NCBI GenBank assembly: GCA_011316305.1
Contig: SAUG01000012.1
Span: 558,001-622,000 of the forward strand
Direction of reading: 5' to 3'
Length of the DNA stretch: 64,000 nucleotides
Source: Rusavskia elegans
Taxonomy: Eukaryota; Ascomycota; Lecanoromycetes; Teloschistales; Teloschistaceae
Positions 1 through 64,000 of this stretch are shown here, piece after piece. Under the pieces are notes generated by a model. The model did no database searches. It saw nothing but the letters and a program-made list of their open reading frames with translations, and was not told where the DNA came from. Position numbers and translations under genes: made by a program. Position 1 is the stretch's first letter. The number at the start of each line of letters is the position of its first letter.

Positions 1-173
1 GATGCCTGTTTCATCGACTCTGTCCTGGCGGCGCATTGTGTCAAGGCTCAAGTCGTCGTAGTATGATAGAGCTCGATGGCATAGGTGAAAGGTAGTTATC
101 GTTAAGGTCTTGTCGTCGAGCATACGTCTCTTCTTGGTCAACGAGTGGTATACCGCACTTCCTCTGGTTCTCA

Positions 174-1205
174 TCACATTTGGTCATTCGGTCTTGGCTT
201 CTGAAAGCGCCCTTGCATCCAGCAGCGATACATCTTGAGCTGCTTGTGACGGTTTATGAGTAGCCTCCTGTCCACACCAAGGCTTGTTACATTGAACCAT
301 GGGGCGGGCTCCAATGTATCTGTGATTTCTGCAAGCTCATCTCCATGATCTCCATCGGAATGTTGACAACTTCCGCTTTGGAACAGCTTTCCAGACCAGA
401 TATCCTTCAGCTCATCCTGACCAAAGAAGTAAACCCTCGTTCCGTCACCTCGGATATAGAAATTTTCTTCCATCCAACGCCCCTTCTTCATCCTCACCTG
501 TGCCAGATCACCTCTCCCATAGTCTCGGAAGCAAACTTCTCCACCCGGCTTGAGTAATTTCCATATATTGGAAACGGCCTGCTTCCACTGCACAGGCTGA
601 AGAGCGCTGAAAACGAACACCATGAGCACGACATCGACACTGCCTTCTTGAAGACCGGGGGGCAAGTCCAGTGAAGCTACGTCCCAGACCTCGGCCCGGA
701 TATGCTCTTCATCATATGCTTCGGATTCTCGGATTAGATCAATCGCCTTTTGGGAGAAGTCACAGGCGATGACCATGAGGTCTTCATTTTCGTTACCTCT
801 CAAGATAGGAAAACAGGTGTTTCCTGCTCCAGCGCCTACTTCAAGCAGAACTTTCTTACGGGAGTCCTTTTGAGTGACTTCCTTGAGGACTGGGAATTCT
901 TGCTGCAACCATTTCCGGTCCTTGAAGAAGTTCGAAGTGTTATTGGCATAAAACTTATTCCACCATTTCTCCGGCTCCAAGTTGAAGCGGTTGCGATCAA
1001 ATTCCGAGACTGGGGCTGCTCTTTGGACTTCGATCTGGGACTCGAAGCGGATAAGATCCTCGGCTGAGGGCTCCACGTGATCCCACGCATTGAATTCGAA
1101 AGGGTTATCCTCTGGCAACAGATATCGAGACCCAAATTGGAACGGGTCGCTGCGCTTGAGATTATTGGAGGGATCGTGAGAGCGGTGAGGAGGGATCTGC
1201 TCCAT
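174..1205 (-). CDS. TRM140: tRNA N3-methylcytidine methyltransferase, TRM140/METTL2 family
   Basis: Single-exon reading frame of 343 aa from the ATG at 1205; the open frame extends 17 codons further but only to a GTG, so the ATG was chosen. Residues about 82-100 hold the family block WNKFYANNTSNFFKDRKWL and residues about 120-130 the SAM-binding motif I EVGAGAGN, followed by a class I Rossmann methyltransferase fold and the C-terminal DRRLLINRHKQLKMYRCW block seen in METTL2/METTL6 proteins. Family knowledge: these enzymes make m3C32 in the anticodon loop of tRNA-Thr and tRNA-Ser. The actin-binding N-terminal half of yeast Abp140 is absent, as usual in other fungi. It is transcribed divergently from COQ10. 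Confidence 0.88.
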   Translation of the reverse strand: MEQIPPHRSHDPSNNLKRSDPFQFGSRYLLPEDNPFEFNAWDHVEPSAEDLIRFESQIEVQRAAPVSEFDRNRFNLEPEKWWNKFYANNTSNFFKDRKWLQQEFPVLKEVTQKDSRKKVLLEVGAGAGNTCFPILRGNENEDLMVIACDFSQKAIDLIRESEAYDEEHIRAEVWDVASLDLPPGLQEGSVDVVLMVFVFSALQPVQWKQAVSNIWKLLKPGGEVCFRDYGRGDLAQVRMKKGRWMEENFYIRGDGTRVYFFGQDELKDIWSGKLFQSGSCQHSDGDHGDELAEITDTLEPAPWFNVTSLGVDRRLLINRHKQLKMYRCWMQGRFQKPRPNDQM

Positions 1206-1807
1206 TGTAATATCGGCTGGTGGAAAAATCTCTGTAGTTGGATTTTGTAGGGACACTGTGTTGGTTAATGAAGACCAGAGATCGAAAGGAGCCGTTCAGT
1301 TATGATGTCCTCTAGACTATCTCAGCTTATACGGGACCGCACTCAAAAGCTACTGTACATGGTGCGTTTCTCATGGGTTATCGAGCTGGAAACGATACCC
1401 ACAGCCATCATCGAGCTAATTATATTTGAGTCGAACTTCCACAAACCGCGGGTTTCGACTTGTGGTTTCGGCTATAGGTTTTGAGAAGAGGTCTACTACC
1501 ATGCCAATCAGCTAGGTGAACAAGTATAAGTATATCCAGACCAACAATGCAACGGTTTGAGGTTGAAGCCAACAAACAACCCAGGAGGTATTTCCAAGTC
1601 TACTAGTAAGGTTTGCCGAGGGTAGATCCGCTGCAGGGATCCCTGCAAAATTTCGAGATGTTGGCGTCATAACGTGTGCTCTTCATAACGTGTGCTCGTC
1701 CTTACCTACGTCTCTTATTCCAAACAACTCCATCAATTGTGACTGGAGACACAATCAACAGACGCTGTCTAGATTGTCTTACCCTCAATTGATCCAGTAA
1801 CATCAAG
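1206..1807. other. Intergenic, divergent promoter TRM140-COQ10
   Basis: No gene is visible. The space holds a perfect 16-bp palindrome (1632-1647) and a tandem direct repeat of CATAACGTGTGCTC at about 1668-1697, both lying where shared promoter elements of the two divergent genes would be expected. Confidence 0.6.
1632..1647. promoter_or_regulatory. Perfect 16-bp palindrome TGCAGGGATCCCTGCA
   Basis: The sequence equals its own reverse complement. It lies about 160 bp upstream of the COQ10 ATG and 430 bp upstream of the TRM140 ATG. It could be a binding site for a dimeric regulator; that role is inferred from symmetry and position only. Confidence 0.35.
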
Positions 1808-2671
1808 ATGAAAACCACCACCGCCCTCGTACGCCTCTCCAGCACTATCTCAAAACCAAACACACAAATAATACATTCACCAAAACCCTATCGCACACCG
1901 TCCGGCACACATCTCACCTCCACGCCCCCAACCCGATCCTTCACCTCCACCCTCACCCCCCTCCAAACCCTCACCGCCTCCAGCATCCTCCCCTACCGCC
2001 AACGCGACCTCTACAAAATCATCGCCGACATCCCCTCCTACCCATCCTTCCTCCCCTACTGCAAATCCTCCCGCATCACCTCCCACTCCTCTCCAGACCC
2101 CACGCACTCCGAAAAATGGCCTCACATCGCCACCCTCAACGTAGGCTGGGGACCCTACGACGAGACGTTCAAATCCAGAATCTACTGCCTCCCCTACCGC
2201 ACCCTCGAAGCCTGCGCCGGTTCCGCCGCCCCTACAATCCCCAAGTCTGATCTCCCGCACTACCAAAATCTGTCTTCCACCGGAGAGGAAGATGAGGGAG
2301 AGAATAATCTGTTCACTTCCTTGCTTACGCGCTGGACGCTTTCGGAATTCCCGTTCAAGCCTTTACCTCCGGACTCACAATCACCGCAAGAAGGCGATGC
2401 GGAAGCCAATCCCAGCCATCCGAGGACGGAAGTCAGTCTTGTGATTGAAGCGCGGTTCAATAGCGCCATGTATAGCGCGTTGAGCCAGGTGGCGGCGCCG
2501 AAGGTGGCGGGGATGATGATCGCGGCGTTTGAGAAGAGGGCGAGGAGTGTGCTGGGGGTGGGTCATGGGGTGGAGGATGATGGGAGGGGAAGTGAGAATC
2601 GAGGGAGGAAGACGAGTACGGAGGGGGTGGTGGGGGATGAGGGGGCCAAGAGTTGGAATACTCATCATTGA
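1808..2671 (+). CDS. COQ10: Coenzyme Q-binding protein COQ10, mitochondrial
   Basis: Single-exon 287-aa protein. The first about 55 residues are rich in T, S, P and R with almost no acidic residues and end near RSFTSTL, as expected of a mitochondrial presequence. The START/polyketide-cyclase-like domain begins near residue 60 with PYRQRDLYKIIADIPSYPSF, the hallmark of COQ10, and ends around the amphipathic helix AAFEKRARSVLG near residue 250. Known role: binds ubiquinone in the inner mitochondrial membrane and is needed for efficient respiration and Q synthesis. A G/E-rich tail of about 35 residues follows the domain. The middle of the domain carries a long acidic insertion (about residues 155-170). 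Confidence 0.88.
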   Translation: MKTTTALVRLSSTISKPNTQIIHSPKPYRTPSGTHLTSTPPTRSFTSTLTPLQTLTASSILPYRQRDLYKIIADIPSYPSFLPYCKSSRITSHSSPDPTHSEKWPHIATLNVGWGPYDETFKSRIYCLPYRTLEACAGSAAPTIPKSDLPHYQNLSSTGEEDEGENNLFTSLLTRWTLSEFPFKPLPPDSQSPQEGDAEANPSHPRTEVSLVIEARFNSAMYSALSQVAAPKVAGMMIAAFEKRARSVLGVGHGVEDDGRGSENRGRKTSTEGVVGDEGAKSWNTHH

Positions 2672-2913
2672 CAGGTGTGTTAGTGGTTCAATGAGTAGAA
2701 ATCAAAAGTAGCGTTGCATTTGCGTAGAAATTCTGGGCGGTCGGGCCATCTAAGATGGGAAGGTATAACTTCAAAGAGCTGCAAAGCTTTGTACCGTTCA
2801 TGTACATAGTCAAAATGGATTTCGAATGATATCCGAGACAGCTAAATGTGTCCTCGGCAATGGCGGCAAAGGAGACATTCAATTGTGCTACCCAATCGCT
2901 CACCAGGCAAATT

Positions 2914-4593
2914 TTACCGGTAAGTCTCGACCAAATCTACACCTCTCGGTCTCTGCTCCTCCATACTGCTCCTCTCGGCCTCACTTCTGGGTGCTCTTAC
3001 CATGCCCGGTGACAAAGAACCTCTTGTTTGAGCACCAACTTTATCGGGAGGACCCATTGGATTTCCAAGGTTCCGAGTGGGTGGATGATAGGAAACATCT
3101 TGTCCAAATGCGTCCACTGCGGTATTATCGACACGGTTCCCAGCGGCTGAATGTCCCGGGCGCGGCTGCATTTCGAAGCCGGCCTCCCCTCCTTCGTTGT
3201 CTGATGACGAAGACGCATATGTGTTGCTGGGGACCCGTCGCATTTGCGGACGAGAATCAGGCAGTGGCTTGCGAGGATGCCTTCCCTCGAGGTCCAGGGA
3301 CGAGGAAGAAGACTGTTCGGTTTGCTCGCCGAGATCATGCCGTCGCTGACGCTGTGATCTCGAGATCTGCTCGCGGAAAACATTACCCCCACTGGCACCG
3401 CCTGCGGCTGGGTTTGACGGTGCATTCCACGTTTGTGATCGAGATCGAACGGGCTGTGGCGGGGCCTCGAACTCTTCGTCTCTCAACAGTGTGTGGTCGG
3501 CAGATGCCGGAGGCTTTGGCTCGGCGCCCCATGTTCGAATGGGGTACGCTCGACCTTTCCGCCAAGTTTCGGTGACTGGTGGAAAGTATTGGCGGTATGC
3601 ACCCCAAGCAACAAGCATTCCCAGCATGCTCCCTGAAATGACATCGAACGGATGGTGCCGTGCGTCCATAATGCGAGATACTGCGACGAGAGCGGCGCCT
3701 AAGGTTGGGATCATGACAATGAAGGTCTTCCACACTTCACCTTTGTTATCGAGGACGTGCATCTTTGCTGCGAGATAGATGGAAAGGTAGAAGAGGCCTG
3801 CGAATGCGGCTGTGAAATGTCAGCCAGACCTATGATCTGGGTCCAGTTGGGGGCATTCACGTACAACTACTATGACCTGATGGGAAACTTCTGAAGCCAT
3901 CTTTGAGAAGGTTATGGTTCTCCTGTGTGCAGATGGAAATATTGGACAGTCCGAAGGGAAGAGGATCGGCACTGCCTGGCTCTGGCCTGCAGCGATCTAT
4001 GAGATCGGGTCGTGGCTTGCCGGTAGCATTCTTCAAAGCTCCTGTAATGACAAAGGCAGCGCCCTGTGACAGCAAGAGACCCAAGATGCCACAGTTGAGC
4101 TCCCATAAGCGGTCCTTCAACCTGTATTTCCCCAGTGTCCGGTGTCCGTCTCGCGGCGCCGTCTGTTTGTGACGCGAGAAGAGGCCATCGATAAGAAGAG
4201 CATATAGGGCGATGATAATGGCGGGGAGTAATGAATTGAGAACGAACAGGAGCGGGATTGGGATCCTTTCGTGGTTGGCGAAGGGATATTGAAGAGTATA
4301 GTTGCGGAGAGAAAAGTGTTGGTGGTATGGCTCGACGGCGTCGAGAGCATAGAAGGCGAACAGAAGGAAGCTTTAGTAGCACCGAGGCATTAGCTTGTGA
4401 TTGGAGTTGAATAAGGTAGAAATGCTCATAGTCGACTTACACGATGATCACATAGTCGAGAATATAGCTGTAAGAAGGCTCAGTCTCGACATCAGATTCG
4501 GTGAGTAGTACTGCGGCCTTACGATATTACTACCCGCTTCGACAGGGTCTTCTTGGATGAGTAGAGTTTCCGGGGTATTCGAATGTTGTCCAT
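2914..4593 (-). CDS. PAP2-family lipid phosphatase, DPP1/LPP1 type
   Basis: Four exons: 4593-4523, 4467-4441, 4370-3865 and 3809-2914; total 1500 nt, 499 aa. Frames join exactly, and exon 2 is a 27-nt micro-exon inside the first membrane segment (YILDYVIIVFLLFAFYAL). All three PAP2 phosphatase motifs are present: KNATGKPRP (K-x6-RP), PSGHSS across the third junction, and SRIMDARHH (SR-x5-H). Known role: dephosphorylates diacylglycerol pyrophosphate, phosphatidate and related lipids at the vacuole or ER membrane. After the sixth membrane segment a roughly 220-residue hydrophilic, R/S/P-rich tail follows, longer than in yeast Dpp1. The start ATG and the donor GTAAGG at 4522 were chosen because they give a continuous first helix. 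Whether it is DPP1- or LPP1-type is not resolved. Confidence 0.85.
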
Positions 4594-5888
4594 TATCGTT
4601 GTGACCGCACAGCGGATTGATGAATTGGCAGATGGAAGGTCATCCTCCGGAGGTTTCGCTTCGTCGTTCCCTCAACAACAGTTGGTGTCGTGCGGTTGAA
4701 GGGGTGCGTCGTAAGCTCTAAAGGATACTTTCAGAACAGTGTTGTGGTTCTTTGTGTCGATTGTTTCCGTTTCAAGCTGAGGGTGTTAAGGACGTGGCAT
4801 TGTAGCCGAGAGGCTCCGCTCCCTCTCGTACTCCGTAGCCGCCGTAAGCCAAGACGTAAGATCAGGCGCAGTGAAGGCAGCGCTGCGAAGCTGACGCATC
4901 CTGCAACAATCATTTACTCGTTACTTTACGTAACCATGGTTGACAGCGCTCCGATGAATGAGTTCAAACTCTCTCAGCGGACGAAGGTGAGCAGAAAAAA
5001 GGCTCTATGGCTTTCTGAAGGTACCTCCGCGTCTGGGCCAATCAAAATCAACCCTTTGTAGAACAATCATCAAGCTCTCTTGCCGTAAGCTTTTTTAAAC
5101 CGGCTTCAACGGTAAATCGTCTTAATCTCTCAAATTGACATACTGCTGCAGCACTATCTCTGTCGAACTATATCGAGACGGGAACCAGCAAGAGGCTCAT
5201 ATGCGACGACGAGGCCATATGTCATCATGAAGACCAAAGTTTGAGGAGGTTTCTGCAATGAGGACAAAAAATGCAACATCTTCGGGGAGAATTTCCTAGC
5301 GAGTCGATGCAACCGCCGCCACCGCGTGCTTTTTGGGCTGCTCCAACGTTCTGGTCTGAACGTTGGCCACTGAAGCGAGCCGCACCATTCATCTTGATCA
5401 TCATGGGACTCGTGTGGTGTTGCTGAAAAGAACCGTTCCTCGACGCATTGACACAAACATAACGAAACACTACTGAGAGGATAGCCCATGCATATACGCT
5501 TCCTTATTGGTCCCAAAGCGCTAACAGCTTTATCAGGTAAGATTCACGTCAATATCATGCCGTCTCAGGTCAAAAGCAGATTCTCCACGTTACCAGTGAC
5601 ATACCAGGATACTCAAGGATCCTCAGCTAACCGAGCAAGCTGGCTGTCCAGAAGCATGCGCTTACAGAGTCATGTGTCAATGCTTGTGGAAAACCGATTC
5701 GATCTCTCCACATACACCATGAACTATGTGCGCTTTCCGCTCAAGGCGCACTTGCGCGCAGCCGCCAATCTCCAGCCTTCGACAGAGTTCAATAATGCCA
5801 GAGGAATGGACACCTTAACTATCCGGCCCTTCCTGATGTCCCAGACGGAAGATGTCATTCTAAGTACAAGATTGAAAACGCTATCAAG
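4594..5888. other. Intergenic, 1.3 kb, no convincing gene
   Basis: Only short overlapping frames without recognisable domains or coding-like continuity are present on either strand. The region serves as 5' flank for both the PAP2 phosphatase (-) and the secreted M35-like gene (+). Confidence 0.5.
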
Positions 5889-6725
5889 ATGCTCGTACGA
5901 CAAGCTGCCCAAAATTTCCTCGCTCTTTTCCTTGTCACAGTACTTTTTCAAACCACGTATGCACTCCCAACAGAACTTTTGGACTTTGGAGAAGTTCCGG
6001 AATTAGATAAACGCCAAGGTCCAACCAGAAGTGGCATCCAAATCGAAACGGGAGCATGCTCTGGTCGACAGCTGGAGACCATACGGAATGCCGTCCAGGA
6101 CGCCAGCTATCTAGCCGCTGCCGGCCTCAACGCAGCCTCCAATTTTCGACAGGTCCCCTTCACCTATTTCTTCAAGAGTGATCTCAACACCGCCAAAGAT
6201 GTCGGCGCCGTCCTCCAGAGAGTCATTGACGCCCAGAAGGGCTTAGGTGATCCAATCTACGTTACATGCCAGGACCGTTACGAAAAGTGCGGCCCTACCA
6301 ACGCCGGATACACGGCGCAATTCCTCAAGGAACCTGCGGGTTCTCCTGAGAGCTCTCCCATTATCGTCTTTTGCCCCGTCGGGCTGTCCCTGAAGAGAAA
6401 TCCAAGGCCCTGCGACGCCAGAGCCGGAGCTATTTCCCTCGGCTGGTTGATGTTGCATCAGATGGTGATTGTGAAATCGATAGCAGGACCGACTTGGCCC
6501 ATTATTGATATGCCAGGGTCGGAGATGGCCAGCGAGGTTCGAGGGAAGCTCGTATACGATGAAGATACTACGAAGCTGGCCGACGCGTATGCGCACCTCG
6601 GCAGCTGGAGTTATGATCTTGGACTGGGTTATGAGCCGTGGCATCAGGACAAGAATTGCTTGGACAAATTTTGGGTTGGGCAATTTACTCTGAGAGGTCT
6701 TGATGCTACTAATCCGGCTTCGTAG
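5889..6725 (+). CDS. Secreted M35-like (deuterolysin/aspzincin) protein lacking the zinc site
   Basis: Single-exon 278-aa protein from the ATG at 5889. Residues 1-25 form a signal peptide (hydrophobic core FLALFLVTVLF, cleavage near YALP), followed by a dibasic KR at about 41-42 that resembles a Kex2 pro-site. The body has the layout of fungal lysine-specific/M35-like metallopeptidases: paired Cys, a C-x(n)-C segment before the active-site helix, and a LADAYAHLGSW block after it. At the place where the HExxH helix should be, the sequence reads LMLHQMVIVKS (about 188-198), so the catalytic Glu and the second zinc His are missing. I infer a secreted pseudo-enzyme or a binding protein. Family assignment rests on overall pattern, so it is moderate. 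Confidence 0.6.
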   Translation: MLVRQAAQNFLALFLVTVLFQTTYALPTELLDFGEVPELDKRQGPTRSGIQIETGACSGRQLETIRNAVQDASYLAAAGLNAASNFRQVPFTYFFKSDLNTAKDVGAVLQRVIDAQKGLGDPIYVTCQDRYEKCGPTNAGYTAQFLKEPAGSPESSPIIVFCPVGLSLKRNPRPCDARAGAISLGWLMLHQMVIVKSIAGPTWPIIDMPGSEMASEVRGKLVYDEDTTKLADAYAHLGSWSYDLGLGYEPWHQDKNCLDKFWVGQFTLRGLDATNPAS

Positions 6726-7274
6726 ACGAGGGTCGGAGGATCTTGGGCCATAGCAGTGTTCACTATCGTGCCAGATCGACAGCCGGCATACACTTTTCGA
6801 GTTGGGCATGGAAAGAAGGCTTGAGGATAACGCCGGGAATGGGATGTGGAACAGCAAATCTTTAAAACTCTAGACGACTGATAAGATCAGTTGCAAGGTA
6901 TTTCGGGGACACATGAAGCGTACAGTATCGAGTAGTTGTTCATGGAAGACTGGCAAGGAAACCCTTGTTCTCGCCACTGTGATCAAGTCAGACGTGACAG
7001 TGTACGTACGAGGTCCTGTGAGCTCCAATGCCACACAGAGCGCCGAGGAATCTCCAAGAGTTAAGCCGGGCCCACAGTTCCCCGTGAAATTGTCAACCAT
7101 CCGCTAGACACCCTCCTTCTATCAGGTTGGTCGAGTCCGAGATGGTATCAAACCCTATAGTATTCGATGGAAGATAAAATGATCCAGTATAGTCAGGGTT
7201 AATCATCGGCAAATCATGGATACAACAACACATAAACTGCGAAAACTCTACCTAATATAAACTCCACATCCCTC
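6726..7274. other. Intergenic, convergent 3' flanks
   Basis: It lies between the stop of the M35-like gene (+) and the stop of GPI10 (-). Only short unrelated frames are seen; it probably holds the two 3' untranslated regions. Confidence 0.5.
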
Positions 7275-9582
7275 TCACCGCCTCCCCACAAATCTCTCCC
7301 ACTCCCTCATTTTCCCCATCATCCTTATCTTCCCCCTCTCCCCCTCTCCCTCCCTCCAAGCCCTCTTCTCCCCCTCATCCAAACACCAAACCACCATCCC
7401 CCCCCTCCGCCTCCAATCCTCATGCCCCCACCCATTCCACCCCCTCCAACAAACCCCATACCCACTCCCCCTCAAATACGCCCCCAACTCCACCTCCAAC
7501 TGCCCAAATCCCACCAAAAACCCCGTCCACGCCTTCTTCCTCTCCCTCTCCCTCCCCTTCTCATCCACATACGTCACTGCTCCGTCCCACGAAACCCCCG
7601 TCGCGGTTTCGAGCGCCGATAAACGGAGTTGCTGCTCATTTATATTTTTGGGCGGTCGGCCGAGGTGCTGCGAGAGCCAGTGGGTGGGGGATTGGTAGAA
7701 GAGGTCGGCTTCGTCGAGGTAGGTTTTGTGGTGGGAAAGGGGGACGTGGAGAGGGGGTTCGCAGGTTAGGGCCCAGGCTTTTAGGGAGGGGTGGATGAGG
7801 TGGGAGCGCCAGGGGGTGGAGTGGCAGGGGGTGAGGAAGGCGATGGTTGTTGTTATTGTTGGGTGGGAGGTGCTGCGGGAGCGGAGGTAGGAGAGGGTGT
7901 TGAGGGGGGCTTGTTGGTAGAGGGTTGTAGTGAAGATGGCGATAAGGAGGTTGGTTGTAAGGATGAGGGTGAGGACGAGGCGTTTACGTGTGATATTTTT
8001 TGAGGGGGTGGAGAAGAAGTAGGTTGTGAAGGGGGCTGCGGAGAGGAGGTGGAGTGGTGGGAGGAGTGGGTAGATGAAGCGGACTTCTTTGTGGGAAATG
8101 AAGGAGAGGATAAATGGGACTAGCATGCTGGTGGTTGCGAGTTGTCGTCTGATGTTGGCGGTGAGTAGTACCTGAGTTGGAGGAGAATCCTGGGGGAACA
8201 GTGACTGATATAGACCAACGAGAGCGAAGGGAAGCAGAGTTGTAAGGAGGAGCGGGTAGCCTTGGGTGAGATAGTAATGCCAGTCATTCCTCCCGTAGTG
8301 AACAGAGAGGGATTGAGCAAGGTTGAAGTAAAGGAAGCGGAGGGGCGGAAAGGTCCATTTCTGGTAGTAGAGTCGGTCTACTATCGCGGATGTTGAAAGA
8401 ATAAGGGAACTATAACCAAAGTCAATGTATGTTTGGTCTTAGCTGTAGGACAGTATTCACCCGCAAACGACAGCCTCGAGTACGAGGACCATTCGCTCCC
8501 GTCTTGTTGCTGGACCATGAGCAATTGACGTGATGTTTACCCAAAGCCCTCCTTCAATTCGCGGAAGCTTGAGAATTTGTCCACGGGATGATGACTTCCA
8601 CAGGCTGAAACATGCGAGGCATATCCAAATCAGTATGTTTGTGGGGCGAAGAACACATGCCACTGCTGCCAGCAAGAGGCAGCGGCAAAGCCTGTACGCC
8701 GTTGAGCGCGCTCTTTCTACGTTCTCATCGTTCTCTGAGACGCACTTTGCAAGCTCTTTGACTTGGTCTGGCTTGGGATCTTCGCGAAGCCCATACTGAT
8801 CCGTCTCCTCATCCCCTGTAGCATCCAAAGACCAATGCCAGGGCCATTGATGCAGCGCAATGATAGTCAAGGTTGTTTCTAAACAATTGGAGAGCGTACG
8901 CGTGGAAACAAACCATTGCCAGGGACTGACAACAGTTAAGAAAAGCTACACAACAAAGAGGAACAGTATCAGCGTGCGATCAGGCGATGAACAGTGGACA
9001 GAGATTCCATTGAATGCTATGAGTGCTACATACAGCAACCCAAGCCTCGTTACTTCCTCTCCCGTACATGCGCTCTCCCAGTCTCCATGTGTAATAGTCG
9101 GCAAGGGCCGCAATGACAGCTTGTGTCACCTTGGGCGCAGCAAGCAAGAGCTCGGCATGGTTATGTGGAGTAAGTTGCAACAACTTTGACAGCTCGACCG
9201 ACACCCAGTATACACCTGCGAACAAGGTAGGATGAATAGCTGACCGAAGTTGGTTCTTCCATTCCTACAACACCCGTCAGCAGCATTCCCTGATAGAGAT
9301 GACCAGTTCACGTACCCAAGTGATCCATGCTCCGCTATTTGAGCCGAACGCGATCTCCCAAGCCGGCTCGAGCGACTGGAAGTACTCATCGGGCTGGAAG
9401 AAGGTCCGGATGCTTAGCGCATTCAAGATTCGGAATGCGATCAGGAACAAGAGGATATCCTGCGACCTGGCCGCCTCTTTTACATGCTGGAGTGCCCTTC
9501 GCTGGGACTTTTCATCGTCGTGTAAGTGTGGCGCATCGCTCTCGAACGCTGTCGAGGCTTGCGATAGTGCCGGCGAGGCCAT
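7275..9582 (-). CDS. GPI10: GPI mannosyltransferase 3 (GPI10/PIG-B), GT22 family
   Basis: Four exons: 9582-9316, 9264-9034, 8945-8461 and 8409-7275; 2118 nt, 705 aa. The longer open frame begins only with TTG behind a stop, so the ATG at 9582 was used. Motifs in order: [16 protein letters not shown] (about 60-75, the GT22 acidic loop motif), [16 protein letters not shown] spanning intron 1, [21 protein letters not shown] after intron 3, and [12 protein letters not shown] (about 434). Known role: adds the third mannose to the GPI anchor precursor in the ER lumen. The C-terminal about 250 residues after the last membrane segments are less conserved. The in-frame joins at all three introns support the model. 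Confidence 0.9.
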
Positions 9583-9988
9583 ACCCCAGCTCCCAGACAG
9601 CAGCTGCAACGAAGAGGGAACAAGCGGCAGGCAGCAAGCCGCAGAAGCCGTTGAGGCCAAGGGACTTCGGACGGGACGAAGACCGCGGAATTATCCCGAA
9701 CATCTCAGCCCCGCTCTTGTCCGGCCCCACTTGGTTTTACTATGCTGTGCTTTTGATTGGTGACCCATATCGAGAAAACCCTGAGTGGAGGTTGCGTTCG
9801 TCTCTAAAAGCAGGTACGTACGATTATCAGTCTACGGCGATATATACATCTCAACAAATCTATAAGAGTTTGGGCTTCTTCCATCAGCTTCAGCCATCAA
9901 GGAGGAGAATGCGAAGCTCCACAAGGAAATATTTCGAGACTCCAGCACTGGAATTGATATCAAGTCACGTTGACGACACCTGAACACC
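9583..9988. other. Divergent promoter GPI10-ornithine aminotransferase
   Basis: Only 406 bp separate the two ATGs. A TATA-like GATATATACA lies at about 9838-9847, roughly 145 bp upstream of the aminotransferase ATG. Open frames here are extensions of neighbours on non-ATG starts and look non-coding. Confidence 0.5.
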
Positions 9989-11534
9989 ATGGCACCAATC
10001 GCTGTTAATGGAACAGCTAATCAGCCCAATGGGTCGGCATTGAAGGCCACAGCGCCCTCGTTCCATCCTACCGGCACTCCAGACCCGTCCAAATACCATG
10101 CCAGCTCAACAGAGGAGGCCATTCACAGCGAGCACACGCATGCTGCGCACAATTACCACCCACTTCCGATAGTCTTTGCCAGAGCCGCCGGAACATCCGT
10201 CTGGGACCCCGAGGGCAAGGAGTACCTAGATTTCCTGAGCGCCTACAGCGCCGTCAATCAAGGTCACTGCCACCCAGAACTCGTGAAGGCGTTGACAGAG
10301 CAAGCCTCGAGATTGACGCTTAGCTCTAGAGCCTTCTACAACGATGTCTTTCCTCGCTTTGCCGAGTTCGTCACCAAATTCTTTGGCTTTGATATGGTAT
10401 TGCCTATGAACACGGGAGCGGAGGCTGTTGAGACTGCCGTCAAGATTGCCAGGAAATGGGGCTACAAAGTCAAAGGCATCCCGCAAAATAAGGCTCTCGT
10501 CATGAGCGTCGCGGAGAACTTCCATGGCCGGACGGTAGTGCACTCTGATCTCATATGACATGCTTGATGGCTGACATATGGTAAAGTTTTCCGCCATTTC
10601 AATGTCCACTGATCCGGAATCCCGCGACAACTATGGTCCATATCTCCCCAACATTGGCTCTTCATGCCCCCATACGAAAGAACCTCTTCCATATAACGAC
10701 ATTGATGCTCTGCGCTCGGCTCTCGAAGCCCATGGTCCAAAGACGGCTGCCTTCCTCGTTGAGCCTATTCAAGGAGAAGCCGGTATCGTCGTTCCGTCTG
10801 AGGATTATCTAAGAGGAGTCCGGGCTCTCTGCGACAAGCACAATGTCTTGCTTATCTGCGATGAGATCCAAACAGGCATCGCTCGAACAGGCAAGATGCT
10901 CTGCCATGAATGGAGCGGGATTAAGCCAGACCTAGTCCTACTTGGTAAAGCCATTTCAGGGGGCATGTATCCCGTTTCCTGCGTACTTGGGTCGAAAGAC
11001 ATCATGCTCACCATTGAACCTGGGACTCATGGTTCAACGTATGGCGGCAACCCACTGGGCTGTGCTGTGGCGATTCGAGCCCTTGAGATCATTCGTGATG
11101 AGAACATGGTTGAGCGAGCTGAGTGTCTTGGGAAGCTGCTCCGGCAAAGTCTCTCAGAGGTCCAAAGTCCCATGCTTAAGCTCGTCCGCGGAAAGGGTCT
11201 CTTGAATGCCATCGTGATCGATGAAACCAAGACTGGCGGCCATAGCGCCTGGGATCTGTGCATGCTGATGAAGGAGAAAGGATTGCTGGTAGGAAGGGCC
11301 TTGAAGATAGCCCATGTCAAGAAGAACGGGGATGCTGATGATTTGAAGGCGAAACCGACCCATCAGAATATTATACGATTGGCGCCGCCGCTGGTGATCA
11401 CGGAGGAGGAGATACAGAAGGCCGTTGGGATTATTGACAGTGCCATGAAGGAATTGCCTGGGCTGAAAGGTGAAAAGGAGCATAGGATCATACCTTCAGA
11501 GGAGAAGAATGTGAAGCCGACGTTGGACAATTGA
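9989..11534 (+). CDS. CAR2: Ornithine aminotransferase
   Basis: Three exons: 9989-10534, 10587-11288 and 11349-11534, giving 477 aa. PLP fold type I aminotransferase: [27 protein letters not shown], the cofactor-binding [12 protein letters not shown] (about 275-287), the Schiff-base lysine in [14 protein letters not shown] (about 300-312) and [10 protein letters not shown]. Known role: converts ornithine plus 2-oxoglutarate to glutamate semialdehyde plus glutamate in arginine catabolism. The second intron (11289-11348) is exactly 60 nt with no stop, so the unspliced frame also reads through; removal restores the family sequence GLLAKPTHQN. The N-terminal about 45 residues precede the conserved core and are variable. 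Confidence 0.92.
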
Positions 11535-11692
11535 GCTTCAGACACACCCCTCTTCGATCAAGCGTGGAAGATCAAAATTGGATTTTTTATAAATATTCTC
11601 ACGTGCTTGAAGCTACATCGGGAAACATGCAGAGAGGGGGAACGAAGCTCTAGAATACAGAGTACAGTCAAGAATTGCATAGCTTTTTATTA

Positions 11693-12817
11693 TTATAATT
11701 TTTTCTGCCGTTTCACAGCGAGAGTCCTCCCAATCCTAGGCCGCGGGTCTGACTGAATCGCTCTGCTGTATCCAGTACGAGTATCCGCGTATATTCTCCA
11801 CTGCTCTATAATACCTCTATATAGACGGCAGTAGTCAGGGCGGTAAGCTATAAGCCTCAGGTCTACTTTCGCCCACCGTCTCCCTAGCTCCTCTGTACTC
11901 CAATCTGACGGAGCCCATAAAACGCCAGCCTTCGTCCATTGTGGGATACTTTCTCCAATAAGGAGCGTGAATTTGACGTCTCTGAACAAATCCACAAAAG
12001 GCTGGTAGGATTCGAAAATGACGGACAACCCTTCGATCCCATATACTACCAGAACGACCTCTATATCGCCCTTTCCATACTTGAACTCCCGAATGATTCC
12101 ATTAAGGTCATTTTCCGAACCGTCCATCTCTAGAGGCATCGGCAGGTTACCTGGACGCCCAATCCAGACTAAACGGCGGTATGTCGCATCGTCCAGGTTC
12201 GCCAGAAGTTGTCCCCAGCGCAGAGCTTGTTCGATCTCTGCTACCTCGTCTTTGCTCTTCTGGCCACGCGTTTGCCCGACGACTCCACTAAAGCGGGAGA
12301 TGAGTATTACCAGTTTGCTAGCTCCTGTTACCTGGATTTGCGGCAGACGAGTATCAATCCCGAGTGCTGTACGGCTTTGTTCCCGCCATTGAGCCTCTTG
12401 GATAGCGGGTTTGAGCTCCTCCGCGCTGAGTCTCCTCGTCTTCCCGGCGTGCCTACCCATTACCGTGACGAACAAGAGGCGGGCGTTTTGTTGAAGCTGG
12501 TGTAGCTCTTTTTTCTGGGTCGCGGTTCGCTTTATGGTGTTGATTAGGACTAACGGGCGGGTATTTATAACGGCGGTCCCCTGGGTATAGGCGATAAGTT
12601 CATCGACTAATCTTTGTTTGCTGCTTATATTACGAGAAGTTGACTTGATTCGAAGTCGTCCGCTTTTATCGAATAGCTCACGAGTAGTGAACGACATAAG
12701 ATTCTGACCTTCGTATCTTATTTTCCCGAGTATCTCTAGATTATCGAACCTTGAGGGTAAAGGGATATCGCTCTTCGCAAATCGTTTGCAGAAAGTATGC
12801 TTGCGAGATGCATCCAT
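11693..12817 (-). CDS. Downstream 374-codon ORF in frame with the C48-like protease gene
   Basis: ATG at 12817, 374 aa, no family recognised. Read backwards past its ATG, the frame stays open for 30 more codons until the TAG that ends the protease ORF (12910-12908), so both ORFs are one frame split by a single stop. The bridging stretch reads FQAFGLLSLKDLREIATKHR and continues into RKHTFCKRFAKSDIP, a pattern resembling a SAP-type DNA-binding motif (short amphipathic helices with spaced leucines and basic residues); this is a weak impression. The rest is a mixed alpha/beta-like sequence with several WG/WK blocks and a basic tail ending in KRQKKL. Either it is the C-terminal half of a protein of about 1140 residues, or an independent ORF. 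Confidence 0.55.
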   Translation of the reverse strand: MDASRKHTFCKRFAKSDIPLPSRFDNLEILGKIRYEGQNLMSFTTRELFDKSGRLRIKSTSRNISSKQRLVDELIAYTQGTAVINTRPLVLINTIKRTATQKKELHQLQQNARLLFVTVMGRHAGKTRRLSAEELKPAIQEAQWREQSRTALGIDTRLPQIQVTGASKLVILISRFSGVVGQTRGQKSKDEVAEIEQALRWGQLLANLDDATYRRLVWIGRPGNLPMPLEMDGSENDLNGIIREFKYGKGDIEVVLVVYGIEGLSVIFESYQPFVDLFRDVKFTLLIGESIPQWTKAGVLWAPSDWSTEELGRRWAKVDLRLIAYRPDYCRLYRGIIEQWRIYADTRTGYSRAIQSDPRPRIGRTLAVKRQKKL

Positions 12818-12907
12818 CGATATAGTAGGAATGCGATGTTTGGTCGCTATTTCCCGCAGGTCTTTAAGACTGAGTAGGCCGAAGGCTTGGAAACGTTGAA
12901 AGACCGT

Positions 12908-15118
12908 CTATCTATCATTACCCAATGGCTGCGTTATAATAGACTTTGTACGGGACTCGATTTGGTCGCCCGCGTCCTCGTTGTTGTCGGCGCCGTCATT
13001 GTCGTCATTGTCGTCTTCGTCATCTTCGTCCTGGTCCTCGTCGTCGTCGACTCCACTGTCCTCCGAAGGCTCAATATCAGAGACGGTAGCCTTCCTTTTA
13101 GCTATACGGGCAACGACAGGTGCCTCGTCTTCAATCTGAGCAGAATCCTCAAAGCCAGGAAGTCTCGCTACGAGCTTTCGTACCCGTCCAGTCCGTCGAG
13201 GTTCGGGCTGGCCGAGCGACGACTCCGAGGCTATGGGAGTGGCTGTGGAGGGAGCAATAGTGGTGTTGTTGGCGGCGGCGGCGGCGGCGGTAGTGGTGGT
13301 GGTGGTGGTGGTGGCGGTGGGATTGGAGAGATTGGCGGCGGAGGCTTCGACGGCGGAGGCTTCAATGGTCGCCTCGACGATTTCCCGATCGATATAATCT
13401 CTAAACAGTTGATCATCCATCCGGGATGTGTTCGCCTGTAGGATCTTTGCCAGATCGCTGTCAACGTCCGGTTGTTGGCCCCGTAAGATAACCCACTTGT
13501 GAGCCACAAGCCAGGCTTCGATATCCCTGGCGGAAGCATCGCCGGCCATTGCCCTGTCCATCAGTTGCCTTGCACTCCGATAGAAATTCTTATTATCGTT
13601 ATCTTCCATTTCAGGATCGACGTCCAATCCTAGGATATCCGCCCACGCATTAAAGACGACGTGAGTGCCGCAGGTATTCATCCACCCCTGTCGTGAACCT
13701 TCGATAAAGGATTCCTTATCCCACTGGGGAATAGTAGAGCCCATCCAGCCGGAGTGTCGAACGATATTCCGGACAATTCTCCTCACGACGCCTCTCGAAG
13801 CGTCATAGCCTTTACCGGAACGATAGTCAAGGCTATTATAGAACTTGAGACTGATATTGGCAGCCTTCCTCGTAGCAACTGCAAGGATCCAATGGCCGAT
13901 CTTGCCAATCCACTCTTGCCGGGTCTCGGGCTTCTTTTTAGGCCCCTGCTCCTTGTCCTTAGGTTGCTCTTGAAGGACTGGCGCTGGTGGGAAAAAATTG
14001 CCCTGACGATCTTCGCTTCCACAGTCTGGAGCAACATACTCAACACCGCTTGTATTGAGCATTATAGGGATCACCATCTTGTTTGGGCGGGTGACACATG
14101 GAATGCCGTGGGTATTGTTAATTCGGGCCCACATTTGTATATTTTGGGGCATAACACCAATATTGATACCCTCTTGAGCAATGCCGGCAGTGAGGGCAGC
14201 GATCGAAGCACAGACTACGTCACCCTCGAGGTTTGCGAGGTATGTCTCTTCTGGCTTGGTTTTGAAACCGCCAGTGACCAAGTCTTCATTCGGCAGATGC
14301 CTGTCGCTGTTGTTGGCCACTGCTGAGTCCTTTTCGAACGGGAGCAAAGTATTTTCCCAATCCAGCATGCTATTATCAAAGAGGTTACCGCCAAACTCCT
14401 CGTCGTCGATATCGGGGACGTTAGTCGGCGGACCCTCTTCTTCCACCGCCTCTGGTTGAAGGCTTGCGTTGGCGTTATCTAGCTGACCGGCGTCGGATTT
14501 TGCCGCAGAACTGACTCGCCGAACGATTGTGACGGCGTCTGCTGTTTTGATAACTTCGGTCCAGTCGATATTATCGTTACTGTCGATGTCCGAGGCGGCT
14601 TTTGCTTTCCGTAGCTGCTGAGCCTTGATGCGAGCTACTTCGACATACTCTTGTGCCTTGTTGAGTCTTGACAAGAGATGCTCAGACTTGACCTCTTCGG
14701 CTGTGAGCTGTCTGGAAGCCGTGTCGATATCCGTAGCCATCCTTGAGAGATTCTCGGCAGACTCATGACACCAAAAAGTCTCGTCCTCTCGCTCTTTGAG
14801 GATCCTCAGTGTTTCCCGGGCTTGCCGGACCAATTGCCGTGACAGATTGTAGCTACCCTGTAGCTTGATAGCAGCTTGCTCTCTCTTCGTAGGACCAGGC
14901 GTCGAAGATGCCGGGCTTTGTCTAGGAGCGGCCTTGGGTTTTGATGCCTTGGCTGCCTTTTCCGTAGCCCTCTTGTCGGCCTTCAACTGCTCGAAGTGTT
15001 CAACGAGGGCAAGATAGCTTTGACGAGCTTCGACATCGCCAGGGTTGTCTTCAACAAACTTCTTTTCCCGTGCCAATCGCTTTGCAGTACCTTTGACGCC
15101 TTCTGGTGCCCTTGTCAT
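12908..15118 (-). CDS. C48/Ulp1-like cysteine protease domain protein
   Basis: Uninterrupted 736-aa ORF from an ATG at 15118. Residues 1-200 are charged and helical (coiled-coil-like, with Lys/Ala-rich linker). The protease-like core spans about 295-500: NLEGDVVCASIAALTAG (like the LND-x-VIN helix of Ulp1), GHWILAV with His409, FYNSLDY with Asn428 where Ulp1 has the catalytic Asp, then RQGWMNTCGTHVVFNAW with Gln477 and Cys483. Known C48 enzymes use His-Asp-Gln-Cys to cleave SUMO-like conjugates. The C-terminal part has poly-Thr/poly-Ala (about 602-616) and long Asp/Glu tracts (about 690-720). Function is inferred; an active protease is plausible but the Asp-to-Asn change is notable. It shares its promoter element with the two genes at 18.5-25.2 kb. 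Confidence 0.6.
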   Translation of the reverse strand: MTRAPEGVKGTAKRLAREKKFVEDNPGDVEARQSYLALVEHFEQLKADKRATEKAAKASKPKAAPRQSPASSTPGPTKREQAAIKLQGSYNLSRQLVRQARETLRILKEREDETFWCHESAENLSRMATDIDTASRQLTAEEVKSEHLLSRLNKAQEYVEVARIKAQQLRKAKAASDIDSNDNIDWTEVIKTADAVTIVRRVSSAAKSDAGQLDNANASLQPEAVEEEGPPTNVPDIDDEEFGGNLFDNSMLDWENTLLPFEKDSAVANNSDRHLPNEDLVTGGFKTKPEETYLANLEGDVVCASIAALTAGIAQEGINIGVMPQNIQMWARINNTHGIPCVTRPNKMVIPIMLNTSGVEYVAPDCGSEDRQGNFFPPAPVLQEQPKDKEQGPKKKPETRQEWIGKIGHWILAVATRKAANISLKFYNSLDYRSGKGYDASRGVVRRIVRNIVRHSGWMGSTIPQWDKESFIEGSRQGWMNTCGTHVVFNAWADILGLDVDPEMEDNDNKNFYRSARQLMDRAMAGDASARDIEAWLVAHKWVILRGQQPDVDSDLAKILQANTSRMDDQLFRDYIDREIVEATIEASAVEASAANLSNPTATTTTTTTTAAAAAANNTTIAPSTATPIASESSLGQPEPRRTGRVRKLVARLPGFEDSAQIEDEAPVVARIAKRKATVSDIEPSEDSGVDDDEDQDEDDEDDNDDNDGADNNEDAGDQIESRTKSIITQPLGNDR
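13264..13325. repeat. GGC/GGT trinucleotide tract inside the protease ORF
   Basis: Runs of GGC and GGT on the + strand encode, on the - strand, the poly-Ala and poly-Thr stretch at about residues 602-616 of the C48-like protein. Length variation here would change the protein without shifting the frame. Confidence 0.7.
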
Positions 15119-15684
15119 TTTGGCTTGAATGCGAGAGCTGACGCCGAGGAGAAGCCTTGTACGGAGAAGAAAGACTCGGTAAAGAGGGTTGATAGGGAAT
15201 AGTGGATAGGATGAGGAGGATAGGAAGGGAAAGTGTGAGGATTCTGTACTTGACTAAATCCGCAGAGGGAGTGGGGAAGGATTGTCCGGGCTCGTACTTG
15301 ACTTGCCTAGCATGGAAGATGCAATGCTCAGCGATCGATCGGAATCTCACACATCATACTCATTGCATGGAGAAGGAAAAGAAGAGTCGAGGTGCGAGGC
15401 ACTTGGTCAAGTAAAGATTTCTCACTAGCGTGTTTTACGGAACCTCGTTCCTTCCAACCTAACTCCAGACACAGTAAAGAGAGTACGTACAGATCCTCAA
15501 TCATACTTGCCGACTGCATTGACCATTCATTGATCAGTGCCTTGGAGGTTCATACGTCTACACTGTTGCGTTGGAGCTCATCTATGATCGTCAAGCCATG
15601 TGGTAGTCTCCTACACGCTTTCCAGCTCCAGTCTGTCTATCCTTATCCAGGCCGAGAGATCGATGCTTCCGCCCGATTTGAGGG
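15119..15684. other. 5' flank of the C48-like gene
   Basis: It contains promoter element copy 1 and CT-rich tracts (in gene sense) between the element and the ATG. No gene is visible between this flank and the minisatellite. Confidence 0.5.
15246..15263 (-). promoter_or_regulatory. Shared island promoter element, copy 1 (C48-like protease gene)
   Basis: In the sense of the gene it reads GCGGATTTAGTCAAGTAC, followed two bases later by AATCC. It ends 127 bp before the ATG at 15118. A second half-copy (GTACTTGACT on the + strand) lies 40 bp further upstream, at 15294-15303. Copies 2 and 3 lie upstream of the acidic-protein gene and the helicase gene, in the same relative orientation. Confidence 0.65.
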
Positions 15685-16622
15685 TTCCTGGCCAATTCGA
15701 CGACTCCCGGCTCGAGCTTCTTCACAGTCGCATCGATGCCTTGGATACAATTCGACGATTCCGGGCTCGAGCTTCTTCACAGTTGCATCGATGCCTTAGA
15801 TACAATTCGACGATTCCGGGCTGAAAGCTTCCTCGCAGTTGCTTCGACGCTTTGGACACCATTCAACGACTCCCGGCTCGAGCTTCTTTACAGTTGCATC
15901 GATGCCTTGGACACCATTCAACGACTCCCGGCTCGAGCTTCTTTACAGTTGCATCGATGCCTTGGACACCATTCAACGACTCCCGGCTCGAGCTTCTTTA
16001 CAGTTGCATCGATGCCTTGGACACCATTCAACGACTCCCGGCTCGAGCTTCTTTACAGTTGCATCGATGCCTTGGACACCATTCAACGACTCCCGGCTCG
16101 AGCTTCTTTACAGTTGCATCGATGCCTTGGACACCATTCAACGACTCCCGGCTCGAGCTTCTTTACAGTTGCATCGATGCCTTGGACACCATTCAACGAC
16201 TCCCGGCTCGAGCTTCTTTACAGTTGCATCGATGCCTTGGACACCATTCAACGACTCCCGGCTCGAGCTTCTTTACAGTTGCATCGATGCCTTGGACACC
16301 ATTCAACGACTCCCGGCTCGAGCTTCTTTACAGTTGCATCGATGCCTTGGACACCATTCAACGACTCCCGGCTCGAGCTTCTTTACAGTTGCATCGATGC
16401 CTTGGACACCATTCAACGACTCCCGGCTCGAGCTTCTTTACAGTTGCATCGATGCCTTGGACACCATTCAACGACTCCCGGCTCGAGCTTCTTTACAGTT
16501 GCATCGATGCCTTGGACACCATTCAACGACTCCCGGCTCGAGCTTCTTCATAGTCGCATCGATGCCTTGGACACCATTCAACGACTCCCGGCTCGAGCTT
16601 CTTCATAGTCGCATCGATGCCT
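15685..16622. repeat. Minisatellite, 55-bp unit, about 17 copies
   Basis: The unit contains CCATTCAACGACTCCCGGCT, then CGAGCTTCTTTACAGTTGC and ATCGATGCCTTGGACA. Units starting at 15905, 15960, 16015 and so on every 55 bp to 16565 are identical or nearly so; the first three or four units (15685-15850) and the last two show substitutions (for instance ATTCGACGATTCCGG and TTCATAGTCGC). Because 55 is one more than a multiple of 3, the three + strand frames all stay open over the array and give apparent proteins of 233-290 aa; these are artefacts of the repeat. The homogeneous centre with diverged edges is typical of unequal exchange. Confidence 0.95.
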
Positions 16623-17688
16623 CTGGATGAACAGGGTGGGGTACGTCCATTGGGAACTTGGTCGGGTGTAGTGACGAGACACCTTCGCTCGTGGTCAGCC
16701 TATTCAAAAGTGGAGTGCCTTGGACGCTGCGAGTACTGACCTGATAAGTTCACAGAGCTTTAGTCTTTTAAGGTCTCAAAGTTCGTGTCGTTCCTGGACT
16801 AATAACAGTGCAGCAGCAGTACTCCTTGGTCCCGACCGTTCGACTACTTTGCCCCGCTGACTTTCCAGATGGCGTCGCAGTGTTCGAGTACAGAACATCT
16901 CGAACGCGGCAATACGCCGTATGTTCACGAATATATTGGACGATGAACCTAACAATCGCCATAATAAGCCCTCGATCTCATAATCAAATCTTTTCGCCTC
17001 CTCTTCAACCTTCCAAGCTGTGCGAGGACGACCATTCCAATCGATGTGACTCGGAGAGGCATTCGCTGCCTCTTGAAGGCGACAGTCGCGTCGGAAGTTG
17101 CGGTTGGGGGATGCAGTAGGTCGGAATCCGCACTTTCCCTTGTCAAGAGATCGGCGGTTATAGGATGGTGGCAAGAGTTGAAAGAGTCTACGGAGGTCTT
17201 CAGAGCAAGAATACTTGGTTGTGGTCTGAGTATACTTCAAGGCTAATATGCAGGTAACCTTGGGTGACAGATTTTTAGTGTCAGTGCACGTCCCTCATTT
17301 ATGCAGATCTTCGACGTCTCGTCTGAACAATCACAACCACAGCACAGTTCTACGCCTCCGATTCAATCCTATACCAGGCTATATGGTCCCTCAGAAATCT
17401 CCTTACTCTATCGAGTAACTTCCTCTTCGATAAGCTGGGGTGCTTGCTATTTAGGTTGCTCCTTCGAAGTAGTAGGTTGTCCTTGATTAAGGTGGCCGGT
17501 TGGACCTGGAAGCGACGCGAAATCGGTACTTTGTTTACGGAGGACTATTCTGTATAGTTCGGCAATACTACCGTACTGCAGTAGCACAGAGGTTCGTTTT
17601 TTCTTTTCAGGGTCGATACTCAAGAGAGGTCGGCTATTTACTATCCTGAACCCAGGCTTCTATCGTTGCAACAGGACCGGAAGGACTA
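16623..17688. other. Island spacer, no convincing gene
   Basis: Short frames occur on both strands, but none has a recognisable domain or splice-linked continuation. On the - strand, about 17470-17580, a stretch reads LQYGSIAELYRIVLRKQS and ends in a stop; it may be a decayed exon, but I could not link it to any family. Confidence 0.4.
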
Positions 17689-18447
17689 GCATGTTGCATA
17701 CCACTGGTGGATAATCCTCCTCCATGGATCTATATCTTCCTCCATGGATGACACTGCCATCGATGGAGGTACCCCATAGAGGAATCCACCAGCGAAGGTA
17801 CCTCCATCGATAGATAGAGGTGCCCTATCCATGGAGGGTGCACCTTCCTGGATAGATGACGTCAAGTGGTAAGGTTTTTCTTCGTACACTTATTCATTCT
17901 ACAGTACTACATAACTAATTACTCCTTAGCCTTACGCCTCTGCCTCTGCTGCCTCGTACGCGGAGGTTCAAGCTCCCTATCATCTATATCGTCATCGTCG
18001 CTGTCGCCGTCGCCGCCTTCCCCAGCGCTTCTACCGCCTGCAATCTCCTCCTCAGGGACCCAAGTCCATCCCTTGGCCTTTCTACCTACCTATTTCGCTC
18101 CCTCCGCAATTCGTCGACGTTTGGCCTGGGCCTTTTCTTCGCGGGAGGAAGGAATGAAGGAAGGTAGAAAGAACGGGGGGAGGCAGGAATCATAAGAAAA
18201 ATGGGGCAAGAGGGGAAGGAGAAGCACCGTGGTGTCATCCATCGACGGCGTGGTTTTATCTATCGATGGCGTGCTTCTTCTACGGATCGCGGCGGTCTCA
18301 TTGGTAGATTCATCCATGGGGCGCCTCCATCGACGGCGGCGTCATCTATGGAAGAAGACCTACCTCCACCGGCGAAGATACGCCATCTATCGAGGGGGGT
18401 GTTGTTCCATGGATGAGGAAATCCACCCCTGGTGTGCAACAAGCATC
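17689..18447. mobile_element. Element with imperfect terminal inverted repeats, about 760 bp
   Basis: The left end begins GCATGTTGCATACCACTGG (17689) and the right end, read on the other strand from 18446, begins GCTTGTTGCACACCAGGGG; both continue into TGGAT(A/T)...CCTC(C/A)TCCATGGA, so the inverted similarity covers about 40 bp. Inside each arm, variants of CCATCGATGGAGG recur many times in both orientations. The interior (about 17928-18135, - strand) encodes a basic segment EEKAQAKRRRIAEGAK, a TAG, then a W-x-W segment with an acidic run and the tail QQRQRRKAKE. There is no full transposase, so this would be a non-autonomous or decayed element. I could not identify a target-site duplication. 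Confidence 0.5.
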
Positions 18448-18532
18448 GGCCACCGGGCCAACGAACTATACCCAATTCTTTGCCTTTACTGATGCTTCAA
18501 GCTTGTTCGGCTGGATACTATTAGGCAGGTAT

Positions 18533-20466
18533 CTACTCTAACCGTGGCTTCTTCTGGGTCTTGCGTAACTCTATTTCTCGATCTAGCGCCTGGCGTACCC
18601 CGCGCGCTTTTAACAACGCCAACTTTGCAGCAGTAACCTGCTTCTCCAATTCTTTAACAGCTGTATTCTTCAGCTCCTCTTCAGCTACGGCCGCAACCCT
18701 CTCGGCTTCAAGGTCCTCATCGGCCTTATTTTCATACTTCCTCTTATCTCCAAGCGAAGGAGTCGATGGAGGGAGGACGGGTGCTGGCCCGGTAGAACGG
18801 AAAGTAAATTTCGTATCTTCCGGAATTGTGAACTCAGCAGCCTTCTGCTGTAACTCATTTCTATAAATTATTAGCCAGCTGATCTCCGATGTGTATAGTG
18901 GATTTACCCTTTAGCACAGAACTTCCATTCGACCGTCGTCACGGGTCCATCTGACGTTGAGGGTCTCCTCTCAAGCTACAGTAGATTTCGGAGTCAGCAT
19001 ACAATACAACCATTTTAGGAATATAATTGATATCCGATCGACGAGTCGATCGAAGTCTAGAATGCCTAGCTCGCGAGCGACGGTTCCAACGTCAAGTTGG
19101 ATTGGGGTAAGGAAGCTTCGGGAACTACTTACCGTGAACGCCCTTAGAAGATCCTTTATCCTCCCTGCAATAACATCCAGTGATGCGGTGAAGTCTTCCT
19201 CTGGCCTTTGGTGGACGAATTCTTGGCCAGCGAGAAAACGGATTACGACTGGCCAGGCCCACCCATATTGACTTGTACGGGAGGAGCTCGAATGTTTCTT
19301 GAATGTCGTTGGAGCATCTCTGGTCTTCTTATGCGCAAGTCGAATCTCGCGTCCAACGGAGGCAGCGGCGCTTTCTTTATTAAAGACTTTTGCTAACGGG
19401 AATGTGGCCGGGTCCTGCAACGGAAAATAAGTGATGTTTCTTTTGAAGGATTGGCTCGGATATTCATACCTCGCCAGCTTCCTCGTCATCATCCTCGTCT
19501 GCATCCTCGTCATCATCCTCGTCTGCTTCCTCGTCATCATCCTTGTCTGCATCCTCCTCTGCATCCTCGTCTGCATCCTCCTCTGCATCCTCCTCTGCAT
19601 CGCCCGCCACTCCACCATCCTCATGACTACTTTGATCGCCAGCCTCATCAGCTGGCTCTGGTGGGGCGACCTCGTCCAAACTGCGCGGTGGTCTCATGGT
19701 AGACTCCCGGATCACTGGAAGGCATTCGGGAGGGCCACGGCACTTGAATCGTACAGCGCAATACCTTTCTGTGAATTCCACACCCGCTGCGGTCTTGACC
19801 AGCACTGTAGTCTCGCTTACGAAGATATCTGAAATATCTTTGAAGGTCACTTTCCATTGGTATTGTCCTGGCAGCTCTGGATACTCTCCTGGACTCCTTC
19901 CGTCATAGCGGCGATGAAATTGACCGACTTCGATGGCTAAAGGTCCCAGTATAAGTCAGTTATTCTTCGATAGTAACGAGTGCTATTATATCGTTAATAC
20001 TTACATCCTTGTCGAAAGTAGACCTGCTCAACGTTCGAAGGTTCTCGGTGAGCCTCTTTATCAATCTTCGCAGAGATCCAGCTCTCCTCTAAGTGTATCC
20101 ACTCTAGGTCGGAACTATTACGGTACTGTTCCATGTTTCGTAGAGATTAGCTTTCAGTGCCAGTATAGGTAGAGATACGATATTGCATGTACCTGCAACC
20201 GAGCAACGTTCAACCGGTTATGTCGTCGCTCGCGACGATTGCTCCACCTTGTTTTCTCTATATCTATCAGCGTGTATGTTCGCGTTCAGATATTGAAGAT
20301 AGGAGCAGCAGAATATTTGCCGTTCGGGTAAGTACTTACCTGAAACCACAGCTGGTACTGCGGGCGGAGCGGGCAGAGCTGGCGGAGCGGGCGGGAGTGG
20401 GTTGACTACCACACTTGGGCGAGGTGGGAGTGGGTGACGAAGGGGAAGGGAGGGGGATAGTGGCAT
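18533..20466 (-). CDS. Island acidic/Pro-rich protein, 7 exons, unknown function
   Basis: Exons 20466-20340, 20263-20193, 20125-20005, 19936-19470, 19414-19133, 18975-18908 and 18860-18533; 1464 nt, 487 aa, all phases consistent. Residues 1-42 are Pro/Ala-rich. Residues about 60-160 form a compact-looking part (SSDLEWIHLEESWISAKIDK, GQYQWKVTFKDISDIF, VEFTERYCAVRFKC). An Asp/Glu/Ala-rich tract follows, then FGWAWPVV-like and DLLRAFT blocks, a VTTVEWKFCAKG block and a C-terminal coiled coil (ERVAAVAEEELKNTAVKEL). No family is recognised. The intron 19132-18976 (157 nt) is longer than the others and may hide another exon. It is divergent from the helicase gene, with matching promoter elements. 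Confidence 0.6.
19477..19612. repeat. GAY-rich acidic codon repeat
   Basis: Short imperfect repeats of TCGTCATCATCC and TCGTCTGCATCC on the + strand encode the Asp/Glu/Ala run of the acidic protein on the - strand. Confidence 0.7.
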
Positions 20467-20549
20467 TGTAGGCCAGTGAATCTCGAAGGCAGAGAGTATA
20501 AGAAGGTAAGGGGATTATAGAGAGAGGAGGTATGATAATTAGGGATTTT

Positions 20550-20567
20550 GTACAAGACTCAATCCGC
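20550..20567 (-). promoter_or_regulatory. Shared island promoter element, copy 2 (acidic-protein gene)
   Basis: In gene sense it reads GCGGATTGAGTCTTGTAC, then two bases and AATCC, ending 83 bp before the ATG at 20466. Confidence 0.65.
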
Positions 20568-20791
20568 AAGGGGGTAGGGTAAGGGAGAAGCAGACACTAG
20601 TTCAGCTTCGCAGGGGGAGGGTTGCAAGAGTAGGAGGAGGAAGAAGAAGAAGAAGATTTTCATAATCACGCGCGCGTTACGTCTCATTCACTTCAGTTTC
20701 CTAGTGTTGCCGGTTAAGGTTAGCCGATTCCGAAACGCACAAATGTTATATTGCCAGGATCGAAACCTTCCTTTTCTCTTTCCTTACCCCA

Positions 20792-20809
20792 GCGGATTGA
20801 GTCTCGTAC
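20792..20809 (+). promoter_or_regulatory. Shared island promoter element, copy 3 (helicase gene)
   Basis: It reads GCGGATTGAGTCTCGTAC, then two bases and AATCC, ending 95 bp before the ATG at 20905. It is preceded by TTACCCCA, comparable to the C-rich stretch before copies 1 and 2. Confidence 0.65.
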
Positions 20810-20904
20810 CGAATCCTAAAACCCATCACCTCTCCCCCTAGCGAAGCGTAACTCGTGTACACTTCCTACCTCTTCCCTATCTCTCTCTCCCCCTACCCTC
20901 CAAG

Positions 20905-23900
20905 ATGGCGCCCAAACCTGCTGCTAAGCCTGCTGCGAAGAAGGCTGCGAAGAAGTCTCCCGCCTCTGTGCCGCCCGACAAGTATACGGCAAAGCACTGC
21001 AGTCTGTCCTTTATCGCCAAGGGAACGCAGGACTGGATCCCGCTGGCGAAAGCCGCAGGTTCATCCTACCCTGGGGATAGCAATGTCGGTATCGTGGAGG
21101 TAACGTTTCCTTCGCATCTCCTTTACCCTACTCCGACTTGAAATTGGAGCTACCACTGGCAAGCCAGGTATCTGATATAACAAATACTAACGTCGATATA
21201 TACTGCAGTTCAAGCATACGATCCACGTAAGTTTCTTTGGATTGCTTCTGCTATTATCAAAGACGCCCGTGGTAACATAATAACACAGATCACTCAGAAG
21301 GGGACGGGTGGTCAATGTACGCTGGATTTGGTAAATACACCTCCTTGGATAAATTCATTATTCCACGTCTTAATATCACTTTTCCTTAGTCAACTGCCCA
21401 GTATGACGATCCTAAAGTTTCGGCGGGGAAGAAGGCCACGGACCCTATTATAGTAAGTTCCTTTAGGCTGCTATTACTCAACTATAGTGAAACCTGATAT
21501 AACAGGTCGAAGTGGCTATTAAGGGTGAGGAGCCTGCGATTCGTTTCGAGCCGGCCGAATCGGAAGAAGCTCGGGGTCTGCCGCTCGCCATACAATATAA
21601 GGGCTTCGGACGTATCCTGTTCTCGATCAAGCCTATGCACCTTGCGCAACAAGGTGGAACTAAGACCGAAGTCTTGGGAGAGATGGTCGCGTTTTTGAGG
21701 GTCCTTTTGACCGGTCGCGAGCTGCTTGACGTGAGTAATTACTCTGAACCGAAACGTTCAAGGACTGATAAAAGTTTGCTGGCAGCCAAGTAATCGGTGG
21801 GCACGGCTCTTTGATGTAAGCCCTGCAGATATTTACTGCGTTGTATCCGTTTTAAGAATGATCAATACTGATTGACCTACAGAATGACCACAAGGCTGGC
21901 GAACTCGAAGCAGTTTCGCAAAAGGCACAGCTTGGTACCTTTGCAGGCTGTCGAATCAAAACCAGCCTTAACTGGTCAGAGAAAAGCCTCGTGGTTCATG
22001 TCTGGTTCCCGTCCGTCGACAAGTCTGCTGCCGCCAAGGACGAAGAAGAAGATGTGCTGGACGCTATCGAAGAGGTTTCGGCTTCGAAGATTGGGCAATC
22101 TGTTTGGCTGAACGCTCCGACTCTGTTCCCGGCCGACAAACAGACGCTCGATGATCATTGCATCTTGGGCGCGCCTGAAACGAACGGCTGGCTACTGTGG
22201 CTCGACAAAATCCAAGCCTCTGATGAATCTAGTCCCGATCTCTCAGGGACTATCAGCAACTCGTTCCGTATTGGGGATATCCACAAGTTCATCGGCGAGG
22301 AAGATAACGTCGAGCTGCTCCCCAATTTCGTTGACGTCGCTGCTCAGCGTTTGACTGACGCCCAGACGGAATTCGGCAAAAGCCTGGATGAGCAGACCCG
22401 AGCGCTCCGTGGCTTCTTTGTTGATCCGAAGACATCTGTCCAAAAGCCGCAGATACCTTATGATATGTAAGTGATTTTCAGAACTACTCAACCCTGGCTT
22501 GGAGTCAGAACGGAGATATTAGACAGGATTCCAAGACATCTCTTGTACCCCTGCTACATGACTGTACTGTTGATATGCTGATTATAAGAACTACTGCAGG
22601 CTCTTTGTCGGCGAAAAATGTGACGAACAGGCCAATCGACTACTAGCGGGCGACTCGCAACCGTCGGACAACATCATACAAGTCCTCAATCCCGGTCAAC
22701 GCGATTTCGTCATTATGGCCTTGAGTAATGCCATCAGTGTCTGCCAAGGTCCCCCAGGCACAGGTAAAAGTTGGGCTATCGCTGCATTGATCGCAAGCTT
22801 GGTCGTTGACTACTCCGAGCTGGTTGCAATGGCGGCTTCGAGCAGTAAGTATTGAATCTTTCGCTTCCTAGGCTCCAGATCAACTATATTTTCGTTCAGG
22901 AAAGCTGTTTCAGAGGCTCTGCCAGCGTTGGTCTGCAAATAAACTAACAGGCGTCTCTATTAGACTTCGCCGTGGATAGTCAATTGAAAACGGCCGTCAA
23001 AGTGTGGCTGCAGGTGATTAAGACGCCTCCCCGTTTCACTCGGTGGTATAGCGAAGGTCAGATCCGGTCGCAATGGGCTGCGGGCGACCGGGCGACTCTC
23101 GACGCTCCGTATCACCTGGAGCAGGTGAGATATCAATACGCCCTCGAGAGCCCCTCGGCATGGGGCCAATATTTCGAACTGCGAGAAGAACTTGTGGCGT
23201 ACGGGGTAATTGACAATCCTGAGCGCCTGAAGCTTTACAACAAGGTGGTCAAGCGTTTGACCAAGGAAGTTTTGGATAAGTATATCCAGGTTGTTTTCTG
23301 CACCATCGTCGGCGTAAGTAAACCCCGGAGCGATTCCTCCCTATCTCCTTTGTCTGGTATTTGCGAGATACGCCTGCAGAGTCAATACGGGGTTTATACG
23401 AGTATAAGATCGAGATGTGCTGACTATACTCCAGTCGCACGCCCCCAACTTGACCAAGGATGACAAGAAGAAGGCCAAGCTTCAATTCTTCCCGGCTACA
23501 ACGGTTATATGTGATGAGGCTGGCACCATCTACCGACCTCAGATGATGATGCTCATTATGGCCTTTCGTGATGCAAAGTAAGTAATCTTTGGAGCTACCC
23601 TGCCCCAATGCCGCCCAACTTTGAAGCTGTCACATTTATAGTGTATTGCCTGTATGCTGACTTCGAGACCAACTGCAGGCGCGGCGTTCTTGCTGGTGAT
23701 ATTTTGCAGCTTCCTGGTTATCAAGGTAATAAGATGACCAAGCAGTACTTGCCGGTGTCCTTTATGCAGGACGTGATGACCCGTGGATTCCCTGTGGGCG
23801 AGCTGAACGAGCAATATCGCATGCACGATAAGATTTATGCTCACACGCCTACGGTTATCTACAAGAGGCCAATCGGTTCCCAGAAGAAGACTAGCGATAC

Positions 23901-25222
23901 GTCCATCTTCCGGCAAAAGCTGCTCGCCAGTCCACTTGTTGTCGAAGCACCGGCGCATACGTACCGACTCCGGTCGTTTCTACATTTCGTCGACGTCCCT
24001 GTTGCAACCCAAGAGTACGACGAGAACAGCAGTAGTTTCAACGTAAGTCTATTTTCGAGTTTATTTTTACCCTGTCCTTCTCCAATCCTTTTCCAATCAA
24101 CAATCGAGACATGATTCTAGAGGCTGGAAACACGGTTTTCAAACCCTTTGAACTCCTAATATATATTCTCAGAACTCCTCATCTTACCCGACAAGACGTG
24201 CTAACTTGAGAGTTGACTTTAGTTTGCTGAAGTCGAGGTGATCGAGAGCCTGGTCCTCGCTCTGCTCAAGACTGGTATCGCGCCGAGTGATATCTGCGTG
24301 ATAACCGGTTATCAAGCCCAGAGAAAATTGCTCGCACGAAGGGCCAAAAGAAACGGCTGGAGCGATATCAGATGCATCACGATCGATGCTTCGCAGGGAG
24401 AGCAATGGCCGGTTGTTCTTCTGTCCCTTGTTACCGTTCATGGTTTCCGTAGGTTCTTCTTTATGGATATCTGCTATTCGTCCAATCCTGATTGATACAG
24501 TTGGATTTATGGGGCGAAAGGAGCGGGCGAACGTTGCGACCTCCCGCCAACAGGAAGCCCTCTATATTGTCGGCAAGGCGGATTTTTGGCTGAACGAGCC
24601 GCCAAAGAAATCGTCCAAGAAGTGGATGCATGCCATCATCAAGTTTATGCAAGATGATGCCCTCGCGCAGAATCGCCCTGCTTTCGTCGTTGGACTTGGT
24701 GTCGTTCCGGGTCAAGTAGTCGAGGCATCGAGCTCTACGTGGGTCCTTAAGTCTTACAACGATACAATAGTCCGCTAAGTATTATCCAGTCAAGCAAGAT
24801 CGGCTACGCCGCCCTCTGCTCCTCTGCAGGCATTAGAAATAGCCGATAAGCCTGCTGTATCGACGCCAACGACTCCCGCGCCGCCAACAACCGAGATGTC
24901 GGTGGAGGAGCTAAAGGCGTTAGAAGCCGATAAGCTGGGTCGTCTCAGTGACCAAAATAAAGCCGACTTGGAACGTATAGAGGAGTATATCCTGCAGCTC
25001 GAGGCCGCTGCGAGTCGTGGTACTAATGTGACTACGGAGCTTGCAAAAGCTCGGTTTGACTTCAGAGAAAAGAAGGCCAACGGAAAGAGAGCCTTGGATG
25101 ATCTGAAACGCGATTTCCAGGCGAGGAAAGAAGCTCTGGATATAGCTACTGCGAAACCCGAGGTAGAAGAGGAAGAAGAAAAAGACGGTGGTGGAAGTTT
25201 AGTCTTCGATGAAGATTTCTAG
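20905..25222 (+). CDS. UPF1-like superfamily-1 helicase, 13 exons
   Basis: Exons 20905-21099, 21209-21226 (18 nt), 21289-21330, 21390-21452, 21506-21730, 21883-22466, 22600-22844, 22964-23313, 23435-23577, 23679-24042, 24223-24448, 24501-24715 and 24830-25222; 3063 nt, 1020 aa. Residues 1-400 are an unrecognised N-terminal region starting with Lys/Ala/Pro repeats. Helicase motifs: I QGPPGTGKS (about 425), Ia SSNFAVDSQL, II CDEAG (about 600), III GDILQLPG (about 628), IV NEQYRMH (about 667), V DASQGEQWP (about 799), VI RANVATSR (about 828). All core residues look intact. The last intron is the least certain: without it a TAA at 24776-24778 ends the protein about 20 codons later, yet the downstream coiled-coil tail is in the same frame. 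Substrate and role are unknown. Confidence 0.75.
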
Positions 25223-25613
25223 ATTTTTTGTATCGGTATGGACTTGGTAGAGGCTATGCGCAGTTATATATCTGGTATAACAGAACTACCTGATGTTTGT
25301 AGTAGCCTCTAAGCTGGCCAATTTGCGAATCGGCTCCAATGGCTCCAGAACACGTAAATAGATCTCGGAGAACCCTTGGTGCGATTTTCAGCCCTTCGTT
25401 ACCAGAACAGATCGCAATGGAGACATTCACAAACCATGTCCCCTTTTTATGAGCACAAAGGCATATCTTCGGTCAAATGGACCCTGGTGTCATATTTTGT
25501 TGACCGACGTCATGTGGAGCTTAATGAGTAGGGTACCTTACTCACCAATTGCCGACCAGTAGATCATGTTGTTTCCTTGAACTTTTACTCAGAACCTCGA
25601 TACCAGCTTCGAA
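25223..25613. other. Right flank of the island
   Basis: 391 bp between the helicase stop and the dienelactone hydrolase ATG. It contains an inverted repeat TAGAGGCTA (about 25250-25258) and TAGCCTCTA (about 25303-25311), which can form a hairpin in the helicase 3' untranslated region. No inverted match to the island's left flank (11535-11692) was found by eye. Confidence 0.45.
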
Positions 25614-26563
25614 ATGTCTGAAGGTAAAAATATTGGCATGAGCTCCTGCTGTTTCAGCGGAGCTCTCCACGAAGGCAAACCCAGCGGTCGAGTCGACAAC
25701 ATTGGCGGTCTCGACACTTACATCGCTGAACCCAAAGGTGGCTCCAAGACTAAAACCGTCATCTTCATCTCAGATAGTAGGCCTTTTTCCATCCCCGACA
25801 TCCACTCCAACATTCCCCCCTTCCTCCACCCAACAGAAGCCACCACGACTAATCTTCTCTCGCAGTCTTTGGCTGGGAATTCCCCAACACCCGCCTTCTT
25901 GCCGACCAATATGCCCTCGCTGGCTTCTACACCTATCTTCCGGACTTCCATGAAGGCGACTCGCTCCCAATTTCGTTCCTTCAAAACGTCGAGCCCCCAC
26001 TAAAGAAACAAGAACAGCTCTCCGTCATAGAAAAAGCGACCAATGCCGCCGTCGTCCCAAGCACCCTTGGCCCTTGGCTGGTCAAACATCGTGAAGCTGT
26101 ATCAAAGCCGCTGATTGATGGCTTCGTCAATACTGTCCGAATGATTCCCGGCACAGACGTAATAGGCGCAGTCGGTTTCTGCTGGGGAGGGAGATACGCT
26201 ATTCTTCAAGCTCACGGACCCAATCTAGCCACGCCCGGCGAGATTGGAGGAGTCGATGCTGTGTTTACTGCACATCCTTCTCTTGTGGCGGTCCCTGGTG
26301 ATTTCGACCCAGTTAGCCGGCCACTGAGTCTGGCGTTCGGGACAAAGGATAGTCTACTGGATGAGGGGACGAGAGGGAAGATTGTGGAATTGATGGCGGG
26401 GAAGAAGGAGGTAAAGCATGAGATTCGGTTGTATGAAGAGCAGGTGCATGGGTTTGCGTTGCGGAGCGATTGGAGTAGTGAGAAGGATAAGAAGGCGATG
26501 GACGAGGCTACGAGACAGGGAATTGAGTGGATGGAGAAGTATTTGAGGAGTGGGAAGGAATGA
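25614..26563 (+). CDS. Dienelactone hydrolase family protein
   Basis: Two exons, 25614-25776 and 25866-26563; 861 nt, 286 aa. Alpha/beta-hydrolase of the DLH family: nucleophile Cys in GAVGFCWGGRY, Asp in AFGTKDSLLD and His in EEQVHGFALR give the Cys-Asp-His triad. N-terminal MSSCCFSGALHEGKPSGRV is typical of fungal members. Known relatives hydrolyse dienelactones in aromatic catabolism, but most fungal paralogues have unknown substrates. The intron join D-I-F-G-W-E-F restores the family sequence. Confidence 0.88.
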
Positions 26564-27076
26564 GTGGAGAAAAGGATCTAAAAGCATGTTACAAAGTGCA
26601 GATCCAGGCGAATTAGCAGATGAGCCAATCAGAATAAGCGGTATCAACAGCTATTACCCTCCCACCTTCCTTCGTTGGAGAGTACACATTGTTCTTTGTC
26701 ATGCTAGATCCTGATCCCAAACATAGCTATGGTACCACATTTCGAAAGTCAGTAGACTGCCGCGAAATACTCTCATACTCTATTGCACAACGAAGAGACT
26801 TCAGAGTGTCGCGTGCTTGGCTGCATACTGGATTACCTTACTTATCTCGGACTTCTAGAATGCTTCTAGTGGCTCTTCGATCTAGCCGCCTCAAGCCTCG
26901 CATCTGCACTCCGCCCACTTGATTATCTCAAGGACCTTGACTTCATGACTGAAAGCCTGTTCGCCTCCGTTGGGCACATCAGCTCATGAGTTCAACATCA
27001 TTTCGGCCAAGGGCTTACTCGACCGTAACGATCGGAGTCTGACTCTGGCTTCAAACCCAGGCTCCCAGCTCCACAG
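26564..27076. other. Intergenic, no gene seen
   Basis: It is the 3' flank of the hydrolase and the 5' flank of the ABC transporter. Nothing beyond short incidental frames is visible. Confidence 0.5.
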
Positions 27077-30000
27077 ATGCCTGTACTGTGGTCTGCCCTC
27101 AGGGCATTTGCACTATTTGCCTTCTTTTCGGCCTCCATTGCCTCCAGGAACTATTCGGACTCCAGTCTCATCCAGTCGCCTTTCTCGATACAAGATGACC
27201 GACCCGACAACTGCCCACCCTGCTTCAACTGCAATCTTGAAGCCTTCCAATGTGCACAGTTTGGAACTTGCAACAAGTACAATGGCAAATGCTCGTGCCC
27301 CGCTGGATTCGGAAGCGACGATTGCTCGAAACCGTTATGCGGCTCCCTTGCTCAGGGCAAGGACAGGCCAATGCGGGAAGGCGATGATTGCGAATGTGCA
27401 GAGGGCTGGCGTGGTCTCAACTGCAACGTCTGCGAGACGGACAACGCTTGCCATGCCATGATGCCCGAAGACAAAGACGGCATTTGCTATAAGACGGGCA
27501 TCGTCGTGAAAGAGAACCACCAGATGTGCGATGTCACCAATAGGAAGATTTTGGATCAGTTGAAGGAGAAGAAGCCACAGATCACTATTGCATGTCATGC
27601 TGAGGACGAAACCTGTAACTTCCAATGTAAGTTACATCCTGTCTTTCCAGGCGAAGGCCGGCTTGCTGACATCCTTCAGTCTGGGTTGGAAAGGTCGAGT
27701 CCTTCTACTGCGACCTCGATACCTGCTCCTTCAGCTCGGAAACAGATTACAACAAGAACACTACGCGATATAACTGTGAGAACATCAGGTGCAAATGCAT
27801 ACCCGGTCGTATGCTTTGTGGAGAGAAGGATTCGATCGACATCAGCGACTTTTTAGTCCAAGAGATCAAAGGCCCTGCATCCTTCTCTTCAAAGTCGACA
27901 GAAGGCCATCCCCAAACCGATGGCAGTAAGTTCGAGGAGCCAGCAATGAACGACCTCATCAAGTCAGTCTTCGGTGACGAGAGCATCACCCTGAAATGCC
28001 ACTCCGGCGAATGTCTCTATAGGACCGACATCCCCGGCTACTCCAGGCCCGTTAAGGAAATCAACACACCACTCATAGCGGGAATAATTGCAGGATGTGC
28101 TCTGTTCGTCGTTCTAGTGATCTTGTTGGTTTGGATCTTGTCCAGGAGGTCTTTCAAACATGGGCCAATCCATCTCTCGGACGATTCCGACGACGAGCTT
28201 GACCGTCTCATGGCAGAACACAAGCCTGCGTCGCTGCAATTTCAGAATGTGTCTTATCAACTGAATGGAAAGCAGATCCTGTCTGGAGTCCAAGGCATTG
28301 CAGCTCCAGGCCAGATCATGGCTATTATGGGCGCTTCAGGCGCTGGCAAAACCACATTCCTGGACATACTAGCCAGGAAGAACAAACGAGGTGTGACCCA
28401 AGGCAACTTCTACGTAAACGGAGAAAGGGTGCTAGACAACGAGTATCGAAGTGTGATCGGCTTCGTGGACCAAGATGATACTATGCTTCCAACATTGACC
28501 GTTCATGAGACCATCATGACCAGCGCCCTCCTTCGGCTACCTCGGGATATGGGCATCTCGATGAAAGAACAGCGAGTCTACGAGGTCGAGAAGCAGCTCG
28601 GGATATACCACATTAAAGACCAGCTCATTGGATCAGAAGAGGGCAAAGGCCGTGGAATATCTGGCGGCGAGAAGAGGCGGGTCGGCATCGCGTGTGAATT
28701 GGTCACAAGTCCCAGTATACTGTTCCTTGATGAGCCAACAAGCGGTCTGGATGCCTTCAACGCGTTCAACGTCGTCGAGTGTTTAGTTACACTTGCTCGA
28801 AACTTCAACAGGACCATCATCTTTACGATCCACCAGCCCCGTTCTAACATCGTCGCCTTGTTTGATCATCTAGTCTTGCTTGCCCGAGGCAAGGCGGTCT
28901 ACTCAGGCCCTTTCGCTAGCTGCCAAAATTACTTTGACCGCATCGGGTACCCATGTCCTTCAGGGTTCAATATTGCAGACTACCTCGTGGATCTCACGAT
29001 GCATGTCGAAACAACTCCGCCCTCGATGGAGGAAGGAGGCCCGACCGCCGCTGACGGAGGGAGCCAATATACAAGGACGGTGAACAGCAGCGTTCGTGCC
29101 ATCAAATCGATCGCAAGTGCCTCGAACATGAGCCTAGATAATAGCAGCTACGGTAGCCACAGCGAGTCGTTTCAAAGACCTCGGAACAAGAGGAAGCAGT
29201 CGCTTAAGCAGGAGCAAGATCGAAAGCTGTACACTCGCAAGAAGAGCACTGGTGGAGACGAACCACTTACGCCCCGGACTGATGATGAAGCTTCCGATAT
29301 TACTGAAGGCCGCAGTAGTCACCAAGACTGGCTGCGGCTCTCACGACAACAAGGTAACGTCCCGCCTCAGGTCCTCGACGACCCGCATCACTTGCCACCT
29401 CCCGTATGCGGTGATGCGGGTCTCGACGACCTAGTAGGACAATATGAAAAGTCCGACGTGGCCAGGTCATTACACGATGACATTGAGGCCGCCGTCAAGA
29501 GCTCAAATCTGTCCAACGGCGTCCCAAACGGCCAAGTCTATGGAATGGTGGGAACGATGAAAAGTTACAGGCGAATTGGCTGGCTCCGCCAGTTTGCTAT
29601 ATTGTCAAGAAGGACGTGGAGAAATCTCTACCGGAATCCCATGCTGATGCTCACGCACTATGCGATAGCCATCCTACTGGCCGTCCTTTCAGGCTTCCTC
29701 TTCTACGGTCTCACCGACGATATCAAGGGCTTCCAGAATCGCCTCGGTCTCTTTTTCTTCATCTTGGCTCTCTTTGGCTTCAGCACGCTGACAAGTCTGA
29801 CGGTCTTCTCTTCGGAACGCCTACTGTTTGTTCGGGAGAGAGCGAACGGTTATTACTCTCCGGTCACATACTTTGCGGCCAAGGTTGTATTTGATATTGT
29901 CCCGTTACGAATCATTCCACCTATCATCATGGGAGCGATTGTATATCCCATGACGGGTCTGGTGGCGGAATGGCCTGGTTTCCTGAAGTTCATTCTGATA

Positions 30001-30466
30001 CTCATCCTTTTCAACCTTGCGGCGGCGGCCATCTGCCTCTTTATTGGCATAGTCTTCCGAGATGGCGGCGTTGCAAATCTCATCGGAAGCCTGGTGATGC
30101 TCTTCAGCTTACTCTTTGCTGGCCTGTTGCTCAATCATGATGCAATACCCAAGGCAGCACTGTGGTTGCAAACGGTGAGTGGTCCACTCGCCATTCACGC
30201 ATACTTCTTGGATACTGACGATGGCGCAGCTGTCAATATTCCATTATGGGTTCGAAGCCCTGATTGTCAACGAAGTCACCTATCTCACGCTCATCGATCA
30301 TAAATACGGGTTGGACATTGAAGTGCCGGGTGCGTCAATCCTCAGTGCTTTCGGCTTCGATACGCTTGCCTTCTGGAAAGACGTGATTGGTCTTGCTATC
30401 TTCTCTGGTGCTTTCATCATCATTGCGTATATTGCTATGCATTTCCTGCTGGTTGAGAAGCGTTGA
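27077..30466 (+). CDS. ADP1: ABCG-type ABC transporter with EGF-like ectodomain, ADP1 homologue
   Basis: Three exons: 27077-27626, 27680-30174 and 30230-30466; 3282 nt, 1093 aa (yeast Adp1 is of similar size). Order: signal peptide (1-22); Cys-rich EGF-like ectodomain (about 45-250; [19 protein letters not shown]); membrane helix about 315-338; ABC domain with Walker [10 protein letters not shown] (about 400), signature ISGGEKRR (about 510) and [12 protein letters not shown]; a Ser/Arg-rich linker (about 640-740); then six C-terminal membrane helices. The last exon restores [19 protein letters not shown]. Known relatives are a half-size ABCG/White type; the substrate is not known. Confidence 0.92.
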
Positions 30467-31547
30467 GAATCCGGTCAGTCCTTCTGTCGACATACTTTGT
30501 CTCTTGCATCTCAAGCGCTCGGAGTCAGGTGGCCAAGGTATTGTACCTAATACTCGTCGTATTTATTCGCGATATACCAGGTTACGTAAATCGAAAACAG
30601 GACTTACGTTGTCCATCTCGTTCGAGAGGCTGTGGAGTAAATCACAGGAGGAGACTTCGGAATGTACGGTACGGACTTCAGCTCGCAGTCAAAGCGGTGA
30701 TGCAACCGACGTAACTCAGACAGAGCCAAGCTGCTGTGCCTTCAAAGGATCAAGCTCCTGAAACATTTCTGGACGCAGACTGATGCGAAGTCCGGAGGAA
30801 GCACAAGGCGTACGAGAACATGTGTAAAGGCGGCCAGACCTTTCTTTCTAGTCTGACGCATCTGTCTTACGGTCGCACAGTCCGAGTGGAACGGCAGAGT
30901 GTAAGCATCAAGACAGTTGCAGTTAATCCCCTTCAAATCATACTTGTTAATAATGGTCATGGTTTGATGTTGGCCTCTGCCTGGCTTCCTTCCTTTTGAT
31001 TTCTGTTGTAACGTTTCATCATTCTTGTTCTGGTTGCTTCGCCTTATAGAGTTATTGATTGGGTGAGATTGTTGATGTGTCAGACCCCATGGCTGCACCT
31101 TCATAAGCATGCGTCGACGCCTTCACGCAAGTCTACCACTCTACTCGTATCTGTCTCACCACCTCACGTCATTTGTATCCGACCGCCAGCATATTCGGAT
31201 ACTTGGCCTTCGTCATCTGTCCAACCGCCTAAGTTACTATATGAATCAGAGAGCATTTCCAGGCTTTGAATGATTGACGACCGTGTGTGATCAGACAGCA
31301 ATCGGAGGCCGAGTGGGTTGAGTAAGCGAGCTTGTGAGCTCACGAAGGTCATCTCGGACCGAGATTGCGACGAGCTCGTCAGCGACACAAACAAAGAGGC
31401 CTCTGGCGCTACTAGGCCGATCGCGGAAGTCCGAACGTTAGCTGCCATCGCCGAATGTGACCTTGCTTCCAGATACTGCAAGCCAAGCCATTCAGCAGCA
31501 CCAGTGACCTTGCGAAGCTCCAGCTATATATCCCAAGGACTCGCGAC
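30467..31547. other. Intergenic, 1.1 kb, no convincing gene
   Basis: It contains only short frames without domains. The right end is probably the promoter and 5' untranslated region of the small secreted protein gene. Confidence 0.5.
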
Positions 31548-32131
31548 ATGCTCCTGGCGCTTTCATTACGTTCGCTGGTGCTGATCGTACAATTCTTCAC
31601 AATCACCATGGCGCTGCCGAATGCTGGACGGTCCATGAACACAATGAGGCCTCTATTGGTGAGTTTCTGTATGCATTTGTATAATGGTCGGGGCTACGGC
31701 TAGCGCTATCGAGAATACTTACTAGCAATAATTCACCGAATTATCGGCCTTACCTACCTACCCATCCCTTCCCTTGCCCTCCCTCCTCGCTTCTGCCCTC
31801 CCCAATTACCTCCGTCTCATACATCCCCGCAAAACCCTCGCAACTGACGTTCTTTGATCAACAGCATGACACATCCTACGACTGCGCACCCCATTGCGAC
31901 ATCAAGATCAAATGTAAACCCCACGCCAAACTCAACACCGACTGCCTCGGCAACGAAGAACTCACCACTGCCGTCATCGGGAAAGCCGACCCCAATCAAG
32001 GGAAAGTGCATTTCGGTCAGGGCGCGAGTGGGTCAGGCCAAGGCGAGGGCCAAGGGAGGAGGAGGAAAGCCAGGCTGAGGTTGGGGATGCGTTGGGCTAG
32101 TACCGGCAACCTTAGAGGCGTTGTTGGATAG
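31548..32131 (+). CDS. Small secreted Cys-bearing protein, candidate effector-like
   Basis: Two exons, 31548-31658 and 31865-32131; 378 nt, 125 aa. Exon 1 encodes a signal peptide (hydrophobic core SLVLIVQFFTITMALP, predicted cleavage after about residue 24). The intron (206 nt) has a GTGAGT donor, a CAACTGACG branch site and a CAACAG acceptor, and keeps phase 0. Exon 2 has four Cys in about 22 residues (YDCAPHCDIKIKCK and NTDC) and C-rich third codon positions, then a Gly/Gln-rich and Arg-rich tail. No family is recognised. Each exon is too short to stand out alone. It could also be a spurious join, but phase, signals and codon use agree. Confidence 0.5.
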
Positions 32132-32336
32132 GGGTTACTCCCCGCGGGCGGGGGTTGTATGATATTGGGAGATGAATTTAACGATTGAATGTCTGGTATG
32201 CATTTTGCGGGGCGGTAATTTATAGGGGTTTGTTGATTCAATATGTGTTTTCTCCCCATCGACCTATCCGTATCTTCCGAGCACGGTATACACACTTCTC
32301 ACCCAACCCCCCTCTTCCAATCTCCATAGTATAATC

Positions 32337-33287
32337 TCACATCTTCCCACCCGTCAACTCCTCCCCAATCCTCCTCATCCTCTCATCCGTCACCCCACTA
32401 AACCCACTACTCCTCTCCACCGCCCTCCCCTTCTCCCCCTTATTCGCCCTCTCCAAATGCTCCTTCACCGTCTCCGGATACCCCAAATTCCACACATTCA
32501 GTCCCCGCCTCGACTCATTAGTGAATTGCCCACTATAAGGATCGAACGCCTTCTCCACGGCTTCATTCAACTTCTCCTCCGTGATGATGAATTCCCTGGC
32601 GTTCATATAAAGCGTGTGTAAGGCATTCCGCCGCTCCGCCTTCTTCATCGCATCATGGGCCGCGAAATTCTCGCGCTTTTGCTGAATACGTGCTTCGCGG
32701 TCGGGATCATGTAATCCGCTTCGCGAAGGAAGCGTAGATTGCAATACCGACGCGGCGGTAAATTTCTCATCTGGCGGCGTCGGCGCATTCAAGATTCTGT
32801 TCCTCTGATATTGCTTTGCCGCGATCCGAGCATCCAACCGCGCATCTGTTTTCTTTTTGCGGTCTCTCAGCTCGATGAGCGATTCCCGCAGATTTCGACG
32901 GCGGTGGTCGGCGATTTTGGATTTCCATTCGATGAGGCGGCGGGCGGAGGGGTCGAGACCTTTGGGGATGGGGGCGTTGAGGGTTGCGGGTGAGGGGGAG
33001 GGGGTTGTGAGTGCGAAGTAGGCGTCTGAGGTTTTGGTTTCTGGGGCGGTTTTATCGTGTTGGGGGAAGATGGGGCGGGGGGTCGGGAGGATCCCTTTGA
33101 TGTGTGGGCGGTAGTAGGCGTCGGGTTGGGGGGCGCGAGGGACGTGGATGTAGTTGGGGGATTCGGGACCGATGGAGGGTCGGTGGGAGGGGGTGGTGGT
33201 GCTGAAGAGGCGGGAATGGTGAGGTCTCTGGCAGCGTGACGGATATAGGTATGGACATGTTGCTGTATGAATCCGTGGCGGCGGCAT
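32337..33287 (-). CDS. Probable mitochondrial small-subunit ribosomal protein (mS26/Pet123-like)
   Basis: Single-exon model of 316 aa from the ATG at 33287 (the open frame extends 14 codons to a GTG only). The N-terminus is rich in R, S, T, P and H and ends with SRLFSTTTPSHRP, like a mitochondrial presequence. The body has KGILPTPRPIFP, a DAYFALTTP block and a long basic helical part (about 120-230), as in fungal mS26/Pet123 proteins; this is from memory of the family pattern and moderately sure. An overlapping frame from an upstream ATG at 33378 also looks like a presequence (MNLLVSTSRLLRALKR), so the true first exon is uncertain. It is divergent from NOG2. Confidence 0.5.
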   Translation of the reverse strand: MPPPRIHTATCPYLYPSRCQRPHHSRLFSTTTPSHRPSIGPESPNYIHVPRAPQPDAYYRPHIKGILPTPRPIFPQHDKTAPETKTSDAYFALTTPSPSPATLNAPIPKGLDPSARRLIEWKSKIADHRRRNLRESLIELRDRKKKTDARLDARIAAKQYQRNRILNAPTPPDEKFTAASVLQSTLPSRSGLHDPDREARIQQKRENFAAHDAMKKAERRNALHTLYMNAREFIITEEKLNEAVEKAFDPYSGQFTNESRRGLNVWNLGYPETVKEHLERANKGEKGRAVERSSGFSGVTDERMRRIGEELTGGKM

Positions 33288-33494
33288 TGTATGCTGTTCT
33301 CGCAAGGTGAACGCTGGTCGAAAAAGCACTTCTTTTAAGAGCTCGAAGAAGTCGAGAAGTCGAGACCAATAAATTCATGGTCTTGGCACGCTAGGTTTCC
33401 GCACTGTAGGAAATATTTCGTCCCACAGCAAACATTTCTTGCCAGCCACCATCTCAGCGGTGATACTCGATAAACCCTCAGAAGACCGCTCAAG

Positions 33495-35892
33495 ATGGGT
33501 ACCGGCAAGAAAGAAGCCTCCCGCAAGGAGAGGCAGGGCAAGGTTGGAGACGGGATGAACAATGTCAAAACCAAGGGGGAGAATTTCTACCGGACGGCGA
33601 AGAAAGCAAAGACCCTGAACATGTTCAAGCAGGGCAAAGCGCAACGCAATGCAGATGGCAAGGTTACGAAAGCTGCGTCTTTTCAATCTCGGGAACTGCC
33701 CAAAGCTCGCGTGGAACCGAACAGAAAATGGTTTGGAAATACCAGGGTCATTTCGCAGGATGCCCTCAGCTCGTTTCGAGAAGCCATGGCCGAGCGAGCT
33801 TCAGATCCATATCAAGTGCTGCTAAAGACAAATAAGCTACCAATGAGCCTGATCAATGACGGCCAAGGCAAGAATGGTCTTAAGCAGCATCGAGCGAAGA
33901 TCGAAGTGGAGTCCGCCCCCTTCGGAGATACATTCGGCCCCAAAGCGCAGAGGAAGCGAGTCAAGCTCGGCGTGGGCTCTCTGGAAGACCTTGCTGGAGA
34001 GACGGTCAAGATGCAAGACAACTATCTGGAAAGATTAGAGCAAGCTAAGGAACTGAGTGGGAATGCTGGCCAGGAAGACGCAGCCGGAGAAGCTGTCCCA
34101 GAGGAGGCTACCCTGACTACAGCAAGGGAGCCAATCTTTTCAAAAGGACAGTCGAAGCGGATATGGAATGAGCTTTACAAGGTCATTGACTCCTCAGACG
34201 TGGTTATTCATGTTCTGGACGCACGAGATCCGCTTGGTACCAGGTGTCACAGTGTGGAAAAGTACATACGGGAAGAGGCACCTCATAAGCATCTGATATT
34301 CGTCTTGAATAAGTGCGATCTTGTGCCCACAGGTGTTGCAGTAAGTCTTATACCCTTTCTTTCCTCTTTGCGCAATCCACTTGGCCTCTACCCAATCACC
34401 GGTTCCACTGTTAAGTCAAGACTCGCTCCTGCATTTTCTTGCTCTTTCCATGGGGCTGCTGTCTGTTACAACTTTGGTAAATTGACCTCTCGTCCGCTGC
34501 TCTCGGCTCTCGGGCCTCGAGTGGACTGCTCACCGTAATGGAGGGCCAGTCGGAAGGACTTGGGAATGTGGCGTTTTGAGTTGAACGTCTTCCCTACCAT
34601 TGGTAGATAGATGGAGACGTTCTTAGTATCGGCTTCATACATACTCTCAGCGTGCTTAATGAATCACCTGATTAGTCAATAACGTTCTGGTACCGTTACT
34701 GATACTTCTTGATCAGGCCTCCTGGGTCCGTCACCTCAGCAAATCCTATCCAACACTTGCCTTCCATGCTTCTATCACCAATTCCTTTGGAAAGGGTTCC
34801 CTCATACAGCTCCTCCGCCAATTCTCTTCCCTCCACTCCGACCGTAAACAAATTTCCGTCGGCTTTATCGGCTACCCTAATACCGGCAAATCCTCGATCA
34901 TCAACGCGCTAAGAAAGAAGAAAGTCTGCACAGTCGCGCCCATACCCGGTGAAACGAAAGTATGGCAGTACATTACGCTGTACGCTTCAAATCTGACCCA
35001 AACATCAAATGTTTTTCGATGCTAACGTTTCTTTAGGATGAAGAGAATATATTTGATCGATTGTCCTGGTGTGGTGCCTCCCAACGCGAACGACTTGGAA
35101 CAAGATATCCTGTTGAGAGGAGTCGTGAGGGTGGAGAATGTGGAGAATCCCCATGTGTATATTCCTGCTGTACTGGAGAAAACGAAACCGCAGCATATCG
35201 AAAGAACTTATGACGTGAGAGGTTTTAACAATGCTACAGAATTTTTGGAACTGCTGGCGAGGAAGGCAGGAAGACTACTGAAGGGTGGAGAGGCGGATGT
35301 AGATGGTGTGGCCAAAATGGTACTGAATGATTTTCTAAGAGGGAAGATCCCGTGGTTCACGCCACCGCCGCTCTTGGAAGGTCAGGAGGAAAAGAAGACA
35401 GGCATTGAGGGGCGCAAAGGGGCTTTGGGCGAGATGGGAAGGAAGAGAAAAGCTGAAGATGCTTTTACCGAAGACGATACCATCGCTACTACTGGCGAAT
35501 CATTACCAGATGAGCAGGTGCCGGAAGACACTGTTGACCCAGTCGTTGCCGAACCCGCTACATCGGAAAATATACCGGAGAATATTCCTAATGGAGGATC
35601 CGACTTCGAGGGCTTTGACGAAGACAACGATGACGAGCCTGAAGAAGATTCAGACATGGTCCTGTCAGTCGAAGACGACGAAGGCAACGAGAGCGACGTC
35701 GAAGAAGGAGGTGCGAGTCTACTTGAACCAGAGGACTTGTTGAGTGATGAGTTGGATGAAGACGACGATAGCGAGGACGATGAAGTGGACGGCGACCTCG
35801 ATGAAGAATCTATATCAAAGATGAAGGCTGCTGTGGATTCGCCGCCGGATGAAACACCACCAACGTCCACAAAGCGAAAGAGGAAGGGTTGA
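33495..35892 (+). CDS. NOG2: Nucleolar GTPase NOG2/NUG2, 60S ribosome assembly
   Basis: Three exons: 33495-34340, 34717-34979 and 35037-35892; 1965 nt, 654 aa. N-terminal NGP1NT domain (basic, [20 protein letters not shown]), then a circularly permuted GTPase: G4 NKCD (about 270), G1 GYPNTGKSS (about 333), G3 DCPGV (about 376). The C-terminus is acidic (about 480-640, many D/E) and ends in KRKRKG. Known role: binds pre-60S particles at the site later taken by Nmd3 and is required for 27S/25.5S rRNA processing and export competence. The first intron is 376 nt, unusually long for this window. The joins give [13 protein letters not shown] and [16 protein letters not shown], both family sequence. 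Confidence 0.93.
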
Positions 35893-36769
35893 CATTATTA
35901 CTCATGGTCATGTGTAGGACTTCTTCTACGGATTTGTGCTTTTAACGGTGGCCAATGTCATGAATGATACCCACGTCAACCGCTATGTTTGTGTCTCTAT
36001 ATCACGCTTACAATAGTATGAGAGGCTGCCACCAGCAGCGTTAATGCTGCGTACTGCATGCTCCGTGTCTCTGATCGCGTTCTCTATATTGCTGGTACTT
36101 ACTCCGCCCTCGGCCTCTCATTGCCTTGAGACCTTGCAGATCGATAGACAGGAGCTGCAGAAGGGATTGCAACCGAAATACCTCCGACGCTAAACCACAT
36201 AGGCTCATATCACTCCGATTCAGCGTCTCAGCAATGGTGGAAAAGCCACCGCCTCAAAGAGAGATTGTACCACATTTGCAGCGGCACTAGTGATCCATGC
36301 TCCCTTGGTTCTACGATGGGTAGGATGGGTACGATACGAGGATCTCAAAATCCTGGAAGACAAACCGTGACCTACAAAACCGTTGGCCTTTGAATACCTC
36401 CCATGGGAAGATTTAGGATTGACGATGATTCACGCAACTCCCTGTAATGACATGTCTAATCACTGGATTCAGCAGATAGGAATTACGAAAAAGAAAGATC
36501 ATGAAGGATGATTGTTATCCCTATGTGTATCAAGCCTATGATACACATCCCAAACCATTTTGATCCTTTGCAAATGCTATCAAGCTTTGACACCTCCTAT
36601 GCATACGACCTGCAAAACCAGAATTGAAAGGCTGTCCATATTCTGTCGTCAATCATGACAACCATAAAGCATAAAGCAAAATTTCTTCAAGAACCCATCA
36701 TGGCAGCCATGTACCAATCCAGGGTTTCCACCAGAATTCGTTAATCACCACAGCCAGATCTGTTCTCCT
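35893..36769. other. Intergenic, convergent 3' flanks
   Basis: 877 bp between the stops of NOG2 (+) and the coiled-coil gene (-). No gene is visible. Confidence 0.5.
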
Positions 36770-38971
36770 TCACATCAACTCATCGAGAGAACCCCAAGAA
36801 TGGTTCTCATTTCCTGCGGTAGTGGCCACATCAGGATCTTCCATCACGACATCTCCATCACCATCTTCTTCTTCGATCGTCGATCCCCACATCGCAACCC
36901 CACTGTCAGGTCTCTTCTTCGATGCTTTGCCTCGCATGAGCTCAACCTGCCCTTCCACCTTCTCGTCGGCCTCAGCATCTCGGAATCTACCTCCTTCCAC
37001 GACAGGGGTAATCAAGCCGAATGATTGAGCAACCTGTTCACCTCTCTCTTTTGCGCCTTCAGCGTGGTCGTCTTTCATGGTATCGACTTTTTTGGCACAT
37101 TTCTTGATTTCAGACTGCATGGACTCAACGACCTTGATGCCAGCAGCTTTCTCTTGCTCAATCAACTTCGATAGGCGCGAGGCCTCCTGGCGGGCTTTTG
37201 CGAGCCCGGCGTTGGCGGAAGCAAGGTTCGAAACGAGTTCGCCGATGCGGACGTTGAGCTGGCCGACTTCGTTCTCGTGACCGGATCCCTTCTGCTCGAT
37301 CTGGTTCTCGAGCTGGCGGATGATGGCTTGCTTCTGACTGACTGTACTCCGAAGTTCGGCCTGGCGGTTCTCGAGCTCTTTAATACGGTCGAGACGCTTG
37401 ACAGCCGACTCTTCGGCTTTTAGGCGGCCAATCTTTTGGGCATCGACTTGAGCTTCGAGATCGGAAACCTTGTCACTATTGGAAATATCCCGAGCCGCCA
37501 AGGCGGTGGCATTGGAGGCTTGAAGCTGCAAACGTAAGTTGGCCATGTTGTCATCATGAGAAGATTCCATCTGTAGAATGGTTCGTGTGAGCTTATCGGT
37601 CTCCGTTCGATAATATACCAGCGCATCCTGGAGTCTCCCCATAGAGCGCTGATGTTCGTCTCGCTTTTGCTTCAGCTCACTGTTCTTTGATTCTGCAACC
37701 TCCACGCGAGCCTCAAGTGTTGAAACCTCCAGTTCGGCCGAATTAGCCCGCTTTTTCTCTTCCTCAAGCTGTGCTTTGAGTGCTTGCAGTACGGCGCTGT
37801 GGTGTTCCAATTGATGGAGTGCGGAGTCGAATTGGTTTTTCATGTTGATCCGCGATGTCTCAGTGATTGATTTCTTCTGGTCCAAGCGTTCGGTTTCTTT
37901 CTTGAGTGTCTTAAGTCGTGAGATGATGGCGCCAAGCAAAGGTTCGGGATCAAAGACCTCAAGTCCAATGGCGTTTTCGCCGGGGAAAAGATGCTCAAGA
38001 GTAAGTCTGGCAGAGCGCAATACCTCAGGCAGGCCAGGTGGTAGAAGTGAAGCTTGAGTAGATGCCTCAGCGACAGTGACCACGCGTGGGGTTTCCTGGC
38101 GATTAGACACAAACCCGCTGGGAGTCATATCAACAGCACTGTCTGATTGAGCACCAAAGTCATCAACGTTGTCCATCTCGACTGGCAAGGGACCTGGAGC
38201 GGAGACACGCTCAACTGGTAGGGGTGGTGATAGGGAGGAGCGATCGTGAAGAACTTCAGGGATTGAATGATCCATTGTGGTCGACTGCTCCCGTATCTCT
38301 TGCTTCAAGTTCGACAATTCGTTCTCAAGTTGCTCGATCCGCCCAGTACCTTCCTGTGTCGCCCTTGTGGTGTTGGTGGCAGCATTGGTTTCGTTGCGTT
38401 GCTCTCTGGCCAAAGCCAGCTCGTTCCGCAATTTGTCAACCTCCTGCTGTAGGGCTAGTTTCGACTTCTTGTTGGCTTCGTAGATCTCATTAGTCGTTTC
38501 GCTGAGATGATTCCTCTTCAGACGTCGCATTGTTCTATCGCTAATCTTCTGCGCCAAGGGGGCAAACTGAATCTCGATTGGGCTGGCCGACAATGGGGAC
38601 CCGGTTGAGGATCGAGAGGCAGCCGGAGTCATGAGCTGCTCGGGTAGAGAAAGTCGCTTCTTGACTTTGTCAGTGGATTTCATCGGTATAAGGATGGTAC
38701 GGTTGAGGGCTGGAGTCAAGCCGGTCGAGGAACTCGCAGCAGAAGTCAAGTCTGTCAAGGAACCCGCACCAATCTCGATGACCGAGTCCGAGAAACGAGT
38801 CCTCTTCTTACGGTTCCCGGGAGTCTTGGGTGGTTCGCGAGGTGCATCTTGGACGGTCGTCTCCTCGTTGGCTTGTTGGCGATTCACCTCCTTGTCAGCA
38901 CGGTCGGCCAACGCAGAGCTGGCTCGTCTCTTGCGACGAAGCGCCAAAGGGCGCTCATCGATGCTGTCCAT
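36770..38971 (-). CDS. Coiled-coil protein, nuclear/cytoskeletal type, unknown
   Basis: Single-exon 733-aa ORF with ATG at 38971. Residues 1-150 are basic and Ser/Thr/Pro-rich with several KR clusters (LRRKRR, NRKKRTRFS) that could be nuclear import signals and phosphorylation sites. A block RTMRRLKRNHLSETTNEIYE (about 146-165) starts a long coiled coil that runs, with a break around 240-340, to about residue 640. The C-terminus is acidic (EEEDGDGDVVMEDPD). Composition suggests a structural protein, for example of spindle, centrosome or nuclear envelope, but no family was recognised. Confidence 0.75.
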   Translation of the reverse strand: MDSIDERPLALRRKRRASSALADRADKEVNRQQANEETTVQDAPREPPKTPGNRKKRTRFSDSVIEIGAGSLTDLTSAASSSTGLTPALNRTILIPMKSTDKVKKRLSLPEQLMTPAASRSSTGSPLSASPIEIQFAPLAQKISDRTMRRLKRNHLSETTNEIYEANKKSKLALQQEVDKLRNELALAREQRNETNAATNTTRATQEGTGRIEQLENELSNLKQEIREQSTTMDHSIPEVLHDRSSLSPPLPVERVSAPGPLPVEMDNVDDFGAQSDSAVDMTPSGFVSNRQETPRVVTVAEASTQASLLPPGLPEVLRSARLTLEHLFPGENAIGLEVFDPEPLLGAIISRLKTLKKETERLDQKKSITETSRINMKNQFDSALHQLEHHSAVLQALKAQLEEEKKRANSAELEVSTLEARVEVAESKNSELKQKRDEHQRSMGRLQDALVYYRTETDKLTRTILQMESSHDDNMANLRLQLQASNATALAARDISNSDKVSDLEAQVDAQKIGRLKAEESAVKRLDRIKELENRQAELRSTVSQKQAIIRQLENQIEQKGSGHENEVGQLNVRIGELVSNLASANAGLAKARQEASRLSKLIEQEKAAGIKVVESMQSEIKKCAKKVDTMKDDHAEGAKERGEQVAQSFGLITPVVEGGRFRDAEADEKVEGQVELMRGKASKKRPDSGVAMWGSTIEEEDGDGDVVMEDPDVATTAGNENHSWGSLDELM

Positions 38972-39836
38972 GGGTTGATGCTATAAACGAAGGAAGCAAT
39001 GGAGAAAGCAGCAGAGGAAAGATTTGGGAATTGGGAAGGAAGAGGTTGTGAAAATATGGCAGCTACAGATCAATTTGTAAACAAGCAAATACGGGCTAAA
39101 CCATTTCCGTGGAGACGTCAACAGTGAAAGAGTTAAGGAGATGTCCTATGGAGAAGAAAAAGCTGATGACGGATATCAATGTTTACAGCAAAAGTAAACA
39201 TTCGCCTAGCCCTACAGAGAAGAGCTACCCCTGTCGCAACGCGTCGTGGGCCGATAGGCTGTCGTGACCCCTTCAACATTTCGAGCCTTGAAAAATAAAC
39301 AGTCCTTCTTCCACTGTAAAAATTCCTCCTGACCCGTTTCGTACCATCCGAGGATCTCGAAATCTTGGTTGCCACAATAGAATAATCCGAGGTTTCTAAA
39401 CTGTTACTCATTGTAATCAACAGTCGATGTATAGGATATAGTTCTAACGATCGTCTGGACAAGACTATGAAGTTTGATATACATATTCGAGAGAGACGTC
39501 GAAGCTATATATAGTGTATTCTTCCACTTCTCCAGGTGCAGGTGAGCTTCAAATGATTATGGATTACGTCATAAGCAGATGTTTTTACGTGAAAAGTTAA
39601 TTAGCTCAAATGTTCTCTTCGTAGAGTATCATTCAATCGTTTCCAAGCTTTCTACTTATAGCCTTTTCCACAAATCTCGAGAAGTTGATCGCTGCTGAAA
39701 TAATTCTCAAAAGAAGCCGGAGGGGAGGCCCTTATAATCTCCTTCTTTCTCTGTCTTGATGACGCGCTGTATGCACTAATCCTCCTACCGGCCTTCCTCT
39801 TAAGATCATCACGGAAATCAATCCACGTCAGGCAGG
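38972..39836. other. Intergenic, divergent promoters
   Basis: Between the ATGs of the coiled-coil gene (-) and the F-box gene (+). A TATA-like TATATATAG lies near 39506-39514. No gene is visible. Confidence 0.5.
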
Positions 39837-41470
39837 ATGATCAAGCCTTGGATATCTGACGTTGCCAACCTCGTACTCACAATAATGGATGCTTTCATCC
39901 GCATCTTCAGGTCGCGCAAGCTGGATCTGTCAGATCCTCCTGATCATATTTCTCCAGCTTTGCCACACATGGATCCACCAGTTGCCCCTACTTTGGTTGA
40001 CGCAAAACCTTCTTTATTTAACGCGTTGCCCGCCGAAATCATCTATGAGATTCTCTCTTTCTTGCCGCCACTTTCTCTTGTCAGTCTGACAAGTACTTCG
40101 AAGTTTTTGCGCGCTCATGCTCTCGCTGATGCCCTGTGGGCAAGATTTGTGCGAGAAAATGTTCCTTATCAGCAAAGTCTACAATGTTATCCGGCTGAGA
40201 GCTGGAAAGATCTCTACGTTTCGCTACATCCCTACTGGTTCTTATCAAGGAACAAGTTATGGTTCTCAGACAAGGCCTACAGTGGAAGTTCCATGACAGG
40301 GTCCTTGGTATTAGTCCGCTACGATTCACGGAGAGGGTGCATCGAGGGACTGCGAATGCTTGCCAAACAGGGACTCCATTCCTTCGAGTCGTGGGAATGG
40401 AACCCCGAAGTCATCATTCATACCTTCAATCCTGAAGTCTCTTTACTCGTGGATGATCCAATCGTCAAAATCGATAGGGGAATGTACGCGGGGCACAACT
40501 CGGCACGCGAGGAGATTTTGATGAGCACGGGTTACACCAGGGGAGTCAGATCGATGATCTCGCTCTGTCAAGGTCTGACGCCGAAAGAACAAGACAACGC
40601 TATGGCCCTGTGGCCGCCCCGGATCATCCCTGCGAAAGAACGAGTACGCAACCAAAGCCGACATCTTTTCAGAGGCGAAGGACCAAGTTCGTTGCTCAAC
40701 GCGAGTGAAAACGCCTTTCGCATTCGGAAGTGGGTGGAATTCGGCGGTATGGGTGCTCCTCTCGGGGTTCATATCGGTGAAGATGTCATGACATTCAGCA
40801 CTGTGCCTGAGGAGTACTACACTGCTACCAAGGAGAAGCCATGGCAGGGGATCTGGGTGGGAGATTACTCCGGGCATGGCTGCGAGTTTTTGTTGCTCCT
40901 TCAGTCAGCGGTCGACAAATCATTAGAAAGGCCCAAATCATCCATCGAATCGCCGTCCCAGCATCACTTTGATGGGCCGGATCTGCAAGGCCGGAGATCG
41001 TTACCTGTAAAGAAAGGTGAAGATGGGTCCTGTGCTGGACGGCTTGAAGCCATCAAATTGACAGGAGACCCCAACGTACCGCGAGGCGAGTATACGTGGG
41101 TAGCAGACGACATTGGGTCGGAGGGACTCCTGCGAATTGCTGGTGAAAAAATTTTTAAGGGTGCAAGAGTCGTAAAGAGTCTTGGACATTGTGCAGCAGG
41201 AGGTTTCCGAGAAGGTAAATATCTCTGCTTCGAAGGCCAGAAGCACAACAACTGACAACTTTACAGATCAATTCATCCCAGCCCAGCTCATCATGATGAA
41301 TCATGATACCTTGGCCCAACACTGGCAGGCGTGTCTTCCTTCTCCTAGTCCACAAGCTTCTCATATTGACTCATTCACAGGATTTCGGCCATATCTCCTT
41401 CTATCGTAGAGTCGATATCGACAAGTACCTACAGAATACCGATGTCCCAGCAGCCGCACGTCTACCATGA
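39837..41470 (+). CDS. F-box protein, FBXO31-like C-terminus
   Basis: Three exons: 39837-41214, 41267-41328 and 41381-41470; 1530 nt, 509 aa (a second in-frame ATG at 39885 is possible). The F-box is at about 62-105 (LPAEIIYEILSFLPPLSLVS, then SKFLRAHALADALWARFV). The rest resembles fungal FBXO31-type proteins: GAPLGVHIGEDVMTF, then WQGIWVGDYSGHGCEFLLLL. Known role: substrate adaptor in an SCF ubiquitin ligase. The last junction works only with a GC-AG intron (CAG then GCGTGT at 41329), giving HWQDFGHISFYRRVDIDKYL, which fits the family's C-terminus. Confidence 0.75.
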
Positions 41471-42275
41471 AGATGATACCCCCCAAAGCATTTATCTTTG
41501 CTCCGCACGAATGCTCGATAATGTTTCGCAACGATGTGTACCATATGTATTAAGATTGCAGCACGAAATCACGATGAAGATAAGGATATCCAGATAGGGG
41601 GGATTTGGACTGGGGCGTTGGATCGAATCTGATAGCAGAGGACCAGTTGTCAACTTCGCATAGGAATACATAGTCCTGCATGTACCTTTTCAATTCATCC
41701 GTCCTTCAATTCACCCACTCTGAGACATGTATCATGAAGGGTACCTGCAGTTATGTGAGGTATTGCCGCCGGCCCCAATCAAGCGTAGTGGCTGTGCGCT
41801 GTATTCAGGCTGTCAGCGTCAGCCTCGATCCAACCTTTCCTCGGGTGCGACCAAGTTTCTACATAATACCATCGTATTGTGGCACTTCTGACATCCATTC
41901 GTTCCACGGCCGTAACATTGCCCTCACCGTTGGGCGTTTCTTCTATTCCATATCTTCCAGCATCATGATATCACGACTGATGCAGCCGCGGGGTGCATGA
42001 TCTATTGCATGGTTACGACGTGCGACTCTCCTCTGTACTGCGGCATCCTGCCCAGCCCTCGCTGACCTCAGTTGACCAACACTTCTTTAGCCGTCCTCGG
42101 GTCGCATTAATACTCTACAATCGACAGGTCAAGGGTCTACATACATAACCGGAACGCTTGACCATTTTCAAAGGAGATCCTCGGCAACAACATCGGACTC
42201 CACCCCGCTCTCGACCCTTAATTCAAAGATAATAGCAAGAGGAGGGAAGTCCCACCTTTAGGATCAATCGACATC
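41471..42275. other. Intergenic, no convincing gene
   Basis: A 106-codon ATG frame (41680-42000) has no domain and poor codon regularity, and I do not call it. Confidence 0.45.
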
Positions 42276-43647
42276 ATGAGGCTTCCATTGGAAATCAGGG
42301 ACGAAGCATCAACGAATACGAGGAAAAGTGTGCCTCCCAGTGTCGTGAGTAAACCGTCTTCCCCAAGCGCCGGCGGTCCGCTAACTGTTATAGATCGTGG
42401 GCATTGTCTTCGCCGCTGTGGTTGTCTCAGTTGCCCTTTACATCCTACTCATTGCCATCCGAGGCTCTCATTCGAATCCAAAATACATTCCTACACAGTT
42501 CCTCAAGAAACGATGGCGGGCCTGGAAACCAAAGACGATGAAGTACCGCATGTTTGGCTTCGATCCCATTTCCCCCTTGTACAACGAGGATCATTCCTAT
42601 AGAGGCAACAGTCTCGAACATCGAGGAAGCCCCCGCCATGGCCCTTCTCTTACTCCTAGAACGAGCGGCCAAAACGCTAGGAACGGGAATGAAATGATTG
42701 CATCCGATAATGACACCGTCAATCGCAATACTTCTGTCCGCAGCATCATGACTCTTCCACCCTACAGACCATCACCACTGCCCTCGGAACGTCTCATCGC
42801 TCGCGAAGGCGAACGTGCTGGTGTTGATACCGTGGTCGAATTCCCCGAGTCCGCTGAGGATGAGGAAGCCCGCCGTGATGCTGACATGGAAGAATTGTAC
42901 CAGATCCGCCTTGCGCGTCGCCAGGAGAACGACGAACGCAGGGAACGCAGGCTTGCACGACGAGCAGCAAGAGAAGCAGGCGACACCGCACGACTGGAAC
43001 AACTGAGAATACAATCACGACTTGCCGAATCAGCAATAAGAATCGGAGGCAGCGCCGGAAGCAGCTCATCGAGTCTACCTCGTGACGCAAACACCATGCT
43101 AGCAGAGCATCAAGCCAGGGCTGAAAGTCGAGAACGGAGGGTCAGCAGCGTCAGCTATGCGGACCTGGGTCTTGCACGACACGACGGCAGCCGAATACGT
43201 GCCGACAGTGTCGAAAGCGATCACCGACCGTTATTGGACTCGGCGGCCAGTATGGGCAGCTCGAGACGCAGCTCTTTTGCCCCTCCGCTACCACGGTTCG
43301 GCCGACATCACCGCAACACCAGCACTGGATCTGTGCTGTCAACGGATTCAGATGTTGGGCAAGCAATGACGCCGATTGCATCCAACAGAAGCGGAAGCGG
43401 AAGCGATCCACCTACCCTGACTCCAAGTGCTACTCATGGGTCCGGCGGCAGCGATAGAGAAGACGTTCGTCCGGGAGAGAGTCCACCACGTTATGAAGAT
43501 GAGGAGGCACCGCCCTATACGAGCCCTGTCCGGAGCAGAGCGCCGCAACTACCGGCTCTGGCGAATGTGCCGTCGATCGAGGTTGAGATTGCAACACCCG
43601 CGAATAGTGTGCCCGCTACGCCCATTGAGCAGAATGAACATCGGTAA
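42276..43647 (+). CDS. Single-pass membrane protein with disordered tail, unknown
   Basis: Two exons, 42276-42344 and 42394-43647; 1323 nt, 440 aa. One membrane helix at about 24-44 (IVGIVFAAVVVSVALYILLIA) formed right after the intron join, followed by a conserved-looking juxtamembrane part (KKRWRAWKPKTMKYRMFGFD). The remainder is Arg/Glu-rich helical (about 150-230) then Ser/Pro-rich, ending near PPRYEDEEAPPY, which resembles a PY-type motif for WW-domain ligases. Family and role are unknown. Confidence 0.7.
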
Positions 43648-43983
43648 TATATAGCTGGGAGAGTTTTCGATGAGTTGAGAACAGTAAATGTTTGTCTATT
43701 TTTGTTTTCAAGCATTTGAGCGAGCGAGCGCAGGAGTTGGTCCAGTATCGGAAGGTGGATGTGATCAAATTACATTGGGATGACGAAGACGAGTAACATA
43801 GTTTAATGATGGCACATTCGTTGCTCTGGATACCTCGAAGGTTGTATTAGTGCTTCTACGAAATCGGGTTTCTCGTTATACTTTTCCTGACATTTACTTG
43901 ATGCGTCAAATTCCAAACATGATAATTCTACATATCTCTAAGTTTTTAACCTAGACCCCGATTACTTTTTGTTTCAAATTCTA
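43648..43983. other. Intergenic, convergent 3' flanks
   Basis: 336 bp between the stops of the membrane protein gene (+) and LYS12 (-). AT-rich, no gene visible. Confidence 0.5.
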
Positions 43984-45127
<1,144 letters not shown>

Positions 45128-45524
45128 TGGGGGTTTGGAAGGTTTCAATTGATGATTCACTCGGAAAGTTTTGGGGAATGAGCTTCAAACGGAAGCATAA
45201 TTCAGCCCTACGATGAAAGTAGCCTGGGCTTGATATGGGAGATACCCCTGACCAGCTTCATTTCCCTGCCCAATGGTGTGCTACTGCATACTTGGGCCGC
45301 TTTTCTCAGACTCAGACTGTTTCAATGGCAGTTGCAGAATAGTAAGGCCAAGGGTTCTATTGTCTACATTGTATGTATAGCTGTCTGACAATGCAAGTTG
45401 AGCCTGGGTAGCATTGGCGGACAACGCCCTTGTTTACTGGGCTTCAACTCTGCAGTGAAGCGACCACCCGGCACCCCATAAGAATGTTGATTCCCCACAG
45501 TCTCCACACTCAGGCTAATCTATC
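45128..45524. other. Divergent promoter LYS12-disordered protein
   Basis: 397 bp between divergent ATGs; no gene visible. Confidence 0.5.
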
Positions 45525-47327
45525 ATGGATAACACAGTCATGTCAGGGAAAGCTACTGCTGGCTTCGCTGGTCTCAGAGCTAAGTTCGAGAACAAGAACG
45601 ACGAGTCCCCACCCTCTCGAAGCAGATCTCCGGCTAGTCAAGAGAACGTGAAGGGTAGTGGGCGGAAGATCCGGACGAGTTTCGTCTCCGTCGAGAGGAG
45701 CGGACAGATGAGTCCTTCACTAGACCAACGAGAATCCATGGGCAGCAACGAGGATCAGACTTCAGTCACCGAGGGGGCCAAGGACCCGAAAGCTGGGCCG
45801 AATGTCGAAGGCACAAACGAGCCAAAGATGAATGGCGTTGCTGCAGCTTCCGAGAAGCAGGAAGAACCCCAGGAATCACGAAACGGACAAGCAAGCCCTG
45901 ATGTCACAAAGGAAGTTGGCAACGGTACCTTAGAAATGGAGGAAGCAACCAACACCGATGCAATCAACCCTGACAAGCCAACAGCGGCCGGAGAAGATAG
46001 TACTTCATCCATACTGCCTTCTGATCCCAAAGATGAAGACGCAATCTCAGGAGGCGCCGCACTTGCACCCAAAGGAGAATCTCTCGGGACCCTCCTCAAA
46101 GGTTCAGACTTCGAGGCGGAGAAAGAGTCTTCAAAGAAATCGATTTCGCAGAAAAGCCCAAAGAAGGCCACCGCCCCAAGCAATCCTTCTACGCCAGTGA
46201 AGAAGACTAGGGGATCTCTAAAGTCAACCCCTGCAAAGGTCGTGGGTACGCCGAATGTCAATGGATCTCCTAGAGTCAAGTCAGCAACGTCCCGTCCATC
46301 TACTATCAGCAAACCTCAGGCGTCACCTTCTGCAAAGCCTACTGAAACTTCACCGCCTGCTGCCGAGGATACCAACGCACCTGCCAGTGAGACAGCATCA
46401 GCATCCCCAATCGCCAACAAACCGTCCTTAAAGCAGCCTCGGGAGAAAACCGCATCGCCTAGACAACATACGCCCAAACAACAAACACAACCTGGAGATG
46501 CACCAAAAGCAGCAGAGAATGAGCGTCAGAAGCAAACCATAGCTAAATCAAGCCGCCTGTCGACAAGCACCAAAGCCACACAATCAGCTCGGCCAGCAAT
46601 AAGCAAGCCTAACGGTGCAGCTGCCACGGGTATACCCAATCGAACAGGACCGCGTTCTCCCAACGCGGTCAAGCCTAAGCCAAGGTCTCCGACTCGTCCG
46701 GTCCGTCTACCTGGTGCTGCTACTGCATCTACAGCCTCATCTTCTGCCAAGACCGGCAGCACAATGCCACCGCGCCTGGAAAGTAGGGCTTCGACTGCGA
46801 ATCCGTCCAAACCATCGACCTTGAACAAGGTGACCGGGGCCAAGGCTCCTCCTAGACCTACCGCAACGAACATACGGACTAAAGCTCCTCGCTCATCATT
46901 GCCGGCATCTACACCCGAGCAGAAGCCCAAGCCTAAACCGCGTACCAGTATTGCGAGTATCAAAGCACCTGGTAATGACTTCCTATCTCGCATGATGCGA
47001 CCTACCGCAAGTTCCGCCAGCAAAACGCACGAGAAGGTCGAGCCGAAAACGCCGCCGACGCCGCCTAAGAAACGCATTTCTGCCAGGCATAAGCGGATCA
47101 GTGATGAGAGTGGCGCAAAGGCAGAGAGCAAAGCAGTAGAAGCCAAAGCTGACTCGGTGGAGCAAGGAACAGAGAAGGATAAGCAGCCAGTAAATCATAT
47201 CGGGGCAGGCAGCCATCAAGATAACGCTGCTCCGGTGCCGACTGAGGAGGCATCCATTGAGGAAACCGTAGAGCCGGACGGTAACAACTTGACTTCGACG
47301 AACGAAAACACAGTGGCTGCTTCGTAA
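45525..47327 (+). CDS. Disordered Ser/Pro/Lys/Ala-rich protein, unknown
   Basis: Single-exon 600-aa ORF, ATG at 45525. The N-terminus has a compact motif (FAGLRAKFENKNDESPPSRS, then GRKIRTSFVSVERSG) that looks conserved, whereas the rest is low complexity: Ser, Pro, Ala, Lys and Thr dominate, with many SP and TP sites and KR clusters and no predicted globular domain. A mid-region motif PPTPPKKRISARHKRISDES recalls phospho-regulated basic tracts. Function is unknown; a cytoskeletal or nuclear scaffold is one possibility. Confidence 0.7.
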   Translation: MDNTVMSGKATAGFAGLRAKFENKNDESPPSRSRSPASQENVKGSGRKIRTSFVSVERSGQMSPSLDQRESMGSNEDQTSVTEGAKDPKAGPNVEGTNEPKMNGVAAASEKQEEPQESRNGQASPDVTKEVGNGTLEMEEATNTDAINPDKPTAAGEDSTSSILPSDPKDEDAISGGAALAPKGESLGTLLKGSDFEAEKESSKKSISQKSPKKATAPSNPSTPVKKTRGSLKSTPAKVVGTPNVNGSPRVKSATSRPSTISKPQASPSAKPTETSPPAAEDTNAPASETASASPIANKPSLKQPREKTASPRQHTPKQQTQPGDAPKAAENERQKQTIAKSSRLSTSTKATQSARPAISKPNGAAATGIPNRTGPRSPNAVKPKPRSPTRPVRLPGAATASTASSSAKTGSTMPPRLESRASTANPSKPSTLNKVTGAKAPPRPTATNIRTKAPRSSLPASTPEQKPKPKPRTSIASIKAPGNDFLSRMMRPTASSASKTHEKVEPKTPPTPPKKRISARHKRISDESGAKAESKAVEAKADSVEQGTEKDKQPVNHIGAGSHQDNAAPVPTEEASIEETVEPDGNNLTSTNENTVAAS

Positions 47328-47740
47328 GGCCTTGTCGGGTTGTTGGATCCAGTAAAGAAAGGATGCTTGAACTCGGTACATCCCCCATTCAATCTTCTTG
47401 TTTTCATCGATACCACCAATTGCCTGGAATTTGGAGCGTGTCGCTAGTATTCCGTGTCATTTTGGAAGCGACTTGATCCATCATTTGAGACACTTGTAAT
47501 ACTACTGAGGTATGTCCTTTGGAAGGCGGAGCAACACAGGAAGCAATTAATAGCTTAGGTGATTCGCTTAGATCGAAGAAATCGAATATGTATGGGGTAT
47601 CTCTTGCCCTCATGCACATGCATTACGCGCTCCCAGAGTTTTCAACGCCGTCAATGCCGCTCTGATCCTCGTAATATACAGCAAGCAGTGTTCGAGTCCA
47701 GCGTCCTGGGGCGAACCATGAACTTTTGTACTGACTGTCA
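47328..47740. other. Intergenic, convergent 3' flanks
   Basis: 413 bp between stops; no gene visible. Confidence 0.5.
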
Positions 47741-48274
47741 CTATACCCCATTGACCCGACACAATATCATGCCTCCCGTTCTCTTCTCCACACATTCCCT
47801 CACCTCCATCAGCCCTCGATCGGTCGTGACATACATACTCTCACCTATCCCTCTCAACCCCTTCACATATCCACTCGTATCCCCCCTCGCCAGCGCCTCA
47901 ATCTCCCTAAACCCCATCCACACCCTCCTCGTCGGCTTACTCACCAACCCAATCTTCTGCAACACCGGCTCATTATTCCAATACTTGAGCCCGACCCACA
48001 ACCTCCGACTCGCAATATTCGCCTGCGTTATTATCGATTCGTTATTCGACTGCGACTGGTATTCTGGATCCGCGGGATCGAGGATGGGATTTAGATGCGA
48101 AGGCGGAGGAGGCGTGGGGCCGCCGACTGTGACGGAGGAGACGTAGCCTGAGCGTTGGAGTTGCAGCATTAGAGTGTGGTGGAGGTTGGTGGAGGGGATG
48201 GAGGTGAGGCCGAGGCGGGCCATGGAGGCGTTTTGGAGGTGGGAGCAGCAGTGGGCGAGGTTTACGAGGGACAT
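47741..48274 (-). CDS. MRPS8: Mitochondrial ribosomal protein uS8m
   Basis: 177 aa from the ATG at 48274. The open frame reaches 48388 but only to GTG through a Pro/His-rich stretch, whereas MSLVNLAHCCSHLQNASMARL is the conserved N-terminus of fungal uS8m. The bacterial-type S8 fold follows (LQRSGYVSSVTVGGP, then RRLWVGLKYWNNEPVL), and it ends with the conserved GIGESMYVTTDRGLMEVREC-type block. Known role: small-subunit assembly, contacts the central domain of the mitochondrial SSU rRNA. It is divergent from the PBDC1-like gene with 390 bp between ATGs. Confidence 0.88.
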   Translation of the reverse strand: MSLVNLAHCCSHLQNASMARLGLTSIPSTNLHHTLMLQLQRSGYVSSVTVGGPTPPPPSHLNPILDPADPEYQSQSNNESIITQANIASRRLWVGLKYWNNEPVLQKIGLVSKPTRRVWMGFREIEALARGDTSGYVKGLRGIGESMYVTTDRGLMEVRECVEKRTGGMILCRVNGV

Positions 48275-48664
48275 TTTGGGGTGTTGGGGTTGTGGTTGCT
48301 GGGCCTGAGGCCCGTAGGTAGATGGAGACGGAGGAGGGTGAGATGGAAGAGGAGTGTGGGCGGGGAATGTCGTAGGGATTACTGGCACTGATGGTTTGCG
48401 ACTTTGAGGATGGGCAGTGTTAAGTATTTGTCCACTTGTGTTGCTCTGCTGAAGCTATGGAGGAAAGGCTTGGGAAGATCACCGCGGAACCAGTCCCGCT
48501 GCACTGAAGTTCGGGTGACGATGATTCTCATGTTCACTTGGATCTATCTCTATTTCATTCACGCAGGAGAAGAAGTTCCTTCTCTCGTTGAATTTGCTTC
48601 CCAATCGAACTTCATCTCACGATCTTCTCTAACTTGCTAATTGATTGTATACATACCTCTCAAA
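48275..48664. other. Divergent promoter uS8m-PBDC1-like
   Basis: 390 bp between two translation-related divergent genes; no gene visible. Confidence 0.5.
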
Positions 48665-49232
48665 ATGTCGTTAGGACCTGCAGGCGCAAGCCTGGATCCA
48701 GACCAGGCGGAGAACTTCGAAGATGTTCGCTTTCACCCATGGGATGGAGTATGCAAAGCTGACTTTTCCCAGATGGAGAAGCAATTCGCTGTCAAGGGTA
48801 CACCCCTCCATCAACGTCTCCTTCTCACGGATTTCTGACACCCAACGCCAGCCGTACAACAAATGACGACCTACTGGGCCATACTCGAAAACATGAAAGG
48901 ATCTCAATTGCGTCTCACAAAACTGGATGATGAAATATACGACCACTTCAAGAAAGATTTCCCAGATTTTGACCCTACGGAGACCATTAACGAAGATACG
49001 ATGAAGAGTAAAGAGGGAAAAGAGCGATGGCGAAATTTCATGATGGCCTATGAGAAGAAGATTGACGATTACAACTTTGGAACGATGCTGAGAGCAAATC
49101 CCAAATTTGAGTATGGCGAGAAGGAAACGATATTCGGTGAATTAGCGATTGAAGTTGTGGTCTGAGCGATTGACTGACAATGGCATTGTAGCTATGAGGA
49201 TGCAATTTTATGCCATTGAAATTGCCCGGTAA
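48665..49232 (+). CDS. PBDC1/YPL225W-like protein, eEF1A-linked chaperone family
   Basis: Four exons: 48665-48724, 48773-48797 (25 nt), 48852-49136 and 49192-49232; 411 nt, 136 aa. The joins give ENFEDMEKQFAVKAVQQMTTYW and TIFAMRMQFYAIEIAR, matching the PBDC1 family. Known role: the yeast homologue acts cotranslationally on nascent eEF1A. Intron 1 has a weak GTTCGC donor but a textbook GCTGAC branch site close to its CAG acceptor; introns 2 and 3 have GTACAC and GTGAAT donors. Length is typical for the family. Confidence 0.88.
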
Positions 49233-50031
49233 CAGGCTCTCTCTACTCTCTGTGATCTCAAGGACTGACGAAGCTCCAGAAACCGACAAGGACTTAACGA
49301 CTGGGTCTATGAACAGGCGCATACAACCTGAGATGGCGAATCCCAGCGTCAGAATCAGGCTGACTGAGAGACTACACTACCCCGAGGACAATTCGTAACC
49401 ATGTCTTACAGCAATTTCAGAGAGTGTTGACCTTGACCGAGCGGTAGGCAACAGGGACGACCTCACATCGCATTACAAAAGCCAGACTCTTCTGAGGAAA
49501 AGTGTTCGCATTACGCCAAATCCCTATCTCAGATCAGACGTCCGCTGGATTTACCGATGCTATCCGTAGGGACTGTTGGAAAACATTCACTGCGTGATGT
49601 ACGAATTTGTTTACTTGTTCTCCTCACGTGGTTGTCGAAAACCGACCCTTGGTTTCTCTGGGGCTCTGACCTTCCTCCTACATCTCAGTAACTCCCGGCT
49701 CTACGATTTTGAACATGTCATTGTAAAGTTGTATACTTCTATAATGTTCGATTCTGCGTTGGGTGACTGTATGAGAAGTCTTGCGGCATTCCAGTCGAAG
49801 AACAATACTAAGGCACCACCACCACAACCCATTCTAGCCTACACGCATTCAGCTCTCTTTTCGTCTTACCGTTCGTTTGCTGCTGCAACATCGGTCTTCC
49901 TGCACTACTGGACTAGCTTCACAGCCTCCATCACCGTTTGCTCAATCACTCACTCCCACATGTAACATGCAGCAACTCATACCTCCATCAACGTCCGCTC
50001 ATCACAAAGGCACGCTTCCCTCACAGACCCA
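49233..50031. other. Intergenic, no convincing gene
   Basis: The 799-bp space is the 5' flank of the STE6-like gene; short frames only. Confidence 0.5.
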
Positions 50032-53000
50032 ATGGAAGCCGTCACCGAAGAACCGAACGACCTCGAGCGCCGAGCATCAGAAAATTCACAATCAATCAAA
50101 CCCCGTTGGCGATCCCTCTTCGCCTTCACAACCCGACCGCATCTGCTCCCCCTTTGTCTGGCTCTCATTCTATCGGTATCGTCTGGCGTCGTGAGCCCTG
50201 TGTTATCATACCTACTGGGCAGAGTGTTCGACTGCTTTACAAACTTCGGTATAGGGAAATACGGCGGGTCCGAGCTTATCAGAAACGTCTCAAAATATGC
50301 GCTTGGTGTCACGGGGCTTGGAGTGGCTAGTGGTATCCTGCATGCTGGCTACTTCGGCTTCTGGCTCATGTTTGGCGAGCTTCAGGCCAAAGGTGCCAGG
50401 GACAGCTTATTTGGCAGCATGTTGGAAAAGGATATGGAATGGTACGATATGCGCAGGGATGGTGTCGAAGCGCTCATACAACGACTCCAAACGTAAGTAC
50501 AGGAAGTATGAGTATCCAAGACCTTGCTAACGCTTGAGGCAGCCAGATCCGAGAGCTTCAGATGGGCACCTCTCAGCCCCTTGGATTCGCCCTCCAGAGC
50601 ACAGTGACTGCGCTGTCTGCTCTAGGCCTGGCATTGTATACTGCATGGGATCTCACCCTGATCACGATTGCCACCATTCCGTTTGCCGCCCTCGTGCTGG
50701 GTTGGATATCATCCAGAATGCAACCCAGCATCGAAGCCCAGGCCAAAGAGCTGAACACTGCTTCAAAATTCGCCAATAATGCGTTTCAAGCTATCGACGT
50801 CGTCAAGTGCTTCAATGGGCAAGATTTTGAAACCTGGCAATATGCAAAAGCAATCAAGCGAGCCGCTAAGAAATATCTTATTCAGGCAAAGGCCAATGCT
50901 CTACAGATTGGCTTTGTGCGGTTCATAACACTTTCCATGTTCGTCCAAGGATTTTGGTATGGCAGTCACATTGTTATCACAGGAAAGAAAGAACCGGGCC
51001 AAGTCCTGACTGCCTTCTGGTCATGCTTGTCAGCGCTCCAAGCGGTGGAACAGATATTGCCGCAGATCCTCGTGCTTGAGAATGGAAGAGCTGCAGGTGC
51101 TACCTTGCAAGCAGTATTGACACAAATGGACAAAAGACATAGAGTCATCGTGAGCGGTCAGTTGACTCCAGAGTTCTGCGAAGGCGATATCGAAGTACGG
51201 AACGTGTCTTTCCGCTACCCTTCCCGACCTGATCAGCCAGCTTTGAAGCATGCCAGCTTCTTCTTTCCCGCCGGTGAAACGACCTTCGTGATTGGAACAA
51301 GTGGTTCGGGCAAGAGTACTCTCGGCAATCTGCTCATGCGTTTCTATGAGCCAGCCTCCGGAGAGATCTTCATCGACGGTAATCCCCTGCAGACACTGGA
51401 TATCGCGTGGCTTCGGAACAACATCACCCTGGTACAGCAGCAGAGTGTGCTTTTCAATGAGACCATATTCAAGAACATCGCCTTCGCTCGAAGAGATTGG
51501 GAAAAAGTAGGGATGGATGAGGTCAAACGTTCGATTGATACCGCTTTCCTACAAAATACCATCAACGAACTTCCCAAGGGTGTTGATACCATGGTTGGTG
51601 CTGGAGGCAACGCTATGAGCGGTGGACAAAGACAACGTGTCGCTATCGCAAGAGCTAGTCTTAGGGATACCCCGATCTTGATCCTGGACGAAGCGACCAG
51701 CGCCCTGGACCACATCAGCAAGGGTATGGTCATGGATGCGATCCGTGAATGGAGACGGGGCAAGACGACTATAATTATCACACACGACCTTTCGCAGATT
51801 GCAGACGACGAGTTCGCATACATTCTCGACAAAGGAGTCGTCGTCCAGGAAGGTTACAGGTACGCCCTAGAAAAGGGGGAAGCTGGACCGCTGGTCGCGC
51901 CGAGGAGGCCTTCTGTCAACTTCCCAACCACCAAACGCTTACCGAAGTTATCTGAAGAGGTTCGGAAACCAAGTATCATATCTATGAGCTCAGGATCTTG
52001 TGGTAGTACCGTCTCAGTCTGCTCCCATGATTCACTGGACATCCAATACCGTCCTCGTGCGCAGTCAGTATTCGTCCCAGGCATTTTCAGTCTTGCAAAA
52101 GAAAGCCCTGAGGTGAATCGACGATCGTACTTTGAACCTTTCGTATCACCCGCGGCAACCGGAGCATTCGCTATGCATCGCATGTCTGGTGTTCCTGATA
52201 TCTTCACACGACCTCTAAACCCATCAGCACAGCAAAATGAGGGCAAATCTCGAATTCCTGGCTGGCCACTCATGCCACGTCGAGAGCAGAAGGAGCAAGA
52301 CCTCGGGGACTGGTCGTTATTGAACGAACTTCACAAGCGGACACATGATACAGGTAGGACATCAGGCGAAAAAAGAACGTCTCAAGCAGCCAAAGAACAC
52401 TCGGAGACCATCGCACTGAAGGTGGCAAGGCGTCAATCAGAAGATCTCCAAGGGGATGGACCTCTTCGCATTGCGCCGATAAAGAAGATACTACTTACTG
52501 TCTGGCCTACCTTGACCTGGAAGCATCGCCCCTTGCTTCTCGGTGGATTCTTCTGCGCCGCTGTTCATGCCGCGGGCACACCAGTATTCTCCTTTGTGTT
52601 TTCTAAGTTACTGGCCACCTTTTTCCAGCCTGTCAACCGTGAGCGGGAGGCACTTAAATGGTCCCTTTCTGTCCTTGCGGTCGGTACTGGTGATGCTCTG
52701 GCCAGCTTCTTCATGCATTATCTTCTTGAAGCCTGTGGACAAGCCTGGGTTGATAATCTTCGGATTGAGTCGATGAAACGTATCATCGACCAGCCGCGTA
52801 CGTGGTTCGATAAGGAGAAGAACAGCGTGTCCAAACTCACCGAATGCCTTGATCGGAATGCTGAGGAAATGAGGAATCTTCTTGGTCGATTTGCGGGCTT
52901 TATGTTCGTGGTGGTGATGATGCTATCCACGGCAATCATCTGGAGTCTAGTCGTTTGCTGGAAGCTGACACTCGTTGGACTTGCTTCAGCACCCTTCATC

Positions 53001-54230
53001 TACATGATTACCAGACTCTACCAGGCAGTTAGTGGGAAATGGGAGGGTAGAAGCAACGATGCCGGTACCTCTGCAGCAACAATTTTTACCGAGACCTTTG
53101 GCAACATCCGGACCGTACGCGCCCTGACCTTGGAAGCATATTTGCATGAGAAATACCTCAAAGCGACCGAGAAAGCTTTCCACGTTGGACTTCGAAGATC
53201 TGTTTACTCGGGTACTTTCTATGGGATATCCGATTCGGGCATCGCCTTTGCCACGGCACTGATCTTCTATTATGGTGCTAAAGTTGCCGCTTCGAGGGAC
53301 TTCACTGTACAGAACATCATCACGGTCTTCAGCATGCTGCTTTTCAGCATTGCAAGCGCCAATTCTATTCTTGCTTTTATTCCTCAGATCAACTCCTCAT
53401 GCGCAACAGCAACCCGCTTGCTGCGTCTGGCCAATCTTCCCCACAAGTCGTCCTACGAACACGCAGGTCACGTCCGCCTACCGGCTCTGGGAGCCATCTC
53501 CTTCAACGACATCAACTTCACATACCCCTCCAGACCACTAGGGCCAGTGCTCAATTCCCTCAACCTCAGACTCTCACCCCACACCAGCATCGCCCTCGTC
53601 GGCGCCTCCGGATCCGGCAAATCAACAATCGCCTCTCTAATCCTAGGCCTCTACCCCCCGACCTCCGGCACCCTCACCTTCGACTCCCTCGAAATCTCCG
53701 CCCTCCATCTTCCCTCCTTACGCTCCCTGATCGCCGTCGTGCCCCAAACGCCCCAAATCTTCGCCACCACCATCGCCCTCAACATCGCATACGCCATGCC
53801 CGAACGCTCCTCCCTCGCTTCCCGCGCCAATATCGAAAAAGCGGCCGAAGTAGCAGGCATCCACACTTTCATCTCCAGCCTACCGCGAGGCTACAACACC
53901 CTCATCGGCGAAGGCGGAACAGGCCTTTCAGGCGGGCAGGCGCAACGGATTGCGATTGCGAGGGCTGTGGCTAGGAAACCGATGCTCATGGTACTGGATG
54001 AGGCGACGAGCGCGTTGGACGGGGAGAGTGCGAGGGGGATACGGGAGCTGGTGAGGAGGTTGAGGGGACAGGGGGTGGGCGTTTTGATGGTGACGCATGA
54101 TCGGGAGATGATGAGGGTTTGTGAGGAGATTGTTGTGGTGAAGGAGGGGAGGGTGGAGGAGAGAGGGGGGTTTGACGAGTTGGTGTCAAGACGGGGTGGG
54201 GAGTTGAGAAGGTTGTTGGGTGGTGCTTGA
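50032..54230 (+). CDS. STE6: STE6-like full-size ABC transporter, a-factor-type pheromone exporter
   Basis: Two exons, 50032-50492 and 50543-54230; 4149 nt, 1382 aa. Layout TMD1 (about 40-350), NBD1 with Walker A GTSGSGKST (about 404), signature MSGGQRQRVAIARA and LILDEATSALD; a long Ser/Arg-rich linker (about 600-800); TMD2 (about 830-1110), NBD2 with Walker A GASGSGKST (about 1174), signature LSGGQAQRIAIARA and LDEATSALD. Both nucleotide sites look intact. Known role: exports the farnesylated mating pheromone across the plasma membrane. The assignment to Ste6 rather than other ABCB transporters rests on N-terminal FGxLF-poor TMD sequence and linker length, so the symbol is probable. The last 250 codons shift to strong C/G third positions. 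Confidence 0.85.
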
Positions 54231-54741
54231 GGGGAGCTCGGATGACTAGAGGATGCCTGGTTAGATGGAGGGAGGTAATGGAGAGGATGTGGTTTTCTGG
54301 GCGTGAAGGTGGATGGGTCGTTCCTCAGTGTGTGGTCTTCGGCGTTCTGGTGGTTATCTGCATGAGTTTACGGAGTATATGTTATGGCTCTGGCACAAGT
54401 TTCTCTTTCGTACCACCAACAGCGCTAGAAACATTTGTGGAATAGGATATACAAAACATGAACAAGTGGGTGCATTCTTCTGGGCTGTAAACCTCGCTCA
54501 CGAAGTTTGATGATTATTTTGCTAAGCTCAGAAGCATCAACCACCCCATGAATCATGAACCGAAAGCCTACCATATATTCAATCTAGTCTATTTCATCCT
54601 TCCCTTTACTTACTCCCATTCCTCCAGCTCGTCGTAACAACCATCCGTCGACCTCTCATCCAGTCCCCCTCATCCTCTACTTACTCCTCCCCATCATAAT
54701 TAACCCCCATCCACCCCTCCCACCACCACCAATACCACCCC
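54231..54741. other. Intergenic, convergent 3' flanks
   Basis: 511 bp between the stops of STE6 (+) and the DDX60-like gene (-). The right half is C/T-rich on the + strand. No gene visible. Confidence 0.5.
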
Positions 54742-57700
54742 CTACGCAAACATCGCCTTAAATTTCTCATCAAACTCCCTCTTCAACTTCCCAAAACTCT
54801 TATAAATCCTCAAAAACCCCTGTTCCATCTCCGCCACCGTCTGCGGTCCCTCACCCTCACTACTCCCATCATTCCACGCCTCCTCCTCCTCCTCTTCCTT
54901 CTGCGCATCTGCGTCCGCCTCAAACTCCCAGCTCTCCACGGGTTTCTTCTTCGATGTCCCACCTATCGATCGATTGGCTAGCGAGGTATTGATTCCACCC
55001 GTCGTAGGGCCGTCGACGACACTACTCGCGGCGCTTCCGTAGCCGGAATCCGCCATCAACGCCTCATCATCTTTATTGATACCTTCGTCGCCGCCGCCGA
55101 CCAGATCTTCCATATCGCCTCCACTCGCCTCGGGGATCTTCATGAAATTCGCCAGACTGGTCTGTATAGTCGCCAGGACGAGGGAGAAATCGTTGAGGAG
55201 GAACCAGACGTCGGATTTGCGGACGCCGTTGGCGGCCTCGAGGGCGTTGATGTCGCCATGCATGTAGAAGTCGTAGAGGTAGGCGTTTAGCGGGGTGGAG
55301 GTTTCGTGCGGGTAGATGTCAAGGTGGGGGATGACATTTTCTTCGAGGAAGACGCCCGAGCGGACGGTGCGGCAGAGGTCGGATATGGAGGTGAAGGTGT
55401 CGGAGTGGCCGGAGAGGGCGACGAAGGGGGAGCGGATGAGGGTTGGGGGGAGGGGGTGGAGGGACTCTGGCATCGAGATGTCGGTGTCGTTGTTGTCGTT
55501 GCTGCTACCGTCGACTGAGATACCAGTGAGTGGGAGTTTGTTGTCCGGTCGGTCGATGTGCTGGTCCACGAAGGTTCGAACATAGGTGGTGAAGATCTGG
55601 AGCGTCTGTTTGTTGTGTTCTTGTAGAATCTGCGCCGCGGAGGCCGGTAGTTGGGGCAGGAAGACTATACTAGGCGAACGCTTGACGATGTTTTCGATGT
55701 ATTCCTGGGCTGAGTGTCTGCAGGGACGTCGGCCGAACAGATGTGCCATGACGATCATTAGGTTGCGGAGGACTCGAGATTCTGCCGTGTCGATCTCGGA
55801 ACATAATTCGTGGAAATAGCCTTCTTTGAGCAGGGCGTTGAGAGCAAAGCTGGAGTTTTCTGTATAATAAAGATGTGAGGTTAACCCGGCAAAGTTCAAC
55901 GGCACACCTTCCGCGCTGAGCAGGTCATGTCGCCGGAGATATTCGATGGAGAACCGCAGGTGATGCAAGACCTGGTCTTTGAAGGCTGGTCCGTCCAGGT
56001 AGAGTCTTGGTTGTGATAGAAGTGAGTTGATTGCATCTACAGCGTACTTCGTGTTACCGGACTCGTGCAACAAGCTAAACAGTCGAAGGATGAGCGTCGT
56101 TGTGACTGGGAAGTGACCGTTCATGTCGGGTAATCGAGAGCTGAGCAGACGGCAGACTTTGGCGGTGGTGAGATTCTGGAAGACTACATTACCGAGAAGA
56201 TCGAAGCCACGGCGACCAGCTCGACCAGCTGCTTGTCGAAAATTCAGGGCAGTCAGGAACACGCTGTCTCCCGAGAAGATGACGGTAGCACAGGGCATGT
56301 TGATCCCAAGTGCCAACGTTCCTGTTGCGATGACGACTCGAAGGAATCCTTTTCGAAATAGCATCTCGACTGCTTGACGATACTTGCGGTTCATACCAGC
56401 GTGATGGACTCCAATCCCTCTGGTCAGAGATTCCATTAACCACGGCTCAAGTCCTCTCCATTTCAATTCCTTGTGGATAGCTGCCAGCTCGGCCGCTTCT
56501 GCTTTTGCAATGTTGGCAAAATGGAATCCTTCGACCGGAGCGTCAGGGTTGAAGTTCGCATAGGGGTTGGCTTCCTCGCTCGCAGCGTCCTGCATCTTGT
56601 CCGCTTTCGACGTACCTTCCTCGTCATTCGCCTTTCCCTTTTTCTTGGGCACTGCCATCTTCTTGGGATTTTGCTTACTCTTGTTGGCCAAATACTGTTC
56701 ATATCCGCGAATCTTTGTCTTCCATGATGGGCTTGATTCTTTCATGTTGCTTTCCGCATCTCTCAGTTGTTTCATGATCGTTTGGCATATGCGTTCGCAT
56801 TTGCCTCGGTCATAGTTGAACAGTATCGCTGGTAAAGCATCTCTTTCCTGGAGTTTGCACAACAATGGGAGGGTAGTACAATACAAATCGTCTGCCTCCA
56901 ATGTCACAGCTTCTGTTGTCACAGAATTTTCTTCCGGCCGAGACGTGTGGTGCGCGGGGGGTCTGGTCTCATTCATAGGCTTTCCTAGGTCTTCGACTAT
57001 CTTGTCAAAAGGCGACTCCTCCTGTAGCATCCATGACTTTAGCAGCGCCTTCAACTTCTTCTCCCATTCGATTATATCGGCCTTACGAAGAACCTGAGGC
57101 ATCCGTTCGGGATCTAAAGTTTGGTCGACTGGAAACGCCTCCGTTTGATGGAGACACATACATTTCCAGAGTGTCAAACAATCTCTCGCTTCTAAGCTGA
57201 GATCCTGCGGGATGCCTCGCGACTTATTGACCAAGCTGGCAACTGGATGGACGAAAGCAAGCCCGTCGAGCCCATCGAGACCAAGCGTCCCGAAGGACGG
57301 CTCTGGTAGTCCAGCGAAGGAAAACTGGCGAGGTGGCTTGTAGATGAATTTCCGTAAATCCGAGTATCGGTGCTGATGCGTTATCATTGTCACATCAAAG
57401 CCAGACGATCGCTGTGTTGACGTGAGCCAGGAATTGAATTGCTCTGGGTTGCCAACAGTGGCAGACAGAGCGATGATAGGACAAGGGGCTAGAAGAAGAA
57501 GCTGTTCCCACACCACACCATCCTCCGCTTGACCTATGGAGTGGATCTCATCGAAGATGATGCATTTGACTTTCCGGCTCCAGGATTTGGCGTTGCCTGG
57601 GGACAACAGCATTATCTGTAGGATGTGAGGGACAGTGACCAGGATCTGACAACCGGATGGGTTATTGATTCGATAGTCCCTTGTATGGATTGCCCACACC

Positions 57701-60345
57701 GATCGCCCGGCGTGGCCGTATGTCTTTTTGAAGCGAGCTTGTACCTCAGCCCCAATCTGATTGACTAAAGCCTTGGTGGGCGCAACATAGACCAGTATGG
57801 AATCATCATTTCTCCGCAATACCTTCTCCATTGCATAGAAAGAGATGAAGGTCTTCCCGGCTGAAGTTGGAGCTACCACGAAGATACTTCGATCAGCGTC
57901 TAACTCGTCGAGAACTTTTCGTTGCCACCCATCTGGGTTGAAGGTTTTCACACGAGGGTCAGGCATCGAGTCAAGATTGCGGTCCATGTATGGCCCGCAA
58001 TGGAGTAATTGAAATTCATGACAGGCAGTTGCCACTGGTCGAATCTCGTTCAGGCGCAAATCCGGTTCGAATGAAAGCTTTGCGTCAGTCTCTACCGCAG
58101 GAAACTCAACTTTGGGTAGCCTAAGAGCCTGTATGATCGATTTCACCTGACTGACGATGGCCTTTGTCAGCCCCTTAGCTACTGGAAGCCCACGGATCGC
58201 ACTGAAGATAAGAGCCGTGATGCCGTCGATCTGATGCTGGTTTGTGTCATTCGTTTGCTTGGACAGGACCCGATACATCTTCAGTAAGGTGCAGATGATG
58301 TAGTATTCCACCTCAGCTTGGACGATGGCGCGTTTGTCGCTGGGGAGGTCTCGAAGGTAAGCTTTCGTCTTGCGATATCGTGATTGCAACGAACGCTCCG
58401 CGTCAAAATTCGTACGCACAGTCTTCCAAGCTGCCATAGCCTTGTCAGCGACTCCACCACTCTTGGCTGCTACGTTTGCAGCAATAATGGCTTTTGCATT
58501 CGATGCCCCCTTGGCGGCTTGACCTTTGCGTTGCTTTGCAGTGTCGCTGTTCTCCTTCGTCCGCTCCACAGCTGCCTTTGCAGGCTTCGCATCCTCTGAT
58601 ACAGATACAGTGATCAGCTCAGGCTCAAGGATCTTTCCTGTTACCCCAGTCAAGCTGGCGGCATAACTGGCCATCTCCGCCATGAAAAATTGATTTCTCC
58701 TCATTGCACGCATTTTGTCTCGATCTGAAAGCACATGGGCAGCTTTTGGGTCAAGGCGACGCTTCGCATTATGCCAATGGGAGACCTCCTGGAAGACCTT
58801 GGCAGATCTACCTGACATGTTCCTCGAGGCTCGGACAGTGATACTGATTGGTCGAAGGTGCTTGTCAAAGACGAAGTGTGAGAATGGCAAGATGGTCATC
58901 CGGTCTGAGTCATACGGGCTCAACTGTGCTGCCGGCGGTATCTTCGACATAGATTTGTCGAGCGCAGGCTGTTTTGGAGTCTCAGACGTTGGTCTTGCAA
59001 TGTCTAGCAGCCCTTGCAGTTTCGTCTGGAGACCTGAGCTGAGCATGTGGAGAATCGAGCCGTTCGTAAGCCCGGACCAGACGGTGACGAATAATCTACC
59101 ATCGATCATGTCATTGATATCGCATTCGAGCGACGCCTTTGTACAAAGATCATTCCAGAACCCCTGTTGTATTATTCGTGCAGAAATATGTACAAAGATT
59201 GCCAAAAATTCGTCAAGCTCGTGACGTTTGCTGCGATCGATGGCTGGCATTTCAAGACGCCGGCTTGAGAGAGAAGTGTGAGCGATCAGCAGTGCTTGGA
59301 TCAGCATGGCTGTTACCAGTCGATCGTCCATTACCGATTGAGTTTCCATGGCTTTCAAAGCTACGAGAGTCAATACTAGTCGCTCGCTGCGAGTACCCAG
59401 TTTGGAGACTTCTTCCAGCACCCAGCGCGCGGAGTCCTCCGAGATGTGAAGTCCGAGGTCACGACCGATCTCCCCATCATTAAACCTTGACGCATACGCG
59501 GTCTCATCGATGGTGATCGCCGCATCGGATTTTCTGGTACCTTCGACGACTGTGGTCATGATCTATTCTAAGTTCAGCTTTGGCCTCGGGTTCTAAGCTT
59601 TGCGGAAGTCGCTAACCTTGGTGTCCATCCACTCTAGCCCATCGATCAGGGCGATGTTGTAGCCCTGATCGATCACAGCGAAGATGGTGGTCCGGAACAT
59701 GAATCGTCTTCGAAACTCCTCACTCTCGATTGACTCGACATCGAACTCCAGGCGCTTCAGTTGGGGGTCCTGGTTGGGAGGAGAAGGATTTGCTCCATCG
59801 TGCGTCATAATGAAGTATGCGCCGGAGGCCACCAAGTAATCTTGAAATACTGGATCAAGCACCGAGCGAAAGGTATAGATCTTGACAGTCGGATGTGAGA
59901 CAGGCAGATGAACCTGAAGGTGTCGAACAACGATCGCTCGGGCAAGTAGATATTTGTTTCTTGATGCCAAGGGCGTGGCTCTTGGGATGCAGAGTTCTTT
60001 ATGGGTTTCGAAGAAGACGAGATGGAAAACACACTTGCGCTGCAGCAGACCCTGTAAAAAACGCTCGACAGCATAGACAGCATGCAGTAGCTGAAATCCA
60101 TCTATCAACTTGGTTAGCAAGCAGGCCGCAGCGGTCAGCCAAGACCAAAACAAGGAAAGGTCTGGTTGAAAGAGGCCAGACTACTTGCCAGTGAAATCTA
60201 TCTTGGGATCATCAAAGCATCCGAGGAGCAATCCGTCGCCTTCGACAATGAACAGCTCCTGTCCAGCGTAGTCGCCCACCAGATCGACTCGCCGAGCTGG
60301 GAGCCTGCCATACCAATCGAGAAGCCTGGACGATTTGGCAGCCAT
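54742..60345 (-). CDS. DDX60-like Ski2-family DExH helicase
   Basis: Three exons: 60345-60189, 60101-59617 and 59562-54742; 5463 nt, 1820 aa. Intron 1 is a GC-AG intron (ACTG then GCAAGT). The N-terminal part (1-214) has FIVEGDGLLL and, after the join, DGFQLLHAVYAVERFLQG, HLVFFETHKELCIP and NKYLLARAIVVRHL, the PIN-like region of DDX60 proteins. The helicase core lies at about 760-1350: Walker A APTSAGKTF (about 778), DEIH (about 881), LSATVGN, and QAAGRAGRRGFD (about 1323). A Lys-rich insertion sits at about 1195-1225. Known vertebrate DDX60 is an antiviral RNA helicase; fungal homologues are largely uncharacterised. The C-terminus is acidic before a final helix. Confidence 0.9.
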
Positions 60346-61030
60346 GATGTGACGGCTTGAAGATCAAATTGGGTCCTTTTGCTCGGCAAAGTAAACACTC
60401 AGGACGCCATTTGCCACCCAGGTCAAGACTCCGACCAGGGCAAGACACACGAAGCGTTCACGAAGTTGATATCATATGAAAGAGAAACGTCTTTGCACTA
60501 CGACGGAGCATTGAAGTACAGAGGAGTTGATAGACAACAAGCATGAGATGGATACCAGGGAAGTAAGTAGGAGGAATAACGGTACTCCGCAGGTCGCAGA
60601 CCGCTCAATGCAGCTGGCCAACACGTATGTTATGTGCTGTCAATTACCCGATGACAATGGAAGGTACAACTTTGTTAACTTCGACCTGATATTATGAAGA
60701 AAATGGGATATTTTTATCATGTGGAAGGTGCTGTGCACATGTCACTATCAGCGTGTGCAAGGATAATAAATATTATTTACGCGAGAAGAACCGCGCTAGG
60801 GAATCCTCGGACCTTGCGAGCAGCAGACTGTTCTGGAGTCTGGACAATCTGCTTCCAGAGTCGGTAGATTGAGTTCACGGACAGCTGGTCGTAGGCTTCG
60901 GTGTAGATCGGTTCCATCCATTACGATTACATAACAGCCATCTCTTGAGCAATTGCCCTGGCAGAAGTTTCCGGCTCCCTATGTACATCACCAAGGGCAA
61001 ACTCCCTTCAGAGAGCCCGTTTATGACCCA
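60346..61030. other. Intergenic, no gene seen
   Basis: 685 bp from the ATG of the DDX60-like gene to the stop of the next - strand gene; AT-rich around 60690-60790. Confidence 0.5.
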
Positions 61031-62055
61031 TTAGAATCCCATTTGCCTGACTGCCCCGCCCAGTTGATCTACAAAGATCACCCTGTCCCACACCTCGTTC
61101 TCCGCCATCCCCTTAAACTCTGGAGGTCGGACCGTGCCATTGATCCTCATGTGATGTACCGGCTGGTGATGCTTGCCTCGTCGTGATTGTTGCCTGGTTG
61201 GCGTGGTCGGAGCAGTATCAAGAATCACTATCGAGTCCTCGATGCTGTTCGATTGTTCGAGTCCTTTTCTCTTACGCCGGAAGAGCCAGATGATAGTCCC
61301 GATCAAGATGAGGATGCCGATGACACCGCCTAAGACACCCGCGATGATGGGAACGAGGTGATTTGGCCTCTGGGGCTGGGATGATGCTGAGCTTGAGGGT
61401 GGAGTAGGTGGGGATACTCCATTGGTGGGATCGCGATGCGATATTGTGGTGACTGATGGTAAAGACAGGGATGTGGGCGGCGACCATGATGACGCGAAGC
61501 TCGTTCTGCTTCCTGGGGCGCTCCGAGAAGGATCTGTCGAAGTGACAGTGCCATTGACGACAAAAACGCCCTGGCGACCGTTGCAGCAATGCGAGGCGTC
61601 GGATCCCTTCCCACAACAGAAGCTTCCATCCCGACACTGGGTAACTCGTTGGCCGTTCGCGCCTCTCGGATTGCCATACTGGTCTGGAAGACATGTTGGC
61701 ATGTTGGGGCTCGGGATCGGATCCGTCGCCTTCGAATAAGGACGTCGACCATTATCAGAAGCGTACCTGTTCCTTCGACGCACAACTTGATGCATGCCGG
61801 GCTCTTCCATGTCGGATCTGTGCAACTCCCTCGCCAGACGTCGTTGTTTGGCGCATCGAAGCACAAGCCATCGCTGCGGCACCGGTCAAGCTCCCAAGTT
61901 CCACAGCACATCGAGTGCTCATTGCTCCTATCGCAGGGTTGGTACAGCTCATTGAGCAAGCCACTTGGAAAGTAGCAATCCGCGGCGACCGATAAAAAGT
62001 GGACTGAAATCGAGCCATACAATACGATCCAGATCATATGCAGGCATGATGGCAT
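61031..62055 (-). CDS. Cys-rich single-pass surface protein, unknown
   Basis: Two exons, 62055-61767 and 61683-61031; 942 nt, 313 aa. The ATG at 62055 was chosen because the open frame starts earlier only with GTG. Signal peptide (1-26, WIVLYGSISVHFLSVAADC), then a Cys-rich ectodomain with more than ten Cys, including CCGTWELDRC, CRDGSFCCGKG and HCCNGRQG. A Ser/Thr/Pro stalk precedes one membrane helix (HLVPIIAGVLGGVIGILILI then W/FRRKRKG stop-transfer), and an approximately 80-residue cytoplasmic tail follows. This layout is common in fungal wall-sensor-like proteins, but no WSC domain is seen. The intron join gives EGTDQYGNP in frame. Confidence 0.75.
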
Positions 62056-62353
62056 CGCCACAGACCTTGGTTTTGTGACATCGCAGACGATGACTTTGAG
62101 GGAAATAAGATCGATAATCGACGTTCATCTAGTAGCGGCTGAGGCACTCCCAATGGAGTCCGAGCGGTAACGAGCGGTTTACGTCTCGCGACCGGCCTTG
62201 TTGACGTTGTTTCAATCGAATCAAACGGTGTTACAACTCTTCAGTCGGCAATTGAGGCGGTTGTGCGGCTCTTTGATTGCGCAAGGTACTGCAGATCATC
62301 CGCCCTCTCGGAGCCCAGCGGAGAGCTAATATCACCCAGGTTGTTAGATTCCG

Positions 62354-63941
62354 TCACCCAATCCGCTTCTCTAATTTCTTGAAAAATCGGTTAACACCTT
62401 TGTCAAGTTTGCCGGCTTGTTGTTCGAGCTTGCCGGATGGCTGTCCACCATCGGACGGTCTATGATGCTTTTGCCGGCGCGCTTCCTCCTCAGTTGGTCT
62501 GTACAGCTGATTATGGACGTCGTAGTCGCCGCCATGTTGGTGCGAATGATGATGGTGCTGATGATGCTGGCCATAGTGGTGATCCGAGTAGCCACTGGGT
62601 GGATCATGCGTCTGTCCTTGGGGCGCATGTTGATGCTGAGGACGGTTGGCTAGATAATCTGCGTATTGAGGTTGCAGATGTTGCAACGGCTGCGGCGGAG
62701 GGCCAACGTAAGAGTTTCCCAGAATTTGCGCCGAGGGAGAATCGAGAGGCTTGTTTCCAGCGCGGTTGAATGCGTTTGGATCTCGCGGAGGGGCACCGAA
62801 GGAAGGCTGCAAAGACGTGGCACTCGAAGGTCCCTGGAGCTGTGTCGATGGTGTAGTGTATGGTGCTTGAGCCGAGGCGACAGATGAAGTCCTGGCACCT
62901 TGAGGAGGTGGAGGCGGGAGTGATGACACGCTGCCCATCCGAACCCCTGGTGCAGGGGACATACCACTCAAACCAGTGAACGGTTGCGGTGGCGGTGAAT
63001 TGTACAGATTACCATGTGGCTGGGGGCTGGAGTATGCCGATGAATGCACGGAGCTAGGATACGGTGGTTGTGACATCGAGCCATGGCCTGGGTGGGACAG
63101 AGGGGACACTGTATGGCTAAGGTGATGATCTTGATACGCAGCAGCAGAAAGTCCTGTGCCTTCGGTCTCGGCTTCGGGTGGTGGTGGAGTCTTTTCTCGA
63201 TGCTTGATTTTCTCCGGTGCGGGCGGCGCTGCCGGATTGTAGGCCAGAGGCTTGAAGTTTTCCGGGTCAGTCGACTTCGGCGCGCCCGGGCTGGTCTCAT
63301 TCGAAGCTGTGGGCGGAGGAGAAAACACCGGCATAGCTGGCCTAGAATTGCGTGTTTGGCCATTCTGATAGGCCGAATCCTCCACCGCCACATTCTCGAG
63401 CTTTTGAACGACGGGACTCATGAGATTCTCATGTGCAGCTGGGGCCAAGGGCCTGTCGAGTATCTCCATCTGCCCAGCTTCCACCAATTTTTCGATGGAG
63501 TCCACAAACGTGGTTGCATCCGCGGCTGTCCAAAAGTATATGTCGACCGTGTGCAGCCTAAATAGGTATTTACCTTCATTTCGAGGATCGGTATTCGGTA
63601 AACGCCAATGATGTTCCGGATGTTGTAGTGGAGGTGGCAAGGGCGGCTGGTAGCCATCGACAGTGACCGTACATAGGGTGGGATGTTTGTGGGACTGGCG
63701 GACTTTGACGGTATCCAAGGCTACGACGGCGCAGGGTCAGCTCTTCACTGTGACGAAGTACGAGTGGTATATACCGCCAGTGAAGGCATCCTGCTCTGGC
63801 TTGCCGACATTGTTTGCTACCTCAATTCTTCCACCATGATCATTGGTATTCCTATAGAGGTACAGATATGAACCTTTGTCGAACCTGTGAGACAAGGGTC
63901 TGGGTGTAGGAGCGCTGAAGTAGTAGTGAACGTCGGCATAA
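62354..63941 (-). CDS. Pro/His/Gln-rich protein, 5' end beyond window
   Basis: Partial gene. Two exons are visible: 63941-63775 and 63720-62354; the first visible exon begins after an acceptor (TCTCTCTAG), and the bases up to 64000 look like an intron with donor GTAAAG at the very edge. The conserved part is about the first 120 visible residues: YADVHYYFSAPTPRPLSHRF, then DKGSYLYLYR, NVGKPEQDAFTGALDTVKVR across the join, and FRLHTVDIYFWTAADATTF. The remainder is Pro/Ser/His/Gln-rich with a poly-His stretch (HHYGQHHQHHHHSHQHGG) and a basic coiled C-terminus KGVNRFFKKLEKRIG. Function unknown. Confidence 0.7.
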
Positions 63942-64000
63942 CTAGAGAGACGTTAACAGCCGGTTCGAAAACGCTGGAGTTGTTGATGAGGAGCTTTACA

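Follow-up and report, generated by a model that had tools for sequence, protein, structure and literature searches.

A recurrent three-gene unit of Rusavskia elegans carries private promoter motifs that differ between its versions

The 64,000-nucleotide stretch of Rusavskia elegans DNA analysed here (the window) holds a unit of three genes, A and B (minus strand) and C (plus strand), on contig C21 of a 44.16-Mb genome. The same gene set turns up at other sites of the genome. Of four distinct versions compared, three have a single motif before all three genes; the exception is the version on contig C194. We regard the unit as probably a dispersed selfish element with a regulatory circuit of its own, in which a factor that it encodes itself would read a private promoter code. 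Its features, in window coordinates, are as follows.

11612..25226, no strand: whole unit, delimited by a near-identical copy on C43 and C97 (blastn, pairwise alignment of both copies)
11693..12817, minus strand: gene A, second open frame, 374 aa, conserved C-terminal region (ORF, alignments A1 and A3)
12908..15118, minus strand: gene A, first open frame, 736 aa, N-terminal region and C48/Ulp1-like domain (ORF, homologues)
15239..15263, minus strand: private motif copy of gene A (pattern search of window and genome)
15695..16627, no strand: tandem array upstream of A, 55-bp unit, 16.9 copies (repeat analysis)
18533..20466, minus strand: gene B, acidic protein, 487 aa, 7 exons (own splice model; paralogues on C97, C206 and C194)
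20543..20567, minus strand: private motif copy of gene B (pattern search of window and genome)
20792..20816, plus strand: private motif copy of gene C (pattern search of window and genome)
20905..25223, plus strand: gene C, UPF1-like SF1 helicase, 1057 aa, 15 exons (own splice model, Pfam, homologues)

The unit sits downstream of a class-III aminotransferase gene (Pfam Aminotran_3), which a sequence-only reading of this DNA had called CAR2; its other neighbour is the gene that the same reading labelled dienelactone hydrolase. B and C diverge from a common 438-bp spacer, and their start codons are those of our own gene models. Both ends of the unit are common to the two copies of the window version; the left end is uncertain by about 10 bp, and the right end falls on the helicase stop codon or up to 3 bp past it. 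The window copy is free of repeat-induced point mutation (RIP) and has a GC content of 0.506. Between A and B, at window 17714-18379, lies an inverted-repeat element with 101-nt arms, 70% complementary and 464 nt apart, which looks like a nested MITE-type insertion.

Gene A is interrupted by an in-frame TAG at window 12908-12910, downstream of which the frame is open and conserved in relatives; in C206, P0002 and P0003 the C-terminal region runs on unbroken from the first part. The TAG may reflect an intron, read-through or a break. A model that removed 36 bases as an intron was rejected because alignment A1 has conserved residues in that stretch. The predicted structure of the middle part, a model of low confidence, gives a tentative match to the CE-clan fold of C48 (Ulp1/SENP) peptidases, and the catalytic His, Gln and Cys are invariant in all five aligned proteins of the family. 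The catalytic Asp is absent from these five, which differ from known C48 peptidases in carrying Asn (four proteins) or Ser (one) at its position. Oligomerisation- and DNA-binding-like regions were recognised in A by eye; SAP- and Zn-cluster-like patterns, also seen by eye only, had no Pfam support. Gene B matched no Pfam family. Gene C matched AAA_12 (E 5e-31) and AAA_11 (E 8.9e-13) and has a UPF1-like SF1 helicase core, with UPF1 as its nearest solved relative by way of homologue P0005, whose top match in a search of solved structures is UPF1 (E 8.9e-22). C differs from UPF1-like helicases in having long extensions at its N- and C-terminus.

The window motif, GCGGATTKAGTCNNGTACNNAATCC, has exactly three matches at ≤3 mismatches in the 44,163,098-bp genome, one before each of A, B and C, and its reversed control pattern has none. 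All three copies fit the 25-bp pattern with 0 mismatches, and 100 dinucleotide shuffles gave no match. Each copy lies on the sense strand of its gene, with its 3′ end 120 (A), 76 (B) or 88 bp (C) before the ATG. The sequence-only reading had described an element shared by the protease, acidic-protein and helicase genes, always in the gene's own sense. The perfect copies 76–120 bp upstream bear this out, as does the genome scan for its claim that the element is specific to these genes: the scan found no other match, and no even spread upstream of unrelated genes, the contrary sign that the reading had named. Two details fared less well. The C-rich stretch placed before the element is present but amounts to general pyrimidine richness, and the GGATT/AATCC inverted pair, although in the sequence, is no more symmetrical than shuffles. 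For the three window copies 89, 93 and 96 of 400 shuffles were as good, and dyad symmetry was rejected as significant. Among the other motifs only that of C206 stands out in this respect (15 of 400 shuffles as good), and the C50 motif has no dyad symmetry at all.

An upstream position and a strand common to three genes are also what an ordinary host transcription-factor site, co-regulating three host genes, would display. We consider such a site highly improbable here, since the 44.16 Mb hold no further match at ≤3 mismatches, the other versions carry different motifs, and a host factor with only three targets, swapped for each version, is hard to credit. Use of the motif genome-wide was rejected on the scans, which place motif matches almost only at the unit's own promoters. 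The three window promoters share 20 identical columns in their best 25-bp stretch, and this likeness is confined to the motif: pairwise agreement is 21–22 of 25 positions inside it and 15–23 of 60 on either side. Promoter duplication was rejected as the source of the motif because the likeness ends at its borders.

Other versions of the unit are present in the same genome. On C206, B and C are divergent at 263.4–268.8 kb, and A is an intact 1182-aa frame (278185–281733) inverted relative to them; less than 110 bp beyond this A lies an M14 carboxypeptidase frame that begins only at profile position 151 of 286. The C194 version has C, B and A. Its A shows no C48 part in readable frames, and its B (L036 615-1397), alone among the B genes, opens with LysM domains (Pfam E 1.7e-17). 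C50 carries a deeply diverged version, in which the helicase is 27–37% identical over its pieces, an acidic gene is divergent from it and a further gene lies on the minus strand. Only the helicase is recognisably homologous; the B- and A-position genes of C50 showed no sequence homology to B and A. Tandem arrays of similar period to that of the window lie upstream of A in other copies (56 bp on C43, 57 bp on C206 and 53/106 bp on C194). C50 is unlike these versions with large arrays upstream of A: its 79-bp array (5.6 copies, L054 5-449) is downstream of the B-position gene. Helicases without identified partners occur on C191 and C213, and fragments of A on C182, C75 and C25. About 7 kb from the C213 helicase is a typical C48-type protease gene (L047 5386-7992, minus strand; NNDVDCGTFILA by eye).

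The C206 motif, TGATCTATATCACTCTCGCAAAC, and the C50 motif, AGGGCTCTGTACTCCGATATCCCTCT, differ from each other and from that of the window. At ≤3 mismatches all 11 genome matches of the C206 motif are at that version's own promoters (four at A, three at B and four at C), as are six of the seven matches of the C50 motif, two per gene; the reversed patterns of both gave 0 matches. The seventh C50 match is a single copy with 1 mismatch at C181:252015-252040, and no unit gene was found nearby. When the three promoters of a version were compared in a trio test over 25 columns, in which the window's B–C spacer was divided equally between its two genes, the window had 20 identical columns, C206 23, C50 24 and C194 11. 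Controls fell well short of the first three values, with 10–14 columns for 24 mixed trios drawn from three different versions and ≤15 when any one promoter was flipped. C194, with no single motif common to its genes, instead has a separate array at each, of about four 39–43-bp units. The C194 version and the C181 match thus depart from a simple one-motif rule. The A-position gene of C50 had been picked out from its location and appearance, prior to any analysis of its promoter, so the motif found in that promoter is separate evidence that the three genes form a set.

Arrays of three to four copies in C206, the long tandem arrays that several versions have close to A and the helicase encoded by the unit would all suit a different function for the motif. 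It would then mainly be an iteron-like or subterminal site, bound by the machinery that copies or recombines the unit, and would lie near gene starts by chance. This seems unlikely to us on account of the fixed relation to gene starts: the nearest motif copy is always on the sense strand and 36–120 bp before the ATG, the one exception being A of C50 at 250 bp. The sites, moreover, are distributed per gene and not at the unit ends.

Evidence for dispersal comes from a second copy of the window version, with A on C43:1-5187 and B and C on C97 up to 28890. Its GC content is 0.25 (C43) and 0.22 (C97). Over 10,254 aligned columns in three regions its differences from the window comprise 2759 of the C>T or G>A kind, as against 12 transitions in the other direction and 54 transversions; by region (3731, 3717 and 2806 columns) the counts are 1030, 994 and 735, then 1, 8 and 3, then 19, 28 and 7. 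In the last region C>T changes affect 147 of 155 CpA, 84 of 184 CpT, 79 of 167 CpC and 51 of 177 CpG sites. This excess and the CpA preference mark the copy as a once near-identical sequence that was later ruined by RIP-type mutation. Its helicase is split by an AT-rich insert of about 4 kb with an end repeat (L032 2048-6024, on C97), which looks like an LTR retrotransposon; a relative with 77% identity lies beside the C213 helicase (C213:58423-62405).

C43 ends within the tandem array. Its flank encodes the N-terminal part of an MFS transporter (Pfam MFS_1, E 2.2e-36), and the C97 flank has no Pfam name; in paralogues such as those at C92:202329-203993 and on C179 and C26, both flank pieces match one gene, in order and next to each other, the C97 piece corresponding to the C-terminal part. 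C43 and C97 would therefore appear to be the two sides of one insertion, read across an assembly gap. With the halves of an MFS transporter gene on either side of this copy, the unit is a dispersed one that at one time entered a gene. At the left end of the unit, C43 has a stretch of about 120 bp (L034 5187-5305) matching a C73 gene at 96% identity, a junction that looks like break repair. By eye, the window's right flank at about 25330–25380 resembles the next bases of that C73 gene.

The C73-derived stretch at this junction, together with the seeming absence of a middle part of the MFS gene at the insertion, could also point to spread of lineage-specific host genes by segmental duplication or break repair, the motif being a relic of copied promoters and the genes not selfish. 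The lack of a transposase or of clean ends and the variable gene order, with A inverted on C206, fit that account. We judge it improbable, since promoter likeness stops at the motif borders, at 15–23 of 60 positions outside, and since the motif is kept at three genes yet differs between versions. The scattered gene fragments and chimeras also speak against it. A dispersed selfish unit remains our preferred reading, and the recurrence of the gene set and the copy inside the MFS gene uphold that part of the sequence-only proposal of a mobile or selfish unit; a transposase, a terminal repeat and a target duplication were not found to go with them. The M14 frame beside the C206 A, which begins part-way along its profile, and the patchy occurrence of homologues in Xanthorioideae also count in favour of this reading.

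Known classes of mobile element account poorly for the unit. A classical TIR transposon was rejected, as none of the 25 longest of 62 inverted pairs in 11400-25600 joins the ends and no target-site duplication was seen by eye. Pfam scans of the three gene products, and of six ORFs taken from the window and from C206, identified no transposase. A Helitron was rejected, with no HUH Rep domain by Pfam in A, B or C and a helicase that is UPF1-like, not Pif1-type; a Helitron-like hairpin before CTAG at the right end was treated as chance because there is no Rep domain. A Starship was rejected for want of a DUF3435 tyrosine recombinase, and a Maverick/Polinton for want of polymerase B, integrase and packaging ATPase (Pfam, in A, B, C and the ORFs tested); the sole likeness to the latter is that of the C48-like part to the Maverick protease. 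Fungal KDZ and TET/JBP-carrying DNA transposons and Starships are multi-gene mobile DNA, and the TET/JBP elements suggest counter-silencing. The present unit would resemble all of these as multi-gene mobile DNA in fungi but differs from them in that Pfam detected neither a transposase nor a captain recombinase nor a dioxygenase domain in its three genes and the ORFs tested.

How such a unit might work can be outlined as follows. A factor from the unit, most likely A and perhaps with the acidic B, would bind the motif and keep A, B and C expressed despite host silencing. For sites confined to a single version, a protein encoded by that version would be the simplest reader. The candidates are A, for regions that by eye look suited to oligomerisation and DNA binding, and B, for an acidity that it shares with many activators. 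Motif and factor may drift together, which would leave each version self-regulating and unresponsive to the rest. The helicase and the C48-like domain may serve copying, integration or the removal of SUMO-type marks.

Temperate phage immunity groups and the upstream sequences of yeast linear plasmids provide one precedent: each element has one private operator or promoter sequence, and related elements differ. The likeness is that every gene of one element is under one private sequence; the difference is that the fungal genes are nuclear, intron-bearing and eukaryotic, and that the factor is a candidate. The closest parallel is the VANDAL transposon family of Arabidopsis with its VANC anti-silencing proteins. 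Sequence-specific VANC proteins and their targets are reported to evolve together, the targets often lying in tandem repeats (PMC5735166). Both systems have a short, element-specific non-coding motif, often tandem, that differs between related elements (PMC5735166); such a private motif was found in the versions described above, with C194 again the exception. An element-encoded protein that reads the motif and changes with it, as in the VANC case (PMC5735166), would be a further likeness. The fungal unit differs from VANDAL elements in that neither DUF1985 nor a MULE-type transposase (VANA) was found by Pfam in A, B, C and the six ORFs, in having the motif at every gene start, in its other gene families and in its RIP-type mutation.

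The unit has relatives beyond this genome. Homologue searches, which reach relatives sharing short words and scored about 8000 candidates each, gave named homologues of A in Squamulea, Flavoplaca, Xanthoria, Xanthocarpia, Calogaya and Rusavskia, and named close homologues of C in Polycauliona and Flavoplaca; two distant named matches to C are from Serendipita. The seven genera other than Serendipita are Teloschistaceae of the subfamily Xanthorioideae, where presence is patchy, and the best database match to the window A has 46% identity. P0017–P0019, with Rusavskia and Xanthoria among them, are 63–76% identical to the N-terminus of the C206 A, and the C-terminal end of P0019 is that of the C206 B (81 of 148 residues identical). 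On C75 the same two pieces, an A N-terminus and a B C-terminus, adjoin (L044 ~4627-6006). These matches and the C75 fragment indicate that a shortened A–B fusion, which could be a derived regulator, exists in several species. Upstream of the C75 fragment two copies of a further C206-type repeat variant were seen by eye.

A genome that holds several versions, with a different motif in each at matching positions, offers a natural experiment on the joint change of regulator and binding site, and on the expression of selfish elements in a repeat-mutating genome. If a unit protein reads the motif, the versions would supply orthogonal promoter–activator pairs for fungi, and the VANC principle, so far a plant one, would hold in fungi too and for an element without a recognisable transposase. 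More tentatively, the unit may belong to a hitherto undescribed class of selfish element in eukaryotes, in which three genes without a transposase of known kind are under a lineage-specific promoter code that only their own factor reads, several versions sharing one nucleus without cross-regulation in the manner of phage immunity groups. Were that so, the chimeras of Rusavskia and Xanthoria that join the N-terminus of A to the C-terminus of B, and the C75 fragment with them, would be candidate regulators derived from the unit.
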